A program made the position numbers and the translations under genes. Positions 1-64,000 of a DNA stretch of 64,000 nt are shown one piece after another. Under the pieces are notes generated by a model, which did not search any database, was not told the DNA's origin, and saw nothing but the letters and a program-made list of their open reading frames with translations. Origin of the DNA: Caulobacter endophyticus (GTDB lineage Bacteria > Pseudomonadota > Alphaproteobacteria > Caulobacterales > Caulobacteraceae); the NCBI RefSeq assembly GCF_003116815.1, contig NZ_QDKQ01000076.1, positions 1-64,000 on the forward strand. Direction: 5' to 3'. The stretch's first letter is position 1. Every line of letters starts with the position of its first letter.

Positions 1-101
1 GGCGGGGGCGGCGGCGCGGCCGGCTGGGCCGAGGCGGCGACGACGCCGGCCGCGAGGGCCGCGCCGGCGGCGAGGGTGAGAGACTTCAGGACGAGGCGCA
101 T
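1..101 (-). CDS. Secreted protein, N-terminal fragment (runs off left edge)
   Basis: Only the first 33 codons are inside the window. The translation starts MRLVLKSL and continues as an Ala/Val-rich hydrophobic stretch ending near ASA-Q, followed by a proline/alanine run. This is a typical Sec signal peptide with a cleavage site around residue 25. An in-frame ATG four codons upstream (position 113) is an alternative start. The mature protein is not visible, so no function can be given; it is presumably periplasmic or outer-membrane. Confidence 0.6.
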   Translation of the reverse strand, partial: MRLVLKSLTLAAGAALAAGVVAASAQPAAPPPP

Positions 102-397
102 GGCGATCTCCATCGAGAGGGGCGGAAACGAACTGCGGCCTAGGTTGAAGGCGGTTGTGGCGCGAAAATGTCTGAAGATGTGAACAATGTTACACGAGTG
201 AAGCCTTGCCATGAACGACGATACGAAGCGCTTGCAGATCAAGTGCTTGCGGCCGCACCTCCGGTGGCGCGCTCAGGTCGTCTTTCGAAAATTTCATCTC
301 CGCCCGAGGCTTGCTGACAGCCCCTGACACATCCTTGGGGCATATCGGCGTCGCGCCGCCTCTCGCCAGGCGGCCGCGGATACGTCATGAGGCCTCC

Positions 398-1291
398 ATG
401 AAACGCGTCGCCTTCCTCGCCCTGATCCTCGCCGGCACGCTCTGGGGCCTGGGCTTCCCGCTGGGCAAGCTGATCCTGCGCGAGACCGACGCGGCCCACA
501 TGGTGCTGCTGCGCTTCATCGTCGCCGCCGTGGTCGCCGCGCCCTTCGCCCTGCGAACCAAGGAGGCCCGCGCGCTCTTCAAGTCGCCGGTGATGCTGGC
601 CTCGGGCGCGCTCTATGGCGTGGCCTTCATGGTGCAGTTCGAGGGCCTGGCCCATGTCAGCGTCACCCTGGCCGCCCTGCTGGTCGGCGCCATGCCGGCC
701 CTGATCGCCGTCTGCGCCAAGGTCATGGGCGAGAAGGTCAGCCGCGCTTCGTGGCTGGGCGTCGGCGCGGCCACGCTCGGCGCGGCGCTGATCGCGGGCA
801 AGCCCGACGGCGCCGGCTCGCTGCTGGGCGTCGTCCTGTCGCTGGGCTCGCTGCTGATCTTCCTGGCCTGGCTGGTGGTGCTGAAACGCGCGCCCAAGCC
901 GCCGACGCCGATGGCCATCCCCGCCGTAACCGTGATCGTCGCCGCCTTCACCGTGCTGCCGATCGCTCTCTTCATGCACGGTCCGCCGAAGCTCGACCTG
1001 TCGCCGATCGCATGGACCAGCGTGCTGGGCCTGGGCGTGCTGTCGACCCTGCTGGCCACCGCCGCCTGGCAGTACGGCTCGTCTCGCGTGGGCAGCGCCA
1101 GCGCCGGCGTGTTCATTAACATCGAGCCCCTGATGGGCGCCTCGATCGGCGTCCTGCTGTTCGGCGACCACCTGACCCTGGCCCTGGCCATCGGCGGCCT
1201 GATGATCATCGCCGGCAGCTTCGTGGTTGTGCTGGGCGAAAAGCATGCCGAGCCGGGCAGCCTGCAGGCGGAACCCGCCCCCGCGCCCTAA
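398..1291 (+). CDS. EamA/DMT-family transporter
   Basis: This 297-aa, very hydrophobic protein has about ten membrane segments arranged as two EamA repeats, beginning MKRVAFLALILAGTLWGLGF. The first repeat carries the usual ...LWGxxFPxGK motif and the second ends in a GGxxIxxG-type helix. Family members are inner-membrane drug/metabolite exporters, often of amino acids or nucleosides; the substrate cannot be read from sequence. The ATG at 398 is preferred to an upstream in-frame start at 311 because the hydrophobic first helix begins there and a GAGG-like ribosome site precedes it. The gene converges on the next one: its TAA shares three bases with the TAG of the opposite gene. Confidence 0.85.
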   Translation: MKRVAFLALILAGTLWGLGFPLGKLILRETDAAHMVLLRFIVAAVVAAPFALRTKEARALFKSPVMLASGALYGVAFMVQFEGLAHVSVTLAALLVGAMPALIAVCAKVMGEKVSRASWLGVGAATLGAALIAGKPDGAGSLLGVVLSLGSLLIFLAWLVVLKRAPKPPTPMAIPAVTVIVAAFTVLPIALFMHGPPKLDLSPIAWTSVLGLGVLSTLLATAAWQYGSSRVGSASAGVFINIEPLMGASIGVLLFGDHLTLALAIGGLMIIAGSFVVVLGEKHAEPGSLQAEPAPAP

Positions 1292-1743
1292 CGCGGCTCG
1301 GATCCCAGCCGCCAAAGATAGAGCTGCCGCGCCGGCGTGCCGACGCGCAACCCCTCCAGTTCCTCGCGTTCGGCCTTGGTCAGCTTGAAGCGGCTATAGC
1401 CGCGCTGCGCCAGGCAGGTCTCGACCGCCCCGGTCGCCTGCCGCCGCACCTCGCGCCAGTTGCGGTTCATGTGCAGCTTCTGCTGGTCGGCATAGGCGTA
1501 TATGGCGTCGAGCCCGCCCGCCGGATCCACGGCCATGTCCATCTCGAACACCACGTCGACCAGCGGCAGCTTCACCGGGGCGGCGGTCTCGACATAGTGC
1601 AGGCACTCGGCCGCGTCGGTGCGGTACTTCAGGTAGCTGATCCCCGGCTTGCCCCAGCTTTCCTTGCGGGTCGGGGCGCCCTGCGCCGCGCCGGCCAGGG
1701 CGGCGAGCAGCAGGGTCGACAGCGCGGCGGCCTTGATCGTCAT
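1288..1743 (-). CDS. Hypothetical secreted protein, 151 aa
   Basis: The protein begins MTIKAAALSTLLLAALAGAAQG, a clear Sec signal peptide cleaved around residue 22. The mature part of about 130 residues contains two cysteines (in AAECLH and ETCLAQ) that could form a disulfide in the periplasm. I do not recognise the family. The ATG at 1743 was chosen because the signal peptide begins there; the longer open frame upstream has no protein-like character. Its stop codon overlaps that of the convergent EamA gene. Confidence 0.6.
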   Translation of the reverse strand: MTIKAAALSTLLLAALAGAAQGAPTRKESWGKPGISYLKYRTDAAECLHYVETAAPVKLPLVDVVFEMDMAVDPAGGLDAIYAYADQQKLHMNRNWREVRRQATGAVETCLAQRGYSRFKLTKAEREELEGLRVGTPARQLYLWRLGSEPR

Positions 1744-1840
1744 CGGCAAAGCCCTCGGCCGGTTGATCGCTCGGATACCCATGTTACCGTGACCAGCAAC
1801 GAAGAAAAGGGCGCCCCGCGCCCGACATGGGAGGCCGCCG

Positions 1841-2356
1841 GTGACCCTCGCCGACCTGATGCTCGCCGCGGGACTGTCGCTGGCCGTCCAGGCCGCCCCG
1901 CCGCCGCCCGCCCAGACCCCGCCCGCTGCCGCCGTAGACGGCGTCGTCGTCACCCCCGGCGAGAAGGCCAAGGCCATGCCGCGCTGGGCCCAGAAGGTGC
2001 GGGGCGACGGCTGGCCGTTCTTCGCCGCCGGCGAGGACGGGGCGGTGCTGATGTTCGCCAAGACCGCCAGGGGCAACGACGGCCTGAAGCCTCTGGGCCA
2101 GGTCTGGGTGCGCCACGAATTTCGCCAGCCGCGCACCGAACCAGAGGCGCCGGACGCGCCGCCCTTCCTGTCCGAAAAGCTGCTGGTCGAGGTCGACTGC
2201 GCGGTGGGTCGCTTCCGCAACGCCGCGGCCTTCCGCTATCCGGCCAACAACCTGGAAGGCGCCGAAGACGCCTATCGCTTCGAGCAGGACTGGCAGGCCC
2301 CGGCCGCCGGGACGCTGGACGCCACGGTGGTCGAGGCCGCCTGCATGACGCCCTAG
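1841..2356 (+). CDS. Hypothetical secreted protein, 171 aa
   Basis: Translation from a GTG start gives MTLADLMLAAGLSLAVQAA, a signal peptide, then a Pro/Ala linker and a mature domain of about 140 residues with two cysteines (VDCAVG and EAACMTP at the C-terminus), suggestive of a periplasmic disulfide. A GGGAGG element about 10 nt upstream supports the GTG. No family recognised. It is convergent with the DUF885 gene, and the two stop codons overlap by two bases. Confidence 0.55.
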   Translation: MTLADLMLAAGLSLAVQAAPPPPAQTPPAAAVDGVVVTPGEKAKAMPRWAQKVRGDGWPFFAAGEDGAVLMFAKTARGNDGLKPLGQVWVRHEFRQPRTEPEAPDAPPFLSEKLLVEVDCAVGRFRNAAAFRYPANNLEGAEDAYRFEQDWQAPAAGTLDATVVEAACMTP

Positions 2357-4164
2357 CCGGCCTTCTGGCCGGCGATCCAGGCGTCGACCTGGGCCTCCAG
2401 CACGTCGAGCGGCACGGAGCCGTTCTTCAGCACCGCGTCGTGGAAGCCCCGCAGGTCGAACTTCGGCCCCAGCGCCGTCTCGGCCCGGGTGCGCAGCTCG
2501 CGGATCTTCAGTTCGCCCAGCTTGTAGGCCAGGGCCTGGCCGGGCCAGGTGATGTAGCGGTCGACCTCGGCCTCGATGTTGGTCCGCGTCAGGGCGGTGT
2601 TGTCGAGCATGAAGGCGATGGCCTGGTCACGGGTCCAGCCCTTCGAATGCACGCCCGTGTCGACCACCAGCCGGCAGGCGCGCCACATCTCGTAGGACAG
2701 GCGGCCCATGTCCTTCTCAGGCGTGTCGTAGAGACCCATCTCTATGCCCAGGCGCTCCGAATAGAGCCCCCAGCCCTCGACATAGCCGGTGAAGAAGGCC
2801 GCGTTCTTGCGGAACTCCGGCAGGTCCAGCTCCTGCTGCAGGGCGATCTGGTGATGGTGGCCCGGCACCGCCTCGTGCACCGTCAGGGCCGGCATCTCGT
2901 AGAGCGGCCGCTGGTCCAGATGCGTGGTGTTGACGAAATAGACCCCGGGAGACCCCGTGCTCGCAAAGCCCGCGTTGTAGTAGGCCGTGGTGTTGCCCTC
3001 GGCGATCTCGGCCGGGATCTCGCGCACGGTGTAGGGCAGGCGGGGCAGGGTTGCGAACAGCTTGGGCATCCAGCCGTCGATGGTCTTGGCCAGAAAGGTC
3101 GCCTCGCGCATCAGCTCGGCCGGCGTCCTGGCGTAGTACTTCGGATCGGTGCGCAGCTTCTCGATGAAGGCCTTACGATCGGGGGCGAGACCGCTCTTGC
3201 GGGCGACCTCGTCCATCTCCGCGCGGATGCGCGCCACTTCCGACAGGCCCAGCTGGTGGATCTCGTCCGGGGTCCTGGCGGTCGTGGTCATCACCCGCAC
3301 CTGATAGGCGTACCAGGCTTGGCCCTGCGGCAGGGCGGCGGCCGCCACGTCCTTGCGGCACCTGGGCGCGTAGTCCTTCTCGTAGAAGTCCGACAGCGCC
3401 TGGTAGGCGGGATTGATCTTGCCGTTGATCGTCGCCTTGGCGCGGGCCTGCATGGCGGCCCAGTCGGCCTCGGCGATGGTCGAGGGCTTCTTGACCTTGA
3501 ACGGCTTGTAGAAGGCCGAGGCCTCGGGATCCTTGGCGATGGTGGCGGTGATCGTCGCACCGAACGCCTTCATCGGCGCGCAGGGCTGGACGTAGCCCTT
3601 GCTCAGGCCATCGCGCACCGTGGCGATCGAGGCGGCGTTGTAGGCGGGATAGAGATCGAGCCGTGTCAGGTAGCTGTCGTAGTCGGCCTTGGTGAAGAAC
3701 GGCAGCATGTCGGGCAGGGCGGCGAAATACTGGTGCCAGCTGCCGATGCTGGAGAACAGCATGGTGCGCTGGCCAAAGCTGTTGCCCTCGACTTGCTCGC
3801 TCAGCATCCGGTGCAGGATCGCCTTGTTGACCCGGTCGGGCTGAGACAGGCCGGCGTCGGGAATGGCGTCCAGGCGCTTGAGAAACGCGGCGGCCTCGGC
3901 GGCGCGGCGGTCGGCGAAGGCCAGCGACGGATCGTCCAGCTGGTCGTCATAGGTCCGTACGCCCAGCAGGGTCGCCTGCACCGGCGCGCCCTTCAGCCAC
4001 CACGCCCAGTGCTCGTCGACCAGGGTCTTCAGCGCCGGCGAAGCGATCCCGGTCGAGGCCGAAGCCGAAGTCGCAGCCGTCGGGACCTTGGCCAGGGCCG
4101 GGCCCGCCAGCGTTCCGGCCAGCACGGCGGCCACGCAGGCAGCCCCCATCCACCGCTCGAGCAT
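2353..4164 (-). CDS. DUF885 family secreted protein (putative metallopeptidase-like)
   Basis: This 603-aa protein has a signal peptide (MLERWMGAACVAAVLAG, cleaved after ALA) and a long helical domain typical of DUF885. The family hallmark, a HExxPGHH-type motif, is visible in the C-terminal half as LTVHEAVPGHHHQ, with a downstream glutamate in the GYVEGWGLYSE segment. This resembles the zinc site of M32/M3-like gluzincins, so a periplasmic peptidase or carboxypeptidase role is plausible but unproven. The ATG at 4164 is supported by a near-perfect GGGAGGGG ribosome site. The gene is divergent from the TraB-like gene across a 130-bp gap. Confidence 0.85.
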   Translation of the reverse strand: MLERWMGAACVAAVLAGTLAGPALAKVPTAATSASASTGIASPALKTLVDEHWAWWLKGAPVQATLLGVRTYDDQLDDPSLAFADRRAAEAAAFLKRLDAIPDAGLSQPDRVNKAILHRMLSEQVEGNSFGQRTMLFSSIGSWHQYFAALPDMLPFFTKADYDSYLTRLDLYPAYNAASIATVRDGLSKGYVQPCAPMKAFGATITATIAKDPEASAFYKPFKVKKPSTIAEADWAAMQARAKATINGKINPAYQALSDFYEKDYAPRCRKDVAAAALPQGQAWYAYQVRVMTTTARTPDEIHQLGLSEVARIRAEMDEVARKSGLAPDRKAFIEKLRTDPKYYARTPAELMREATFLAKTIDGWMPKLFATLPRLPYTVREIPAEIAEGNTTAYYNAGFASTGSPGVYFVNTTHLDQRPLYEMPALTVHEAVPGHHHQIALQQELDLPEFRKNAAFFTGYVEGWGLYSERLGIEMGLYDTPEKDMGRLSYEMWRACRLVVDTGVHSKGWTRDQAIAFMLDNTALTRTNIEAEVDRYITWPGQALAYKLGELKIRELRTRAETALGPKFDLRGFHDAVLKNGSVPLDVLEAQVDAWIAGQKAG

Positions 4165-4294
4165 GTTTCCCCTCCCTGGATCATCGACAGCCCGGCAGCA
4201 GACAGCCATGCGTTGGGGACCTGGCGCAAGCCGCGCCCCCGTTTCGCCATCCGCCGACGCGCACTATGTCTGGCCGCAAGCAGGAGGAGGATCC

Positions 4295-5275
4295 ATGGCC
4301 GCTTCGAGACCCGCACCCGTCGCGGCTATCGCCGCCCTTGCGGTCGCCTTCGCCGTCCCGGCAGCGGCCCAGACGCCCACGGTCGAGCTGCAGCCGACCG
4401 ATCCCGGCAGCGCCGTCGTCGAGGAACTGCTGGTCGTCGCCCGTCCGCCGGGTCCGGCCCTGTGGCTGGTCGAGAAGAACGGCGCCAAGCTCTACGTGCT
4501 GGGTTCGGCCCCGCCCCTGCCGCACCAGCTGAAGTGGGACAGCCCGCGCCTCAACCGCGCCCTGGACCAGGCCAGTCTGGTGCTCGTTCCGCCGGAAGCC
4601 TCGGTCGGGCCGATGCAGATCACCAAGTTCTTCCTCACCGGAGGCGGCGGGGTGCGCCAGGGTTTCGGCAAGAAGCTGGAAGAGCGCCTGCCGCCCGACC
4701 TCAAGGACCGCTTCGTCAAGGCCCGCACCCAGGCCCGCCGGACCGCCGTGCCCTACAAGGACTGGAAACCCGCCGTGGCGGGCTTCATCGTGCTGTCCGA
4801 CTTCCGTCAGGCCGCCGGCCTGTCCGAGGCCAAGCCGGTCAGCACCATCGAGCGCATGGCCAAGGCCAAGGGCGTGAAGGTCAAGGCGATGAGCCAGTAT
4901 CGGCTGGGTCCGGTGCTCAGCGTGGCCGGCAAGCTGTCTGACGAGGCCAATCTCGCCTGCCTGCGCGACGCCCTGGACGAGGTCGACTACGAGGCCAACC
5001 GCTCGCGCACCATCGGCACGGACTGGGCCAATGGCGACATCGCCGCCGTCCGCGCCCGCTACTCTTCCAGCGCCGCCCAGCGCTGCCTGCTGCGCGCGCC
5101 AGGCGGGGCGGGCCTGCTCAACGATCAGATCGGCCAGTCGGCCAGGGCGCTGTCGGAGGCGCTCGAGCGCCCCGGCGTCACCATCGCCGTCGTCGACCTG
5201 GCCTTCCTGCTGCCCAGCAACGGCGTTCTGGACCGGCTGAAGGCCCAGGGCGCGACGGTGACGTCGCCCAGCTAG
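4295..5275 (+). CDS. TraB/GumN family protein lacking the conserved histidine
   Basis: This 326-aa secreted protein has a signal peptide ending AVPAAAQ. After a linker it shows the TraB/GumN opening motif, LWLVEKNGAKLYVLGSAPPLP. In the family the usual form is G-[ST]-x-H-x-LP, with the histidine proposed to bind metal; here that position is proline. The rest of the fold (NRALDQASLVLV, LSEAKPVSTIERMAKAKG, the NRSRTIGTDWANGD region and a C-terminal ...VAVVDLAFLLP-like segment) is kept. It may therefore be an inactive homologue. AGGAGGAGG lies 6 nt before the ATG. Confidence 0.75.
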   Translation: MAASRPAPVAAIAALAVAFAVPAAAQTPTVELQPTDPGSAVVEELLVVARPPGPALWLVEKNGAKLYVLGSAPPLPHQLKWDSPRLNRALDQASLVLVPPEASVGPMQITKFFLTGGGGVRQGFGKKLEERLPPDLKDRFVKARTQARRTAVPYKDWKPAVAGFIVLSDFRQAAGLSEAKPVSTIERMAKAKGVKVKAMSQYRLGPVLSVAGKLSDEANLACLRDALDEVDYEANRSRTIGTDWANGDIAAVRARYSSSAAQRCLLRAPGGAGLLNDQIGQSARALSEALERPGVTIAVVDLAFLLPSNGVLDRLKAQGATVTSPS

Positions 5276-5299
5276 GAACTGCTTCCCCTTCCGATGCCT

Positions 5300-5394
5300 C
5301 CCTCGCCCTTGTGGCGAGGGTCCATGCCGGCGGCAGCCCAGACCTGAGTGATCTTGAGCGGCCGAACCATGGGTCCCGGGCACAAGACCCGGGA
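5300..5394. repeat. Two intergenic hairpins (CCCTCGCC stem; TCCCGGG palindrome)
   Basis: The 159-bp gap between the convergent TraB-like and MipA genes contains two inverted repeats: CCCTCGCC / GGCGAGGG at 5300-5307/5313-5320, and TCCCGGG-N7-CCCGGGA at 5374-5380/5388-5394. Neither is followed by a clear T-tract. The second resembles the palindrome at 8652. Together they could act as a bidirectional transcription block or be REP-type repeats. Confidence 0.5.
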
Positions 5395-5434
5395 AGCATG
5401 GATAGGCGTGGGAAGGGGTCGGAAGAGAACGCCC

Positions 5435-6235
5435 CTACCGCCCGATGAACCGCCGCACGACGATCAGGCCGCCGCGGTACTCGTCCTGCTGGCCGTAGCG
5501 CTCGATCAGCGGGCTGTCGGCGGCCTCGCCCAGGATACGCTCGTAGTTGGCGAAGGTGCCGATGGCGTACTTGTCTCCGATCGGGGTCATCATCAGGAAG
5601 GCCACGCCCACCTGGTTCAGCCCGCCCTTGGGGTCGTATTCGTTCAGGCTCGGCACGGCCGCCACGTCCCTGGCGGTGACGCCGTAGAAGGTGCGGTTGG
5701 TGTTCTTGTCGCCGCCGCGAGCATAGACCATCGACTGCAGCAGGCCTACGGGCGTCACGTCCTGGCGCGACACCGAGCCCCAGAAGTCCCAACCGTCGGA
5801 AACCCCGGTGACGTCGCGACCGACGCGGCCGCCGACGACGAAGTCCTTCCAGGTGCGCTTGTAGGCGTAGAGCGCCAGGTCCGCGCCGGTGTCGGGGCTC
5901 TGGATGCCGCTGTCGGTGTCGTCGGGACCGCCCCAGCGCGGGCGCAGCTGGGCGCCGACGTGCAGGGTCTCGTCGTTGATGACGTTATAGCCCAGGCCGT
6001 CCAGGCCGTTGGCGTAGATCTTTCCCTTCCAGTGGGCGCTGCCCCAGAAGGTGAAGTTGGTCTTGTGCGGATCCTTGCCGCCAGGGCTGAAGCCGTAGAC
6101 GGGACCGCCGCCCACATCGACCTCCCAGGTCGAGGGGGCTTCAATGTCCTTGTAAGGCAGGGCCTGGGCGAGAGCGGCGGCAGGCAGGGCGAAAGCGGCC
6201 GTCGCCAGCAAAGCGAGGAGAGGCTTGGTCGACAT
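5435..6235 (-). CDS. MipA/OmpV family outer-membrane protein
   Basis: This 266-aa protein starts with a signal peptide (MSTKPLLALLATAAFALPAAALAQ). The mature part is built of alternating amphipathic strands with aromatic ends and finishes ...GGLIVVRRFIGR, typical of a beta-barrel. Motifs such as GGGPVYGFSP, RTFYGVTARDVAAVPSLNEYDPKGGL and YERILGEAADSPLIER match the MipA/OmpV family, whose E. coli member scaffolds murein enzymes. The in-frame upstream extension is not protein-like; the ATG at 6235 has an AAGGACT site. Transcribed divergently from ffh. Confidence 0.85.
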   Translation of the reverse strand: MSTKPLLALLATAAFALPAAALAQALPYKDIEAPSTWEVDVGGGPVYGFSPGGKDPHKTNFTFWGSAHWKGKIYANGLDGLGYNVINDETLHVGAQLRPRWGGPDDTDSGIQSPDTGADLALYAYKRTWKDFVVGGRVGRDVTGVSDGWDFWGSVSRQDVTPVGLLQSMVYARGGDKNTNRTFYGVTARDVAAVPSLNEYDPKGGLNQVGVAFLMMTPIGDKYAIGTFANYERILGEAADSPLIERYGQQDEYRGGLIVVRRFIGR

Positions 6236-6348
6236 GGAGTCCTTGCGATCAGACCAGAGAAACGGGACCCCAATCCCTGACCGCATCCCGTCGAACGCGT
6301 TCGATGAAGCCCTTAATCCTCCGAACGCGGAAAGGCAAAGGGCTTCGT

Positions 6349-6382
6349 GCCGGCGCCCGCTCCTCGGCAAGCGGGCGCCGGC
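6349..6382. terminator. Strong 12-bp GC hairpin between mipA-like gene and ffh
   Basis: Perfect inverted repeat GCCGGCGCCCGC (6349-6360), 10-nt loop, GCGGGCGCCGGC (6371-6382). There is no U-tract. It lies in the 349-bp divergent gap and insulates the two promoters or structures a leader. Apart from this and the hairpin at 6516, the gap shows only a weak promoter-like pair, TTGCAT-N17-CATAAG, around 6396-6424. Confidence 0.45.
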
Positions 6383-6515
6383 CGACTCGAAATCCTTGCA
6401 TTTTCCACAGGGCTCCCGCATAAGCGCGCACTTCCGGCGCTTTATCAGCAGCGCCTCCACCGTCACGACCCCGCCCCGGTAGCCCGGGACACCATGCGGA
6501 CGAGGACGGCGAGGA

Positions 6516-6543
6516 CCCCCGTCGACGTGATCGTCCACGGGGG
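6516..6543 (+). promoter_or_regulatory. Leader hairpin upstream of ffh
   Basis: CCCCCGTCGACG (6516-6527), loop TGAT, CGTCCACGGGGG (6532-6543) forms a 12-bp stem with one mismatch, ending 41 nt before the ffh start. It would sit in the 5' leader of the ffh-rpsP-rimM transcript. It lacks a T-tract, and the conserved 4.5S RNA loop sequence is absent, so it is not called as ffs. Confidence 0.4.
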
Positions 6544-6584
6544 CTGATCGCGTTTGGAACCGTGTTTTTGACCCAGGGTTCGGC

Positions 6585-8108
6585 ATGTTCGACGGCCTTA
6601 CAGAGCGACTTTCCGGCGTCTTCGACCGCCTCGGCGGTCGCGGCGTGCTGTCCGAAAAGGACATCGACGAGGCCCTGCGCGAAGTCCGCGTCGCCCTGCT
6701 GGAAGCCGACGTCGCCCTGCCGGTCGTCAAGGACTTCATCTCCAAGGCCAAGGACAAGGCCGCTGGCGAGTCCGTCATCCGCTCGGTCAAGCCGGCCGAC
6801 CAGGTGGTCAAGATCGTCTATGACGGCCTGGTCGAGATGCTGGGCGGCGACGTCGCCACCGGCCTGAACCTGGCCCTGAACCCGCCCACCATCATCCTGA
6901 TGGCCGGCCTGCAGGGCTCGGGCAAGACCACCACCACCGGCAAGCTGGCCCTGCGCCTGTCCAAGACCGAGCGCAAGAAGGTGCTGGTCGCCTCGCTTGA
7001 CACCCGCCGCCCGGCGGCCATGGAGCAGCTGGCGACCCTCGCCAAGCAGGTCGGCGTCGAGAGCCTGCCGATCGTCGCCGGCCAGAGCGCCCCCGACATC
7101 GCCCGCCGCGCCCTGACCGCCGCCAAGCTGAGCGGCTACGACGTCCTGATCCTCGACACCGCCGGCCGCACCACGCTGGACGAGGCGATGATGAGCGAAG
7201 CGGCGGAAATCGCCCGCATCGCCAATCCGTCCGAGACCATCCTGGTCGCCGATAGCCTGACCGGCCAGGACGCCGTCCGTACGGCCAAGGCCTTCCACGA
7301 GCGCCTGCCGCTGACCGGCCTGATCCTGACCCGCGCCGACGGCGACGGCCGCGGCGGCGCGGCCCTGTCGATGCGCCACGTCACCGGCCTGCCGATCAAG
7401 TTCCTCGGCGCCGGGGAAAAGATCGACCAGCTCGACGTCTTCGACGCCCGCCGCGTCGCCGGCCGGATCCTGGGCCAGGGCGACGTCGTGGCCCTGGTCG
7501 AGAAGGCCGCCGCCGACCTCGACGCGGCCGAAGCCGAACGCATGGCCCGCAAGCTGGCCAAGGGCAAGTTCGACCTCGACGATCTGTCGGCCCAGCTGAA
7601 CCAGATGCAGAAGATGGGCGGCATGGAAGGCATCATGGGCCTCCTGCCGGGCGTCCAGAAGGTCAAGAAGCAGATCGCCGAAAGCGGCATCGACGACAGC
7701 ATCTTCCGCCGCCAGCAGGCGATCATCAGTTCGATGACCAAGGAAGAGCGCAAGAAGCCCGACATCCTGGCCGCCTCGCGCAAGCGCCGCATCGCCGCCG
7801 GTTCGGGCGTCGACGTGGCCGAGGTCAATCGCCTGCTCAAGCAGCACCGCCAGATGGCCGACATGTTCAAGTCGATGAGCAAGGACGGCGGCAAGGGCCT
7901 GGCTCGCATGGCCGGCATGCTCGGCGGCGGCGACATGGCTCGTCTGAAATCCCTCGGCGGCGGCAAGATGCCCGCCGTCGATCCCAACGCGACGGAAGGC
8001 CAAGGCCTTTCGGGGCTGCCCGGTCTGCCGGGCCTCGGGGGCGGGGCCAACCCGCTCTCCGGCCTGGGCGGCCTGCCGCCCGGCTTCAATCCGTTCAAGA
8101 AAAAATAG
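6585..8108 (+). CDS. ffh: Signal recognition particle GTPase Ffh
   Basis: This 507-aa protein has the SRP54 order: an N-terminal four-helix domain (MFDGLTERLSGVFDRL...), then the G domain with P-loop GLQGSGKTTTTGKLA around residues 105-119, the DTRRPAA box, DTAGRT, the TRADGDGRGGA box, and a Met-rich M domain from about residue 300 (QMQKMGGMEGIMGLLPG) with a Gly/Pro-rich tail. It binds 4.5S RNA and nascent signal sequences and docks with FtsY, which is also encoded in this window at 43.6 kb. First gene of ffh-rpsP-rimM, with a 24-bp gap to rpsP. Confidence 0.98.
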   Translation: MFDGLTERLSGVFDRLGGRGVLSEKDIDEALREVRVALLEADVALPVVKDFISKAKDKAAGESVIRSVKPADQVVKIVYDGLVEMLGGDVATGLNLALNPPTIILMAGLQGSGKTTTTGKLALRLSKTERKKVLVASLDTRRPAAMEQLATLAKQVGVESLPIVAGQSAPDIARRALTAAKLSGYDVLILDTAGRTTLDEAMMSEAAEIARIANPSETILVADSLTGQDAVRTAKAFHERLPLTGLILTRADGDGRGGAALSMRHVTGLPIKFLGAGEKIDQLDVFDARRVAGRILGQGDVVALVEKAAADLDAAEAERMARKLAKGKFDLDDLSAQLNQMQKMGGMEGIMGLLPGVQKVKKQIAESGIDDSIFRRQQAIISSMTKEERKKPDILAASRKRRIAAGSGVDVAEVNRLLKQHRQMADMFKSMSKDGGKGLARMAGMLGGGDMARLKSLGGGKMPAVDPNATEGQGLSGLPGLPGLGGGANPLSGLGGLPPGFNPFKKK

Positions 8109-8132
8109 CTTTAGATCCAAGGACTAACGACA

Positions 8133-8612
8133 ATGCTGAAGATCCGTCTCGCCCGTGGCGGCGCCAAGAAGCGTCCGTACTACTCGATCGTCATCGCCGA
8201 CAGCCACTCGCCGCGCGATGGCCGCTTCATCGAGAAGGTCGGCACCTACAACCCGCTCCTGAAGAAGGATGACCCGGCGCGCGTCACCCTGAAGCTGGAA
8301 TCGATCCAGGAGTGGCTCAAGAAGGGCGCCCAGCCGAGCGACCGCGTCGCCCGCTTCCTGGCCGCCCAAGGCGTCGGCGCCTGGACCGCCGGCAACAACC
8401 CCCAGAAGGCCGAGCCGGGCAAGAAGGCCAAGGAACGCACCGCCGAGCGCGCCCAGCGCGAAGAGGAACGCGCCGCCGCCGAAGCCCAGGCCAAGGAAGA
8501 CGCCAAGGCCGCCGCTGAAGCCGCCGCCGCGGCTGCCGCCGAAGCCGCCGCTGCTCCGGCTGCTGAAGAAGCTCCGGCCGAAGCCCCCGCCGAAGAAGCC
8601 TCGGAAGGCTAA
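8133..8612 (+). CDS. rpsP: Small ribosomal subunit protein bS16 with long Ala/Glu tail
   Basis: The first 80 or so residues ([20 protein letters not shown], then [14 protein letters not shown] and a [12 protein letters not shown] segment) are standard bS16. E. coli bS16 stops at 82 residues; this one is 159. The extra C-terminal half is an Ala/Glu/Lys-rich, probably helical low-complexity tail ([19 protein letters not shown] and following). Such extensions occur in alphaproteobacteria; their role on the ribosome is not known to me. Highly expressed, which makes its orientation toward the nearby origin notable. Confidence 0.97.
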
Positions 8613-8651
8613 TCCCTTCCGGAACTGTGCGTGGTCCTCGTCCGGCGTTCA

Positions 8652-8765
8652 TCCCCGGGGCCGACCTTTGGTCGGCCCCGGGGAACAAGCCCAGGATGAG
8701 GACCATGTCGCAGGCCGAAGCAGTAGAAACCCTCACCCTGAGCCTGTCGAAGGGCGAGGGTTTCG
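8652..8765. repeat. Palindromic repeat cluster between rpsP and rimM
   Basis: A perfect 15-bp stem, TCCCCGGGGCCGACC (8652-8666) / GGTCGGCCCCGGGGA (8670-8684) with a TTT loop, sits inside a longer imperfect inverted repeat whose outer arms read GTGGTCCTCGTCC and GGATGAGGACCAT. About 50 bp further is a CCTGAGCCTGTCGAAGG element (around 8740-8758), a short sequence widely dispersed in proteobacterial intergenic regions. The hairpin would partly uncouple rimM from rpsP. Confidence 0.6.
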
Positions 8766-8807
8766 CTTCGCCAACGACCCCGGCTTGGTCCGGAAAGCCT
8801 CCCGTCG

Positions 8808-9359
8808 ATGCCGATCTCTTCCGATGACCCGATGATCCTGGTCGGCCGCGTGGCCGGCGGCTTCGGCGTGCGCGGCGAGGTGCGGATCTCGACCTATACC
8901 GAGGAGCCGATGGCCCTGAAGGGCTTCAAGCGGCTTCTGCGCCAGGACGGTTCGACCGGCCTGTCGATCTCGCAGGCAAGAGCCGTCAAGGACGGCCTGA
9001 TCTGCCGCTGCGCCGAGATCGCCACCAAGGAAGCCGCCGACGCCCTGCGCGGCCTCAAGCTTTACGTCCCCCGCTCGGCCCTGCCCGAGCCCGACGAGGA
9101 CGAATTCTACCTCACCGACCTGATCGGCATGGCCGTGCGCCACATCGCCACCGGCGAGGACCTGGGCAAGATCAAGAGCGTCCAGGACTTCGGCGCCGGC
9201 GACCTGCTCGAGATCACCCCCCCGCTCGGCGGCCAGACCTGGTACCTGCCCTTCACCCGCGCCGCCGCGCCGGAAGTGAAACTGGCCGAACGCCTGGTGC
9301 TCGCGGACCCGCCGAACCTGGTCGGCGAGCCCGAGGGGCCGCAGTCCGACGAGGACTGA
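8808..9359 (+). CDS. rimM: Ribosome maturation factor RimM
   Basis: This 183-aa protein has the RimM order: N-terminal barrel with the family signature VGRVAGGFGVRGEVRI, then the PRC-barrel with EFYLTDLIGMAV and the WYLPFTRAAAPEV / AERLVLADPP segment. RimM binds uS19 and helps 30S head assembly. An internal ATG at 8832 (giving MILVGRV) is an alternative start. In most bacteria trmD and rplS follow directly; here a repeat and a convergent glycosidase follow instead. Confidence 0.95.
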   Translation: MPISSDDPMILVGRVAGGFGVRGEVRISTYTEEPMALKGFKRLLRQDGSTGLSISQARAVKDGLICRCAEIATKEAADALRGLKLYVPRSALPEPDEDEFYLTDLIGMAVRHIATGEDLGKIKSVQDFGAGDLLEITPPLGGQTWYLPFTRAAAPEVKLAERLVLADPPNLVGEPEGPQSDED

Positions 9360-9366
9360 CCCAAAG

Positions 9367-9503
9367 ATGCTCCCCCGCGGGGGGAGCTGTCGCGGAGCGA
9401 CTGAGGGGGGCCGTTTTCAGCTTCCGCAACGCTCACCAGTAAGAACTAACTCCTCCCCCCTCCGTCGGCTTTGCCGACACCTCCCCCTTCAGGGGGAGGA
9501 TCT
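9367..9503. repeat. Mosaic intergenic repeats (types A and B), convergent gap
   Basis: The gap between rimM and the GH27 gene consists mostly of two repeat units. Unit A (9367-9412) contains the CTCCCCC...GGGGGAG hairpin and the GTCGCGGAGCGAC hairpin. Unit B (about 9452-9503) contains CCCCCCTCCG, a GTCGGCTTTGCCGAC hairpin and a CTCCCCCTTCAGGGGGAG hairpin. Related units recur near 26.5, 45.2 and 56.3 kb. They look like REP/BIME-type elements and may end transcription from both sides. Confidence 0.7.
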
Positions 9504-10858
9504 CAGGCGCTCAACCGCAGCAGCGCCGAGCCATGCGGCGGCAAGGTCCGCTCCACCCGGCCGCCGCCCCGTCCCAGTGTCTCGCCGATCCACAGGTCCC
9601 GCGCCGATACGCCGTCCGCGAGGCCAAGCTCCCGCAGGGCGATCCCGACCGTCTTCGGCTTTCCCGTCGTGTTGAACAGCGCCAGATAGCGATCACCGGA
9701 CTTGCCCTCCGGCCGCGCCGACCAGATCCGCGTCCCGTCCTCGACGAAGTGCGGCTGGTTGCCGGTGCTGGCCTGGTTGACGGCCAGCACCGCACGATTG
9801 GTCAGCAGGGCGAGGGTCGGCTCGTCCAGATGGCGCAGGTCGCCGCCCATGATCAGCGGCGAGCGGGCGATCGACCACAGGGTCATCAGGGTCTGCTGCT
9901 CGTCGGGGGTGAACCTGCTGTCGCGCTTGCCCAGGGCCAGACGGCCCAGCGGCAGCATGTCGGCGTCGGGCCAGGCGCCCGGGGCGCGGAAGGCGTTCCA
10001 GTTCTCCAGCCGCGTGAACTGGGCCTCCAGCATCGACCACTCGTCCCAGAAGTCGTCGGAGATCCGCCACATCTGGGCGAACCTGCGCACATGCCCGGCG
10101 CGCGGCACGGGCGTCTCGCCCGGCGACAGGCTGAGGATCATCTGCCGGCCACTGGCCTGGATCGCCCTGTGCGCCGCCTCGATCTCGGCGGCGTGGGCGT
10201 CGTAGGGGCGGCTCATGTCGTCCATCTTCACGAAGTCGACGCCCCATTGGGCGAACAGGCGAAAGACGCTGTCGTAATAGGCCTGGGCGCCGGGCTTGCG
10301 CATGTCGACGCCGTACATGTCGGGGTTCCAGGAGCAGATGCTCGAAGTGTCGGCGACGTCGGCGGCGCGGACGCTGGTCCCCAGCACAGGCAGGTTCGCC
10401 TTCACCGCCGCGCGCGGAACGCCCCGCATCAGGTGCACCCCGAACTTCAGGCCCAGGGCGTGCACCTGGTCGGCCAGCGGCTTGAAGCCCTTGTCGCCGA
10501 CGCTGGATGGAAAGCGGTTGGGCGCGGGGACGAGGCGGCCATGGCCGTCCATCGCCGGCAGGGGATTGCGATTGTAGTCGTAGCTGGCCGCTTCCGGCTC
10601 GTACCACTGGATGTCGACCGTGAAGACGTCGTAGCCGAACGGCAGAAGTTTCGCGGCCATGATCCTGGCCGTCTCCAGCGCCTGGGCCTCGTTGATGGTG
10701 GTGGCGAAGCTGTTCCAGCTGTTCCAGCCCATCGGCGGACGCGGGGCCAGCGGCGCCTTGCCGGCCGCGGGCGCGGCCGCGACGCCCGAGACCGCGGCCA
10801 GGCCGCCGCCCAGTCCCGCCAGCAGCATCCCGCGCCGATCCATCGAGGGTCCCGTCAT
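9503..10858 (-). CDS. GH27 family alpha-galactosidase, Tat-exported
   Basis: This 451-aa protein opens with a twin-arginine-like signal (MDRRGMLLAGLGGG). The catalytic barrel begins PPMGWNSWNSF, the GH27 signature. The predicted nucleophile is Asp213 in DFVKMDDMS and the acid/base Asp268 or Asp269 in WRISDDFWDE. A C-terminal beta-sandwich follows. It probably removes terminal alpha-galactosyl (or related) residues from plant oligosaccharides in the periplasm. No transporter or other sugar gene lies beside it. A perfect palindrome 52 bp upstream suggests GntR-type control. Confidence 0.9.
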   Translation of the reverse strand: MTGPSMDRRGMLLAGLGGGLAAVSGVAAAPAAGKAPLAPRPPMGWNSWNSFATTINEAQALETARIMAAKLLPFGYDVFTVDIQWYEPEAASYDYNRNPLPAMDGHGRLVPAPNRFPSSVGDKGFKPLADQVHALGLKFGVHLMRGVPRAAVKANLPVLGTSVRAADVADTSSICSWNPDMYGVDMRKPGAQAYYDSVFRLFAQWGVDFVKMDDMSRPYDAHAAEIEAAHRAIQASGRQMILSLSPGETPVPRAGHVRRFAQMWRISDDFWDEWSMLEAQFTRLENWNAFRAPGAWPDADMLPLGRLALGKRDSRFTPDEQQTLMTLWSIARSPLIMGGDLRHLDEPTLALLTNRAVLAVNQASTGNQPHFVEDGTRIWSARPEGKSGDRYLALFNTTGKPKTVGIALRELGLADGVSARDLWIGETLGRGGGRVERTLPPHGSALLRLSA

Positions 10859-10909
10859 CGCCTGCCTCCCGCCCCGTCGGCGTTCGCGCCGATCCTCCTG
10901 GGCGGCGCT

Positions 10910-10924
10910 ATTTGTCAGACAAAT
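10910..10924. promoter_or_regulatory. GntR/FadR-type operator upstream of the alpha-galactosidase
   Basis: ATTTGTCAGACAAAT is a perfect 15-bp palindrome. Its core TTGTCAGACAA fits the tnGTnnnACna pattern of FadR-subfamily GntR regulators. It sits in the 134-bp divergent gap between the GH27 gene and thpR, 52 bp from the GH27 start, where a repressor could block the promoter. The regulator itself is not in the window. Confidence 0.5.
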
Positions 10925-10992
10925 TGGACGCTCGACAAGTCACGGACGGCGAAGGCTTTGAGCCAGGCCGGCAAGGCGTCTAGGTTGTCGGC

Positions 10993-11535
10993 ATGATCCG
11001 TCTATTCACCGCGATCGCCGTCCCCCCGCAGATCGGCGCGCCGCTGCAAGCCCGACAATCCGGCATCGAAGGCGCCCACTGGCGGCCGCTGGACGCCTTC
11101 CACGTCACCCTGCGCTTCATCGGCGACGTGCAGGAAACGGTCGCCGCCGATCTCGACGAGGCGCTGGCCGAAATCGAGGCGCCCGCCTTCGATCTGGAAC
11201 TCAAGGGCGCGGGCCATTTCGGCGAGGGCGCCGATATCCACGCCGTCTGGGCCGGGGTCGAGGACCAACCGCTGCTGCGCCGCCTGCAGAAGGCCAACGA
11301 AAGCGCCGCCCGCAAGGCCGAGCTGAAGCCGGAGACCCGCACCTACCTGCCGCACGTCACCCTGGCCTATCTGAAGCGCCCGACCGCGCCCGAGGTCGGC
11401 GCCTGGATCCAGCGCCACAACCTGCTGCACTCGCCGCCGTTCCACGTCGACCGCTTCGGCCTCTATTCCAGCTGGCGGACCAAGGAGGGTTCGGTCTACC
11501 GGCTGGAGCGGGAGTACCTGCTGAAGGGCGTCTAA
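10993..11535 (+). CDS. thpR: RNA 2',3'-cyclic phosphodiesterase (LigT/ThpR)
   Basis: This 180-aa 2H-phosphoesterase opens MIRLFTAIAVPP. The two catalytic HxTL motifs are both present: HVTLRFIGDV near residue 37 and HVTLAYLKRP near residue 117. The family opens 2',3'-cyclic phosphates on RNA and can ligate tRNA halves in vitro. Length and spacing are normal. It is divergent from the GH27 gene; its ATG lies 68 bp beyond the palindrome. Confidence 0.92.
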   Translation: MIRLFTAIAVPPQIGAPLQARQSGIEGAHWRPLDAFHVTLRFIGDVQETVAADLDEALAEIEAPAFDLELKGAGHFGEGADIHAVWAGVEDQPLLRRLQKANESAARKAELKPETRTYLPHVTLAYLKRPTAPEVGAWIQRHNLLHSPPFHVDRFGLYSSWRTKEGSVYRLEREYLLKGV

Positions 11536-11623
11536 CCACCGCCGGATCGTCCAAGCCGCGACCACGCACTTGCGGTTTGCTCTCGTCGCGCGCCTGATCG
11601 CGGCGACGCTCGGGAGTTCACGC

Positions 11624-12088
11624 ATGACCCTCTACGTCCTCGCCCTGCTGATCGGCGTGACCGCCGGCCTGCGCGCCATGACCGCCCCCGCCGCCGTCGC
11701 CTGGGGCGCGCATCTGGGCTGGATCCCCCTGGCCGGAACGCCGCTGGCCTGGCTCGGCGGCAATCTCGCCACCTGGATCTTCACCGCCCTGGCGGCGGTC
11801 GAACTGGTCACCGACAAGTTGCCCTTCACCCCCAGCCGCAAGGTTCCGCCGCAGTTCGGCGCTCGGATCGTCGCCAGCGGCTTCTCCGGCGCGGCCATCG
11901 GCATGGCCGGCGGTTCGTGGATCGTCGGCGCCGTGCTGGGCGTCGTCGGGGCGGTGATCGGCGCCCTTGGCGGAGCCGAGCTGCGCGCTCGCCTGGCCAG
12001 CGCCTTCAAGCGCGACACGCCCGCGGCTCTTATCGAAGACGTGATCGCTCTGGGCGGCGCCTATCTGATCGTCTCGATGGTTTCGTGA
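11624..12088 (+). CDS. DUF4126-like membrane protein
   Basis: This 154-aa protein starts MTLYVLALLIGVTAGLRAMT and has about four membrane segments, with a Gly/Ala-rich middle (GAVLGVVGAVIGALGG). The GxxAGLRAMTAPAAVAW opening and the TDKLPFTPSRK loop match DUF4126 as I remember it. Function unknown. The ATG at 11624 follows GGGAG. The next gene starts two bases after this stop, so the two are probably co-translated; a link between a small membrane protein and a flavin disulfide reductase is inferred from context only. Confidence 0.7.
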   Translation: MTLYVLALLIGVTAGLRAMTAPAAVAWGAHLGWIPLAGTPLAWLGGNLATWIFTALAAVELVTDKLPFTPSRKVPPQFGARIVASGFSGAAIGMAGGSWIVGAVLGVVGAVIGALGGAELRARLASAFKRDTPAALIEDVIALGGAYLIVSMVS

Positions 12089-12090
12089 GC

Positions 12091-13479
12091 ATGACCTTCG
12101 ACGCCATCATCATCGGGGCCGGCCAGGCCGGGCCTTCCCTCGCCGGACGCCTCACTGACGCCGGCTGGAAGGTGGCCCTGGTCGAGCGCAAGCTGTTCGG
12201 CGGCACCTGCGTCAACACCGGCTGCATGCCGACCAAGACCCTGGTGGCCAGCGCCTATGCCGCCCACCTGGCCCGCCGCGCCGCCGACTACGGCGTCGTG
12301 CTGCAGGGCCCCGTCGACGTTGACATGAAGGCGGTCAAGGAGCGCCAGCAGACCGTGGTCCGCAACGCCCGCGGCAACGTGGAGAAGTGGCTCAAGGGCA
12401 TGGATGGCCTGACCGTTCTCGAAGGCCACGCCCGCCTGACCTCGCCGACCACCGTCGAGGTCGACGGCCAGGTGCTGGAGGCGCCGAAGATCTTCCTCAA
12501 TGTCGGCGGCCGCGCCAACGTCCCGGACATGCCCGGGATCGGGGACATCCCGTATCTCACCAATGTCGGCATGATGCAGCTGGACACCCTGCCCGAGCAC
12601 CTGGTCATCGTCGGCGGCAGCTATATCGGGCTGGAATTCGCCCAGATGTACCGGCGCTTCGGCGCCCAGGTGACCGTGGTCGAGATGGGTCCTCGCCTGA
12701 TCGGCCGCGAAGACCCCGAGGTTTCCGACGCCGTGCGCAAGATCCTGGAAGCCGAGGGGATCGCGGTTCGCCTCAACGCCGAGTGCATCAGCTTCTCGCC
12801 CTGCAAGACGGAAGGGGGCGACGAGGGCGTCTGCGTCCACGTCTCCTGCACCGAGGGCGAACCGGCCGTGAAGGCCTCGCACACCCTGCTGGCCGTGGGC
12901 CGCAAGCCCAACACCGACGACCTGGGCCTGGAAGCCGCCGGCGTGGCGCTCGACAAGCGCGGCTACGTCACGGTCGACGACAGCCTGCGCACCAACGTCC
13001 CGTCGATCTGGGCCATGGGCGACTGCAACGGGCGGGGGGCCTTCACCCACACCGCCTACAACGATTTCGAGATCATCGCCGCCAACCTGCTCGATGACGA
13101 CCCGAGGAAAGTCACCGACCGCCTGACGGCCTACGCCCTCTACACCGACCCGCCGCTCGGCCGGGTGGGCATGACCGAGACCGAGGTCCGCAGCCAAGGC
13201 CGTCCGGCCCTGGTCGGGACCCGCCCGATGACCCGCGTCGGCCGCGCCATCGAGAAGGGCGAGACGAGGGGCTTCATGAAGGTGCTGGTCGACGCCGAGA
13301 GCAAGGAGATCCTCGGCGCCGCGATCCTGGGAACCTCGGGTGACGAGGCGATCCACGGCATACTGGACATCATGTACGCCAAGGCGCCCTACACCGTTCT
13401 GCAGCGCACCGTGCCGATCCATCCCACGGTGTCGGAGCTGATCCCCACGGTGCTGGGCGAGCTCAAGCCGCTGGACTAG
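12091..13479 (+). CDS. FAD-dependent pyridine nucleotide-disulfide oxidoreductase
   Basis: This 462-aa protein has the full class I layout: FAD-binding GxGxxG (IIIGAGQAGPSLAGRL), the redox-active pair in FGGTCVNTGCMPTKT (about residues 42-47), an NAD(P)-binding GGSYIGLEFAQMYRRFG motif, the second FAD motif IWAMGDCNGRGAFTHTA, and a C-terminal dimerisation domain containing the active-site HPTVSE. It resembles mercuric reductase and dihydrolipoyl dehydrogenase homologues but lacks an N-terminal metal-binding domain or C-terminal Cys pair, so Hg reduction is unlikely. Substrate unknown. Coupled to the upstream DUF4126 gene. Confidence 0.9.
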   Translation: MTFDAIIIGAGQAGPSLAGRLTDAGWKVALVERKLFGGTCVNTGCMPTKTLVASAYAAHLARRAADYGVVLQGPVDVDMKAVKERQQTVVRNARGNVEKWLKGMDGLTVLEGHARLTSPTTVEVDGQVLEAPKIFLNVGGRANVPDMPGIGDIPYLTNVGMMQLDTLPEHLVIVGGSYIGLEFAQMYRRFGAQVTVVEMGPRLIGREDPEVSDAVRKILEAEGIAVRLNAECISFSPCKTEGGDEGVCVHVSCTEGEPAVKASHTLLAVGRKPNTDDLGLEAAGVALDKRGYVTVDDSLRTNVPSIWAMGDCNGRGAFTHTAYNDFEIIAANLLDDDPRKVTDRLTAYALYTDPPLGRVGMTETEVRSQGRPALVGTRPMTRVGRAIEKGETRGFMKVLVDAESKEILGAAILGTSGDEAIHGILDIMYAKAPYTVLQRTVPIHPTVSELIPTVLGELKPLD

Positions 13480-13488
13480 GACCGGCCC

Positions 13489-14400
13489 TCACTTCAGCCC
13501 GGCCCTTTCGTCCGCCAACCGTTTCTCCAGTCGAGCGGCGTAGCGGTCGGCATAGGCGCGGCAGGCGCCAGGGTCGACGAAGGGGTTGGGCTTCTCCCCG
13601 CGCCGGACCCGCGACAGCCGCTCGTCGCCGCCCGACTGATCGGGGTGGGCGCTGATCAGCACGTCGCATTTCAGGCCCCGCATGGTCGCGAAGCTTCGGC
13701 GGAAACCGGCGACCAGGCTGGCGTTCTTCGGATCGGAGAACCGGTAGCCGTCAGACGACACCGGATTGAGGCTGGAGCCGAACACCACGGCCTTGCAGTC
13801 GCGTCGCTCGCACGAGGTCCAGGTCCAGCTCATGCTGCCGGCCGTGTGGCCCGGCGTGGCGCGGGCGGTCACCGCCACGTCGCCCAGCCGGATCACCTCG
13901 CCGTCCTTGACCGCCCGCAGCCTGCTAATCGCCGGGAAGGGGACCAGGTCGGCCAGCTGGGGATCATCGCCGCCCGGCCGTCCACGCCGCAGCGCCTCGG
14001 CCGCCGGGACGCTGGCGACCACCGTCGCGCCGCTGGCGCGGGCCAGGGCGGCCAAGCCCCCGGCGTGATCGTAGTGCGGTTCGGTGCTGAGGATCAGCTT
14101 GATGTCCGAGACCTCGAAGCCCAGCGCCTTGATGTTGGCCTCGATGGCCGGCACGGCCTGGGGCAGGGCGGCGTCGATCAGGATCAGGCCCCGGCTGGTC
14201 TTGATGAGACCGACGCTGAGCCCGCCAAAGCCCACAATGTAGCTATTGCCGTAGACCTTGACCGGCGCCTCTGGCTTGAGCCAGCGCGCGGCGTAGTCCG
14301 GCTCGATCGGAGCCAGCAGCGGGTCGTGCGCCACGGCCGCTCCCGCTACAAGCAGCATGCTCGCGGCCATGCCCAGACCTGCGATCCGCTTCATCTTCAT
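13489..14400 (-). CDS. Subclass B3-type metallo-beta-lactamase with Glu at the first zinc-ligand position
   Basis: This 303-aa secreted protein (signal peptide to about residue 24) has the B3 fold. The core zinc motif reads TEPHYDH (Glu107, His109, Asp111, His112), where the classical form is HxHxDH. The remaining ligands are His185 in ATPGHTAGS and His252 in ISAHPDQSG. Known B3 variants with Gln (GOB) or Glu (B3-E) at this position remain enzymes with altered metal use, so activity is likely. It lies head-to-head with an AmpR-like regulator, a strong sign of an inducible beta-lactamase. ATG chosen for the signal peptide and GGAGAG site. Confidence 0.88.
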   Translation of the reverse strand: MKMKRIAGLGMAASMLLVAGAAVAHDPLLAPIEPDYAARWLKPEAPVKVYGNSYIVGFGGLSVGLIKTSRGLILIDAALPQAVPAIEANIKALGFEVSDIKLILSTEPHYDHAGGLAALARASGATVVASVPAAEALRRGRPGGDDPQLADLVPFPAISRLRAVKDGEVIRLGDVAVTARATPGHTAGSMSWTWTSCERRDCKAVVFGSSLNPVSSDGYRFSDPKNASLVAGFRRSFATMRGLKCDVLISAHPDQSGGDERLSRVRRGEKPNPFVDPGACRAYADRYAARLEKRLADERAGLK

Positions 14401-14415
14401 GCCGCTCTCCCCATT

Positions 14416-14432
14416 GGTTGGCGCGGCGAACC
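14416..14432. promoter_or_regulatory. Possible LysR/AmpR box
   Basis: GGTT-N9-AACC in the roughly 100-bp divergent gap contains a T-N11-A dyad, the general LysR-type binding pattern. It lies only 16 bp from the lactamase ATG, closer than usual, so it may be coincidental. Confidence 0.25.
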
Positions 14433-14503
14433 TGCCGGGCTGGAACGGCGGCGACAAAGCATCATATCTGGACGGAGCCATGAGCCTGGTTCATGGCTTG
14501 GGC

Positions 14504-15370
14504 ATGGATCGCGCCCAGCTTCCGCTCAATGCCCTGCGCGCCTTCGAGGCCGCCGCCCGGCACCTGAACTTCACCCGCGCCGCCGCCGAGCTGTGTGTCA
14601 GCCAGGGCGCGGTCAGCCATCAGGTCGCCCAGCTGGAGGCCCGCCTGGGCGTCTGCCTGTTTCGCCGCCTGCCGCGCGGCCTGGCCCTGACCGACGAGGG
14701 ACAGGCCCTGGTTCCGGTGCTGGTCGAGGCCTTCGACCGGATCGGCGCCACGCTCGATCGCTACAGCGACGGGCGCCTGCGCGAGGTGCTGACCCTGGGC
14801 GTGGTCGGCTCGTTCGCCGCCGGCTGGTTGCTGCCGCGCCTGGACGCCTTCCGCCACACCTGCCCGCAGGTCGACCTGCGAATGATGACCAACAACAACC
14901 GCGTAGACCTGGCCGGGGAGGGTCTGGACCTGGCCATCCGCTTCGGCGACGGGGCCTGGCATGGCGTCCATGCCGAGCCGATCCTGACCGCCCCGCTGAC
15001 AGCCCTTTGCGCCCCCGCCATCGCCGAGCGCCTGGCCAGCCCCGCCGACCTCGCCCGCGAGACCCTGCTGCGCTCCTATCGGGCTGACGAGTGGCCGCGC
15101 TGGTTCGCCGCCGCCGGGGCCGAGCCGCCGCCGCTGCGCGGGCCGATGTTCGACAACTCGGTGCTCATGGTCGCCGCCGCCGTCGCCGGCCAGGGCGTGG
15201 CGCTGGCCCCCGCCGCCCTGTTCGGGCCCGATCTGTCGGCCGAACGCCTGGTGCGCCCCTTCGCCGCCGAGGTGGTCACCGGCCGCTACTGGCTGACCCG
15301 CTTGCATTCGCGCCCCGACGGCGCGGCCATGGCCGCCTTCCGCGCCTGGCTGCACGGCGCCTTGGCATGA
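14504..15370 (+). CDS. ampR: LysR-family regulator, AmpR-like
   Basis: This 288-aa protein starts with the winged-helix domain (LPLNALRAFEAAARHLNFTRAA, then ELCVSQGAVSHQVAQLE), very close to the AmpR/GcvA branch, followed by a periplasmic-binding-like effector domain. AmpR proteins sense muropeptides and switch on a divergent beta-lactamase, and a B3 lactamase is exactly what lies across the gap. The sequence match and the position support each other. Start uncertain: ATG at 14480 would add eight residues; neither start has a good ribosome site. Confidence 0.8.
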   Translation: MDRAQLPLNALRAFEAAARHLNFTRAAAELCVSQGAVSHQVAQLEARLGVCLFRRLPRGLALTDEGQALVPVLVEAFDRIGATLDRYSDGRLREVLTLGVVGSFAAGWLLPRLDAFRHTCPQVDLRMMTNNNRVDLAGEGLDLAIRFGDGAWHGVHAEPILTAPLTALCAPAIAERLASPADLARETLLRSYRADEWPRWFAAAGAEPPPLRGPMFDNSVLMVAAAVAGQGVALAPAALFGPDLSAERLVRPFAAEVVTGRYWLTRLHSRPDGAAMAAFRAWLHGALA

Positions 15371-15403
15371 ACGTCATCGCCAGGCCGCATGCTGCCGCGT
15401 CGT

Positions 15404-16765
15404 TCAAGCCGCCAGCGGCAGCACCACGCTGAACGCCGAGCCTTCGCCCGGCCGGCTGTCGACGCCCAGCCGGCCGCCGTGGGCCTCGACAATGGCCTTG
15501 CTGATCGCCAATCCCAGACCGTTGCCGTGGGCGACCGCCGCCTCGCCCTGCCAGTTGCGCTCGAACACCCGGGCGGCCTGCTCGGGGCTCATGCCCCAGC
15601 CGGTGTCGCGCACCTCGACCACCACCGCCTCGCCCTCGATGCGGCTGGACAGCGACACCGTTCCACCCGGTTCGGTGAACTTGATGGCGTTCGACAGCAG
15701 GTTGGCCACCACCTGGCCGATGCGGCCGCCGTCGGCGTCGAGCACCGGCTCGGCCGGATCGGGCGCATAGGCGAAGTGCAGGCCCTTGCGGGCGGCCGAC
15801 AGGGCGAACTGGTCGGCGATGTCGGCCAGCAGGCGGCGCAGGTCGACCGTCTCCCTGGCCAGCACCAGGCCCCCGGCCTCGATCTTGGAATGGTCGAGGA
15901 TGTTGCGGATCAGCCGCCGCATGGTCTCGGTGGCCAGCAGAATGGCCTCGACGCCCGACCGCACCTTGGGCAGCCCGTCCACGCCCGGCTGGGCCAGCAG
16001 GTTCTCGCTGGCGAACAGGATGGTGGTGATCGGATTGTTGAGGTCGTGGGCCACCACCTCGACCGCCTCCTTGCGGGCCAGGGAGATCGCCTTCTCGCGC
16101 TCGGCCAGGCGCGCCGTGATCTGGTCGTAGCTCCGCTTCTGCTCGATCAGCCGCAGCAGCAGCCTGCCAAGAAACGCGCAGAACACGAAGGCGCAGATCG
16201 AGGCCAGGGTCAGCACGCCGAACACCCCTCGAACCACGTTGTGGTTACGCGCCCGCTCGGCCTGGTAGCGCGCCGCGGCCCGATCGGTGAACTGGTCGAT
16301 GGCCGCGTCTATGCTGCTGGTCAGGGGACCGGCGTTCTTCTGGAAATAGGCGTTGGCGCCGCTCATCGTGCCGCCGTCGAGACGCTGGGCGACGCCGGCC
16401 CGCTGCAGCACCAGCAACCGCCGCTGCAGGGCCGCCACCGCGTCCAGCGCCACGCGCGTCTCGTCGTCGCGGGCCAGGGCCCTGAGGTCGCCGACGATGG
16501 CGTCGAACCGACGGTTCGACCGCTCCAGCTCGACCAGCAGGTTCTTCTCGCCGTTGATGACGATCACCGGCACCAGCGAATTCTGCCGCATCTTCTCGCT
16601 GCGCAGGTCGTGGGCCAGGATCACGGTGCGGGTGTAGTGGGCCTCCAGCCGGTCCTGGGCGGTCGAGAAACGGGCCAGGAAGAACAGCGACGCGGCCAGC
16701 AGCGGCAGGAAGGCCAGGGCGATCAGCCCCACCAGCACCAGCAGCCTGCGTTCGTAACCGACCAT
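15404..16765 (-). CDS. Membrane sensor histidine kinase
   Basis: This 453-aa protein has a first membrane helix (residues 8-30), a periplasmic helical sensor of about 150 residues, a second helix near residue 185, then HisKA with the phospho-acceptor in EVVAHDLNNPITT and HATPase with N box (NLLSNAIKF), DTGWGM G1, and GNGLGLAISKAIVEAHGG G2. The H-box HDLNNP form is typical of the family. No response regulator is adjacent, so the partner is unknown. It follows the DUF2237 gene by 20 bp on the same strand, with a GGAAGG site. Its end converges on the ampR-like gene. Confidence 0.92.
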   Translation of the reverse strand: MVGYERRLLVLVGLIALAFLPLLAASLFFLARFSTAQDRLEAHYTRTVILAHDLRSEKMRQNSLVPVIVINGEKNLLVELERSNRRFDAIVGDLRALARDDETRVALDAVAALQRRLLVLQRAGVAQRLDGGTMSGANAYFQKNAGPLTSSIDAAIDQFTDRAAARYQAERARNHNVVRGVFGVLTLASICAFVFCAFLGRLLLRLIEQKRSYDQITARLAEREKAISLARKEAVEVVAHDLNNPITTILFASENLLAQPGVDGLPKVRSGVEAILLATETMRRLIRNILDHSKIEAGGLVLARETVDLRRLLADIADQFALSAARKGLHFAYAPDPAEPVLDADGGRIGQVVANLLSNAIKFTEPGGTVSLSSRIEGEAVVVEVRDTGWGMSPEQAARVFERNWQGEAAVAHGNGLGLAISKAIVEAHGGRLGVDSRPGEGSAFSVVLPLAA

Positions 16766-16785
16766 GGGGAACCTTCCGGCGGCCC

Positions 16786-17181
16786 CTAGACCGCCGCGTG
16801 GTCCTTCAGCACACCCAGCGTGACGATGGCCAGGGTCTCCTCGTGGGTGGCCTCCAGGATCACCTGCGGGGCCATGCCGGCGTCCAGCGCCTCGCGCCAG
16901 CGACCCGCGCACAGGCACCAGCGATCGCCGGGCTTCAGCCCCCGGAAGGCGAACTCCGGGCGTGGCGTCGACAGGTCGTTGCCGGTGGCCTTGGAGAAGG
17001 CCAGGAACTCCTCGGTCATCACCGCACAGACGGTGTGCAGGCCCAGATCGTGCGGCCCGGTCTCGCAGCAGCCGTTGCGGTAGAAGCCCGTCACCGGATC
17101 CAGCGAGCAGGGGACCAGCTCTTCGCCCAGCACGTTGCGGGCCGTCTCGTCGTAGCGCGTGGGGGCCGGTTGCGTGGTCAT
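16786..17181 (-). CDS. DUF2237 family protein
   Basis: This 131-aa soluble protein has the DUF2237 signature NVLGEELVPCSLDPVTGFYR followed by NGCCETGPHDLG, and the WCLCAGRWREAL segment. The conserved cysteines suggest metal binding or redox sensitivity, but the function is unknown. It is transcribed just ahead of the histidine kinase, 20 bp apart, so the pair may form a small operon. Confidence 0.85.
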   Translation of the reverse strand: MTTQPAPTRYDETARNVLGEELVPCSLDPVTGFYRNGCCETGPHDLGLHTVCAVMTEEFLAFSKATGNDLSTPRPEFAFRGLKPGDRWCLCAGRWREALDAGMAPQVILEATHEETLAIVTLGVLKDHAAV

Positions 17182-17304
17182 GGCGGCAGCTTAACCCCGT
17201 TTGCGCCTTTCCCGCCATGGCTTCGCCTGTCGCGATATCTCCGCTTCCCGGCCCTCGCGGCAGGTGCTTTACACTCGCGGCGTCCCTGCCAGGATGATCC
17301 CGCC

Positions 17305-18183
17305 ATGACCGACCTCGCCCGGCCGCGCCGCAGCGCCCTCTACATGCCCGCCTCCAACGCCAAGGCCGTGGAGAAGGCCCGAACGCTCGACGCCGACGTG
17401 ATCATCCTCGACCTGGAGGACGCGGTGGCGCCGGAGATGAAGATCGCCGCCCGCGAGGCCGCCGTTACGGCGGTGAAGGCCGGCGGCTTTGGCCCTCGCG
17501 AGATCGTCATCCGCACCAATGGCCTCGACACCCCCTGGGGCGCCGACGACCTGAAGGCCGCCGCCGAGGCCGGTCCCGACGCGGTGCTGGTCCCGAAGGT
17601 CAACGACGCCGCCGACGTCCACGCCTATGACGCGGCCCTGCACGCCGCCCCCATCCACACCCGGCTGTGGACGATGATCGAGACCGCCAGGGCCGCCTTT
17701 CACCTGTGGGAGATCGGCGAGGCGGCCAGGACGACCCGACTTTCGGCCTGGGTGATGGGCGTCAACGACCTGGCCAAGGAGATGCGGGCGCGGCAAACCC
17801 CGGACCGGGAGGCCTTCCTGCCGATCCTGTCGCTGGCGGTCGCCGCCGCCCGCGGCCATGGCTTGGCGATCCTCGACGGGGTGCACAACGACATCGAGGA
17901 CCTCCTGGCCCTGGAAGCCGTCTGCGGCCAGGCCGTGGACTTCGGCTTCGACGGCAAGACCCTGATCCATCCCAAGCATCTGGAAATCTGCAATCGGGTG
18001 TTCTCGCCCTCGGACGACGAGATCGCCTGGGGCCGGGCGGTGATCGCCGCATTCGCCGCGCCCGAGAACGCCGGCAAGGGCGCGCTGCGCGTCGAGGGCA
18101 AGATGGCCGAACGACTGCACCTTGTTCAGGCCGAGCGGCTGGTCGCCGTTTCCGAGGCCATCGCCGCGAAGACGGCGGGCTGA
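17305..18183 (+). CDS. HpcH/HpaI aldolase / CitE-like lyase family
   Basis: This 292-aa protein has the CitE-like TIM barrel: RPRRSALYMPASNAKAVEKA, the Mg-binding DLEDAVAPEMK segment, MIETARA with the ligand glutamate, and GFDGKTLIHPKHLEICN near the end. Relatives include malyl-CoA/beta-methylmalyl-CoA lyases, (S)-citramalyl-CoA lyase and citryl-CoA lyase beta subunits. There are no neighbouring citrate lyase subunits, so a stand-alone malyl- or citramalyl-CoA lyase or thioesterase is more likely. Substrate is inference. Confidence 0.85.
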   Translation: MTDLARPRRSALYMPASNAKAVEKARTLDADVIILDLEDAVAPEMKIAAREAAVTAVKAGGFGPREIVIRTNGLDTPWGADDLKAAAEAGPDAVLVPKVNDAADVHAYDAALHAAPIHTRLWTMIETARAAFHLWEIGEAARTTRLSAWVMGVNDLAKEMRARQTPDREAFLPILSLAVAAARGHGLAILDGVHNDIEDLLALEAVCGQAVDFGFDGKTLIHPKHLEICNRVFSPSDDEIAWGRAVIAAFAAPENAGKGALRVEGKMAERLHLVQAERLVAVSEAIAAKTAG

Positions 18184-18194
18184 TAAGGACCCCC

Positions 18195-19253
18195 ATGCGT
18201 CGTCTTCCCGCCGTCCTTCTGTCCGCCTTGCTGTCGTTTCCGGCCGCCGCCATCGCCCAGGCTCCGGCTTCTGAGGTGGTAGCGACCAATCCTTCCGCGC
18301 CGGTCCAGCCCGCGCCCCAGCCGAATCCCGACGCGCCGATTCCGCTGGTGGCCGCGCCGTCGGCGGCAGGCCCGTCGACGATCACCACCCCGCCCGCTCC
18401 CCCGGTCACGACCGATCCCCTAGCCGACCTGATCGCCGCCAGCGGGCCGCAGACCACCGACGAGGAGGACGAGGCCCCGGCCGCGCCTGCCCCGCGTCAC
18501 AAGCCGACCGTCCTGCCGATCCCGGCTCCCGAACCCTCGGCCACAGCCACGGCGGGCGGCGCGATGAGCGTCGAACAGGCCTACGAGCTGCGCGTGAAGG
18601 GCTCGATCGCCGCCGCGCAAGGGCTGCAGGGACCGCTCGACGGGGGCTGGGTGCTGCGCGGCGCCGACGGCGCGGCCCTCTATTCGCTGCAGATCGCCGA
18701 CCCGGCCGGCGGCTACGGCCCGGTCGAGGGCGCCTGGCGCGACCTGCGCCGCACCGGCGCGGTCGGCTCCACCGGCCTGATCGACAGCATCGAGCGCACC
18801 TATGACGGCGGCGCGGCCGTGCGGTTCATGACCCGCCCCGGCGCCGGCTCGACCCTGGCGTTGAGCGCCGGTCCTGACGGCGCCTGGAGCGGCCGCCTGA
18901 CCGAGGACGGCGCGGCCCCGACCCCCGTGTCCGTCGAGCGCACCGGCGCCCCGGTCCTTCCGGCCGGCTACGCCGTCGCCACGCGCGGCCCGGTGATCTG
19001 GCCGCCCCGCGTCGCCCCCGCCGCGACCCGCACGGCCCCGGCCGCTCCCGCCCGCGCCGCGCCATGCCCGACCCGCGGCAAGACCGGCAAGGCCTTGAAA
19101 GCCGCCAAGGCAAAGTGCGCTGCGGCCGCGAGGAAGGGCGGCGGCAAAGGCAAGGCCACCGCCCGTTCGGGCAAGGCCGGCAAGGGCAAGGCGGTCAAGC
19201 CGGGCAGCCGCAAGAAGACCGCCTCGGCCGGGGCGCGGAAGAAGCGACGTTAA
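18195..19253 (+). CDS. Hypothetical secreted protein with Pro-rich linker and basic Lys/Ala tail
   Basis: This 352-aa protein starts 11 bp after the CitE-like gene. It has a signal peptide (MRRLPAVLLSALLSFPAAAIAQ), a Pro/Ala-rich stretch to about residue 120, a compact domain of about 140 residues (SVEQAYELRVKGSIAAAQGL onward, with LDGGWVLR and SIERTYDGG), and a strongly basic C-terminal tail of Lys/Ala/Gly repeats resembling histone H1 or other polycation tails. Two cysteines sit in the tail. No family recognised. Confidence 0.6.
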   Translation: MRRLPAVLLSALLSFPAAAIAQAPASEVVATNPSAPVQPAPQPNPDAPIPLVAAPSAAGPSTITTPPAPPVTTDPLADLIAASGPQTTDEEDEAPAAPAPRHKPTVLPIPAPEPSATATAGGAMSVEQAYELRVKGSIAAAQGLQGPLDGGWVLRGADGAALYSLQIADPAGGYGPVEGAWRDLRRTGAVGSTGLIDSIERTYDGGAAVRFMTRPGAGSTLALSAGPDGAWSGRLTEDGAAPTPVSVERTGAPVLPAGYAVATRGPVIWPPRVAPAATRTAPAAPARAAPCPTRGKTGKALKAAKAKCAAAARKGGGKGKATARSGKAGKGKAVKPGSRKKTASAGARKKRR

Positions 19254-19315
19254 ATCTGAAGTTGAATCTACATGTGATACAGCACAGCTTCGCCGTTCCG
19301 AATGGGGGCGAATTC

Positions 19316-20005
19316 ATGTATCGCGTTTCTGAATTCAAAGACTATTTTCTCAATACGGTCGGCGGCAAACGCAACAGCTACAACACCTACAATTCCTACC
19401 TGTCGCGTATCGATGTAGCGATTGGCGGTCTTGACGAAGCCATTGCCCGTGATGGCCTGGACGCGGTCATAAATTGGGGCCAGACCACGGCGGCCGGGCC
19501 GTTCCTGACCTATCCCAGCCACGCTCGATCGGTTCTGAAGCGGTATCTCCAGTTCGCCGTCGAGGTTCGCACGCCGCCGGACGAGACGCAGACAGAGCTC
19601 GACGACCCGATCGCCGAGGCGGAGATGGCCGAAGGGGTCGTCTTCAAACTGGAGCGTGAGATGCAGGCCGCAGTCCGCAAGCAGCTCAACGCGCTTGAGC
19701 AGGGCCTGGTCGAGGCTGACGGCGGCCAGGAAATCACCGTCGCCACCGGGCGCATCGATATCCTGGCCAAGGATCGAGACGGCAAGCTTGTCGTGATCGA
19801 ACTCAAGGCCGGCGCGTGTCCGCCGGGCGCTCTCGAGCAGACCCTGGGCTATGCCGAAGCCCTGAGCGAGGAGCGCGGCGAACCCGTCAGGGCCTATCTG
19901 ATCGCCGCGGAGTTCTCGGATCGTATCCGGGCGGCGGCAAAGCGCGTCACCGGGCTTCAACTGCGGTCATACGAATTCTCGCTACGGTTCGCAGCGCTTC
20001 CCTAG
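19316..20005 (+). CDS. DUF91/NucS-like PD-(D/E)XK nuclease
   Basis: This 229-aa protein has two parts. Residues 1-80 are a helical domain (YRVSEFKDYFLNTVGG...) of unknown type. Residues 110-229 look like the endonuclease NucS C-terminal (DUF91) domain: LEREMQAAVRKQLNALEQGL, then Asp148 in GRIDIL, Glu162 and Lys164 in VVIELKAG, and Gln175 in LEQTLGYAEAL, i.e. a complete PD-(D/E)XK site. NucS proteins cut mismatched or branched DNA, and DUF91 domains also occur in restriction and defence proteins. The 5' part is richer in A/T than its neighbours, suggesting transfer. It stands alone. An in-frame GTG at 19274 is an alternative start. Confidence 0.75.
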   Translation: MYRVSEFKDYFLNTVGGKRNSYNTYNSYLSRIDVAIGGLDEAIARDGLDAVINWGQTTAAGPFLTYPSHARSVLKRYLQFAVEVRTPPDETQTELDDPIAEAEMAEGVVFKLEREMQAAVRKQLNALEQGLVEADGGQEITVATGRIDILAKDRDGKLVVIELKAGACPPGALEQTLGYAEALSEERGEPVRAYLIAAEFSDRIRAAAKRVTGLQLRSYEFSLRFAALP

Positions 20006-20052
20006 CGGCCAGCCCCCTCTGCCCGCGACGACGCCAGGCGCCTTCGGGAAAG

Positions 20053-21102
20053 TCACGCTCGCCGATCTTGTCGCCGCAGCCACTGGCGCAGCACGGCCAC
20101 GGTTTCTTCCGGGCGATCGGTGAAGGTGGCGTGACCGGCGCCGGGCACCACCGCCAGTTCCGAACCCCTGGCGCGGCGCGAAAAGCCGATGGCGGTGGCC
20201 GGCCGGGACTCGTCGTACTGGCCGACCATGAACAGGGTGCGCGGCCCGTCCAGCCGGTCGAGCAGCGGCTCTCCGTCATAGGCTTTCAGCGTGCCGGTGG
20301 CCGAAAACTCGGTTGCGCCCCACATGGTCTTGTAGAGCACCGGGTTGAAACCCCGATCGCCGGCCGGCCGATAGGCGCGGTGGGCCGGCGAGGGCGGCTC
20401 GCGGGTCAGGAAGGCCGCATAGAAGGCGTTCGTCGCCGCATCGCAGGCCGCCGAAAGCGCCTTGTCGGACGGCGACGGCGCGGACGCCTCGCAGCGGATC
20501 AGTTGATCCTGCACCGCCGGCGGCAGGTCGCCACGCAGCAGGTTGGCGTCGGCGATCCAGCTGCGGGTCGAAACCAGCGGGCTGGCCAGCATCAGGCTGG
20601 CCAGGGCCGGCGAGCGCCGCGCCCCATACTCCAGGGCGACCGTACCGCCCCAGCTGTGGCCCAGAACGTGCCAGCGCGGGATCTTCAGCCCCTCGCGCAC
20701 GGCCTCCAGTTCGTCGACGAAGCGGCCGACGGTCCAGTTGGCCGGATTCATCGGATGATCGGACAGGCCGCTGTCGAGCTGGTCGTAGAGGATCACCGCC
20801 CGCTCGTCCGACAAGGCCAGGGCGTCGAGGAACCCCGAATGCGTTCCGCCCGGCCCGCCATGAACCATGACGATCGGCGGCGGTCCCACGCCGGCGACAG
20901 CGGCGTCGAGATCGCCGTTGACCCGCGCATACACCCTGCCGCCCGGAACCGGCAGCCGCACCTCGCGGTCGGGCTCGGGAAAACTAGCCGGCCTGAACGT
21001 CGCCGGCCCGGCCTGGACCGCGCGGCCCGCCCCGGAGGCCAAGGCCGTCGCCCCGGCGGCGGCGAACAGGCCCAGCATTCGTCGTCGATCGATCAACCGC
21101 AT
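20053..21102 (-). CDS. Alpha/beta hydrolase, proline iminopeptidase-like, Tat-exported
   Basis: This 349-aa protein begins MRLIDRRRMLGLFAAAGATA, a twin-arginine signal. The hydrolase core shows the oxyanion segment MVHGGPGGTH, the DQLDSGLSDHP loop and the nucleophile in GHSWGGTVAL, with a late Asp in VGQYDES and His in PGAGHATF. This is the S33 prolyl iminopeptidase / hydrolase group, which removes N-terminal proline or acts on other small esters or amides. Export suggests peptide or antibiotic processing in the periplasm. Start taken at 21102 because the signal begins there. Confidence 0.85.
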   Translation of the reverse strand: MRLIDRRRMLGLFAAAGATALASGAGRAVQAGPATFRPASFPEPDREVRLPVPGGRVYARVNGDLDAAVAGVGPPPIVMVHGGPGGTHSGFLDALALSDERAVILYDQLDSGLSDHPMNPANWTVGRFVDELEAVREGLKIPRWHVLGHSWGGTVALEYGARRSPALASLMLASPLVSTRSWIADANLLRGDLPPAVQDQLIRCEASAPSPSDKALSAACDAATNAFYAAFLTREPPSPAHRAYRPAGDRGFNPVLYKTMWGATEFSATGTLKAYDGEPLLDRLDGPRTLFMVGQYDESRPATAIGFSRRARGSELAVVPGAGHATFTDRPEETVAVLRQWLRRQDRRA

Positions 21103-21302
21103 CGCCCCGACCTTCTTCCCTCCACGACCTTCGCAACCCTTGCAGACCCGCGCCGTGTCAGGCGTCCGGATGCGCCGGAGCCCCGCTCCAGCCGCATCCG
21201 GCCATCCGACCGCCGGCACGATCGAACCTTCGCCCTCAGTCGCGGGTCGGAACCGCGACTGTGACACGGCGCACGCGAGCCCGCGACGCCGCCTCCGCCC
21301 GG

Positions 21303-21647
21303 TCAGTGCGCCTTGGGGTGAGCGAGATCCTGATCGTCCTCGCGGGTCCGCACCAGACCCCCTTCGACGGGCGAACTGGGCGTCGCCAACTCGTCGCGTA
21401 TCGCCTCAAGCAACACGTCGACCACCTCGACCGGATCGCGGCGGTAGTAGTCCGACAGGCCGCGTCCCAGATGGCGCAGCAGGTCGGCCAGCATCATGCC
21501 CCAGGCGCGGGCCTCGTCGATCGGAGTCTCGTCATAGGCCCCGATGCGCAGGGCGCAGTGCAGCCCATGCTCGGCCACCCAGATCCGCGCCAGCTCCATG
21601 GCCGCCGGATCGCGCTCGGCCGCGTCCGGGATCGGCTGTTCCTTCAT
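21303..21647 (-). CDS. DUF5076-like protein, 114 aa
   Basis: The protein opens MKEQPIPDAAERDPAAMELARIWVAEHGLH, which I recognise as the pattern of a small alphaproteobacterial family (DUF5076); it continues with an Asp/Glu-rich helical segment (MMLADLLRHLGRGLSDYY). Cytosolic, function unknown. An upstream in-frame ATG would add five residues. A 200-bp gap to the hydrolase upstream shows no other gene. Confidence 0.65.
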   Translation of the reverse strand: MKEQPIPDAAERDPAAMELARIWVAEHGLHCALRIGAYDETPIDEARAWGMMLADLLRHLGRGLSDYYRRDPVEVVDVLLEAIRDELATPSSPVEGGLVRTREDDQDLAHPKAH

Positions 21648-21698
21648 GCCCTCGCCCCCCAAGTTCCCCAGCCAGACCGCCGTCGGTTCAGGCCCCCG

Positions 21699-22277
21699 TC
21701 AGTCGGCGCCGGCCTGCCCACGCCGCTCCGACGCGGCCGAGCGGCGGCTCTGTCCGTCCTTCTGGCGGCGCCAGTAATCGGCGCCGTCGTCGGGCTTGAA
21801 CATGGTGCGCGGGGCGCCGGCCCGGGTGACCACCGCGAAGACGTTTCCGGCCGGGTCGTAGATCAGGGTGTCGCCGTTCGACCGCGTCAGGGTCTGGACT
21901 CCGGCCGGCGGCCTGGCGACGAAGGCGTGGGTCTTGCGCACATAGTCGTCGACGTCGCGGGCCCCGAACGCCTCGCCGAACCGTTCGAAGCCGCGCTGGG
22001 CGTTCTCCTCGGCGCTGCGGGTGCGGTTGGCGGCCCACATCGGCCGGCCGGCGATCAGCCGCACCGGGGCATCGCGCGGATCGGCCGCCTGCCGCGCCGC
22101 CGCCGAGGCTTCCGCCACCTCGGCTGCCGCCGGCGCCCCGCCTCCTCTGCTGCTGGTTCCCTCGGCCGAGGCGACCTCGCCGCCCTTTGGCGCCTTCACT
22201 GCCGAGCCGCCGCCGTCGCAACCCGCCAGCAACAAGGCCGGCAGGGCCAGAATTCCGAAACGCCACGCTCCCGTCAT
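21699..22277 (-). CDS. Putative lipoprotein, 192 aa
   Basis: MTGAWRFGILALPALLLAGC shows a type II signal peptide with lipobox LLAGC (Cys20), so the product is expected to be lipid-anchored. A Gly/Ala/Ser linker follows, then a domain of about 110 residues (NRTRSAEENAQRGFERFGEAF, TLTRSNGDTLIYDPAGNVFAV). The YDPAGNVFAVV repeat-like piece is typical of small proteins predicted to be exported, but no function is known. The tail is basic. The gene diverges from coaBC across 166 bp containing a near-CtrA site (TTAA-N7-TGAA, 22305-22319). Confidence 0.65.
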   Translation of the reverse strand: MTGAWRFGILALPALLLAGCDGGGSAVKAPKGGEVASAEGTSSRGGGAPAAAEVAEASAAARQAADPRDAPVRLIAGRPMWAANRTRSAEENAQRGFERFGEAFGARDVDDYVRKTHAFVARPPAGVQTLTRSNGDTLIYDPAGNVFAVVTRAGAPRTMFKPDDGADYWRRQKDGQSRRSAASERRGQAGAD

Positions 22278-22443
22278 GATCGCTATATCCCGCTATTTAC
22301 CACTTTAACGATTAGTGAACGAAAAAAGAACGAGAGTCGAGTCCCAGCGTTAAGCTTTGACGGCTTCAACGCGCGCGCCGATTGCCTGTCGGCGCAAGGC
22401 GCTCTATGCGCGGAGGGGAACGGGCGGACGAAAGGCCTTCAAG

Positions 22444-23649
22444 GTGAGCGACATCCCGGGCGGCAAGCGCGTGCTCCTGATCGTCGGCGGCGGCGTCGCG
22501 GCCTACAAGGCTCTGGAGCTGACCCGCCTGCTGCGCAAGGCCGGCATCGGCGTCCGGCCGATCCTGACCAAGGCCGGCGCGGAGTTCGTCACCCCGCTGT
22601 CGCTGGCGGCGCTCTCCGAGGACAAGGTCTATGACGACCTGTTCTCGCTGACCGACGAGGCCGAGATGGGCCACATCCAGCTGTCGCGCTCGGCCGACCT
22701 GGTGGTGGTCGCTCCCGCCACCGCCGACCTGATCGCCAAGGCGGCGAACGGCCTGGCCGGAGACCTGGCCTCGACCACCCTCTTGGCCACCGACAAGCCG
22801 GTGCTGATGGCCCCGGCCATGAACGTGCGCATGTGGCTGCACCCGGCCGTGCAGCGCAACGTCGCGACCCTGAAGGCGGACGGCGTGACCTTCGTCGGTC
22901 CTGACGAGGGGGCCATGGCCTGCGGCGAGTTCGGCCCCGGGCGCCTGGCCGAACCGCCCGAGATCTCCGAAGCCATCGTGAAGATGCTGCGGGGTCCCGC
23001 CGCGCAGCCCCTGGCCGGCAAGCACGCCCTGGTCACCGCCGGCCCGACGTTCGAAGCCATCGACCCCGTGCGCGGCGTCACCAACCGCTCCAGCGGCCGC
23101 CAGGGCTACGCGATAGCCGAGGCGCTGGCCCGCCTGGGGGCGCGCGTCACCCTGGTCAGCGGCCCCGTGGCCCTGCCCACCCCGCCGGGCGTCACCCGTG
23201 TCGACGTCGAGAGCGCCCGCCAGATGCTGGCCGCTTGCGAGGCCGCCTTGCCGGCCGATGTCGGGGTGTTCGTGGCCGCCGTCGCCGACTGGCGGGTGGA
23301 CGAGGTGTTCGGCTCCAAGCTGAAGAAGGACAAGGGCGGCCCGCCGGCCCTGACCTTCGTCGAGAACCCCGACATCCTGGCGACCCTGGCCGCCACCGGT
23401 CCGGATCGCCCGAAGCTCGTGGTCGGCTTCGCGGCCGAGACCGACGACGTCGAGGCCCATGCTCGCGCCAAGCTGGCGCGCAAGGGCTGCGACTGGATCA
23501 TCGCCAACGATGTTACCGAGCCGGGCGTCATGGGCGGAACTGAGAACGCGGTCCTGCTGATCGCCAAGGACCACACAGAACGCTGGGAGCGCGCGTCCAA
23601 GGACGCCGTCGCCCAGGCCATCGCCCAACGCATCGCGGAAGCCCTATGA
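22444..23649 (+). CDS. coaBC: Phosphopantothenoylcysteine decarboxylase/phosphopantothenate-cysteine ligase
   Basis: This bifunctional 401-aa enzyme carries out two steps of coenzyme A synthesis. The N-terminal flavin-dependent CoaC half has [13 protein letters not shown], the active-site His in [11 protein letters not shown], and the PAMNVRMW motif; the C-terminal CoaB half has [20 protein letters not shown] and the Lys-rich KLKKDKGG loop. GTG at 22444 is chosen because the family N-terminus ([14 protein letters not shown]) begins there; a TTG-led extension upstream looks non-protein. It overlaps dut by 4 nt. Confidence 0.95.
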
Positions 23650-24107
23650 CCACCACGCCCCATATCCCCGTCGTCCAGCTCGCCCACGCCCACGGCCTGC
23701 CGCTGCCCGCCTATGAGACCGTCGGCGCCGCCGGCATGGACCTGCGCGCCGCCGTCGAGGAAGATGCGCCCCTGACCCTGAAGCCGGGCGCCCGCTTCAT
23801 GGTGCCGACCGGCCTGGCCTTCGCCGTGCCGCAGGGTTTCGAGGCCCAGGTGCGGCCGCGTTCGGGCCTGGCGGCCAAGGCGGGGATCACCTGCCTGAAC
23901 TCGCCCGGCACCATCGACAGCGACTATCGCGGCGAAGTGAAGGTGATCCTGGCCAATCTGAGCGAAGAGGACTTCGTCATCCGTCGCGGCGACCGCATCG
24001 CCCAGCTGGTGATCGCGCCGGTCGTGCAGGCGGCCTGGAATCTGGTTGCGGCCTTGGACGACACCGACCGCGGCGCCGGCGGCTTCGGCTCGACCGGCGG
24101 CCGGTAA
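23646..24107 (+). CDS. dut: Deoxyuridine 5'-triphosphate nucleotidohydrolase (dUTPase)
   Basis: This 153-aa trimeric dUTPase carries all five motifs: AGMDLRA (I), [12 protein letters not shown] (II), [11 protein letters not shown] (III), [11 protein letters not shown] (IV) and the C-terminal [10 protein letters not shown] arm (V). It hydrolyses dUTP to dUMP, preventing uracil in DNA and feeding thymidylate synthesis. ATGA overlap with coaBC gives translational coupling, a pairing common in alphaproteobacteria and gammaproteobacteria. Confidence 0.97.
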
Positions 24108-24125
24108 GGGTCTTGCCGCCCCGTT

Positions 24126-24148
24126 CTTCCCGCCGCCATGGCGGGAAG
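24126..24148. terminator. Hairpin between dut and the small ORF
   Basis: CTTCCCGCC (24126-24134), loop GCCAT, GGCGGGAAG (24140-24148): a perfect 9-bp stem 18 nt after dut and 14 nt after the end of the opposite small ORF. Position suggests a bidirectional terminator, though without a T-run. Confidence 0.55.
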
Positions 24149-24161
24149 GATGGGGCGGACC

Positions 24162-24272
24162 TTAGCGCGCGCCCAGACCCACGAGCAGATAGCCGCCGAA
24201 GCCGGCCGTAAAGGCCGCGGCGGCCAGCCACAGCATGGGACGGATCAGGGGCAGCGGACGAGGGGCTTCCAT
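24162..24272 (-). CDS. 36-aa single-span membrane protein
   Basis: A 37-codon ORF encodes a polypeptide starting MEAPRPLPLIRPMLWL and ending LLVGLGAR. The central 22 residues or so (Trp, Leu, Ala, Gly, Phe) form one membrane helix; a basic N-terminal RP and C-terminal R frame it. AAGGACG lies 6 nt before the ATG, and the stop is 13 nt from the shared hairpin, so the ORF has its own signals and terminator. GC usage at third positions is high, as in real genes here. Function unknown; similar tiny membrane proteins are often missed in annotation. Confidence 0.5.
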   Translation of the reverse strand: MEAPRPLPLIRPMLWLAAAAFTAGFGGYLLVGLGAR

Positions 24273-24652
24273 CGGGGCGTCCTTGCTCGGCCGAAAGCTC
24301 GGCCATGCTTGCAATACGCGCGGCCCCGCCCCCCGGTTGCGGCCATGCGCGGTTCTTTATCCCACGATTCCCGCCTGGCGCGTATAGATCGAAAATTCCC
24401 CAGTATGGCGACTTCGATCCAAATGCGCCGACAAGTAATCAGCATACGGATCAATATTCGTAGACTCGCTCTACTGAGTCCACCTCTGCGGCGAGATGAC
24501 GCACGATCGCGCTATTTCTTTCCTGAACAGCGATTTCGCACGCCGAAACAATCGAGGATGACGCTCAAACGACGCCATCCGTGTTCATGAATAAATTCCA
24601 TTAATTCTATCGAGCGAAAATCTTCCCAATTCTATCCTGGGAAGTTCTCTAG
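24273..24652. other. AT-richer 380-bp intergenic region upstream of the chemoreceptor
   Basis: No convincing gene on either strand. The right two-thirds (about 24350-24652) is visibly richer in A/T than the surroundings and has stretches such as TAAATTCCATTAATTCTATC near 24592-24611. It probably holds the promoter of the downstream chemoreceptor and the start region of the small ORF. I see no sigma-54 site, repeat or RNA signature. Confidence 0.4.
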
Positions 24653-26452
24653 ATGCTCAGCAACCTCAAGGTGGCGCATAAGCTGGTGGTCGCCTTCGCC
24701 GTCCTGGTGGCGGCCGTGGCCGGCGCCGGCGTCCTGGCCTGGAACGGCCTGTCGTCGATCCAGCGCGTCACCGCCCTGAACGCCGAGAGCTACGCCTACC
24801 GGGCCACGGTCGAGAAGGCCGCGGCCGAACTGGTCGAGCAGCAGAACGCCGCCCGCGGCTTCGTGGCCAGCCTCGATCCGTCCTTCATCCAGAAGTACGA
24901 GGACTTCCAGGCCAAGTACGACGAGGCGCACCAGACCCTGGGCGCTGGCGCCGAGCAGGAGGACCAGAAGGCCCGTCTGGCCCAGCTCGACCGGGCCGTG
25001 GGCGTGTTCCGCACCGAGACCCGCGCCCAGATCGCCGCCGCCCAGGATCCGGGCCAGCTGGAGGCCGCGCGCGTCGGCATCGGCAAGAGCGGTCGCCTGA
25101 CCAATGTGCGCAAGGCGCTGAAGGCTATCGACGACGCCGAGAGCGCCGAGCTGGCCGACCGCATCAAGGCCCAGGACAGGGCCTTCACCGCCGCGGGCCT
25201 TGCCCTGGCCTTGGGCGGCGCGGCCGCCGTGGCCATCGCCGTGCTGATGGGCTGGCTGCTGGCGCGCAGCATCGCCGCCCCGGTCGACGCCATGACCACC
25301 GCCATGCGCCGTCTGGCCGGCGGCGACAACGCCGTGGCCGTGCCGGCCCTGGGCCGCCGCGACGAGATCGGGGCGATGGCGCAGGCCGTGCTGACCTTCA
25401 AGGACGCCGCCATCGAGAAGCTGCGGGTCGAAGGCGAGGCCGCCGAGCATCGCCGTCAGGCCGAGGTCGAGCGCGGCGCCAACGAGGCCGAGCGCGCCGC
25501 CGGGGCCCGCGAGCAGGCCGCCGTCGTGGCCCAGGTCGGCCAGGCGCTGGAGCAGCTGGCGGCCGGCGACCTGACCGCGCGCCTCGACCAGGCCTTCCCG
25601 CCCGCCTATCGCAAGCTGCAGAGCGACTTCAACGCCGCCATGGGCCAGCTGCAGGAGACCATGACGACGATCAGCGGCGCGGTCGGCGGCATCCGCGCCG
25701 GCTCGGGCGAGATCAGCCACGCGGCCGACGACCTGTCGCGCAGAACCGAACAACAGGCCGCCAGCCTGGAAGAAACCGCCGCCGCCCTGGATGAGATCAC
25801 CGCCACCGTCCGCCGCGCCGCCGAGGGCGCGGGCCACGCCCGCAAGTCGGTCGACGCCGCCCGCAAGGACGCCGAGGCCGGCGGCGAGGTGGTCCAGCGC
25901 GCCGTCGCGGCGATGACGCAGATCGAGGCCAGCTCGCGCGAGATCGGCAACATCATCGGCGTCATCGACGAGATCGCCTTCCAGACCAACCTCCTGGCCC
26001 TGAACGCGGGCGTGGAAGCGGCGCGGGCCGGCGACGCGGGCAAGGGCTTCGCGGTCGTGGCGTCGGAGGTGCGGGCGCTGGCCCAGCGCTCGGCCGAGGC
26101 GGCCAAGGAGATCAAGGGCCTGATCGGCGCGTCGGGCCAGCAGGTCGACGCGGGCGTGGCCCTGGTCGGCCAGACCGGCGAGGCCCTGCGCCGCATCACC
26201 GCCGGCGTGCAGGACATCAATCGCACCGTCGCCGAGATCGCCGCCGGCGCCCAGGAACAGGCCACGGGTCTGGCCCAGGTGAACGTTGCGGTGAACCAGA
26301 TGGACCAGGCCACCCAGCAGAACGCCGCCATGGTCGAGCAGTCGACCGCCGCCAGCCACTCGTTGTCCAACGAGGCGGCCGAGCTGGCGCGACTGATCAG
26401 CCGGTTCAAGGTCGGGACCGGCGTCGCGCAGGCCAGGGCGCGGGCGGCCTAG
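24653..26452 (+). CDS. Methyl-accepting chemotaxis protein
   Basis: This 599-aa receptor has a membrane helix at residues 10-30, a helical extracytoplasmic domain with a CHASE3-like pattern ([21 protein letters not shown]), a second helix near 183-203, HAMP domains ([20 protein letters not shown] and a second [14 protein letters not shown]), and the signalling hairpin whose tip reads [16 protein letters not shown] / [20 protein letters not shown]. It binds CheW/CheA in a polar array and passes ligand signals to the flagellar motor. Ligand unknown. No che genes are nearby. Two HAMP units in tandem are visible. Confidence 0.95.
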
Positions 26453-26455
26453 AGA

Positions 26456-26589
26456 CCCTCTCCCTGAAGGGAGAGGTGTCCGCGAAGCGGACGGAGAGGG
26501 AAGTATCCACAAGGTCGGCCGGCGATCGCGGAGGCTGAAAACGCCCCCCTCCGGCGTTTCGCGCCACCTCCCCCAGAGGGGGAGGATCT
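26456..26589. repeat. Mosaic intergenic repeats after the chemoreceptor
   Basis: Unit at 26456-26502: CTCTCCCTGAAGGGAGAG hairpin plus GTCCGCGAAGCGGAC hairpin. Unit at 26542-26589: CCCCCCTCCGGCG, then CTCCCCCAGAGGGGGAG. They match the type A/B repeats at 9.4, 45.2 and 56.3 kb in layout, one small hairpin plus one C/G-run hairpin. Between them is a 39-bp spacer without features. Confidence 0.65.
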
Positions 26590-26590
26590 A

Positions 26591-26629
26591 GAAAACAAAA
26601 ACGCCCCGCCCGGGTGACCGGGCGGGGCG
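26591..26629 (-). terminator. Rho-independent terminator of the M3 peptidase gene
   Basis: On the minus strand, a perfect 12-bp GC stem (26629-26618 with 26613-26602, loop of 4) is followed by TTTTTGTTTTC (from the A-rich run 26591-26601). It lies 31 bp after the peptidase stop codon. This is one of the clearest intrinsic terminators in the window. Confidence 0.9.
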
Positions 26630-26660
26630 CTGTCGTTTCAGCTCAGATCAGAAAACCTGA

Positions 26661-28787
26661 TCAGGCGCCCGGAGGCACCGGGAAGCCGCGGTCGCGCATC
26701 AGGGCGCCGATCTTCACGTCCCGGCCGCGGAAGGCGCGGAACTGCTCGGCCGGGTCGACCGAGTTGCCGCGCGACATGATGGTCTTGATCAGCCGCTGGC
26801 CGGTGGGCCTGTCGTAGAAGCCGCCCGGGGCCTCCTGGAAGGCCTCGGCGACGTCGGCGGTCAGGGTGTCGGCCCACAGGTAGCTGTAGTAGCCGGCCGA
26901 GTAGCCGTCGCCCGAGAACACGTGACCGAACTGCGGCGTGCGGTGCCGCATAACGATCTCCTTGGGCATCTTCAGCTTGGCCAGTTCGTCACGCTCGAAA
27001 GCGTCCGGATCGATATCGACGCCGCCCGCCAGGTGCAGCTTCATGTCGATCAGGGCGCTGGCGAGATACTCGGTGGTGTCGAAGCCCTGGTTGAAGGTCG
27101 AGGCCTTCTTGATCTTGTCGACCAGGGCCTGCGGGATCGGCTCACCCGTCTTGTAGTGGACGCAGAACTTGTTCAGCACTTCGGGCGTCGACAGCCAGTG
27201 CTCGTTCAGCTGGCTGGGGAACTCGACATAGTCGCGGGCGACGTTGGTGCCCGAGACCGTCGGATAGGTGACGTCGCTGTTGAGGCCATGGATGGCGTGG
27301 CCGAACTCGTGGAACAGGGTGTTGGCGTCGTCCCACGAGATCAGCACCGGCTCGCCGGGCTTGCCCTCGATGAAGTTGGAGTTGTTGGAGACGATCGTCG
27401 AGATCGGCTTCTTGAAGCGCTCCTGGTTGCGGTAGGCGTTCATCCAGGCGCCCGAGCGCTTGCCCTGACGGGCGTAGGGGTCGAAGTACCACAGGCCCAC
27501 ATGCTTGCCGTCGCGCAGCACTTCGTAGACGGTCATGGTCGGGTGATAGACGGGCAGGCCGTCGACCTTCTTGAACTCGAAGCCGTAGACCTGGCCGGCG
27601 GCCCAGAACATGCCTTCGCGCAGCTTTTCCAGCTGCATGTACGGCTTCACCTCGTTCATATCGAGGTCGTACTTCGCCTTGCGGACCTTCTCGGCGTAGT
27701 AGCGGTAGTCCCAGGGCTCGATCTTGAAGCCGCCCTTCTCTGCGTCGACGATGGACTGCATGTCGGCCACGTCCTTGGCGACCTGCTCGATGGCGGGCGT
27801 CCAGACGGCTTCCATCAGGGCCATGGCCTTGTCGGGCGTCTTGGCCATGGCGTTCTCGAGGCGCCAGTGGGCGTGGGTCTCGAAGCCCAGCAGCTTGGCG
27901 CGCTCGGCCCGCAGCTTCAGGATCTTGGCGATCAGGGCGTTGTTGTCGGTCGCGCCGCCGTTGTCGCCGCGGTTGACGAAGGCCCGCCAGACCTTCTCGC
28001 GGGTGGCGCGCACCGGCGAGTTGGTCAGGTAGGGGTCCACGCTGGAGCGGGTGTTGACGATGATGTTCTTGCCCGGGAGCTTGCGCTGCTCGGCGCTGGA
28101 GGCCGTCGCGGCCTTGATGGCGTCGGGCAGGCCGACCAGGTCGGCCGGGGTCAGCTCGATATAGGTCTCTTCGTCGGCCAGCAGGTTCTGGCTGAACTTC
28201 GTGAACAGGCCCGACAGCTCGGTGTTGATCGCCGCCACGCGGGCCTTGGCGGCCGGGGCCAGCTTGGCGCCCGAGCGCACGAAGTTGGTGTAGTAGATCC
28301 AGACGAGGCGCTGCTGCTCAGGGGTCAGCTTGGCCTTCTCGGGACTGTTGTAGACCGCCTCGATGCGGGCGAAGAGCGCGGCATTCTGGGTGATCTTGTC
28401 GCCGATCTCCGAGAACTTGGCGTCGATCGCCGGCTCGATGGCCTGGTACTCGGGCGAGCTCATGTTCGAGCCCCAGATGCCATAGTAGCAGGCGACGTCG
28501 GCCAGGGTGCGGCCGGTGTCTTCCAGCGCCGCAATGGTGTTGGCGAAGGTCGGCGCGGCCTTGTTGGCGGCGATGGCGTCGACCTCGGAGAGGTTCCGGG
28601 CGATGGCCGTATCGACGGCCGCCGTCAGGTCGGAGACCTTCATCTTGTCGAAGGCGGGAACGCCGCCGTACGGACCGGTCCAGGGAGCGAGCAAGGGGTT
28701 GGTCTCCGCGGCGAAGGAAAGGCCGGGCGCGGCGGCGCTCGCGGCGGCGGCCGCGGCGGTCGAAAGAAGGAAGGTGCGACGTTGCAC
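26661..28787 (-). CDS. dcp: M3 family zinc peptidase (peptidyl-dipeptidase Dcp-like), Tat-exported
   Basis: This 708-aa protein starts at a GTG (GGAGAG 7 nt before) with a twin-arginine signal, MQRRTFLLSTAAAAAAS. The gluzincin motif is HEFGHAIHGL around residue 495, with a third zinc ligand Glu downstream and the MRHRTPQFGHVFSGDGYSAGYYSYLW region typical of M3 enzymes. Dcp-type enzymes release dipeptides from the C-terminus of short peptides; export here implies turnover of periplasmic peptides. Ends in a clear terminator. Confidence 0.93.
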   Translation of the reverse strand: MQRRTFLLSTAAAAAASAAAPGLSFAAETNPLLAPWTGPYGGVPAFDKMKVSDLTAAVDTAIARNLSEVDAIAANKAAPTFANTIAALEDTGRTLADVACYYGIWGSNMSSPEYQAIEPAIDAKFSEIGDKITQNAALFARIEAVYNSPEKAKLTPEQQRLVWIYYTNFVRSGAKLAPAAKARVAAINTELSGLFTKFSQNLLADEETYIELTPADLVGLPDAIKAATASSAEQRKLPGKNIIVNTRSSVDPYLTNSPVRATREKVWRAFVNRGDNGGATDNNALIAKILKLRAERAKLLGFETHAHWRLENAMAKTPDKAMALMEAVWTPAIEQVAKDVADMQSIVDAEKGGFKIEPWDYRYYAEKVRKAKYDLDMNEVKPYMQLEKLREGMFWAAGQVYGFEFKKVDGLPVYHPTMTVYEVLRDGKHVGLWYFDPYARQGKRSGAWMNAYRNQERFKKPISTIVSNNSNFIEGKPGEPVLISWDDANTLFHEFGHAIHGLNSDVTYPTVSGTNVARDYVEFPSQLNEHWLSTPEVLNKFCVHYKTGEPIPQALVDKIKKASTFNQGFDTTEYLASALIDMKLHLAGGVDIDPDAFERDELAKLKMPKEIVMRHRTPQFGHVFSGDGYSAGYYSYLWADTLTADVAEAFQEAPGGFYDRPTGQRLIKTIMSRGNSVDPAEQFRAFRGRDVKIGALMRDRGFPVPPGA

Positions 28788-28920
28788 GGAAGGCTCTCCG
28801 TTGAGTGTGGCCGGACCCTAGGCCAAGGTCGCGGCCTCGTCACATGACAGGACCGTAACCTTTTCGCGAACCACGCCCGGCGCATGGACGGAACCGCCGA
28901 CCGGGTCTAATGCTCGCCGC

Positions 28921-29772
28921 ATGACCATCGGCGTCTTCGACTCCGGCGTGGGGGGGCTGAGCGTCCACCGCGCCCTCGTGCAGCGTCTGCCCCAGGCGGA
29001 CTTCGTCTATCTGGCCGACCAGGCCAACGCCCCCTATGGCGGCCGTCCCGGCGAGGAGATCGTCGACCTGACGCGGGCCGGCTGCGAGCGGCTGTTCGAG
29101 GCCGGCGCCAGCCTGGTCGTGCTGGCCTGCAACACCGCCAGCGCCATCGCTCTTCGCCGCCTGCAGCAGACCTGGCTGCCGGGCTATCGCAAGACGCTGG
29201 GCCGGCCGGTCAACATCCTGGGCATCATCGTGCCGACCATCGAAGCGGCCACGGGCCTGCCCTGGGAGCATGAGGCCGAGCGCCGCGGCGACAAGGTCGA
29301 GCAGTTGGACGTGCTGGGCGTGTTCTCGACGCAGGGCACGACCAATTCGCGCGTCTATGAGATCGAGATCGACAAGCGCAAGCAGGACCTGGCGGTGTTC
29401 TCGCAGGCGTGCCCGGACCTGGTGCCGATGATCGAGGCCGACGCCGGCGTGGTCGAACTGGCCAAGGCCGTCGAGGGCTACGTCCAGGCGCTGAAGACCC
29501 GCATCGGCCGCTATCCCGACCGCGCGGTGCTGGGCTGCACCCACTACGAGATCATCGCCGACATCTTCCGCGCCGCCCTGCCGGCCGGCACCCCCGTGAT
29601 CCACCAGCCGCAGTCCACCGCCGACTCCCTGGAGCGCTACCTGGAGCGCCATCCCGAGTACGACCCGGGGACCGGCGGAAGCCGCGTCTTCCTGACCACC
29701 GGCCAACCCGGCCCGCAGAACGGCCTCGTCCAGAGCTTCTGGGGCGGCCCGCTGGTGTTCGAGAAGGCGTAG
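28921..29772 (+). CDS. murI: Glutamate racemase
   Basis: This 283-aa enzyme makes D-glutamate for peptidoglycan. The two catalytic cysteines are in the conserved motifs VLACNTASA (about residue 70) and LGCTHYE (about residue 203); the opening GVFDSGVGGLSV and the DQANAPYGGR loop are canonical. ATG at 28921 lies in a 133-bp gap divergent from the M3 peptidase. Slightly longer than the 260-270 aa norm, owing to an insertion around residue 100-125 (GIIVPTIEAATGLPWEHEAE). Confidence 0.96.
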   Translation: MTIGVFDSGVGGLSVHRALVQRLPQADFVYLADQANAPYGGRPGEEIVDLTRAGCERLFEAGASLVVLACNTASAIALRRLQQTWLPGYRKTLGRPVNILGIIVPTIEAATGLPWEHEAERRGDKVEQLDVLGVFSTQGTTNSRVYEIEIDKRKQDLAVFSQACPDLVPMIEADAGVVELAKAVEGYVQALKTRIGRYPDRAVLGCTHYEIIADIFRAALPAGTPVIHQPQSTADSLERYLERHPEYDPGTGGSRVFLTTGQPGPQNGLVQSFWGGPLVFEKA

Positions 29773-29846
29773 GGCGCCAGCGCGAGGGCTTGCCTACCGA
29801 CCCACGGCGGCGCTTCATCGCGGAACACCGATCCCGGAGACGCGCC

Positions 29847-30380
29847 ATGAAGCTCGCCGCCCCCGTTCTCGTCCTCCTGACCCTGATGTCCGCCGGCGTC
29901 GCCCGCGCCGAGGTGGTCGACGCCCAGCCGAATGGTTTCGCGACCAAGCGCTCGGTGGTGATCGCCAAGCCCGCCGCCGAGGTCTGGGCGGCCCTGGTGC
30001 AGCCGGCCAGGTGGTGGAGCAGCGACCACACCTGGTCGGGCTCGGCCGCCAACCTGTCGCTGGGCGCGGCCTCGGGGGCCTGCTTCTGCGAGAAGATGCC
30101 CAACGGCGGCTCGGTGCTGCACATGACCACCGTCAACGCCCAGCCTGGCAAGCAGCTGACCCTGTTCGGCGGTCTGGGCCCCCTGCAGCTGTCGGGCGCG
30201 AGCGGCCACATGATCTGGGCCCTGGCCGAGGCCGACGGCAAGACCACCCTGACCTGGAGCTACGACGCCGGCGGCTACATGAACGGCGGCCTCGACAAGA
30301 TCGCCTCGATCGTCGACCGGGTGCTCGCCCAGCAGCAGGACCGCCTGAAGGCCTATGTGGAGACCGGCAAGGCCGGGTAG
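29847..30380 (+). CDS. SRPBCC-fold protein with signal peptide
   Basis: The 177-aa protein has an N-terminal signal peptide (MKLAAPVLVLLTLMSAGVARAE) and a START/polyketide cyclase-like SRPBCC fold: VVIAKPAAEVWAALVQPARWW, later MTTVNAQPGKQLTLFGGLGPL and TTLTWSYDAGGYM. These folds hold small hydrophobic ligands. The signal peptide is unusual for the family and suggests a periplasmic ligand carrier or stress protein. GGAGA precedes the ATG. It follows murI on the same strand by 74 bp. Confidence 0.78.
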   Translation: MKLAAPVLVLLTLMSAGVARAEVVDAQPNGFATKRSVVIAKPAAEVWAALVQPARWWSSDHTWSGSAANLSLGAASGACFCEKMPNGGSVLHMTTVNAQPGKQLTLFGGLGPLQLSGASGHMIWALAEADGKTTLTWSYDAGGYMNGGLDKIASIVDRVLAQQQDRLKAYVETGKAG

Positions 30381-30384
30381 GGCC

Positions 30385-30753
30385 TCAGCGCGCCGCCGGT
30401 TCGACCACGACCCAGCCCTCGGCCTGGGGTCGGCCGGGCGGAGCCTGGCTCGACCGCTCGAAGGTCCGCGCCCGAGGCGTCCATTCGCCTGGTGCGATCC
30501 GCAGGGCCGTCTCATAGACGCATCGGAAGCGGCCGCCTTCGGCCGGATGACAGCGAAGGTCGCGCACCCCGATGCGGGCGGCGCGGGCCATGCCGGCGCT
30601 ATCGCCGACCCCCACGGCCTGGATGTCCTCGATGGCGGCTATACCGGTCTCGATGCGCGCGACAGCCCGAACGTTGGGCGGCGCGTCGGCGGGAGACGCC
30701 ACCGAAACGCAGCCGCCCACACACAGCACCGTCAGCAGAAGCAGCCGCCGCAT
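30385..30753 (-). CDS. Small lipoprotein, 122 aa
   Basis: MRRLLLLTVLCVGGC is a type II signal with lipobox VGGC; the mature protein of about 107 residues has two further cysteines (LRCHP and FRCVY) likely in a disulfide. The ATG at 30753 is preferred to that at 30759 because GGGAG is seven bases before it and only one base before the other. Family unknown. Confidence 0.6.
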   Translation of the reverse strand: MRRLLLLTVLCVGGCVSVASPADAPPNVRAVARIETGIAAIEDIQAVGVGDSAGMARAARIGVRDLRCHPAEGGRFRCVYETALRIAPGEWTPRARTFERSSQAPPGRPQAEGWVVVEPAAR

Positions 30754-30808
30754 GGTCATACTCCCGTTCCCGCCGGCAGCTTAGCCGGCGCGCGAGACTT
30801 GGCCAGCC

Positions 30809-31894
30809 TCAGTGCAGGCCGCGCAGCAGGTCGATGCGGCGCATGGCCTTGCCCGGCAGCTGCGACATGCGGCCCAGCGGCAGGGCCTCGGCGACCTGGC
30901 GCACGCCCCACGCGGCCGAGCGCACGAAGGTGGCCGGCGAAGGCGCGCCGTAGAAGCCGAACACCACGGTCTGGCGGGCGTTGGAGAGCTCGCGCTTGAA
31001 GCGGTAGTCCCCGGTGCCCAGGTCCAGCCGGTGGTAGGACCCGGCGTTCATGCCCTTCAGAATGTCCTGAAACAGCAGCAGGCCGGGCGAATAGCGGTCG
31101 AACTTGGCGTTGTGGGCGATCAGCCAGCCGTGGATCGTGTGCTTGCCGCGCAGGTGCAGGTGCACGGCCGCCAGCTCATCGCCCAGATGCAGGGTGTAAA
31201 GCCCGCCGCCGAAATCGCCGTCGCGGCGCTCGAACAGGTCGGTGACCAGCTTGGTGACCCAGTCGGTCTTGAAGAGGTCGGTCTGGCCGGTGGCCAAGAG
31301 CTGCTCGCGCTTCCAGGCGATCAGCTGGTCGAAGTCGGCGCGGCTGTCCGACATCGGGGTGTAGCGACAGGGTCCGACCTCGCGCTCGGCCTTGCGGCGC
31401 TTCTTGTCGATATCCTTGAGCACGCCCACCCCGGCGGTCTTGCGATCGGCCGCATAGGCCTCGTAACCGGCCGAGACGTCGACGATCCACGAGTCCGCCT
31501 GGCCCCGACCGTGCCGGGCCAGCGTCTCGTCGTCGGCCAGCATGTGGCAGAAATCCAGGCGCTGGGCCTTCAGGGCCGCCAGCAGGTGGCGCGGATCGAC
31601 GGCCACGTCGGACGCCGACACCAGGGCCTGATAGTCGCACATCGGCGCCCCGGCGGGCATGGCCACGCCGGCCTTGATGCGCGCGGGCAGGAAAGCCAGG
31701 GCCTGGCCGTCGTCGCCGCGGATCACGGCGACCTTCACGCGGTCGCCCTTCTCGCCCTGGGCGATGGCGACGGCCTTGGCCCATTCGGGCGACAGGAAAG
31801 GAGAATCCAGGCGCGGCTGCAAAGTCTGCAGGTCGGTCCAGCGCGCGCTGTCCTCCGGCGTAAGCTGCAGGGCCTCGACGACGTCGATCTTCAC
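30809..31894 (-). CDS. GNAT/FemAB-like acetyltransferase (CelD/BcsL type; possible HfsK relative)
   Basis: This 361-aa protein reads as the GNAT 'cellulose biosynthesis' acetyltransferase group: an N-terminal half with FLSPEWAKAVAIAQGEKGDRV and a C-terminal acetyl-CoA-binding half with GLYTLHLGDELAAVHLHLRGKHTIHGW, YSPGLLLFQDILKGM and RLDLGTGDYRFKRELSN. In Caulobacter, a protein of this type (HfsK) modifies holdfast polysaccharide; orthology is a guess based on family and genus. Start is a GTG at 31894 with a run of G before it; a GTG at 31918 would add eight residues. It trails the prolyl oligopeptidase pair on the same strand. Confidence 0.75.
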   Translation of the reverse strand: MKIDVVEALQLTPEDSARWTDLQTLQPRLDSPFLSPEWAKAVAIAQGEKGDRVKVAVIRGDDGQALAFLPARIKAGVAMPAGAPMCDYQALVSASDVAVDPRHLLAALKAQRLDFCHMLADDETLARHGRGQADSWIVDVSAGYEAYAADRKTAGVGVLKDIDKKRRKAEREVGPCRYTPMSDSRADFDQLIAWKREQLLATGQTDLFKTDWVTKLVTDLFERRDGDFGGGLYTLHLGDELAAVHLHLRGKHTIHGWLIAHNAKFDRYSPGLLLFQDILKGMNAGSYHRLDLGTGDYRFKRELSNARQTVVFGFYGAPSPATFVRSAAWGVRQVAEALPLGRMSQLPGKAMRRIDLLRGLH

Positions 31895-31988
31895 GGGCGC
31901 CCCCCGAGCGCTGATCACGGACCTCCAGAAAGGCCGTCCGTGATCATGACGCTCAGAGATTGCAGTCCGGTTTACGGACCTTGCGCGA

Positions 31989-34133
31989 TCAGTCCATCAG
32001 TTTGCGGGTCAGATACGTGTACTCGAGCGACACCCGGCGGGCGGTCTCGGCGAGGTTGGCGCTGGCGGCATGACCGCCGTCGACGTTCTCGTAGTAAAGC
32101 ACCGGATAACCCAGGGCCTCGAGCCGGGCCGCGGCCTTGCGGGCATGGGCCGGGTGCACCCGGTCGTCCTTGGTCGAGGTCTCGATGAACACCTCGGGAT
32201 ATTTCTGACCGGCCTTGAGGTTCTGGTAGGGCGAGTATTTCTCGATCACCGCCAGGTCGGACGGGATCTGCGGATCGCCGTATTCGCCCATCCACGACGA
32301 GCCCGCGCCGATCTGGCTGTAGCGGACCATGTCGAACAGCGGCACCTGGATGACGATGGCGTTGTAGAGCTCCGGACGCTGGGTCAGGGCCACGCCCATC
32401 AGCAGGCCGCCGTTCGACCCGCCCATGATCCCCAGGCGCCGGGGCGAGGTGATCTTGCGGGCGATCAGGTCCTCGGACACCGCGAAGAAGTCGTCATAGA
32501 CCCGCTGGCGGTTGGCCTTCAGGCCCTGCTCGTGCCAGCCGGGACCAAACTCGCCGCCGCCGCGGATGTTGGCCACCACATAGGCGCCGCCGCGCTCCAG
32601 CCACAGCTTGCCCATGGTGGGCGAATAGCCCGGCGTCATCGACGCCTGGAAGCCGCCGTAGGCGTAGAGCAGGGTCGGGGTCGAGCCGTCGTACTTGGTG
32701 TTCTTGGGGCGGACCAGGAAGTAGGGGATCCTGGTTCCGTCCTTCGAGGTCGCCTCGAACTGCTCGACCACATGGGTCGAGGCGTCGAACTTGGCCGGGG
32801 CGGCCTTGACCTGGTCGAGCTTGCCGGTGGCCGCGTCGGCCAGCCAGTAGGTCGTGGGGGTCAGGTAGCCGGTCACGCTGACGAAGATGCGGTCGTCCTT
32901 GTCCGAGGCCGAACCCAGGCTGACCGTCGAGTTGGCCGGCAGGTCGAGCTTGGCGCGGGTCCAGGCGCCGTCCTTGACGTCATAGGCGTAGGCCGCGCCC
33001 TTGACGTTCTCGAACAGGGCCACGACCAGCCGGTCGCGGGTGGCGCTGACGCCCTGGACGGACTCCCGGGCCGTGGGCCGCAGGATCAGCGCGGCCGTCG
33101 CCTTGGCCGGATCGGCCTTCAGCGACGCCAGATCGAAGGCGGCCAGGTCGCCGGTCTTCAGGTTTTGCTCGGCCCAGTCCTGCTCGACGCTGAACACAAG
33201 CTGGCCCTTGACCAGGGCCTGGATCGACGACTTCAGCGGGAAAGGCAGCTTCACCGTCGTTTCGCCGGTCACCAGGTGGGTCTCGGCGTTGAAGGTGTCG
33301 AGCGGGCGCAGCACGAAAACCGCCCGCACCACGCCGTCATGGTCGCGCAGGGCGTAAGGGCTGACGCCATAGCCGCCGTCGTCCTTGGCGCCGCGATAGA
33401 CCTCCCTGGCGGCCGACAGGGGCTGACCGCGTTTGACCAGTTTGACCACGTAGGGATAGCCGGACGTCGTCACCTCGCCAGGCGTCCAGTCGGTGGCGAC
33501 GATCAGGGTGTCCTTGTCGATCCAGTCGAACCGATGCTTGCCCTCGGGAAGCTCGAAACCGCCGGCGACGAACGCTTTGGTCTTGGTGTCGTACTCGCGC
33601 ACGACCACGGCGTCCTTGCCGCCGTTCGACAGCGAGACCAGGCAATACCGGCTTTCCGGCGCCAGGCAGTCGGCGCCCTTCCAGACCCAGTTCTTGCCTT
33701 CCGCCTTGGCCAGGGCGTCAAGGTCGAGGATCGTCGACCAGGCCGGCTGGGCGGTGCGGTAGCTGGCCAGGGTCGTGGTGCGCCAGACGCCGCGCACGTG
33801 ATCGGCGTCCTGCCAGTAGTTCCGCAGGTCGTCCTCGGCCACGAACGACACGCCGGGGATCCGGTCCTTGGCGTTGACGATGGTCAGGGCGGCGTCGTGC
33901 AGGCCGGCGTAGCGGCCGTCGCCCTGCAGCACCGGCAGGGTGCGGTCGTTCTGGGCCTTGGCCCAGTCAAGCGCGCGCTGGCCCTCGATCTCCTCCATCC
34001 AGATGTAGGGATCGTCCTTGCCGAGTTCGGCCAGCGGGGTGCGGGCGGCGGCGGGCGCGGTGTCGGGGGCGGCGTGGGCGGAAACGGTCATGAGGCTCGT
34101 GGCGGCGAGGAGGGCCAGGGTGAACTTGCGCAT
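31989..34133 (-). CDS. Prolyl oligopeptidase family protein (copy 2 of a tandem pair)
   Basis: This 714-aa secreted S9A peptidase has a signal peptide (MRKFTLALLAATSLMTVSAHA), a seven-bladed propeller region and a C-terminal hydrolase. Catalytic residues are visible: Ser in MGGSNGGLLMG, Asp in STKDDRVHPAHARK and His in NVDGGHAAS. It cleaves short proline-containing peptides, presumably in the periplasm. Its ATG directly follows the TAG of the upstream paralogue (TAGATG), so the two are translationally coupled. The copies share motif order and many segments, pointing to a tandem duplication. Confidence 0.93.
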   Translation of the reverse strand: MRKFTLALLAATSLMTVSAHAAPDTAPAAARTPLAELGKDDPYIWMEEIEGQRALDWAKAQNDRTLPVLQGDGRYAGLHDAALTIVNAKDRIPGVSFVAEDDLRNYWQDADHVRGVWRTTTLASYRTAQPAWSTILDLDALAKAEGKNWVWKGADCLAPESRYCLVSLSNGGKDAVVVREYDTKTKAFVAGGFELPEGKHRFDWIDKDTLIVATDWTPGEVTTSGYPYVVKLVKRGQPLSAAREVYRGAKDDGGYGVSPYALRDHDGVVRAVFVLRPLDTFNAETHLVTGETTVKLPFPLKSSIQALVKGQLVFSVEQDWAEQNLKTGDLAAFDLASLKADPAKATAALILRPTARESVQGVSATRDRLVVALFENVKGAAYAYDVKDGAWTRAKLDLPANSTVSLGSASDKDDRIFVSVTGYLTPTTYWLADAATGKLDQVKAAPAKFDASTHVVEQFEATSKDGTRIPYFLVRPKNTKYDGSTPTLLYAYGGFQASMTPGYSPTMGKLWLERGGAYVVANIRGGGEFGPGWHEQGLKANRQRVYDDFFAVSEDLIARKITSPRRLGIMGGSNGGLLMGVALTQRPELYNAIVIQVPLFDMVRYSQIGAGSSWMGEYGDPQIPSDLAVIEKYSPYQNLKAGQKYPEVFIETSTKDDRVHPAHARKAAARLEALGYPVLYYENVDGGHAASANLAETARRVSLEYTYLTRKLMD

Positions 34134-36290
34134 CTAGTGGTCCATCAGCTGGCGCGACAGGTAGGTGTAGTGCAGCGCCCAGCGCTTGGCGTTGGCCGCC
34201 GGGTCGGCGCCGTTGGCGTGACCGCCGTCGGTGTTCTCGTAGTACATGTAGGGCTGGCCCAGATCGGCCAGCCGGGCTGAGAACTTGCGGGCGTGACCGG
34301 GGTGCACCCGGTCGTCCTTGGTCGAGGTGGTGATGTAGGCCAGCGGGTATTTCACCCCGGCCTTCAGGTTCTGATACGGGCTGTACGTCGAAATCCAGGC
34401 GCGTTCGGCCGGGATGGCCGGGTCGCCGTATTCGCCGATCCACGAGGCCCCGGCCGGCAGCTGGGTGTAGCGGATCATGTCGAGCAGCGGGCTTTCCACC
34501 ACCACGGCGTTCCAGAGGTCGGGCCGCTGGGTCAAAGCAACGCCCATCAAGAGGCCGCCGTTCGACCGGCCATACGCGCCCAGGTGGCGCGGGCTGGTGA
34601 CCTTGGTCGAGATCAGGTTCTCGGCCACGGCGAAGTAGTCGTCATAGGCCCGCTGGCGGTTGGCCTTCAGCGCCGCCTCGTGCCAGGCCGGACCGAACTC
34701 GCCGCCGCCCCGGATATTGGCCACGGCGTAGGAACCGCCGCGCTCCAGCCACAGCTTTCCGATCAACGGGTCGTAGACCGGCAGCTTGGAGATCTGGAAG
34801 CCGCCGTAGGCGTGCAGCAGGGTCGGGGCCGAACCGTCCGGCTTGGCGCCCTTCTGGCTGACCAGGAAATAGGGGATCCTGGTCCCGTCCTTGGAGGTCG
34901 CTTCCTTCTGCTCCACCTGCAGTTTGGAGGCGTCGAAGCGGGCCGGCAGGGTCTTGACCGTCTCGGCGCCGGCCTTGGTCGCGTCGGCCAGCTTCAGCTG
35001 GGTCGGGGTGATGAAGCCCTCGACCGTGTAGAACACCTGGTCGCCCGCATCGGCCGTGGCGACGATCGAGACGGCGGCGTTGTCCAGGCCGGGCAGGCCC
35101 TGGCCGCGCCAGCCGAACTCGCCATGGTCGCTGAAGCTGCGGATGCCGCCCTTGACGTTGTCATAGATCACCGCGACCACGCGGTTGTCGGTCACCGCCA
35201 CCTGGTCGATCGACTGGCGCGCGCCGGGCGCGAAGATCGTGCAGGGGTCGCAGTCGTTGCTGATGACGATGTCGCCGGTGGAGGACGGCGGCTTGGGCAG
35301 CAGGGCCTTGGGGCTGACCGAGACCAGCGAGCCGGCCGGGAAGTTGCGGCCCAGCGACGGCATCGGCTCGTAGTTCCAGGCCTCCTCGACCGTCAGGATC
35401 AGGTCGCCGCCGACCATGCCGCGGATCGACGAGCGCTCGGGGATCGGCAGCAGAGTCGCCTTGCCCGCGTCGTCGAGCAGGAAGGTCTTGGTGTGGAAGA
35501 AGTCGGTGGCGCGCTCGATCAGCACCACGCGGTTACCCTTGGCGTCGCGCAGCACGTGCGGACGGGCGCTGACGTCGGCCTTCTCGCCGCGGAAAACCTC
35601 GACGGCCTGCTCCAGGGCCTGGCCGCGCTTGAGGGTCTTGACCACCATGCCGTAGCCGCTGTCGGTGGTCGTGCCCGCGCCCCAGTCGCGGGTCAGGATC
35701 AGGGTGTCGGCGTCCAGCCAGTCGATGGTCTGCTTGCTCTCGGGCAAAAAGAAACCGCCCTTGACGAAGGTCTTGGTCGTCAGATCGAACTCGCGCACCT
35801 CAACGGCGTCCTTGCCGCCGTTCGACAGGTTGATCAGGCACCGGTCATGGGTCTTGGGACGGCAGTCAGCGCCCTTCCAGATCCAGTTCTTGCCTTCCGC
35901 CTTGGCGAGAGCGTCGAGGTCGATCACCGTCTCCCACTTGGGGTCGGCCGAGCGATAGCTTTCCAGGCTGGTGCGCCGCCAGACGCCGCGCACGTGGTCG
36001 GCGTCCTGCCAGAAGTTGAACACGCTGGTCCCGACGAAGCTTGGGGCCGCGATGCGGTCCTTGGCGGCCAGCACCTTCAGGGCCGCGTCGTGCAGGCCCT
36101 GGTAGCGCGCGTCGCCGGTCAGGGCGGGCAAGGTCTTGGCGTTCTCGGCCTTGACCCAGTCCAGCGACGAGGGCGTCTCGACGCCTTCCAGCGCCAGGTG
36201 AGGATCGGCGGGCTCCTGGGCGCGGGCGGGGCCGGCGGCGAGGAGGGCGAGGGCCAGGGCGGCGGGCGAAACGGAACGGAGCGTCAGCAT
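34134..36290 (-). CDS. Prolyl oligopeptidase family protein (copy 1 of a tandem pair)
   Basis: Paralogue of the downstream gene, about 718 aa, with signal peptide MLTLRSVSPAALALALLAAGPARAQ. Catalytic Ser in YGRSNGGLLMG, Asp in STKDDRVHPGHARK, His in NTDGGHANG. It differs from its neighbour by an insertion in the propeller (VSVSPKALLPKPPSSTGD plus the short CDPCT segment). An in-frame ATG at 36311 would add seven residues; neither start has a strong ribosome site, so the start is uncertain. First gene of the pair. Confidence 0.92.
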   Translation of the reverse strand: MLTLRSVSPAALALALLAAGPARAQEPADPHLALEGVETPSSLDWVKAENAKTLPALTGDARYQGLHDAALKVLAAKDRIAAPSFVGTSVFNFWQDADHVRGVWRRTSLESYRSADPKWETVIDLDALAKAEGKNWIWKGADCRPKTHDRCLINLSNGGKDAVEVREFDLTTKTFVKGGFFLPESKQTIDWLDADTLILTRDWGAGTTTDSGYGMVVKTLKRGQALEQAVEVFRGEKADVSARPHVLRDAKGNRVVLIERATDFFHTKTFLLDDAGKATLLPIPERSSIRGMVGGDLILTVEEAWNYEPMPSLGRNFPAGSLVSVSPKALLPKPPSSTGDIVISNDCDPCTIFAPGARQSIDQVAVTDNRVVAVIYDNVKGGIRSFSDHGEFGWRGQGLPGLDNAAVSIVATADAGDQVFYTVEGFITPTQLKLADATKAGAETVKTLPARFDASKLQVEQKEATSKDGTRIPYFLVSQKGAKPDGSAPTLLHAYGGFQISKLPVYDPLIGKLWLERGGSYAVANIRGGGEFGPAWHEAALKANRQRAYDDYFAVAENLISTKVTSPRHLGAYGRSNGGLLMGVALTQRPDLWNAVVVESPLLDMIRYTQLPAGASWIGEYGDPAIPAERAWISTYSPYQNLKAGVKYPLAYITTSTKDDRVHPGHARKFSARLADLGQPYMYYENTDGGHANGADPAANAKRWALHYTYLSRQLMDH

Positions 36291-36368
36291 GGCGGGGGAC
36301 GTTAATGCCATTCCCGCCGCTGACTAGGCCATTTTTGACCTCGGCGGAGTCACGGTCTCACTTTCCGT

Positions 36369-36391
36369 AAAATCGCTTTCGCGGGGATTTT
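36369..36391 (-). terminator. Bulged AT/GC hairpin after the potassium channel gene
   Basis: On the minus strand AAAATC...GCGAAAGC...GATTTT pairs with a small bulge, with the final T-run inside the stem. It lies 15 bp after the channel stop codon. Weak but plausibly a terminator; also separates the channel from the oligopeptidase operon. Confidence 0.4.
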
Positions 36392-36405
36392 GCGGGTTAT
36401 GGGTT

Positions 36406-37182
36406 TCAGACCCCGTCGTCGGGAATGCACAGCAGCTTGCCGCAGGCCTTGCAGTGCACCGAGTCGGGATCGTGCTTGCGCAGGCCGCAGTCGGGGCAGG
36501 GGAAGGTGACCTTGTGCGGCCGCAGGATCGACTGGATCAGGCCGATGAACAGCGACACCCCGCCGATCATAACCGCCATCGACAGCAGCTTGCCCCACAC
36601 CCCCGGCAGGGTGACGTCGCCATAGCCTGTGGTCGTCAGGCTGGTGACGGTGAAGTAGAGCGCGTCCACATAGCCGGCGATGCCCTCGTGCCGCCCCGCG
36701 AAGCTGGAATAGACGAAGCCCGTCACCACGAAGACGAAGGTCAGCAGCGACGAGGCCGCCCGGGTGATGTCCTCGATGCGGGTGTCGTCGTAGCGCCGGG
36801 CCACGGTGCGCCAGAAGAACTCGCTGTGCACCAGGGTCCACAACCGCAGCACCCGCAGGAAGCCGAAATTGAACAGCCAAGCGGGGAACATCAGCGTGGC
36901 CAGCACGAAGAGGTCGATCCAGGTGATCGGCTTCTTCAGCCAGCTTTTCATGTCGCCATGGGCGATGGCGCGGGCGATGAGGTCGGCGGCCAGGAACGTC
37001 GCGACCCCATAGTCGATCAGGTAGAACGTCACCCCATGGTGATGCATCAGCGGCGCGGCCACGAAGAAGCCGATGATGATCAGGTCGATCAGGATCACCG
37101 CGTAGCGGAACCGCACCGCCGTCGGCGAAGCGCCGTGATAGAGGGCCCGCAGCCGGGCGCGCAGACGCAGCTCCTCAGCCAT
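36406..37182 (-). CDS. Two-domain ion channel with C-terminal zinc ribbon
   Basis: This 258-aa protein has membrane segments at about residues 27-45, 55-75 and 88-110, an S4-like helix with Arg residues (GFLRVLRLWTLVH), the pore with selectivity filter SLTTTGYGDVTLP (residues 181-193) and a last helix near 200-222. This is the 6TM voltage-gated K+ channel layout. After it comes CPDC (229-232) and CKAC (244-247), a zinc-ribbon. The latter is unusual for a K+ channel and may tether or sense. Its start overlaps the end of the frameshifted upstream gene by 8 nt. Confidence 0.88.
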   Translation of the reverse strand: MAEELRLRARLRALYHGASPTAVRFRYAVILIDLIIIGFFVAAPLMHHHGVTFYLIDYGVATFLAADLIARAIAHGDMKSWLKKPITWIDLFVLATLMFPAWLFNFGFLRVLRLWTLVHSEFFWRTVARRYDDTRIEDITRAASSLLTFVFVVTGFVYSSFAGRHEGIAGYVDALYFTVTSLTTTGYGDVTLPGVWGKLLSMAVMIGGVSLFIGLIQSILRPHKVTFPCPDCGLRKHDPDSVHCKACGKLLCIPDDGV

Positions 37183-37770
37183 TGTCGGCGACCAGCCGCA
37201 GCGGCGCGCGCCTGGCTTCCTCCAGCGCTGGCGGCGGGCCGCCGACCAGGGTCAGGGCCGTCTCGTAGCCGCCGCCGAAATCGACGCGGGTCATGGTGTC
37301 GAGCTGGCGCGCGGTCGGCTCGCGCTCCCAGACGGCGCCGGGATGTCCTGCATCCAGACCACCCCGCCCTCGATGCTGATGATCGCGCCGATGTAGCAGA
37401 CGTCCGGCCTGGCGGCTTCGGCATGGACCGTGACGACCGGAAACAGGCGGCCGGCCGTCGCCAGTATGTCGCCGATGCTGTTGAGCGCCACCGCCGGCGT
37501 CTCGGGAAAGGCGTCGCCGCGCTTCTCGAGGGCCGCCTCGACGAACTCGGGATAGGGCGCGGGCTCCAGGTTCTTGACGTCGGCCAGGCGATAACAGCCG
37601 AAGCCGTTGTAGCGGATGTGGTCGCTGACCTCGCAGAGCATCAGGAAGGCCGGCCCGACACCGACCACATAACCTCTGACCCAGCCGTCCTCGAAGCGCC
37701 GGTGGAAGCGCATGAGCCGGCGCTCCTGCATGGCGCTCGTCAGTTGTTCGCGAATATCCGTAGCCGTCAT
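37175..37770 (-). pseudogene. Conserved hypothetical gene with a one-base frameshift
   Basis: From ATG at 37770 an ORF of 159 codons reads MTATDIREQLTSAMQERRLM... as a protein-like sequence to about residue 142 (GGVVWMQDIP), then becomes Pro/Ser/Arg-rich noise before a stop. Shifting by one base at about 37331-37345 restores a protein-like end (AVWEREPTARQLDTMTRVDF, then GGGYETALTLVGGPPPALEE) that closes at 37175, overlapping the channel start by 8 nt. The total, 596 nt, is one base short of a full frame. This is either a real inactivating deletion or a sequencing error. Function unknown. Confidence 0.65.
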
Positions 37771-37829
37771 CTCACTGCGTCGTCCCGCTGCGGTGCATTC
37801 TGCGTCGCTTTCGACTATATAGCCCGGCC

Positions 37830-38684
37830 ATGAGCCGCACCTTCCTGAAGATGAACGGGCTCGGCAACGACTTCGTCGTCATCGAGACCCTCACCCAGCC
37901 CTTCGACCCGTCCGCCGAGGAGATCCGCGCGATCGCCAAACGCGGCCAGGGCGGGATCGGCTGCGACCAGGTCGTGGCCATCGATCCGCCGAAGTCGGAA
38001 GGCGCCTCGGCCTATGTGCGTTTCTGGAACGCCGACGGCGAGGAAGCCGGCGCCTGCGGCAACGGCACGCGCTGCGTGGCCTGGCTGCTGATGCAGTCGG
38101 GCGGCAAGGACCATGTGGCCTTCGACACCAGCGCCGGACGCCTGTCGGGCGTCATGGCCGGCGACAAGCGCGTCACCGTCGACATGGGTCCGCCGCGCCT
38201 GGACTGGAACCAGATCCCGCTGTCCGAAGAGATGGACACCGCCCGCGTCGAGCTGCAGGTCGGCCCGATCGACGCCCCGTGGGTGCATACCCCGGTCTGC
38301 GTCTCGATGGGCAATCCCCACGTGGTGTTCTTCGTCGACGCCCCGGTGACCGACGAATTCGCGCAGAAGACCGGCAGCCTCGTGGAGCACCACCCGCTGT
38401 TCCCGGAAGGCGTCAATGTCGGCTTCGCCCACGTCGTCTCGCGCGATCACATCAAGCTGAAGGTCTGGGAACGGGGCGCGGGCCTCACCGCCGCCTGCGG
38501 CACCGGCGCCTGCGCCGCCCAGGTCGCCGCCGTGCGCCGGGGCCTGACCGATCGGGTCGCCACCGTCGAGTTCGAGAGCGGCCCGCTGGTCATCGAGTGG
38601 CGCGAGGCCGACGGCCACGTGATCATGACCGGCCCCGTGGCCCTGGAGTTCACCGGCAAGCTGCCCGAGACCGTGTCGGCATGA
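37830..38684 (+). CDS. dapF: Diaminopimelate epimerase
   Basis: This 284-aa enzyme interconverts LL- and meso-diaminopimelate for lysine and peptidoglycan. The two catalytic cysteines are in ACGNGTRCVA (near residue 75) and TAACGTGACAAQ (near residue 225); NGLGNDFVV opens the protein. The TGA overlaps the next ATG (ATGA), the first in a chain of coupled genes. Confidence 0.97.
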   Translation: MSRTFLKMNGLGNDFVVIETLTQPFDPSAEEIRAIAKRGQGGIGCDQVVAIDPPKSEGASAYVRFWNADGEEAGACGNGTRCVAWLLMQSGGKDHVAFDTSAGRLSGVMAGDKRVTVDMGPPRLDWNQIPLSEEMDTARVELQVGPIDAPWVHTPVCVSMGNPHVVFFVDAPVTDEFAQKTGSLVEHHPLFPEGVNVGFAHVVSRDHIKLKVWERGAGLTAACGTGACAAQVAAVRRGLTDRVATVEFESGPLVIEWREADGHVIMTGPVALEFTGKLPETVSA

Positions 38685-39508
38685 GCGAGCTGCACCCTGC
38701 CCTGACGCCCGGCAAGACCGCTGTCGTCACCGGCGCGGCCGACGGCATCGGCCTGGCCGCCGCCAAGGCCTTCGCCGATCTTGGCCTCAACGTGGTCATG
38801 GCCGACGTCACCGGCCGAAAGCTTAAAGCAGAAGCCGAGGCCATCGGCGCCCTGGCCGTGCCCACCGACGTGGCCGACCGCGCCGCCGTCGAGGCCTTGC
38901 GCGACGCCGCTATCGAACGCTTCGGCGCCGTCGATGTCCTGATGAACAACGCCGGCGTGGGCGGCGGCGGCGACGCCTTCTCGGGCGACGACGCCTGGAA
39001 GCGGATCCTCGACGTCAACCTGTGGGGCGTGATCAACGGCGTCCAGGTGTTCGGCGAGGAGATGGCCGAAAGCGGCCGTCCCGGCCTGATCATCAACACC
39101 GGCTCCAAGCAGGGCATCACCCAGCCGCCGGGCGACACGGCCTACAACGTCTCCAAATCAGCGGTGAAGGCGCTCACCGAGGGCCTCGCCCACACCCTGC
39201 GCGAGATCGTCGACTGCCAGGTGACCGCCCACCTGCTGATCCCGGGCTACACCTTCACCGGCATGACCAAGCGCGGCCCGGGCGGCAAGCCCGACGCGGC
39301 CTGGACGCCCGAGCAGGTCGTCCATTTCATGCTGGCCCGCATCGCCGCCGGCGACTTCTACATCCTGTGCCCGGACAACGACGTGCCGCGCGCACTGGAC
39401 GAAAAGCGCATGGCCTGGACCATGGGCGACGTCATCGAGAACCGCCCGGCACTGTCGCGCTGGCACGACGACTGGAAGGACGCCTTCGCGGCGTTCATCA
39501 GGTCATGA
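38681..39508 (+). CDS. Short-chain dehydrogenase/reductase
   Basis: This 275-aa classical SDR shows the cofactor motif TGAADGIGLAAA (near residue 17), NNAGVGGGGD, the catalytic Ser in INTGSKQGIT, Tyr and Lys in YNVSKSAVK. Cofactor and substrate are not determined; the Asp in VVMADVTGR after the second strand suggests NAD over NADP. It lies between dapF and mtaB with 4-nt overlaps at both ends. Confidence 0.9.
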   Translation: MSELHPALTPGKTAVVTGAADGIGLAAAKAFADLGLNVVMADVTGRKLKAEAEAIGALAVPTDVADRAAVEALRDAAIERFGAVDVLMNNAGVGGGGDAFSGDDAWKRILDVNLWGVINGVQVFGEEMAESGRPGLIINTGSKQGITQPPGDTAYNVSKSAVKALTEGLAHTLREIVDCQVTAHLLIPGYTFTGMTKRGPGGKPDAAWTPEQVVHFMLARIAAGDFYILCPDNDVPRALDEKRMAWTMGDVIENRPALSRWHDDWKDAFAAFIRS

Positions 39509-40836
39509 CCGTCTACACCGTCATCAAGGCCACCCCCGCCCCCAAGCCGGAAGTCGGCGAGGAGGGCGGTCCGGCCGTTACCATGCCCGGCGCCAACGGC
39601 GTGGACGTCGTCACCTTCGGCTGCCGCCTGAACGCCTACGAGAGCGAGGCCATGCGCGCCCGCGCCGCCGCGGATGGTCTTTCGGACGCCGTGGTCTTCA
39701 ACACCTGCGCGGTGACCAACGAGGCCGTGCGCCAGGCCCGACAGGCGATCCGCAAGGCCCGCCGCGAGCGCCCGGACGCGCGGATCATCGTCACCGGCTG
39801 CGCCGCCCAGATCGACCCGGCGGCCTTCGCCGCCATGCCGGAAGTCGACCTCGTGCTCGGCAACGCCGAGAAGGCCGCCCCCGGCGCCCTGGTCGAGACC
39901 ACGGCCCGCGTGCGGGTCAACGACATCATGTCGGTCAAGGAGACCGCCGGTCACCTGATCGACGGCCTGAAGGACCGCGCCCGGGCCTATGTCGAGGTGC
40001 AGAACGGCTGCGATCACCGCTGCACCTTCTGCATCATCCCCTATGGCCGCGGAAACTCGCGCTCGGCCCCGGCCGGCGAAGTTGTCGAGCAGGTGCGCAA
40101 GCTGGCGGCGGAGGGTTATCGCGAGGTCGTGCTGACCGGCGTCGACGTCACCTCCTGGGGCGCCGACCTGCCGGGCGAGCCGACCCTGGGCCAGCTGGTG
40201 GGCCGCATCCTGCGCATGGTCCCCGACCTGCCCCGCCTGCGCCTGTCGTCGATCGACGCCGCCGAGATCGATCCGGATCTCCTGAAGCTGTTCGCCGAAG
40301 AGCCGCGTCTGATGCCGTACCTGCACCTTTCCTTGCAGGCTGGCGACGACCTGATCCTCAAGCGCATGAAGCGCCGGCACAATCGCACCGACGCGCTGAA
40401 CCTGGTGGCCAGCGTACGGGCCGTGCGCCCGGACGTGGCCTTCGGCGCCGACCTGATCGCAGGCTTCCCGACCGAGAGCGAGGAAGCCTTCGAAAACACC
40501 GTCCGCCTCGTCGAGGAGGCGGGCCTGGCCTTCCTGCACGTCTTCCCCTACAGCGCCCGCCCCGGGACGCCGGCCGCGCGGATGCCGCCGGTCAAGGGTC
40601 CGGTGATCAAGGATCGCGCCCGCCGCCTGCGCGAGGCCGGCCAGCGCGGCCTGGAGCGCCACCTGCAATCGCAGGTCGGCCGCGTGCTGCCGGGCCTGGT
40701 CGAGCGCGACGGCCTGGCCCGGGCCGAGGACTTCACCGAGATCGCCTTCACCGGCGAGGCGCCGGCCGGCGAGATCGTGGCCTTCCGGGTCACCGGCCAT
40801 GACGGCGCCCGCGTGATCGCCGAGCGAGCGGCTTGA
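39505..40836 (+). CDS. mtaB: tRNA t6A37 methylthiotransferase MtaB-type
   Basis: This 443-aa protein has the methylthiotransferase layout: N-terminal UPF0004 domain with FGCRLNAYES and NTCAVTN plus VTGCAAQ (three cysteines for one 4Fe-4S cluster), radical SAM motif CDHRCTFCIIPYGRG for the second, and a C-terminal TRAM region. The FGCRLN opening matches MtaB/YqeV rather than MiaB (TxGCQMN). It adds a methylthio group to t6A37 of tRNAs reading ANN codons. The first 25 residues are not conserved; an internal ATG at 39583 is possible. Confidence 0.9.
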   Translation: MTVYTVIKATPAPKPEVGEEGGPAVTMPGANGVDVVTFGCRLNAYESEAMRARAAADGLSDAVVFNTCAVTNEAVRQARQAIRKARRERPDARIIVTGCAAQIDPAAFAAMPEVDLVLGNAEKAAPGALVETTARVRVNDIMSVKETAGHLIDGLKDRARAYVEVQNGCDHRCTFCIIPYGRGNSRSAPAGEVVEQVRKLAAEGYREVVLTGVDVTSWGADLPGEPTLGQLVGRILRMVPDLPRLRLSSIDAAEIDPDLLKLFAEEPRLMPYLHLSLQAGDDLILKRMKRRHNRTDALNLVASVRAVRPDVAFGADLIAGFPTESEEAFENTVRLVEEAGLAFLHVFPYSARPGTPAARMPPVKGPVIKDRARRLREAGQRGLERHLQSQVGRVLPGLVERDGLARAEDFTEIAFTGEAPAGEIVAFRVTGHDGARVIAERAA

Positions 40837-41819
40837 GGCGCGTCCTCGCGGCCATCCTCGCGGCCATCCTCGCGGGTCTGCTCGCGGCGCCGATGGCCGC
40901 GCGGGCCGACGACGACGCGTCGGTGACCTTCAGCGTCATGACCTACAACGTCGCGGGCCTGCCGTGGCCGGTGAAGAAGGGTCGCGGCAAGGCCCTCCGG
41001 CAGATCGGCGACGAGCTGGCCAGGATGCGCGCCGCCGGAACCGAGCCCGACGTCGTGCTGATCCAGGAGGGTTTCCGCAAGGAGATCGGCGAGCTGATCG
41101 ACCGCTCGGGCTACCCCTATGTGGCGCGCGGACCCAAGCGCAAGCAGCGTGACGCCAGCCTTTGGGCCAAGGACGAGAAGCCCGACTATCGCCGCGTGGC
41201 CTATCGCTGGAAGGGCGAGGGGCTGGGCAAGTGGGGGTCAAGCGGCCTGTGGGTGCTGAGCAACCACCCGATCGAGAACGTGACCTCCCATGCCTATCGC
41301 TACTGCGCGGGCCTGGACTGCCTGGCCAACAAGGGCGTCATGCTGGTCAGCCTGAACGTGCCGGGCCTGCCGACCCCGGTCGAGGTGGCCGACACCCACC
41401 TCAATTCCAAGGGCGCCTCGCGCGTGCCCCGGTCTCGCAACCGCATGGCCCACCATCTGCAGGCCGACGAGTTCAAGCGCTTCATGGCCGCCGACCGTAC
41501 GCCCGGCGCGCCGCTGATCGTCGGCGGCGACTTCAACGTCATGCACGCGCCCGATCGCTTCGACTACGTGATGGCCGACTATCCGTTCGAGGTGGTCAGC
41601 CGCTGGTGCCACAACCTGCCGGGCGCCTGCGACACCCAGATCTCCTACGACGGCGACGCGCCCTGGCTCGACACCCAGGACCTGATCGGCTTTCTCGACG
41701 GCGACAAGGTGGACGTCACGCCCACGCGGGTGGAGGCCACCTTCGACGGCGCCAGGGAGCCGGTGCTGTCGGACCACGATGGCTATCACGTGACCTTCCA
41801 GCTGACGCCGAAGACCTAG
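40833..41819 (+). CDS. Endonuclease/exonuclease/phosphatase family protein, secreted
   Basis: TTG-started 328-aa protein, TTGA overlap with mtaB. A signal peptide (RRVLAAILAAILAGLLAAP, with a visible 12-bp tandem repeat in the DNA) precedes the EEP domain: MTYNVAGLPWP, VVLIQEGF with the metal Glu, ADTHLNSKGAS, VGGDFNVMHAPDRF and the final SDHDGYHVTF His. These residues fit DNase I-like or sphingomyelinase-type phosphodiesterases; a secreted phospholipase C/sphingomyelinase-like enzyme is the best inference. Substrate not determined. Confidence 0.8.
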   Translation: MRRVLAAILAAILAGLLAAPMAARADDDASVTFSVMTYNVAGLPWPVKKGRGKALRQIGDELARMRAAGTEPDVVLIQEGFRKEIGELIDRSGYPYVARGPKRKQRDASLWAKDEKPDYRRVAYRWKGEGLGKWGSSGLWVLSNHPIENVTSHAYRYCAGLDCLANKGVMLVSLNVPGLPTPVEVADTHLNSKGASRVPRSRNRMAHHLQADEFKRFMAADRTPGAPLIVGGDFNVMHAPDRFDYVMADYPFEVVSRWCHNLPGACDTQISYDGDAPWLDTQDLIGFLDGDKVDVTPTRVEATFDGAREPVLSDHDGYHVTFQLTPKT

Positions 41820-41822
41820 CGG

Positions 41823-42233
41823 CTATCGCCGGCCGCCGCGGCCATTGCCGCCCTCGACCCCGCCGCGTGCGCGCAGCAGGTCGCCCAGGGAGGCGCCGTC
41901 GATGGTGCAGCGGGCCACCACGCGGTCGTAGGAGTGCTTGATCGCCCGGCATTGCAGGTACTGCCGCCAGACTACGTCCTCGAGCATGGTCTTGGCGGCC
42001 CGGCCGCCGGCCGAATGCAGCTCGGGCGCGTAGAAGTCGGAGATCCGCACCTCGATCCAGGTGGCGGGATTGCCGCTCTTGCCCACGCACAGGCTGTCGC
42101 CGTCGCCGACATAGCGCACCGGACCATCGAAGCGCGCGCCGGGCGCGGGCAGGGCGCCTTCGCACGGATCTGCCAGGGCGAGGGCGGGCGCGGCCAGGAA
42201 CGCCGTCGCCAGGATCAGTCGCCATCCTTTCAT
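41823..42233 (-). CDS. Thermonuclease-like (SNase-fold) secreted protein
   Basis: This 136-aa protein has a signal peptide (MKGWRLILATAFLAAPALALA) and an SNase-like OB fold: RYVGDGDSLCVG, IEVRISDFYAPEL, then AKTMLEDVVWRQYLQCRAIKHSYDRVVARC and LGDLLRARGGVEGG. The classical Arg/Glu/Arg catalytic set is only partly matched, so nuclease activity is uncertain. Strong GGAGGG site at 42233; the longer ORF upstream is not protein-like. Convergent with the EEP gene. Confidence 0.75.
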   Translation of the reverse strand: MKGWRLILATAFLAAPALALADPCEGALPAPGARFDGPVRYVGDGDSLCVGKSGNPATWIEVRISDFYAPELHSAGGRAAKTMLEDVVWRQYLQCRAIKHSYDRVVARCTIDGASLGDLLRARGGVEGGNGRGGRR

Positions 42234-42400
42234 CGAACCCTCCGACTTGCGCGGGAGGAATCGGTACGCTCTATCGAAGCGGTTGTATTTTCTCACGATT
42301 TACTAACTCGAACGCATTACTGGGTCGGTTGGACACTGCGTTGGGCCTTGCTGTCACGCGGGATCTCGCCTCTTTTGCCGCCCTGCTTTTGGAGGGGATC

Positions 42401-42835
42401 ATGGGCTTGAGCGGCGGCTGCCAGTGCGGCGCGGTGCGGTTCCGGGCGGAGGGCCAGCCTGGGCGGGCCTCCATCTGCCATTGCCGCATGTGCCAGAAGG
42501 CGTTCGGCGGCCCGTTCGGGGCGTTGGTGACCGTGAACCAAGCCGACCTGACCTGGACACGGGGCGAGCGCGCGACCTTCCAGAGCTCCGACGCGATCCG
42601 CCGCGGCTTCTGCGCCGCCTGCGGCACGCCGCTGACCTATGAGTGGAGCCAGGAGAAGATCGACCTGGCGGTCTTCGCCTTCGACGATCCGTCGGCGGTG
42701 GAGCCCATCGTGCAGTTGGCGATCGAAACCCGGCCAGCCTGGATGGAGCGCCTGGCCGACATGCCGGTGCGCCCGCCGATGGGCGGATCGGCGAGCCCCG
42801 TCGACAGCCGGCAGCATCCTGATCGGGATACGTGA
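42401..42835 (+). CDS. GFA family zinc protein (glutathione-dependent formaldehyde-activating-like)
   Basis: This 144-aa protein has the GFA cysteine pattern: GGCQCGAVRF, CHCRMCQKAFGG and FCAACGTPLTYEW, which bind two zinc ions, with the conserved Pro-rich end. Most GFA relatives have unknown substrates; only some bind the glutathione-formaldehyde adduct. GGAGGGG eight bases before the ATG is strong support. The 167-bp gap upstream is divergent from the SNase-like gene. Confidence 0.85.
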   Translation: MGLSGGCQCGAVRFRAEGQPGRASICHCRMCQKAFGGPFGALVTVNQADLTWTRGERATFQSSDAIRRGFCAACGTPLTYEWSQEKIDLAVFAFDDPSAVEPIVQLAIETRPAWMERLADMPVRPPMGGSASPVDSRQHPDRDT

Positions 42836-42868
42836 ACGCAAACTCCTCCCTGGCTTCGCGAGGGAGAG

Positions 42869-43498
42869 CTACTGGCTCTTCTCTTCCCCGCCCATGAACC
42901 CCGGCAGGCTCCAGCCCAGCTTGATGGCGCCGGCGCGCAGGCAGAAGGCCGCCGTGAAGCCCGCGATCCCGGCCGGCCAGAACGGCACGCGCCACCACTG
43001 CAGGATGGCGAACACGGCCGCGCCAAGGAGGGCGGCGGTGATGTAGATCTCGCGGCGCAGCAGCAGGTTCGGCTCCTCCGCCAGCACGTCGCGCACCACC
43101 CCGCCGAAGGCCGTGGTGAGCACGCCCATGATCACCGAAGTGAAGGGATGCACGCCCAGGCTCAGGGCCTTGGCCGTGCCGACCACGGCGTAGGCGGCCA
43201 TGCCCAGGGCGTCGAGCCACAGCAGGGCCCGGAACCGCCAGCCCCGCTGGCCCAGCAGCCAGATCACCAGGGCCGCGGCCAGGCAGGCCAGGATATAGCC
43301 CGGCCGCTGGATCCAGAACACAGGCGCGCCGATCAGCAGGTCGCGCAGCGTGCCGCCGCCCACGCCGGTGATCGCGGCGAAGAAACCGAAGGTGATGATG
43401 TCGTGCTTTCGCCGCGCGGCCGCCAGCGCGCCGGTCGCGCCGAACACGGCGGCGGCGGCGTAGTCGAGCCAGAAAAGGGCGGCGGCCAAGGGATCCAT
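42869..43498 (-). CDS. TRIC-type cation channel family protein (YadS/UPF0126)
   Basis: This 209-aa protein has seven membrane segments in two UPF0126 repeats: FGATGALAAARRKHDIITFG with GVGGGTLRDLLIG, and the second VVGTAKALSLGVHPFTSVIMG with AFGGVVRDVLAEE. Bacterial homologues are trimeric, probably potassium-permeable channels. It ends convergent with the GFA gene and starts 114 bp from ftsY on the opposite strand. Confidence 0.88.
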   Translation of the reverse strand: MDPLAAALFWLDYAAAAVFGATGALAAARRKHDIITFGFFAAITGVGGGTLRDLLIGAPVFWIQRPGYILACLAAALVIWLLGQRGWRFRALLWLDALGMAAYAVVGTAKALSLGVHPFTSVIMGVLTTAFGGVVRDVLAEEPNLLLRREIYITAALLGAAVFAILQWWRVPFWPAGIAGFTAAFCLRAGAIKLGWSLPGFMGGEEKSQ

Positions 43499-43612
43499 GT
43501 TCTCTAAACGCCATGGTCGGAGCCCAAGCGCAACCGTTCCACCGTCGCCGCGCTAACCTCGAATCGTGAATCTCTTCTTCACTTTTCCCGCCGGGTCGCT
43601 ACAGGAGCGCGG

Positions 43613-44554
43613 ATGAGCGAAAAGCCCTCGCAGAAACAAGGCTGGTTCCAGCGTCTCACGGCCGGCCTCACCCGGTCGTCGCAGGCGATGACCGAGCAGG
43701 TGACCGGCGCCTTCACCAAGAAGCCGCTGGACCAGGAACAGCTGGACGCGCTGGAGGAGATGCTGATCGAGGCGGACCTGGGTCCGCAGATCGCCGCCCG
43801 CATCACCGACGCCTTCGGCAAGGCCCGCTTCGGCAAGGCCTCCAGCGACCGCGAGGTCAAGGAAGCCCTGGCCGAGCTGATCACCGCCGAGCTGGCCGAC
43901 CGCGAAGGCCGCTTCGATCCGCTCGACGGTCCGCGCCCCTATGTCGTGCTGTTCATCGGCGTCAACGGCTCGGGCAAGACCACCACCCTGGGCAAGATCG
44001 CCGCCGACCTGACCGAGAAAGGCGCCCGCGTCCTGATCGCCGCCGGCGACACCTTCCGCGCCGCCGCCGTCGAGCAGCTGAAGGTGTGGGCCGACCGGGC
44101 CGGCGCCGACTTCATGTCCAAGCCCACCGGCAGCGACGCCGCCGCCCTTGCCTTCGAGGCCGTCGAGCGGGCCAAGGCCGAGGGCTACGACGTCGTCCTG
44201 ATCGACACCGCCGGCCGCCTGCAGAACAAGCAGGGCCTGATGGACGAGCTCCTGAAGGTCATCCGCGTGGTCAAGAAGGTCGATCCCGACTACCCGCACG
44301 AGACCCTGCTGGTGCTCGACGCCACGGTCGGCCGCAACGCCCTTGCCCAGGAAAAGGTGTTCGGCAACAGCGTCGGCGTTTCGGGCATCGTCATGACCAA
44401 GCTGGACGGCACCGCCCGCGGCGGCGTGCTGATCCCCGTCGCCCGCGCCTCCGACAGTCCGATCAAGCTGATCGGCGTCGGCGAGGGCGTCGACGACCTG
44501 CAGCCGTTCGACGCGCGCGCCTTCTCGCGTTCGCTGGTCGGCCTGGAGGACTGA
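43613..44554 (+). CDS. ftsY: Signal recognition particle receptor FtsY
   Basis: This 313-aa SRP GTPase has a short basic N-terminus (no long acidic A domain, as in many alphaproteobacteria), the NG domain with GVNGSGKTTTLGKIA P-loop, DTFRAAAVEQL, DTAGRLQNK and TKLDGTARGG, and the closing GVGEGVDDLQPFDA. It pairs with Ffh from the same window to deliver nascent membrane proteins. Followed 4 bp later by ispZ. Confidence 0.98.
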   Translation: MSEKPSQKQGWFQRLTAGLTRSSQAMTEQVTGAFTKKPLDQEQLDALEEMLIEADLGPQIAARITDAFGKARFGKASSDREVKEALAELITAELADREGRFDPLDGPRPYVVLFIGVNGSGKTTTLGKIAADLTEKGARVLIAAGDTFRAAAVEQLKVWADRAGADFMSKPTGSDAAALAFEAVERAKAEGYDVVLIDTAGRLQNKQGLMDELLKVIRVVKKVDPDYPHETLLVLDATVGRNALAQEKVFGNSVGVSGIVMTKLDGTARGGVLIPVARASDSPIKLIGVGEGVDDLQPFDARAFSRSLVGLED

Positions 44555-44558
44555 TCCC

Positions 44559-45167
44559 GTGACGCAGCCCACCTCCGAAGCCAAGAAGAAGTCCGCCTGG
44601 GTGCGCACCGCCGTCGACTACGGCGCGCCGATCGCCTTCGCCGTCACCTATTTCGTCACCAAGAACTTCCAGACCGCCACCTGGGTGCTGGTCGCCGCCT
44701 CGGCCCTGGCCCTGGCCGTCGGCTACGCCGTCGAACGGCGGGTGGCCCTGCTGCCGCTGTTCTCGGGCGTCATGGCCCTGGTGTTCGGGGTGCTGGGCCT
44801 CGTTTTCCACAGCGACGTGTTCGTGAAGATCAAGGTCACCGTCGTGAACGGCGCCCTGGCGGCCTTCATGGTCGGCGGCGTGTTCCTGGGCCGCGCGCCG
44901 CTGAAGGCGCTGATGGGCGAGGCGCTGCACATGTCGGACGCCGCCTGGCGGACCCTGACCCTGCGCTATGGCGGCTATTTCGCCCTGGCGGCCATCGCCA
45001 ACGAAGTGGTGCGCCTGACCCAGGACACCCCCACCTGGGTGAAGTTCCGCATCGCCCTGCTGCCGCTGGCGATCGTCTTCTCACTGACCCAGACGCCCTT
45101 CATCATGAAGCACATGGCCAAGCCGGACGACCAGAAGACCCCCGAGCCGCCCGACGCCGGCTTCTGA
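44559..45167 (+). CDS. ispZ: Inner membrane septation protein A (IspZ/YciB)
   Basis: GTG-started 202-aa protein with five membrane segments, opening with a basic Lys stretch then VDYGAPIAFAVTYFVTKNF. FHSDVFVKIKVTVVNGALAAF and RYGGYFALAAIANEVVR match IspZ/YciB. Family members influence envelope stability and septation. A GGAGG inside the end of ftsY serves as its ribosome site. Ends in a Pro/Asp-rich tail before a repeat. Confidence 0.9.
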   Translation: MTQPTSEAKKKSAWVRTAVDYGAPIAFAVTYFVTKNFQTATWVLVAASALALAVGYAVERRVALLPLFSGVMALVFGVLGLVFHSDVFVKIKVTVVNGALAAFMVGGVFLGRAPLKALMGEALHMSDAAWRTLTLRYGGYFALAAIANEVVRLTQDTPTWVKFRIALLPLAIVFSLTQTPFIMKHMAKPDDQKTPEPPDAGF

Positions 45168-45180
45168 TCCGCCTGCGACG

Positions 45181-45221
45181 CCCCTCAGTCGCTTCGCGAC
45201 AGCTCCCCAAAGGGAAGCATC
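45181..45221. repeat. Type A mosaic repeat between ispZ and the MarR gene
   Basis: Contains CCCCTCAGTCGC, the GTCGCTTCGCGAC hairpin and CTCCCCAAAGGGAAG, matching type A repeats at 9.4 and 56.4 kb. It directly follows ispZ and could end its transcript. Confidence 0.65.
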
Positions 45222-45303
45222 TACCGACCACGGACCATCTGTCGTCAAACCGACGCGTTGGCGTGCTAGCTGGACGTCCGTCAGCGGAAATGGGGCGGAC
45301 GAC

Positions 45304-45873
45304 ATGGCCAAGCACAAGAGTGACAAGGGCGCAACGCGCGAGGTCGGGGTGCTGGACCGCTCGCCCAGCCACCTGCTGCACCGGGTGCTGCAGACCGCCC
45401 TCGACATCTATGTGGAAGAGACCGGCGCCGGCGGAATCACCCAGCGCCAGTTCGCGGTTCTGGCCGCCGTGGCCCAGCATGAGGGCGTCACCCAGACGGG
45501 CCTGGTGAAGGCCACCGGCATCGACCGCTCGACCCTGGCCGACATGGTCGCCCGGATGATCGCCAAGGGCCACCTGGAACGTCAGCGTTCGGAACAGGAC
45601 GCCCGCGCCAACTCCGTGCGCCTTACCGAGGCCGGCCGCCTGATCCTGGAAGAGAGCCTGCCGCGCGTGGCCGCCGCCGACGCCCGCATCCTGTCGCTGC
45701 TGAAGGCCAGCAAGCGCGACGGCTTCCTCGACCTGCTGGCCGAGATGGCCGCTGTCGACCTGACCGCGCCCCGTCCCGAGCCGAAGGTCAAGAAGCCCAA
45801 GGCCGAAAAGGCCGACAAGCCGAAAAAGGAAAAGAAGGCCAAGAAGGACAAGGACGCCAAGAAGGCGGCCTGA
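45304..45873 (+). CDS. MarR-family regulator with Lys-rich tail
   Basis: This 189-aa protein has the MarR winged helix: TQRQFAVLAAVAQHEGVTQTGL, KATGIDRSTLADMVARMIAKG and a wing (RQRSEQDARANSVRLTEAG), flanked by dimerisation helices. Typical MarR proteins are 140-150 aa. From about residue 155 a tail of Lys/Asp/Ala repeats (KPKAEKADKPKKEKKAK) follows, which could bind DNA nonspecifically like histone H1. Ligand and target unknown. Confidence 0.88.
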   Translation: MAKHKSDKGATREVGVLDRSPSHLLHRVLQTALDIYVEETGAGGITQRQFAVLAAVAQHEGVTQTGLVKATGIDRSTLADMVARMIAKGHLERQRSEQDARANSVRLTEAGRLILEESLPRVAAADARILSLLKASKRDGFLDLLAEMAAVDLTAPRPEPKVKKPKAEKADKPKKEKKAKKDKDAKKAA

Positions 45874-46035
45874 TCCCGGCTTTCATCCCGCCCCTTGCGC
45901 GAAACCTCCGCTGTCCGGCGGCGTTCCTCTCAGCCCCAACCTGAACGGCCCTTCATCGCAGCGCCGGAAAACGGCCCTTCCATGGCCTTTCCCGCGACGC
46001 GCGCACAGGGCAAAGGTGGAGGTGAAGGAGTTCGC

Positions 46036-46686
46036 ATGACGCAGACCACTACGAACCGTCGCACCCTGATCGCCGCCGGCGGCGCGGGCCTGATGGCCGC
46101 CGCCTTCGGCATGCCGGCGCTGGCCCAGGAGCTGTCGGACGAGGACAAGGCGCTGATCGCCAGGGCCACGGCCTATATCCAGGGCCTGACCAACGCCAAG
46201 GGCCGCTTCGTCCAGACCGATCCGCGCGGCGTGACCACCCAGGGCACCCTGTGGCTGCAGCGTCCGGGCAAGGCCCGCTTCGAGTACGATGGCCCCAACG
46301 GCCTGCTGGTCGTCAGCAACGGCAACAACGTCAACATCTTCGACAGTCGCCTGAAGACCTTCGAAAGCTATCCGCTGAGCCGCACGCCCCTGGCCTTGCT
46401 GCTGGCGCGCGAAGTGCGCCTGGATCGCGGCGTGAAGATCACCAGCGTGCGCAAGCTGGCCGACGGCTTCACGATCGTCGCCCAGGACGCGCGCCGCCAG
46501 ACCCTGGGCCGGCTGGAAATGAACTTCAGCAGCGAACCCGAGCTGATCGGCTGGACCATCAGTGACGTGAAGGGCGGCCAGACCCGCGTGCGGCTGTCGG
46601 GCCTGGAGAAGGTTGGAGCCATCGATCCCAAGCTGTTCGTGCTGACCGATCCGCGCCGCCGCACCGGCAAGCCGGCCACCGGCTGA
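46036..46686 (+). CDS. lolA: Outer-membrane lipoprotein carrier LolA-type
   Basis: This 216-aa protein starts with a Tat-like signal (TNRRTLIAAGGAGLMAAAFG, cut near ALAQE) and shows the LolA fold: NAKGRFVQTDPRGVTTQGTLWLQRPGKARFEYD (the hallmark G-x-W-x-x-R-P-x-R-F-x-Y) and EMNFSSEPELIGWTISDVKGGQTRVRL. It ferries lipoproteins from LolCDE to LolB. Strong GAAGGAG site. A Tat rather than Sec signal is a mild oddity. Confidence 0.93.
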   Translation: MTQTTTNRRTLIAAGGAGLMAAAFGMPALAQELSDEDKALIARATAYIQGLTNAKGRFVQTDPRGVTTQGTLWLQRPGKARFEYDGPNGLLVVSNGNNVNIFDSRLKTFESYPLSRTPLALLLAREVRLDRGVKITSVRKLADGFTIVAQDARRQTLGRLEMNFSSEPELIGWTISDVKGGQTRVRLSGLEKVGAIDPKLFVLTDPRRRTGKPATG

Positions 46687-46706
46687 CACCGTGCGAGCCG
46701 GTCGGT

Positions 46707-46723
46707 TTGTGACATTCTCACAA
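46707..46723. promoter_or_regulatory. Inverted repeat TTGTGA-N5-TCACAA
   Basis: Perfect 6-5-6 dyad just after lolA, reminiscent of CRP/FNR-family sites but with a 5-nt rather than 6-nt spacer between the TGTGA halves. It lies upstream of the candidate small RNA region. Regulator unknown. Confidence 0.35.
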
Positions 46724-46749
46724 CATGCAATAGATAAGCTGTTTTTCAC

Positions 46750-46903
46750 TTGACTAAAAGTTTCTGCGTGGCACTTTTATCACGCATGGCGATGAGCGCC
46801 CGACCCGCTCTTCGCAAACCGTGCCGGATCTATCCCCTCCCGGCGGCGGCATGAGAGACCTGACTTTCGCCCGGACGCCTCGCGTGTCCGGGCGTTTTTC
46901 TTT
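46750..46903 (+). ncRNA. Candidate small RNA or long 3' leader ending in an intrinsic terminator
   Basis: In the 250-bp gap between lolA and xth, a TTGACT box near 46751 is followed by a hairpin (TGCGTG / CACGCA around 46766-46787), a TGCCGG...CGGCA pairing (around 46825-46850) and then a perfect Rho-independent terminator: CGCCCGGAC (46868-46876) / GTCCGGGCG (46886-46894) plus TTTTTCTTT (46895-46903). The terminator is 180 nt past lolA and 33 nt before xth, so it ends either lolA's transcript or a separate small RNA. I could not match it to 6S, 4.5S or tmRNA. Confidence 0.35.
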
Positions 46904-46936
46904 GTGGTCGGCGTGCGGTGCAGGTAGGGGAGCGGC

Positions 46937-47743
46937 ATGCGCCTCCGTATCGCCACCTGGAACGTCAATTCCGTCCGCCTTCGCGCCGAACAGGCCGCTC
47001 GTTTCGTCGACGAGCAGGCCCCCGATGTCCTGTGCATGCAGGAGATCAAGTGTCAGGACGGCGAGTTCCCGCGCGAGGCCTTCGAGGCCATGGGCCTCCC
47101 GCACATCAAGATCGCCGGTCAGAAGGGCTGGCACGGCGTGGCCATCGCCTCGCGCCTGCCGATCGAGGACACGCCCACCCTGATGAACTGCCGCGAGGGC
47201 CATGCCCGCTGCGTGGCCGTGAAGGTGGCCGGCGTCGAGATCCAGAACTTCTACATCCCGGCGGGCGGCGATCTGCCCGATCGCGTCGCCAACCCGAAGT
47301 TCGACCACAAGCTTGATTTCTACGAGACCCTGACCGCCGCCCTGAAGAAGCGCGATCCCAAGGCGCCGCTGATCGTCACCGGCGACCTGAACATCGCGCC
47401 AGGCGAGAACGACGTCTGGAGCCATCGCCAGATGCTGAAGGTGGTCAGCCACACCCCGGCCGAGCTGGAAGCCTTCGACGCCATGATCAAGTCGATGGAC
47501 CTGCTGGACCTGCCGCGACTGGCCACGCCCGAGCCGGAAAAGCTGTTTTCCTGGTGGAGCTACCGCGCCGCCGACTTCCGCAAGTCCAACCGCGGCCTCC
47601 GGTTGGACCACATCCTGGCCAGCCCGGGCCTGCGCGAGGCGGCGATCGTCGATGGCAAAGTCTCGTCCCAGGTGCACGACACGGTGCGCGAATGGGAACG
47701 TCCCAGCGACCACGCCCCAGTGACGGCGGATCTGAAGATCTAA
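46937..47743 (+). CDS. xth: Exodeoxyribonuclease III
   Basis: This 268-aa EEP-family enzyme has IATWNVNSVR, the metal Glu in CMQEIKCQD, Tyr in NFYIPAGG, VTGDLNIAPG, and the catalytic LRLDHILAS with PSDHAPV. It is an AP endonuclease and 3'-5' exonuclease for base-excision repair. A terminator ends 33 bp upstream and GGGGAG precedes the ATG. It converges on dnaQ with a gap of only 34 bp. Confidence 0.95.
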   Translation: MRLRIATWNVNSVRLRAEQAARFVDEQAPDVLCMQEIKCQDGEFPREAFEAMGLPHIKIAGQKGWHGVAIASRLPIEDTPTLMNCREGHARCVAVKVAGVEIQNFYIPAGGDLPDRVANPKFDHKLDFYETLTAALKKRDPKAPLIVTGDLNIAPGENDVWSHRQMLKVVSHTPAELEAFDAMIKSMDLLDLPRLATPEPEKLFSWWSYRAADFRKSNRGLRLDHILASPGLREAAIVDGKVSSQVHDTVREWERPSDHAPVTADLKI

Positions 47744-47777
47744 AGGCGAGACCGCCCCTTTTCCACCTTCTCCCCGG

Positions 47778-48503
47778 CTACTCCGCCGGCGGCGAAGCCA
47801 GTTCCGGCAGGTCGAACTTCAGCCAGACGGCCTTGTCCTTGAGGGTCGATTTCACCCAGTCGGCGTGCACGGCGCGTTCGGCCTCGGTCGAGCGGAAGGG
47901 CAGGGGACGCGGACGGGCGCCGTAGCCGCCGGCGCGGGCGGCGCTGGTGGCCGTGGCCGCCACGGCATGGGTCAGTTCGAGCGCGCGCTCCTTGCCGCCC
48001 TGCAGTTCGAGATAGACCTCGGCCAGCAGGTGGGAGTCGATCAGCGCCCCGTGCTTGTCGCGGCTGTCGAGGCTGATCTTGAACCGCTTGCAGAGCGCGT
48101 CGAGCGAGTTGTACATGCCCGGGAAGCGCTTCTTGGCCATGGCCAGGGTGTCGACCCAGCGCTCTTCCGGCAGCGGCGGGCGGCCGCACTTCTCCAGCTC
48201 GAAATTGACGAAGCTGCGGTCGAACGAGGCGTTGTGGGCGACGACGACGCTGTCGCCGACGAAGTCCAGGAACTTGTCGGCGATCTCGTGGAACTTCGGC
48301 TTGCCGGCCAGGAAGGCGGCCGAGAGGCCGTGCACCTTCTCGGCCTCGGCCGGCATGTCGCGCAGCGGGTCGCAATATTCGTGGAACGAGCGGCCGGTGG
48401 GCATGTAGTCCACGACCTCGATGCAGCCGATTTCGACCAGGCGGTCGCCCGTCTTCGGATCGAAGCCGGTGGTTTCGGTGTCGAGGATGATTTCCCGGGC
48501 CAT
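47778..48503 (-). CDS. dnaQ: DNA polymerase III epsilon subunit (proofreading)
   Basis: This 241-aa 3'-5' exonuclease has Exo I REIILDTETTGFD, Exo II VVAHNASFDRSFVN and Exo III DKHGALIDSHLLAEVY. It proofreads the replicative polymerase. It is the last of the leftward run ppsR-maf-aroE-coaE-dnaQ; the gap to coaE is 31 bp. GAAAGGTC precedes the ATG. The C-terminal third is Ala-rich and less conserved, as usual. Confidence 0.97.
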   Translation of the reverse strand: MAREIILDTETTGFDPKTGDRLVEIGCIEVVDYMPTGRSFHEYCDPLRDMPAEAEKVHGLSAAFLAGKPKFHEIADKFLDFVGDSVVVAHNASFDRSFVNFELEKCGRPPLPEERWVDTLAMAKKRFPGMYNSLDALCKRFKISLDSRDKHGALIDSHLLAEVYLELQGGKERALELTHAVAATATSAARAGGYGARPRPLPFRSTEAERAVHADWVKSTLKDKAVWLKFDLPELASPPAE

Positions 48504-48534
48504 GACCTTTCAATGGGCCGGTTCGACTCCGGCA

Positions 48535-49134
48535 TCAAGCTTGGGCGGAGGTTCTCAACAGGGTCAGGATGTCGCGCACCTGGTCGCGGGCGGCGTCCAG
48601 CCCCCGGCCCGTATCCACCACGAAGTCGGCGCGGGCGCGCTTTTCGGCGTCGGGCAGCTGGCGGGCCAGGATCGCTTCGAACTTTTCGGCCGTCATGCCG
48701 GGGCGGGCCAGCACTCGCTCGCGCTGGACGTCTGCGGGTGCGCTGACCACCACCACCTTGTGGACGTTCTTCTGGCCGCCGGTCTCGAAGAGCAACGGCA
48801 CGTCGAGCACGACGATATCGTGGCCATCCCTTTCGGCCTTCTCGAAGAAGCCGATCCGATGGGCGCCGACCAACGGGTGAACGATGGCCTCGAGCTTTTC
48901 CAGCGCCTCCGGATCACCAACCACCTGGGCGCTGAGCCGCGCGCGGTCGATCGCGCCATCCACCACGACCCCGGGGAAGGCCGCCTCGACCGGCGCCACG
49001 GCCGCTCCGCCCACCGCATAGAGCGCGTGCACGGCGGCGTCGGAATCGTAGACGGGCGCGCCTTCGGCTTCGAACATCTTGGCCGTGGTCGACTTGCCCA
49101 TGCCGATGGAGCCGGTGAGGCCGAGAATGATCAC
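48535..49134 (-). CDS. coaE: Dephospho-CoA kinase
   Basis: This 199-aa P-loop kinase ([19 protein letters not shown]) performs the last step of coenzyme A synthesis. The CoA-binding [10 protein letters not shown] segment and VHPLVGAHR lid are present. It starts at GTG, overlapping the aroE stop by four bases (GTGA). Confidence 0.96.
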
Positions 49135-49994
49135 TTGGAGCCTTCCCCCAGATGCGCCAGGGCGACGGCGCGAACGTCGACGTCCGTCGGCGGCGCCTGG
49201 CCGAAGAAGGCCTCGAACGACGGCGCGGCCTGCAGCAGCAGCATTTCCAGGCCGTCCACCGTGGGCCGGCCGGCGGCCTCGGCGCGGGCCAGGAACTCGG
49301 TGCGCAGCGGCTTGTAGACCATGTCCATGACCACGCAGCCTTCCGGCGTCAGCGTCAGGTCGGCCGGCGGGCCGTCGCCGCCGCCCAGGCCGAGCGAGGT
49401 TGCGTTGATCACCAGGCCGGCATCGGCCAGCAGGGCGGGAAGCTCGTCCTCGCCGGCGGCGGTCACCTTCTCCCCAAGGGCGCTGGCGATGGCCTGGGCC
49501 TTGGCGACCGTGCGGTTGACGATGCGCACCATCGGCGCGCCGGCCAGCAGCAGGGCCGCCGCCGCGCCCCGCGCCGCGCCGCCAGCGCCGAGGATCACCA
49601 CCGGCGCGGCCGAAACGTCGAAGGCCGGCGCCTGGGCGGCGATCGCGCCCAGAAGGCCCGGACCATCGGTGTTGTCGGCGAAGATCGTGCCGTCTTCGCG
49701 GAAACGCAGAAGATTGGCCGCCCCGGCCAGCCGCGCCAGGTCGCTGGCCTCGTCGGCGCAGGCCAGCGCTCTCTCCTTGAAGGGGATGGTGACGTTGAGG
49801 CCCCGGATCACGCCGCCCCGAAAGCCGTTCACGAAGGCCTCGAACCGCTCTTCGGCCGGGCCCATCGGCACATAGGCGCCGTCGATCCCGGCGGCGGCCA
49901 GCCAGGCGTTATGCAGCAGCGGGCTCATCGAATGGACGATCGGCTGTCCACAGACGCCGGCCACCAGGGCCTGGCCGGTAATCTTGAAACTCAT
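49131..49994 (-). CDS. aroE: Shikimate dehydrogenase (NADP+)
   Basis: This 287-aa enzyme reduces dehydroshikimate in aromatic amino acid synthesis. The substrate site reads [13 protein letters not shown] and NVTIPFKE (catalytic Lys), and the cofactor loop [14 protein letters not shown] with [10 protein letters not shown] indicates NADP. ATGA overlap with maf upstream and GTGA with coaE downstream. Confidence 0.96.
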
Positions 49995-50596
49995 GCCTGG
50001 AGGGCTCCGTGCAGGCGCAGGAAGTCGAGCAGGCCGGTCATCGGCAGCCCGAGGATGGTGAAGTAGTCGCCGTCTATACGGTCGAACATCTGCAGGCCTT
50101 CACCCTCCAGCATGTAGCAGCCGACAGACGACAGGATCTGTTCGCCGTTGCGCTCCAGATAGCCGTCGAGCCAGGCCTCGCTGAACGGCCGCACCGACAG
50201 CTTGGCGGTCTCGACGATCCGCCAGATCGGCTGGCCGTCGCGAGCCACCACGACGCCCGAATGCAGCTTGTGGATTTCTCCACGCAACTCCAGCAGGCGA
50301 GCCCGTGCGGCTTCCAGGGTGTCGACCTTGTCGAACAGCCGGCCCTTCAGCTCCAGGGTCTGGTCTGAGCCGATCACGAGGCCGGGGCGCCTGTGGGAAA
50401 CCTTGACCGCCTTCATCTCGGCCAGGGCGTCGGCCACGTCGCGCGGCGTGACCTCTTCGGCCAGCAGGCCGGCCTTGGCGGCTTCTTCGTCCACACCCGA
50501 GGCCACGGCCTCGAACGGCACGCCGGCGTTCCTGAGGATGGTCTGGCGGGTCCAGCTGGTGGACGCCAGGACGATGGGGAGGGCGGAGGCGCTCAT
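49991..50596 (-). CDS. maf: Maf/YhdE-family nucleotide pyrophosphatase
   Basis: This 201-aa protein has the Maf opening [22 protein letters not shown] and the motifs [13 protein letters not shown] and [24 protein letters not shown]. These enzymes hydrolyse non-canonical nucleoside triphosphates such as dTTP/UTP/m7GTP analogues. It overlaps ppsR's stop by four bases. Confidence 0.93.
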
Positions 50597-51495
50597 CCGA
50601 GCACCTCGACCTGGCCCCGGCCGCCCGACAGCAGGTTGATGATCGCCGCGGCGGTCTCTTCCACAGAGCGGCGGGTGACGTCGATGATCGGCCAGCCGTT
50701 CTTCTCGAACAGGCGGCGGGCGGCGATGATCTCGGCCCGCACGCTGTCGGTGTCGATATAATCGCTCTCTCTATTCTCCTTGAGAGACAGCAGTCGGTTG
50801 CGGCGGATCTGGATCAGCCGCTCGGGCGTGGTCATCAGGCCCACGATCAGGGTGTTCTTCAGCTCGAACAGCTGCTCGGGCGGCGCACGGCCCGGCACCA
50901 GCGGCACATTGGCGGCGCGCACCCCGCGGTGGGCCAGATAGATGCAGGTGGGCGTCTTGGACGTGCGCGACACGCCCACCAGGATCACATCGGCCTGGGT
51001 CAGGTCCTGGCCGCCCTGGCCGTCATCGTGGGCGATGGCGTAGTCGAGGGCTTCGATGCGGTCGAAATAGTCGTTGTTGAGCGCGTGCTGCGCGCCCACG
51101 CGCGTGGAGATCTTGGCCCCCAGGTAGCGCGACATGGCGCTGACCACGGGGTCGAGGGCCGCGATGCACGGCATGTCGAGCTTGCGGCAGCCTTCTTCCA
51201 GCGCCGAGCGGAGGTTGGGGTCGATGATGGTGTGCATGACCACCCCCGGCGCCCCGGCGATCTCCTCCAGCGCCCGATCCAGCTGCCGGATGGAACGCAC
51301 CAGCGCATAGATGTGTTCGATAGGCAGGATATCGGTGAACCGTGCACAGACCGCCCGCGCCATGGCGTTCAAGGTCTCGCCCGTGGAGTCCGAAACCAGG
51401 TGGATATGGAAGTAGGTCGCGAACCGCGCGGTGTGGCGATCGGCCTCAGGCGACGCACTGTCCTGTGGATCATCCGTTAAGGGTTGCTTTACCAC
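50593..51495 (-). CDS. ppsR: Pyruvate, water dikinase/PPDK regulatory protein (DUF299)
   Basis: This bifunctional kinase/pyrophosphorylase controls PEP synthase or pyruvate phosphate dikinase. Signature pieces: YFHIHLVSDSTGETLNAMARAVC, the P-loop-like VGVSRTSKTPTCIYLAHRG and PLVPGRAPPEQLFEL. Start taken at GTG 51495 (protein 300 aa) because AGAAGG is eight bases before it; the open frame extends to 51591, but that part is not protein-like and overlaps the origin. In C. crescentus the equivalent gene borders the replication origin. It is the first gene of the operon running to dnaQ. Confidence 0.93.
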   Translation of the reverse strand: MVKQPLTDDPQDSASPEADRHTARFATYFHIHLVSDSTGETLNAMARAVCARFTDILPIEHIYALVRSIRQLDRALEEIAGAPGVVMHTIIDPNLRSALEEGCRKLDMPCIAALDPVVSAMSRYLGAKISTRVGAQHALNNDYFDRIEALDYAIAHDDGQGGQDLTQADVILVGVSRTSKTPTCIYLAHRGVRAANVPLVPGRAPPEQLFELKNTLIVGLMTTPERLIQIRRNRLLSLKENRESDYIDTDSVRAEIIAARRLFEKNGWPIIDVTRRSVEETAAAIINLLSGGRGQVEVLG

Positions 51496-51666
51496 TCTGG
51501 GAGCCTTCTGGGGACAAGCGGGCGCCAAATGCGCCCCAGCGCGACGCTGCGCCGCGCCCCTGTGATAAACGGCCTCATTGACGCCGGACAATCCCCAGCT
51601 TGAACCTGCCTACCGGGACCTGTGCCCGAGCGTTGTCCCGCGCTTGTGGAAAGTCCTAATGGATGG

Positions 51667-51681
51667 TTAATTTACCATTCA
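51667..51681. promoter_or_regulatory. CtrA-like binding site in the origin
   Basis: TTAA-N7-TTCA, one base off the CtrA consensus TTAA-N7-TTAA. In Caulobacter CtrA binding in the origin represses replication in swarmer cells. A second imperfect copy (TTAA-N7-TTTA) lies at 51477-51491. Confidence 0.5.
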
Positions 51682-51722
51682 CCATCGTCTGGGTTTCGTA
51701 AGGAATCCGATGGGTTGGAAGC

Positions 51723-51822
51723 TTGTCCACGAAGTTCACAGGGTATGACCCCCATGTGCACCAAGCTGGGGCATACCGAGTAGGGCCTGTTGGAGTTGTC
51801 CACCGGGGCGGACTTATCCCCG
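51723..51822. promoter_or_regulatory. Cluster of DnaA-like boxes
   Basis: Three same-strand boxes with 7 of 9 matches to TTATCCACA: TTGTCCACG (51723-51731), TTGTCCACC (51796-51804) and TTATCCCCG (51814-51822). Caulobacter origins use weak and moderate boxes rather than perfect E. coli ones, so this density near an AT-rich element is meaningful. Confidence 0.55.
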
Positions 51823-51833
51823 TGTTGCACTTG

Positions 51834-51885
51834 CCCTCCCCCTTCTTCCTCTCTCTCTAAGATTCTTATTTTTAAGAAGAATAAG
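51834..51885. other. Pyrimidine tract plus AT-rich palindrome (candidate unwinding element)
   Basis: A 25-base all-pyrimidine run (51834-51858) is followed by an AT-rich stretch containing two nested inverted repeats: TTCTTA-N4-TAAGAA (51863-51878) and CTTATT-N9-AATAAG (51865-51885). It adjoins the last DnaA-like box. Layout suits a duplex-unwinding element; inference. Confidence 0.5.
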
Positions 51886-51941
51886 GGGTACGGGATCGCA
51901 CGGACTTGAGTGGAACGGCTTGCCGGGATTTAACCGCCGGT

Positions 51942-52970
51942 ATGACGAGCTCTCCGATCCCGAAGTTTCTCTCCGTGCTGGCCGGTGAAACCGCCGAGCG
52001 TCCCCCGGTCTGGTTCATGCGCCAGGCGGGCCGGTATCTCCCCGAGTATCGCGCCGTGCGCGCGACGGCCCCGGACTTCATAAGCTTCTGCCTGAATCCA
52101 GAGAAAGCCGCCGAGGTCACCCTGCAGCCGCTGCGCCGCTTTCCGTACGACGCGGCCATCGTCTTCGCCGATATTTTGCTGATCCCCGGCGCGCTGGGCC
52201 AGAAGGTGTGGTTCGAGGCCGGCGAAGGCCCCAAGCTCGGCGAACTGCCCGACCTCGAGGCCATGGCCGACAGGACGCAGCAGGCCGGCGAGGCCCTGAA
52301 AGCCGTCGGTGAGACGCTCTCGCGCGTTCGCGCAGATATCGATCCTTCGAAGGCGCTGATCGGTTTCGCCGGCGCGCCGTGGACGGTGGCGACCTACATG
52401 ATCGAAGGCGGATCCAGCGATCGCTCGGGCGCGCGGACCTTCGCCTATCAGAACGCCGACAAGCTGGACCGGCTGATCCAGATCCTCGTCGACGCCACGG
52501 TCGATTATCTGGCCATGCAGGCCGCTTCCGGCGCCCAGGCGCTGAAGCTGTTCGAGAGCTGGGCCGAGGGCCTCTCCGAGCCGCTGTTCGAGCGCCTGGT
52601 GACCAAGCCCCACATCGCCATCGTCGAGGGCCTGCGGGCGCGGGGCGTGACCGTGCCGCTCATCGGCTTCCCCCGCGGGGCCGGAACGCTCGTCGAGGCC
52701 TACGCGCAGGCCGTGCCTGTGGACGGCGTGGCGCTCGACACCTCGGCCTCGGCGAAGCTGGGCCAGGCGATCCAGAAGACCAAGACCATCCAGGGCGCCC
52801 TTGATCCGCTGCTGCTGCGGGCCGGCGGCGCGGCATTGGACGAACGGGTGGAGCAGATGCTTCAGCAGTGGGGGCAGGGCCCCTATATCTTCAACCTGGG
52901 TCACGGCATCCTGCCCGACACGCCGATCGCTCACGTCGAGCAGGTGCTGAAGCGGGTGACCGGCCTGTGA
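51942..52970 (+). CDS. hemE: Uroporphyrinogen decarboxylase
   Basis: This 342-aa enzyme converts uroporphyrinogen III to coproporphyrinogen III. Signature N-terminal PPVWFMRQAGRYLPEYR, the FADILLIP loop with catalytic Asp and the GFAGAPWTVATYMIEGGSS motif are present. The gene is the first of hemE-hemH-hemJ and faces the origin; there is little ribosome-site sequence, so the message may be nearly leaderless, common in Caulobacter. GTGA overlap with hemH. Confidence 0.97.
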   Translation: MTSSPIPKFLSVLAGETAERPPVWFMRQAGRYLPEYRAVRATAPDFISFCLNPEKAAEVTLQPLRRFPYDAAIVFADILLIPGALGQKVWFEAGEGPKLGELPDLEAMADRTQQAGEALKAVGETLSRVRADIDPSKALIGFAGAPWTVATYMIEGGSSDRSGARTFAYQNADKLDRLIQILVDATVDYLAMQAASGAQALKLFESWAEGLSEPLFERLVTKPHIAIVEGLRARGVTVPLIGFPRGAGTLVEAYAQAVPVDGVALDTSASAKLGQAIQKTKTIQGALDPLLLRAGGAALDERVEQMLQQWGQGPYIFNLGHGILPDTPIAHVEQVLKRVTGL

Positions 52971-54019
52971 ACCAAGCCAACAGCGGGCGAAAGATCGCCG
53001 TCGTCCTGTTCAATCTCGGCGGACCCGACGGCCAGGCGGCCGTGCGGCCGTTCCTGTTCAACCTGTTTCGAGATCCGGCGATCATCCAAGCGCCGTTCTT
53101 CGTTCGCTATCCGGTCGCGGCGCTGATCTCGACCACCCGGGCCAAGTCGGCGCGCGCCAACTACGCCCTGATGGGCGGCGGCTCGCCGCTGCTGCCGGAA
53201 ACCGACAGGCAGGCGCGAGCGCTCGAGGCGGTTCTGGCCCAGCGCCTGCCGGGCGACACGGTCAAGGCCTTCGTGGCCATGCGCTACTGGGATCCGCTGA
53301 CCGGCGAGACGGCGAGGGCGGTGAAGGCCTGGAAGCCCGACGAGGTCGTGCTGCTGCCGCTCTATCCGCAGTATTCGACGACCACGACCGCTTCGTCTCT
53401 GAAGGCGTGGAGACGCGCCTATCGCAAGGGTCCGGGCCGCACGACGACGCTGTGCTGCTATCCGACCGCCGATGGTTTCGTGCAGGCGCACGCGGATCTG
53501 ATCCGCGCCGAGTACGTCAAGGCCGGCTCGCCGAGACCCGCGCGGATCCTGTTTTCGGCCCATGGTCTGCCGGAAAAGGTGATCACCGCCGGCGACCCCT
53601 ATCAGCGCCAGGTCGAGGCCACGGCCGCCGCGGTCGTCGAAAGGCTCGGCGATATCCTGGGCGAGGGCGTCGACTGGAAGATCAGCTACCAGAGCCGGGT
53701 CGGCCCGCTGAAGTGGATCGGCCCGTCCACCGACGACGAGGTCAAGGCGGCCGCGCAGGCGGGCCTGGCCCTGGTGGTCACGCCGATCGCCTTCGTGTCC
53801 GAACACATCGAGACGCTGGTCGAGCTGGACGTCGAGTATCGCGAACTGGCCTACGAGCACGGCGGGTCGATCTATGCCCGCGTGCCGGCCCTTGGCGTCG
53901 CCCCCGCGTTCATCGATTGTTTGGGGACTCTCGTGACTGAGGCCCTCTCTTCGGAAGCGCCGCAGGTCTGCGGCAGCGACCGATCCTGTCCCAAAACCGC
54001 CTCTGGAGCCCGCGCGTGA
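52967..54019 (+). CDS. hemH: Ferrochelatase
   Basis: This 350-aa enzyme inserts iron into protoporphyrin IX. The opening VVLFNLGGPDG, PLYPQYSTTTTAS, the active-site His in LFSAHGLPEKV and FVSEHIETLVELD are canonical. Three C-terminal cysteines (318, 335, 341) sit in an extension; C. crescentus ferrochelatase is known to carry a [2Fe-2S] cluster, so these are probable ligands, with a fourth elsewhere. GTG start overlaps hemE's stop and GTGA overlaps hemJ. Confidence 0.96.
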   Translation: MNQANSGRKIAVVLFNLGGPDGQAAVRPFLFNLFRDPAIIQAPFFVRYPVAALISTTRAKSARANYALMGGGSPLLPETDRQARALEAVLAQRLPGDTVKAFVAMRYWDPLTGETARAVKAWKPDEVVLLPLYPQYSTTTTASSLKAWRRAYRKGPGRTTTLCCYPTADGFVQAHADLIRAEYVKAGSPRPARILFSAHGLPEKVITAGDPYQRQVEATAAAVVERLGDILGEGVDWKISYQSRVGPLKWIGPSTDDEVKAAAQAGLALVVTPIAFVSEHIETLVELDVEYRELAYEHGGSIYARVPALGVAPAFIDCLGTLVTEALSSEAPQVCGSDRSCPKTASGARA

Positions 54020-54480
54020 CCGACTTCCTGGTCGAGCATTTCAACCTGATCCGCGGCCTGCACATCCTGGCCGTGATCGCCTGGATGGCGGGGATGCTCT
54101 ACCTGCCGCGGCTCTACGTCTATCACACGGGCGCCACGCTGGGCTCGGAGATGGACGCGACCTTCAAGGTCATGGAGCGGCGGCTGCTGCGCGGGATCAT
54201 CAATCCGGCGATGATCGCCGCCCTGATCTTCGGCCTGGGCCTGATCATGGCCGACGGAGTCATCCGCGGTTGGGATTTCCTGCTCAAGCCCTGGATGCTG
54301 GCCAAGCTGGCCGGCGTGTTCTTCCTGTTCGGCTGGCACGGCTTCCTGTCGAAGGCCCGCAAACAGTTCGAGGCCGGCCAGAACACCCGCTCGGAAAAAT
54401 TCTGGCGCGCCACCAACGAGCTGCCCTTCGTGGCGGCCATCGTCATCGTGCTGTCGGTGACGACCAAGTACCTGAACTAA
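54016..54480 (+). CDS. hemJ: Protoporphyrinogen oxidase HemJ
   Basis: This 154-aa membrane protein has four membrane segments with the conserved His in RGLHILAVIAWMAGMLYLPRLYVYH and RGW/KPWMLAKLAGV. HemJ replaces HemG/HemY in many alphaproteobacteria for the step before ferrochelatase. It starts at GTG overlapping hemH, completing a heme-synthesis set with hemE and hemH. Confidence 0.92.
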   Translation: MTDFLVEHFNLIRGLHILAVIAWMAGMLYLPRLYVYHTGATLGSEMDATFKVMERRLLRGIINPAMIAALIFGLGLIMADGVIRGWDFLLKPWMLAKLAGVFFLFGWHGFLSKARKQFEAGQNTRSEKFWRATNELPFVAAIVIVLSVTTKYLN

Positions 54481-54514
54481 CGGGGAGGGGACGAAACGTC
54501 CCGCGTTCTCCCCG
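54481..54514 (+). terminator. Double hairpin after hemJ
   Basis: CGGGGAG (54481-54487) pairs with CTCCCCG (54508-54514), enclosing GGGACG / CGTCCC (54488-54502). It starts directly after hemJ's stop. There is no T-tract, so it may slow or protect rather than terminate. Confidence 0.5.
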
Positions 54515-54665
54515 CCTTATCCCCCGCTGCACGATAGAGCCCCACAGGACCCCATCGGTAGCGCTTGACCCCGGGGCCGCCTTGTGGTTCCCGTCTTGGT
54601 CAGACGTTGCGGTCATACCGTGGCGTTCCCGCCTTTCACGGATCGCGCCCGTCCTGGAGCGCCCC

Positions 54666-54731
54666 ATGATCCGTTCCCCTGATCGATCCGCGCCGTCGTC
54701 ATGGCGCGACCCCATCGCCGCCTTCGCCTGA
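54666..54731 (+). CDS. Possible rho leader peptide, 21 aa
   Basis: A short ORF, ATG at 54666 with GGAG six bases before it, encodes MIRSPDRSAPSSWRDPIAAFA and ends 57 nt before rho. E. coli rho is also preceded by a short leader ORF (rhoL) that takes part in autoregulation. Position and ribosome site support translation; nothing in the peptide itself suggests a function. Confidence 0.4.
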   Translation: MIRSPDRSAPSSWRDPIAAFA

Positions 54732-54753
54732 AGCCGGCTGAATTTCTATCCAA

Positions 54754-54772
54754 GCCCGGATCGTATCCGGGC
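54754..54772 (+). promoter_or_regulatory. Hairpin in front of rho
   Basis: GCCCGGAT (54754-54761), loop CGT, ATCCGGGC (54765-54772): a perfect stem ending 16 bases before the rho ATG, covering the region where a ribosome site would be. With the leader ORF it could make rho expression self-regulating. The rest of the 308-bp gap between hemJ and rho holds TTGACC near 54567 but no recognisable -10 element. Confidence 0.45.
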
Positions 54773-54788
54773 GACCGCGAGTCTATGC

Positions 54789-56237
54789 ATGACTGAAGAA
54801 ACCGATCCGCAAGCCCCGCTCGACCTGGACGCCCCCGTGGACACCGTTGGGGAAGCCACGGAAGAGGCCGCCATCGAGATCGTGACGGAAACCGCTGAGG
54901 TCGCCATCGAGGGCGACGCCGGCGACGAAGACGACAACTCCGAGATCACGGCGGCCATCGCCGCCATGGGCCTGACGCGCATGTCGCTGCAGGAACTGAA
55001 GGAAAAGTCCCCGGCCGACCTGCTGGCGTTCGCCGAGACCTTCGAGGTCGAGAACGCCAACTCCATGCGCAAGCAGGACATGATGTTCGCCATCCTGAAG
55101 ACCCTCGCCGAGGAAGGCGTGGAGATCTTCGGTTCGGGCACCATGGAAGTGCTGCAGGACGGCTTCGGCTTCCTGCGCTCGCCGGAAGCCAACTACCTGC
55201 CGGGTCCGGACGACATCTACGTGTCGCCCTCGCAGATCCGCAAGTTTGGCCTGCGCACCGGCGACAGCGTCGAGGGCGCGATCCGCTCGCCGCGCGAGGG
55301 CGAGCGTTATTTCGCCCTGACCAGTGTCTCGAAGATCAACTTCGAAAGCCCCGACAACGTGCGCCACAAGGTGCACTTCGACAACCTGACGCCGCTCTAT
55401 CCTGAAGAGCGCCTGAACATGGAACTGCCCGACCCGACCATCAAGGACCGCTCGGGCCGCGTCATCGACATCGTAGCCCCGCTCGGCAAAGGCCAGCGCT
55501 GCCTGATCGTCGCCCCGCCGCGCGTGGGTAAGACGGTGATGCTGCAGAACATCGCCAAGTCGATCGAGACCAACCACCCCGAGTGCTATCTGATCGTCCT
55601 GCTGATCGACGAGCGCCCGGAAGAAGTCACCGACATGCAGCGCACGGTGAAGGGCGAGGTCATCGCCTCGACCTTCGACGAGCCGGCCACTCGCCACGTG
55701 CAGGTCGCCGAAATGGTCATCGAAAAGGCCAAGCGCCTGGTCGAGCACAAGCGCGACGTCGTCATCCTGCTGGACTCGGTCACGCGTCTGGGCCGCGCCT
55801 ACAACACCACCGTCCCGTCGTCGGGCAAGGTGCTGACCGGCGGTGTCGACGCCAACGCCCTGCAGCGCCCCAAGCGCTTCTTCGGCGCCGCGCGTAACGT
55901 GGAAGAAGGCGGCTCGCTGTCGATCATCGCCACGGCCCTGATCGACACCGGAAGCCGCATGGACGAAGTCATCTTCGAAGAGTTCAAGGGCACCGGTAAC
56001 TCGGAAATCGTCCTCGACCGCAAGGTGGCCGACAAGCGCATCTTCCCGGCCATCGACGTGCTCAAGTCGGGCACCCGCAAGGAAGAGCTCATCACCCCGC
56101 GCGACCAGCTGCAGAAGACCTACGTGCTGCGCCGCATCCTCAACCCGATGGGCGCGTCGGACGCCATCGAGTTCCTGCTCGACAAGCTGCGCCAGTCGAA
56201 GACGAACGGCGATTTCTTCCAGAGCATGAATACTTAA
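54789..56237 (+). CDS. rho: Transcription termination factor Rho
   Basis: This 482-aa hexameric RNA helicase is longer than the E. coli protein (419) because of an acidic N-terminal extension of about 55 residues ([20 protein letters not shown] onward). The RNA-binding fold ([30 protein letters not shown]), Walker A (VAPPRVGKT) and Walker B ([17 protein letters not shown]) are intact, as is the Q-loop region and the C-terminal [17 protein letters not shown] parS site and intrinsic terminator immediately follow. Confidence 0.98.
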
Positions 56238-56242
56238 GCTTG

Positions 56243-56260
56243 GTGTTTCACGTGAAACAC
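56243..56260. promoter_or_regulatory. parS: parS site 1 (perfect)
   Basis: GTGTTTCACGTGAAACAC is an 18-bp perfect palindrome whose inner 16 bases, TGTTTCACGTGAAACA, are the parS consensus bound by ParB. It lies 6 bases after the rho stop, in front of the rho terminator, about 4.3 kb from the origin. Confidence 0.97.
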
Positions 56261-56264
56261 GAGA

Positions 56265-56294
56265 AAGGCCCCGGAGCGATCCGGGGCCTTTTTT
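56265..56294 (+). terminator. Intrinsic terminator of rho
   Basis: AAGGCCCCGGA (56265-56275), loop GCGA, TCCGGGGCCTT (56280-56290) then TTTT: an 11-bp stem with T-run, 28 bases after the rho stop. Rho's own gene thus ends at a Rho-independent site. Confidence 0.93.
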
Positions 56295-56312
56295 GTTGGT
56301 CGGCGGTGATCA

Positions 56313-56416
56313 GATCCTCCCCCTTGGGGGAGGTGGCCCGGAGGGCCGGAGGGGGACTTCCACCGTCGGCGTCGCCCCCTCAGTCGCTCCGCGACAGCTC
56401 CCCCAGGGGAGCATTT
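56313..56416. repeat. Mosaic repeats (types B and A) before the quinone oxidoreductase end
   Basis: A type B unit at 56313-56356 (CTCCCCCTTGGGGGAG, GGCCCGGAGGGCC) and a type A unit at 56374-56416 (CCCCCTCAGTCGC, GTCGCTCCGCGAC, CTCCCCCAGGGGAG). The last bases reach the stop codon of the oxidoreductase gene. Same architecture as units at 9.4, 26.5 and 45.2 kb. Confidence 0.68.
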
Positions 56417-57380
56417 AGGGCACCAGCACCGTCGCCCCGGTCGTCTTCCGCCCCTCCAGCGCCTCATGCGCCGCCCGAGCCTCCGCCAGCGGGAAGCGCT
56501 GGCCGATCTCGATCTTCACCGCGCCCGAGGCCAGGACCTCGAACAGGGCCGCAGCGCTCTCGTCGAGCTCGTCCGTCGTGACGATGTAGTCGAACAGGCG
56601 AGGGCGGGTGATGAAGGCCGACTTGGCGCCCAGCTCCAGCGGCGCGAAGGGCGGGACGGGGCCTGAGGCGTTGCCATAGGTGACCAGCACGCCGCGACGC
56701 CCCAGGCTCTTGAGGCTGCCCTGGAAGGTGTCCTTGCCGACGCCGTCAAAGACGACCGGCACGCCGGCCCCGCCGGTGATCTCGTCCACCCGGGCAGCGA
56801 CGTCCTCGCGATCATAGAGGATCACGTGATCGGCGCCGAGGTCGCGAACGATCTGCGCCTTGGCTTCCGAACCGACCGTGGCGATGACGCTGGCGCCCAG
56901 GGCCTTGATCCATTGGACCAGGATCTGGCCGACCCCGCCGGCGGCCGCGTGGACCAGCACCGTCTGGCCGGCTTGTACCGGGAAGCAGCGGCGGACCAGG
57001 AACTCGGCCGTCATGCCCTTGAGCAGCGCGGCGGCGGCGACCTCCAGCTCGACTCGCTCTGGCGCCTTCACCGCCCGATCGGCCGGAACCACCGAGGCCT
57101 GCGCATAGGCGCCCATCGTGCCGTTGTAGGCGACGCGGTCGCCGACGGCGAAGCGGGTGACCCCCTCGCCGACGGCCTCCACGTGACCGGCGGCTTCCAG
57201 GCCCAGCACCTGCGGGTACTTCACCGGATAGAGGCCTGAACGGTGATAGGTGTCGATGAAGTTCAGGCCGACGGCCGCATGGCGGATGAGAATCTGGCCG
57301 GGGCCGGGGGAGGGAAGGTCGCGCTCTACGACCTCCAGCACTTCCGGCCCGCCCGCGGCCTTGGCTTCGACGGCCAGCAT
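56415..57380 (-). CDS. qor: NADPH:quinone oxidoreductase (MDR superfamily)
   Basis: This 321-aa medium-chain reductase lacks the zinc-binding Cys/His set, like zeta-crystallin/QOR. It shows the HAAVGLNFIDTYHRSGLYP opening, the cofactor loop VHAAAGGVGQILVQWIKALG and the SEAKAQIVRDLGAD segment; a Gly-x-Gly-Gly-Val-Gly nucleotide site is clear. It reduces quinones or enones using NADPH. ATG at 57380 overlaps the dienelactone hydrolase stop by one base, so the two genes are coupled. Confidence 0.92.
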   Translation of the reverse strand: MLAVEAKAAGGPEVLEVVERDLPSPGPGQILIRHAAVGLNFIDTYHRSGLYPVKYPQVLGLEAAGHVEAVGEGVTRFAVGDRVAYNGTMGAYAQASVVPADRAVKAPERVELEVAAAALLKGMTAEFLVRRCFPVQAGQTVLVHAAAGGVGQILVQWIKALGASVIATVGSEAKAQIVRDLGADHVILYDREDVAARVDEITGGAGVPVVFDGVGKDTFQGSLKSLGRRGVLVTYGNASGPVPPFAPLELGAKSAFITRPRLFDYIVTTDELDESAAALFEVLASGAVKIEIGQRFPLAEARAAHEALEGRKTTGATVLVP

Positions 57381-58072
57381 CAAGCGAGGGCCTTCTTGAA
57401 GAAGGCCAGGCTGCGGCCGTTGGCGAGGGACGCATCGGCGGCGTCATAGTGCTCGCCGCCTTCGCGGGCGAAGGCGTGGTCCCGGCCGGCATAGGTATGA
57501 AGGGTGATCTGCGGATGATCCTTCAGCGCCGCGAAGATCACCTGCTGGGCTTCCTTGGGCACGAACTGGTCTTCCTCGGCCACGTGCAGCAGCAGGGGCT
57601 TCTCCAGCTTCTCGGCCTCGCCGACGTGCTTCTCCAGGCCGACGCCGTAATAGGAGACCGCCGCGTCGGCGTCGGTGCGGGTGGCCGTCAGGAAGGCCAG
57701 CAGGCCGCCCAGGCAGTAGCCGACCGCGCCGACCTTGCCCGACGAAAGCGGACGGATGGCGTCGATCGTGGCGTCGATATCGGCCACGCCGGCGTCCACG
57801 TCGAAGGCATTGAACAGTTCGAAGGCCTTCTTCCACTCGGCTTCCGACTTGTCGGTGATGTCGATGCCGGGCTCGATCCGCCAGAAGAGGTCGGGGCAGA
57901 CGGCCAGGAAGCCTTCGCCGGCGAGCTTGTCGCAGATGTCGCGCATCACCTGGTTGACGCCGAAGATCTCCTGGATGACGACGACGGCCGGCGGATTGTC
58001 TCCCGTGGCGGGACGCGCCACATAGGCCGAGAAGTCGCCATCGGGCGTGTTGATCGTGAGGGTCTCGCTCAT
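57380..58072 (-). CDS. Dienelactone hydrolase family protein
   Basis: This 230-aa alpha/beta hydrolase has the Cys-Asp-His triad of the DLH family: VGYCLGGLLAFL (nucleophile Cys), AEEDQFVPKE (Asp) and GRDHAFARE (His), with the Glu of QEIFGV near the start. Known members open dienelactones in chlorocatechol breakdown, but many have other ester or lactone substrates. GGAGAG precedes the ATG at 58072. Forms a two-gene unit with the quinone reductase. Confidence 0.92.
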   Translation of the reverse strand: MSETLTINTPDGDFSAYVARPATGDNPPAVVVIQEIFGVNQVMRDICDKLAGEGFLAVCPDLFWRIEPGIDITDKSEAEWKKAFELFNAFDVDAGVADIDATIDAIRPLSSGKVGAVGYCLGGLLAFLTATRTDADAAVSYYGVGLEKHVGEAEKLEKPLLLHVAEEDQFVPKEAQQVIFAALKDHPQITLHTYAGRDHAFAREGGEHYDAADASLANGRSLAFFKKALA

Positions 58073-58187
58073 GGGGCTCTCCACATACAATAAGCCGTCG
58101 ATGGGACTTTCGACCGAAGCGCTCTAACCTGCCCCGAGCAGTGCGCGGCGTCACAATCTCGTGGCCTGCCGCCAGGGAACTTTTTCG

Positions 58188-58433
58188 ATGAAGATGACGA
58201 TCGAGATCGACTGCACCCCGGTCGAGGCGCGGGCCTTCCTGGGCCTGCCCGACGTAAGCGGATTGAACGACCATCTCGTGAAAGAGATGCAGGCGCGCAT
58301 GGACGCCAACATGGCGATGCTCGCGCCCGAGGAACTGATGAAGAACTGGATGGCGTTCGGGGCCGGCGCCCAGGACAGCTTCCGCAAGCTGATGACGGCT
58401 GCGGCCGGAGCGGCGGTCGGCAAGCGCGACTGA
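58188..58433 (+). CDS. DUF6489-like small protein, 81 aa
   Basis: [20 protein letters not shown] opens a small helical protein ([22 protein letters not shown], Ala/Gly-rich tail). I recall this pattern as a short alphaproteobacterial family (DUF6489) with phasin-like features. The ATG at 58188 has CAGGGA before it; the ORF's upstream part is not protein-like. It sits four bases before mnmE, so the two are likely cotranscribed. Confidence 0.65.
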
Positions 58434-58437
58434 TCTG

Positions 58438-59775
58438 ATGGCCGATACGATCTATGCGCCGGCCACGGCGGCCGGTCGCGCCGCCGTGGCGGTGATCCGC
58501 GTCTCGGGTCCGGCCAGCGGCGAGGCGGTGCGGGCCCTCACGGGAAACCTGCCCAAGACGCGCCAGGCCGTGCTTCGCACCCTGCGCCATGACGGCGTCG
58601 CGCTTGACGACGCGCTGGTGCTCTGGTTCCGGGGGCCGGCCAGCTACACCGGCGAGGACGCGGCCGAGTTTCACGTGCACGGGGGCAGGGCGGTCGTGGA
58701 GGCCCTGCTCGGCGCCCTGTCGGCCCTCGGCCTGCGCCTGGCCGAACCGGGCGAGTTCACTCGCCGGGCCTTCCAGCACGGCAAGCTCGACCTGGCTCAG
58801 GCCGAGGCCGTGGGCGACCTGATCGACGCCGAGACCGAAGGCCAGCGCAAGCAGGCGCTGGGACAACTGGGCGGCGCCTTGGGCCGTCGCTACGACGCTT
58901 GGCGCGATCTGCTGGTCCAGTCGCTGGCCATGCTGGAGGCCGCCGTCGACTTCCCCGACGAGGAACTGCCTGAGGACGTGGCTGCGCGGGCCCGCCCTGG
59001 CCTGGAGACGCTGAAGACCGAGATCGACGCCGCGCTGGCCGACGTTGCCCGTGGTCGCCGGGTGCGCGATGGCTTCCGCATCGCCCTGGTCGGCGCGCCC
59101 AATGCCGGCAAGAGCACCTTGCTCAATGCGCTGGCCGAGCGTGACGCCGCCATCGTCACCGCCACGCCGGGCACCACGCGTGACGTGATCGAGGTCCCGC
59201 TGGTGCTTGGCGGCTACAAGGCGCTGCTGGCCGATACGGCTGGAATCCGCGAAACGGTGGACGATATCGAGGCTGAGGGCGTGCGCCGGGCGCGGGTCTG
59301 GGCGCAGGAGGCGGACCTGCGTCTCTGGGTCGTCGATGCTGGCGAGTTTCACGTGAAACATTCCGAACATCACGAAATCGTCCGCCCCGGCGACTGGTTG
59401 GTGATCAACAAGATCGACCTGGTAGAGCCGGCTGCCGTTGCGGCCATACGCGCGCAGACGGCGTTGCTTGGATTGCACGTGGTGGCGCTGTCGGCGCGGG
59501 AACAGGGGGCCGGGCCTATTCGCGCCGCTCTGACCGATCACGTGGTCGACGCCCTTTCTGGCGCAGAGTTTCCGGCAGCCACCCGCATCCGCCACGCCGA
59601 ACGTCTTGGGGAGGCGAGGGCATTCCTTCAGCGCGCCTTAGCCGAAACAAGCGACGTGGAACTGGCTGCAGAGGATGTTCGCCTGGCTTCCCGTGCCCTT
59701 TCGCGGATTACAGGCCGCATCGATCCGGAGGACGTGCTTGATCGTGTCTTTTCAAGCTTCTGCATAGGGAAGTGA
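58438..59775 (+). CDS. mnmE: tRNA modification GTPase MnmE
   Basis: This 445-aa protein has the tetrahydrofolate-binding N-terminal domain, a G domain with [23 protein letters not shown] and NKIDL, and the C-terminal FCIGK with catalytic Cys. Together with MnmG it installs the 5-carboxymethylaminomethyl group at U34 of tRNA. Between the G3 and G4 motifs the loop reads [12 protein letters not shown], and those FHVKH codons are a parS site. MnmG follows 171 bp downstream, so the MnmE-MnmG complex is encoded together. Confidence 0.97.
59345..59360. promoter_or_regulatory. parS: parS site 2 (within mnmE)
   Basis: AGTTTCACGTGAAACA matches the 16-bp parS consensus in 15 of 16 bases. It encodes EFHVKH in a loop of the MnmE G domain, about residue 303. 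Confidence 0.93.
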
Positions 59776-59776
59776 A

Positions 59777-59792
59777 TGTTTCACGTGGAACA
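59777..59792. promoter_or_regulatory. parS: parS site 3
   Basis: TGTTTCACGTGGAACA, one base off the consensus (G for A in the second half). It starts one base after the mnmE stop codon. Confidence 0.93.
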
Positions 59793-59835
59793 GGGTCTTG
59801 AACCGTCCACAGCCTGACCACAGATACGCGCACCG

Positions 59836-59851
59836 CGTTTCACGTGAAACG
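59836..59851. promoter_or_regulatory. parS: parS site 4
   Basis: CGTTTCACGTGAAACG, a perfect 16-bp palindrome with the 14-bp core intact and only the outermost pair changed. It lies 59 bp after site 3 in the mnmE-mnmG gap. Confidence 0.9.
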
Positions 59852-59896
59852 CACCGAACTCGACTCGCCCACAGGGCGGCTTGAAGCTATAAGTCA

Positions 59897-59926
59897 GGAA
59901 CGCCCCCGCAGCGCCGGGGGCGTTCC
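59897..59926 (+). terminator. Hairpin between parS sites and mnmG
   Basis: GGAACGCCCCCG (59897-59908), loop CAGCGC, CGGGGGCGTTCC (59915-59926): a perfect 12-bp stem 20 bases before mnmG. No T-run follows, so it may attenuate read-through from mnmE or structure the mnmG leader. Confidence 0.5.
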
Positions 59927-59946
59927 GCATTGAGGCGCGTTTCTCC

Positions 59947-61815
59947 TTGTCCAGCTCTTCGCCCCAGTCCTGGGACGTCATTGTCATCGGCGGCGGTCAT
60001 GCCGGTTGTGAAGCCGCGGCGGCCTCCGCACGCACCGGTGCGCGCACCCTGCTGCTGACCCATAAACGTGAAACCGTCGGCGAGATGTCGTGCAACCCGG
60101 CCATCGGCGGCCTGGGCAAGGGCCACCTGGTGCGCGAGATCGACGCCCTGGACGGCCTCATGGGTCGCATGGCCGACAAGGCCGGCATCCAGTTCCGGAT
60201 GCTGAACCGCTCCAAGGGCCCGGCCGTCCGCGGCCCGCGTTCGCAGATCGACCGCAAGCTCTATCGGCAGGCCATGCAGGCCGAGCTGTTCGCCTATCCC
60301 AATCTCGATGTGATTGCCGCCGCCGCCGAAGACCTGGTCGTCGAGGATGGCCACGTGGCCGGCGCGCTGGACGGGGAGGGGAGGGTTTATCGCGCCCCCA
60401 AGGTCGTGCTGACCACCGGCACCTTCCTCAAGGGCGTCATCCACCAGGGCGAGACCCGGATCCCGGCCGGCCGCGTCGGCGATCAGCCGTCCATCGGCCT
60501 GTCGGATCGTCTCTACGGCCTGGGCTTCGATATGGGCCGCCTGAAGACCGGCACGCCCGCCCGTCTGGACGGCAAGACCATCGCCTGGGATCGCCTCGAC
60601 ATGCAGGCGGCCGACGAAGAGCCCGTGCCCTTCTCGTTCCTCAACGACAGGATCGACGTGCCGCAGATCCGTTGCGGCATCACCTTCACGACCGAGGAAA
60701 CCCACAGGATCATCGCCGATCGCCTGGGCGAATCCGCCGTCTATGGCGGCCGCGCCACGGGGATCGGCCCGCGCTACTGTCCGTCGATCGAGGACAAGGT
60801 CGTCCGCTTCGCCGACAAGACCAGCCATCAGGTGTTCCTGGAGCCTGAAGGCCTGGACGACGACACGGTCTATCCGAACGGCGTCTCGACCTCGGTCTCG
60901 GCCGAAACCCAGCTCCTGTTCCTGCGCACCATCCCCGGCCTCGAGGCCGTGGAAGTGATCCGCTACGGCTATGCGATCGAGTACGACTACGTCGATCCGC
61001 GCGAGCTCTACGCCACGCTGGAGGCCAAGCGCCTGCCAGGCCTCTATCTGGCCGGCCAGATCAACGGCACCACGGGCTATGAAGAGGCCGGCGCCCAGGG
61101 CCTGGTCGCCGGCATGAACGCGGCGCTCTCCGCCTTGGGTAAGGAGCCGGCCGTCTTCGCGCGCGACGAGGCCTATATCGGCGTGATGATCGACGATCTC
61201 GTCACCCGTGGCGTGACCGAGCCCTATCGCATGTTCACCAGCCGGGCCGAGTTCCGCCTCACCCTGCGCGCCGACAACGCCGACCAGCGCCTGACCGAAC
61301 GCGGCGTGCAGCTGGGCGTCGTGGGCGAGGTTCGCGCCGGCGCCTGGGCCGCCAAGAAGGCCGAGCTGGACGCCGTCCGCGCCCGCGCCCGCACCCTGAA
61401 CATGACCCCGGCCGAGGCCGTCAAGGCCGGCTTCAAGGTCAATGCCGACGGCCAGCGTCGCGACGTCCTGGCCATGCTGGCCTATCCTGACGTTGGCCTG
61501 GACGACCTCGTCCGCGTGTGGCCCGAGATCGCCGATTGGAGCCCGATGGCCCGCGAGCAGATCGAGATCGAGGCGGCCTATGCCGGCTATCTCGATCGCC
61601 AGCGCGCCGACGCGGAATCCCTTCGCAAGGACGAGGACCTGCGCCTGCCGGCCGACCTCGACTATCGCGACATCGGCAGCCTGTCCAACGAGGTGCGCGA
61701 GAAGCTGATCCGGGTGAAGCCCCTGACGCTGGGCCAGGCGGCCCGCATCGAAGGCGTCACCCCCGGCGCCCTGACGGCCCTGCTGGCCCACGTGCGACGG
61801 GGCCGGGCCGCCTGA
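59947..61815 (+). CDS. mnmG: tRNA uridine-5-carboxymethylaminomethyl modification enzyme MnmG
   Basis: This 622-aa FAD enzyme has [38 protein letters not shown], the [13 protein letters not shown] region and a C-terminal domain (IPADLDY-type [21 protein letters not shown]). With MnmE it modifies U34. TTG start at 59947. The last base of its TGA is the first of the rsmG ATG. Confidence 0.97.
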
Positions 61816-62480
61816 TGGCTCAAGCCGCTCCTGAACTCGTCATCGAAACGCTCGACCCGGTCGACGCCGCAGCCTTCCAGAGGCTGACGGGGGCGACCGA
61901 CGCGCAGGTCGCCGACCTGGCGCGCTACAAGGACCTGCTGGCCGAGTGGAACGAGGTGATGAACCTCGTCGGCCCGGCCTCGATGGCGGCCTACTGGAAC
62001 CGCCATGCCTGGGACAGCGCCCAGCTGCTCACCTTCGCGCCGCAGGCCAAGGTCTGGGCCGATCTGGGAGCCGGTGCGGGCCTGCCGGGCGTGGTGCTGG
62101 CCATCCTGCTTAAGGGCGTGCCGGGGGCCAAGGTCCACCTCGTCGAGAGCATGGCCAAGCGCTGCCGCTTTCTCGACGCCGTCTGCCGCGAGCTCGATCT
62201 GCCGGTCGAGATCCACAACGCCCGCGCCGAGAGCCTGGACCTGAAGGTCCAGGTGGTCACCGCCCGGGCCTGTGCGCCGATGCCGCGCCTGCTGGAATAC
62301 TCGCAACGCTATTTCAAGCGCGGCGCGGTCGCCTGGTTCCTGAAGGGCCAGGAGGTCGCCGCCGAGATCGCCGAAGCCGAGAAGACCTGGAAGTTCGAGT
62401 CGGACGTGCGGAGCTCCAAGAGCGATCCGCGCGGCCATGTCGTGCAAATCAAGGGGCTGAGCCGTGTCCGCAAAGTCTGA
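61815..62480 (+). CDS. rsmG: 16S rRNA (guanine527-N7)-methyltransferase
   Basis: This 221-aa SAM methyltransferase has NLVGPASMAAYWNRHAWDS, the SAM loop WADLGAGAGLPGVVLA and VTARACAPMPRLLEY. It methylates G527 of 16S rRNA, the streptomycin-linked GidB. One-base overlap with mnmG; the last 17 bases overlap parA in another frame. Confidence 0.96.
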   Translation: MAQAAPELVIETLDPVDAAAFQRLTGATDAQVADLARYKDLLAEWNEVMNLVGPASMAAYWNRHAWDSAQLLTFAPQAKVWADLGAGAGLPGVVLAILLKGVPGAKVHLVESMAKRCRFLDAVCRELDLPVEIHNARAESLDLKVQVVTARACAPMPRLLEYSQRYFKRGAVAWFLKGQEVAAEIAEAEKTWKFESDVRSSKSDPRGHVVQIKGLSRVRKV

Positions 62481-63270
62481 GCTGAGAGTCCTGGCCGTCG
62501 CCAACCAGAAGGGCGGGGTGGGCAAGACCACCACGGCCATCAACCTGGGCACCGCCCTGGCCGCCTGTGGCGAGCGCGTGCTGCTGATCGACGCCGATCC
62601 GCAGGGCAACTGCTCCACGGGCCTGGGCATCGGTCGCCTGCAGCGCAAGAAGACGCTGTACGACGTGCTGATGGGCGAGGCCCCGGTGGTCGAGGCCGCC
62701 GTCCAGACCTCGCTGCCGGGCCTGGACGTGATCCCGGCCGACGCCGACCTGTCGGGGGTCGAGCTGGAACTCGGCCAGGTTGCCCGCCGTTCCTACCGCC
62801 TGCGCGACGCCCTGGAGCCGCTGCGCGCCAACGGCCCCTATACCTATGTGCTGATCGACTGCCCGCCGTCGCTGAACGTGCTGACGGTCAACGCCATGAC
62901 CGCCGCCGACGCCGTGTTCGTGCCGCTGCAGTGCGAGTTCTTCGCCCTGGAAGGTCTGACCCAGTTGATCCGCACCATCGAGCGGGTGCGCGGCAGCCTG
63001 AATCCGCGGCTGGAAATCCAGGGCGTGGTGCTGACCATGTACGATCGCCGTAACAGCCTTTCGGAGCAGGTAGCCCGGGACGTGCGCGAGCACTTCGGCG
63101 ACAAGGTGTACGACGCGGTCATACCGCGGAACGTCCGGGTCTCGGAGGCGCCGTCCTTCGGCAAGCCGGTGCTGCTTTATGATCTCAAGTGCGCCGGCAG
63201 CCAGGCCTACCTGCGGCTGGCCCGTGAGGTGATCAGCCGCGAGCGGGATCGACAGGCTCAGGCGGCCTGA
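62464..63270 (+). CDS. parA: Chromosome partitioning ATPase ParA
   Basis: This 268-aa deviant-Walker ATPase reads VANQKGGVGKTTTAINL (residues 12-28), IDADPQGN (42-49) and VLIDCPPSLNVLTVNA. From memory it is nearly the same as C. crescentus ParA. ParA-ATP binds DNA along the cell and pulls ParB-parS complexes to the new pole. GTG start lies inside rsmG, so translation is linked. Confidence 0.97.
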   Translation: MSAKSELRVLAVANQKGGVGKTTTAINLGTALAACGERVLLIDADPQGNCSTGLGIGRLQRKKTLYDVLMGEAPVVEAAVQTSLPGLDVIPADADLSGVELELGQVARRSYRLRDALEPLRANGPYTYVLIDCPPSLNVLTVNAMTAADAVFVPLQCEFFALEGLTQLIRTIERVRGSLNPRLEIQGVVLTMYDRRNSLSEQVARDVREHFGDKVYDAVIPRNVRVSEAPSFGKPVLLYDLKCAGSQAYLRLAREVISRERDRQAQAA

Positions 63271-63352
63271 TCCACAGGCCTACCCATTTGAGCCTCGACC
63301 TGAGGATACGGGTCGAAGTGACTATTGAAGTTGAAGTTTCGAGGAGACGGTC

Positions 63353-64000
63353 GTGGTCGGTGAAGCGGGGATGTCGGAGGGCCGTCGGGGTCTGGGTCGC
63401 GGCCTGTCGGCGCTGCTGGGCGAGGTCGAGGCCGCGCCGGCTCAGGCGCCGGGCGACAATACCGGCGGCTCGCGCGAGGCGCCGATCGAGCTTCTGAAGC
63501 GTAATCCCGATCAGCCTCGCCGGACCTTCCGCGAGGAAGACCTGGTAGAACTTTCCAACTCGATCGCCGAGAAGGGCATCCTGCAGCCGATCCTGGTTCG
63601 GCCGGCGCCGGGGGCTCCGGGCGAGTACCAGATCGTCGCCGGCGAGCGTCGCTGGCGCGCCGCCCAGCGCGCCGGCCTCAAGACCGTACCGATCATCGTT
63701 CGCGAGCTCGACGACCTGGCCGTGCTTGAGATCGGCATCATCGAGAACGTCCAGCGTTCGGACCTCAACATCCTTGAAGAGGCGCTGAGCTACCGCGTGC
63801 TGATGGACAAGTTCGGCCGCACCCAGGACGCCATCGCCCAGACCATCGGCAAGAGCCGCAGCCACGTGGCCAACACCCTGCGCTTGCTTGCCCTGCCCGA
63901 AGCGGTGCAGCAGCACCTGGTCACCGGCGCCCTGACGGCAGGCCACGCCCGCGCCATCGCCACGGCCGCTGATCCGGGCGCTCTGGCCCAGCAGATCATC
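63353..64000 (+). CDS. parB: Chromosome partitioning protein ParB (right edge truncates it)
   Basis: The first 216 residues are present. The start MVGEAGMSEGRRGLGRGLSA includes the ParA-stimulating arginine-rich region. NPDQPRRTFREEDL, the CTP-binding motifs GERRWRAAQRAG (97-108) and ENVQRSDLN (131-139), and the helix-turn-helix (IAQTIGKSRSHVANTLRLLALP, about 161-182) follow; the C-terminal dimerisation domain is beyond the window. ParB binds the four parS sites and slides as a CTP clamp. GTG start at 63353 has AGGAG six bases before it; an ATG at 63371 is an alternative. Confidence 0.96.
   Translation, partial: MVGEAGMSEGRRGLGRGLSALLGEVEAAPAQAPGDNTGGSREAPIELLKRNPDQPRRTFREEDLVELSNSIAEKGILQPILVRPAPGAPGEYQIVAGERRWRAAQRAGLKTVPIIVRELDDLAVLEIGIIENVQRSDLNILEEALSYRVLMDKFGRTQDAIAQTIGKSRSHVANTLRLLALPEAVQQHLVTGALTAGHARAIATAADPGALAQQII

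Follow-up and report, generated by a model that had tools for sequence, protein, structure and literature searches.

Our analysis supports the view that the gap between ppsR and hemE, within the 64,000-nucleotide stretch of DNA that was analysed (the window), is the conserved chromosomal origin position of Caulobacter, homologous to Cori of C. crescentus. We give a probability of about 80% to the reading that this is a single, Cori-homologous chromosomal origin in a lineage where control by CtrA, which halts replication in swarmer cells, has been re-tuned downward. The origin reading follows from the agreement of a motif excess, the flanking genes, parS and parAB, conservation across the genus, the turn of GC skew in a closed relative and alignment with Cori-type origins. 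Whereas the Cori-type origin is already known, the clade that includes the window is the only one in the genus whose origin lacks any perfect TTAA-N7-TTAA CtrA site. This state is unique within our genus sample and not within the family, because some Brevundimonas and one Phenylobacterium relative also have zero perfect origin CtrA sites. In the literature searched, outside which Shaheen et al. (2009) falls, we found no description of the origin of this clade.

Results

The source genome is a Caulobacter of 5.42 Mb in 78 contigs. Profile matches place ppsR (COG1806/DUF299; 50593-51495, minus strand; NF003742, E = 1.6e-102) and hemE (51942-52970, plus strand; TIGR01464, E = 2.3e-116) on either side of the gap, in agreement with the gene order around the C. 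crescentus origin that a sequence-only reading had cited. That origin has been mapped experimentally to the interval separating hemE from the ppsR/COG1806 gene CC0001 (PMC1914354). On the hemE side, hemH, rho, mnmE, mnmG, parA (62464-63270, plus strand) and parB (from 63353, after parA and running past the window end) follow, the last two named from recognisable sequence, and the ppsR side carries maf, aroE and coaE. A perfect parS 16-mer, TGTTTCACGTGAAACA, is found at 56244-56259, with near-matches at 59345, 59777 and 59836, which gives four parS-like sites 4.3-7.9 kb from the hemE start; in C. crescentus, parS is likewise reported within 8 kb of the origin (PMC4468827). The region is matched in 72 of 75 Caulobacter genomes, and a plasmid search with it returned distant coding similarity only. 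The gap had been described as non-coding, which is correct overall but uncertain at the left end, where the start codon of ppsR is uncertain and its frame is open to 51591. The leftmost DnaA box and CtrA site may therefore overlap the 5' end of ppsR.

Because the source genome is fragmented, GC skew was measured on a closed relative (G002) that is 95% identical over the region and is not rotated to the origin, using 120 stretches of 20 kb. Cumulative skew reaches its minimum in 1.199-1.226 Mb and peaks near 4.12 Mb, and the best two-break fit puts the turn at 1.17-1.21 Mb. The homologous ppsR-hemE gap lies at 1.2088 Mb, inside the minimum interval, so this check, set beforehand as the one that could overturn the origin reading, came out in its favour, and the alignment with C. 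vibrioides-type origins agrees. An origin at the start of the G002 record was rejected, as the skew turns 1.2 Mb away; the record opens close to a 136-aa protein with DnaA_C only (G002:C1:176-373) and was apparently rotated to the wrong gene.

In the source genome, dnaA (G000:C76:77870-78076) lies on the same contig just beyond the window, about 26-27 kb from the gap on the hemE side. Its placement varies within the genus: in C. vibrioides-type genomes it sits on the ppsR side at a distance of ~7 kb, and an inversion flanking the origin that relocates dnaA has been described in strain K31 (PMC4221894). Since the skew resolution is about 27-50 kb, skew alone cannot separate the gap from dnaA. 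An active origin elsewhere nearby, for example at dnaA, with the gap serving as a divergent promoter region, is nevertheless very improbable. No 480-bp window combining as few as two CtrA sites with four DnaA sites occurs in the 2.4 Mb (42%) sampled from G002, the dnaA stretch included, so the motif cluster excludes dnaA as the origin; the cluster and an unwinding element are found in the gap, whose position is also that of the mapped Cori. In the sampled G002 sequence, the enrichment of TTAA-N7-TTAA over other spacings was too small for use.

Of the features used to recognise origins in PMC1914354, those present in the gap are an intergenic position adjacent to hemE/COG1806, a DnaA and CtrA cluster above chance, and raised AT with an unwinding element; on G002 they extend to the skew turn and the lack of a second cluster, at the resolution and sampling given above. 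Under the stricter patterns of that study, one CtrA site passes and zero DnaA boxes do.

We scored 51460-51941 against the DnaA consensus TTATCCACA and the CtrA consensus TTAA-N7-TTAA, with 500 dinucleotide shuffles as the null. Six DnaA-like boxes with at most two mismatches are present, compared to 0.96 +/- 0.97 in shuffles, none of which gets six. The best is a G-box, TGATCCACA (51464-51472, minus strand), an 8/9 match of the exact C. crescentus moderate-affinity type that occurs in 0/500 shuffles and is identical in 7/9 clade members and 33/36 other core Caulobacter genomes. This single 8/9 match had been noted before, together with four 7/9 boxes; we count five. The one at 51509-51517 contains a W-box, TCCCCA (51509-51514, minus strand), which reads TGGGGA in 45/45 genomes and is inverted relative to a second W-box, TCCCCA (51592-51597, plus strand), found as ATCCCCA in 44/45. 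The others are a weak box, CTTTCCACA (51645-51653, minus strand; 7/9 positions fixed in the clade), TTGTCCACG (51723-51731, plus strand; fixed 9/9), TTGTCCACC (51796-51804, plus strand; not conserved, with 6/9 positions fixed in the clade) and TTATCCCCG (51814-51822, plus strand; fixed 9/9). Two of these are slightly nearer the DnaA consensus in the clade: the box at 51723, which is CTATCCCCA or CCATCCACA in relatives, and the box at 51814, which is TTTTCCCC in most of them.

Between the inverted W-boxes sits a conserved block, CTGTGATAAACGG (51560-51572), with 13/13 positions fixed in the clade and CTGTGWTNAACGG present in 44/45 core genomes. It fits no DnaA, CtrA or IHF pattern that we used, and it may be an as yet undescribed element of the origin or belong to an RNA. 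Two GANTC sites had been listed among the origin-type elements; both are present, but 48% of shuffles reach two, and we rejected this chance-level count as an origin signal. The IHF pattern WATCAN5WTR has zero matches in the region and also zero in two other Caulobacter clades, and so does not discriminate within the genus.

The gap is less GC-rich than the window (57% versus 69%; AT 43% versus 31%). No 40-mer in the 64 kb is less stable than 51846-51885, our candidate DNA-unwinding element. The AT-rich palindrome TTCTT..AAGAA (51863-51878), which lies within it, and the 25-base pyrimidine tract (51834-51858), which purines interrupt in other clades, are both present as the sequence-only reading had described. 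In the clade, 28/30 positions of 51857-51886 are fixed and the element is still AT-rich. Two other sequences in the gap may be promoters. TTGAG and CGGGNTTTAA (51906-51933) lie just 5' of the ATG of hemE and hardly vary within the genus, which suggests a promoter from which hemE would be transcribed with a very short leader or none. TTGACGC-N13-GCTTGAAC (51578-51605), which the window's clade carries, is similar to a Caulobacter housekeeping promoter directed at hemE.

For comparison across the genus, ppsR-hemE gaps were extracted as 93 distinct sequences and aligned. In a HemE plus PpsR tree, the window falls in a nine-genome clade with support 100, nested in a core group of 45 genomes with support 98. 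Conserved across the core are the G-box, the inverted W-boxes TGGGGA/TCCCCA, the CTGTGWTNAACGG block, CATGTG, TCCCC and the AT-rich element. C. vibrioides-type genomes show the five CtrA sites of C. crescentus, one of them (G072) as four 8/8 sites plus one 7/8.

The window has three CtrA sites where two near-matches had been reported, each 7/8 and none 8/8, and 0/500 shuffles reach three. The first, TTAA-GGGTTGC-TTTA (51477-51491), lies five bases from the G-box; it is TTAA-N7-TTTA in 9/9 clade members and TTAA-N7-TTAA in 36/36 other core genomes. The central site, TTAA-N7-TTAR elsewhere in the genus, is destroyed in 9/9 clade members, leaving the remnant TCTGGGTTTCGTAAG (51688-51702). About 30 bp upstream of it, all nine carry CTAA-N7-TTAA-N7-TTYA, an array of three half-sites with an 11-bp pitch. 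In the window, this array comprises a replacement site, CTAA-TGGATGG-TTAA (51656-51670), with both half-sites fixed 9/9 and a variable spacer, and a second site, TTAA-TTTACCA-TTCA (51667-51681), which shares the central TTAA and whose second half is TTCA in 7/9 and TTTA in 2/9. The unwinding-element site, TTAA-N7-TTAA in relatives, has become an out-of-register CTAA-N11-TTAA, a loss in 9/9 without replacement there.

Perfect (8/8) origin CtrA sites therefore number 0 in 9/9 clade members compared to 2-4 in 36/36 other core genomes. As a proxy for affinity, each group was scored with a CtrA matrix that had been trained with that group excluded (leave-one-clade-out), and the site total is 13.1-14.4 in the clade versus 18.8-22.7 in every other group. 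The suspicion that box types and spacing might differ from C. crescentus was well placed, as the CtrA sites of the clade have been weakened, moved or lost. An important caveat is that weaker affinity is judged here from sequence, and CtrA tolerates imperfect sites, as the 7/8 match at its own promoter in every genome illustrates.

The weak sites still look selected, because half-sites are fixed while spacers drift: in the replacement array across the nine genomes, 11/12 half-site positions are fixed versus 2/14 spacer positions (Fisher P = 1e-4). This is the pattern expected if CtrA still binds. Overall, 76% of the gap is fixed in the clade, and by uncorrected per-element tests only the AT-rich element and the CTGTGATAAACGG block exceed that level. 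We do not favour altered CtrA specificity as the cause of the weak sites. CtrA of the clade is ~98% identical to the C. vibrioides-type protein (5/231 residues differ: I71V, S81T, S82A, V133I and H206Q), and the CtrA site in the ctrA promoter, TTAACCAGTCTTAAA, is unchanged. Perfect CtrA sites away from the origin persist at 7-12 per clade genome; other Caulobacter have 11-19 perfect sites per genome, 2-4 of them at the origin. The change in CtrA sites thus appears to be origin-specific.

In C. crescentus, a CtrA box drives a 182-nt RNA, CcnA, from inside Cori (PMC8959179). The positional counterpart here, about 51500-51690, is partly conserved. We rejected a CcnA-like RNA structure, since the alignment fold of the clade does not stand out from its column-shuffled controls (z -1.1). 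With all 45 rows the z is strong, but that value reflects local conservation, a property lost when columns are shuffled. Pairing between the two inverted W-boxes is conceivable in an RNA, which makes selection on RNA look the same as selection on the DNA boxes, and because these invariant boxes carry the alignment fold, it can show no compensatory change. No Rfam family matches the region.

Discussion

The window shares with C. crescentus Cori its flanking genes, a G-box by a CtrA site, inverted W-boxes, an AT-rich unwinding element by hemE and parS no more than about 8 kb away. Cori has five full CtrA sites, whereas there are three here, all 7/8 and none in the AT-rich element; it has two G-boxes near or overlapping CtrA sites, whereas there is one exact G-box here, five bases from a CtrA site; and its overlapping CtrA/IHF site is replaced by GTTCACARGGTATGA, which has no IHF match. 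TTGTCCACG and TTATCCCCG replace weaker boxes here. Because the five CtrA sites, the two G-boxes and the CtrA/IHF site are none of them found in that form, we read this sequence as a variant of the known Cori type rather than the canonical Cori. Other Caulobacter clades (e.g. Caulobacter sp. Root1455, L033) share the layout, G-box, W-boxes, CTGTGWTNAACGG block and absence of the CtrA/IHF site, but keep 8/8 CtrA sites by the G-box and in the AT-rich element, with a central site of 7/8 or 8/8. The hemE/COG1806-type origins of Rickettsia and other Alphaproteobacteria occupy the same position between hemE and COG1806, although recognisable sequence similarity is limited to close relatives (PMC1914354).

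By analogy with Cori and oriC, DnaA would probably bind at 51464, on the G-box, and spread cooperatively over the weaker boxes of 51509-51822. It would then open the AT-rich element at 51846-51885, allowing the helicase to load. Phosphorylated CtrA on 51477-51491 and on the three-half-site array (51656-51681) would exclude DnaA. With no consensus CtrA site, and none in the unwinding element, CtrA should have a looser grip on the origin, and DnaA control should carry more of the block in swarmer cells. In C. crescentus, the origin is reported to bind CtrA with higher affinity than any other target in the genome.

Weaker CtrA gating with an unwinding element free of CtrA is, in our assessment, the most likely state of this origin. 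We propose only tentatively the fuller version, that the lineage freed its origin from high-affinity CtrA repression, keeping a minimal weak gate and a CtrA-free unwinding element, with the G1 block imposed mainly via DnaA control. Cooperative compensation on the phased array is the main rival. The array could recover CtrA occupancy, and this would then be an ordinary Cori with unchanged CtrA control, in which turnover exchanged the consensus sites for 7/8 sites and an array that, through cooperativity, bind CtrA equally well. This is a genuine possibility, since the fixed half-sites amid drifting spacers indicate sites still under selection, the array retains its 11-bp register, and a second CtrA site at the same distance from hemE in Clade C (L021, L123, L130) suggests local turnover. 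However, the site in the unwinding element was lost without replacement there in all nine genomes, and neutral turnover alone would not favour the downgrading of every site.

It is unlikely, by comparison, that CtrA control of initiation has been lost altogether, leaving the remaining CtrA-like sites with transcriptional roles only, for example at the promoters of ppsR and hemE or for a CcnA-like RNA. The lack of any 8/8 site, the partly conserved stretch corresponding to CtrA-driven CcnA and the nearly normal cycling of C. crescentus with all five sites weakened (PMC4468827) fit such a loss, but the site beside the G-box is kept at 7/8 in 9/9 clade members, precisely where a block to DnaA would be most direct.

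Even in the best-studied bacterial cell cycle, it is an open question how much the block to replication owes to CtrA at the origin. When all five of its origin CtrA sites are weakened, C. crescentus cycles near-normally in the laboratory but is stress-sensitive (PMC4468827). If the fuller version of the weaker-gating reading is true, this lineage would be a natural counterpart of that mutant. A clade whose origin CtrA sites have all been weakened by evolution, with CtrA itself nearly identical, would offer a comparative test of how important CtrA binding at the origin is.
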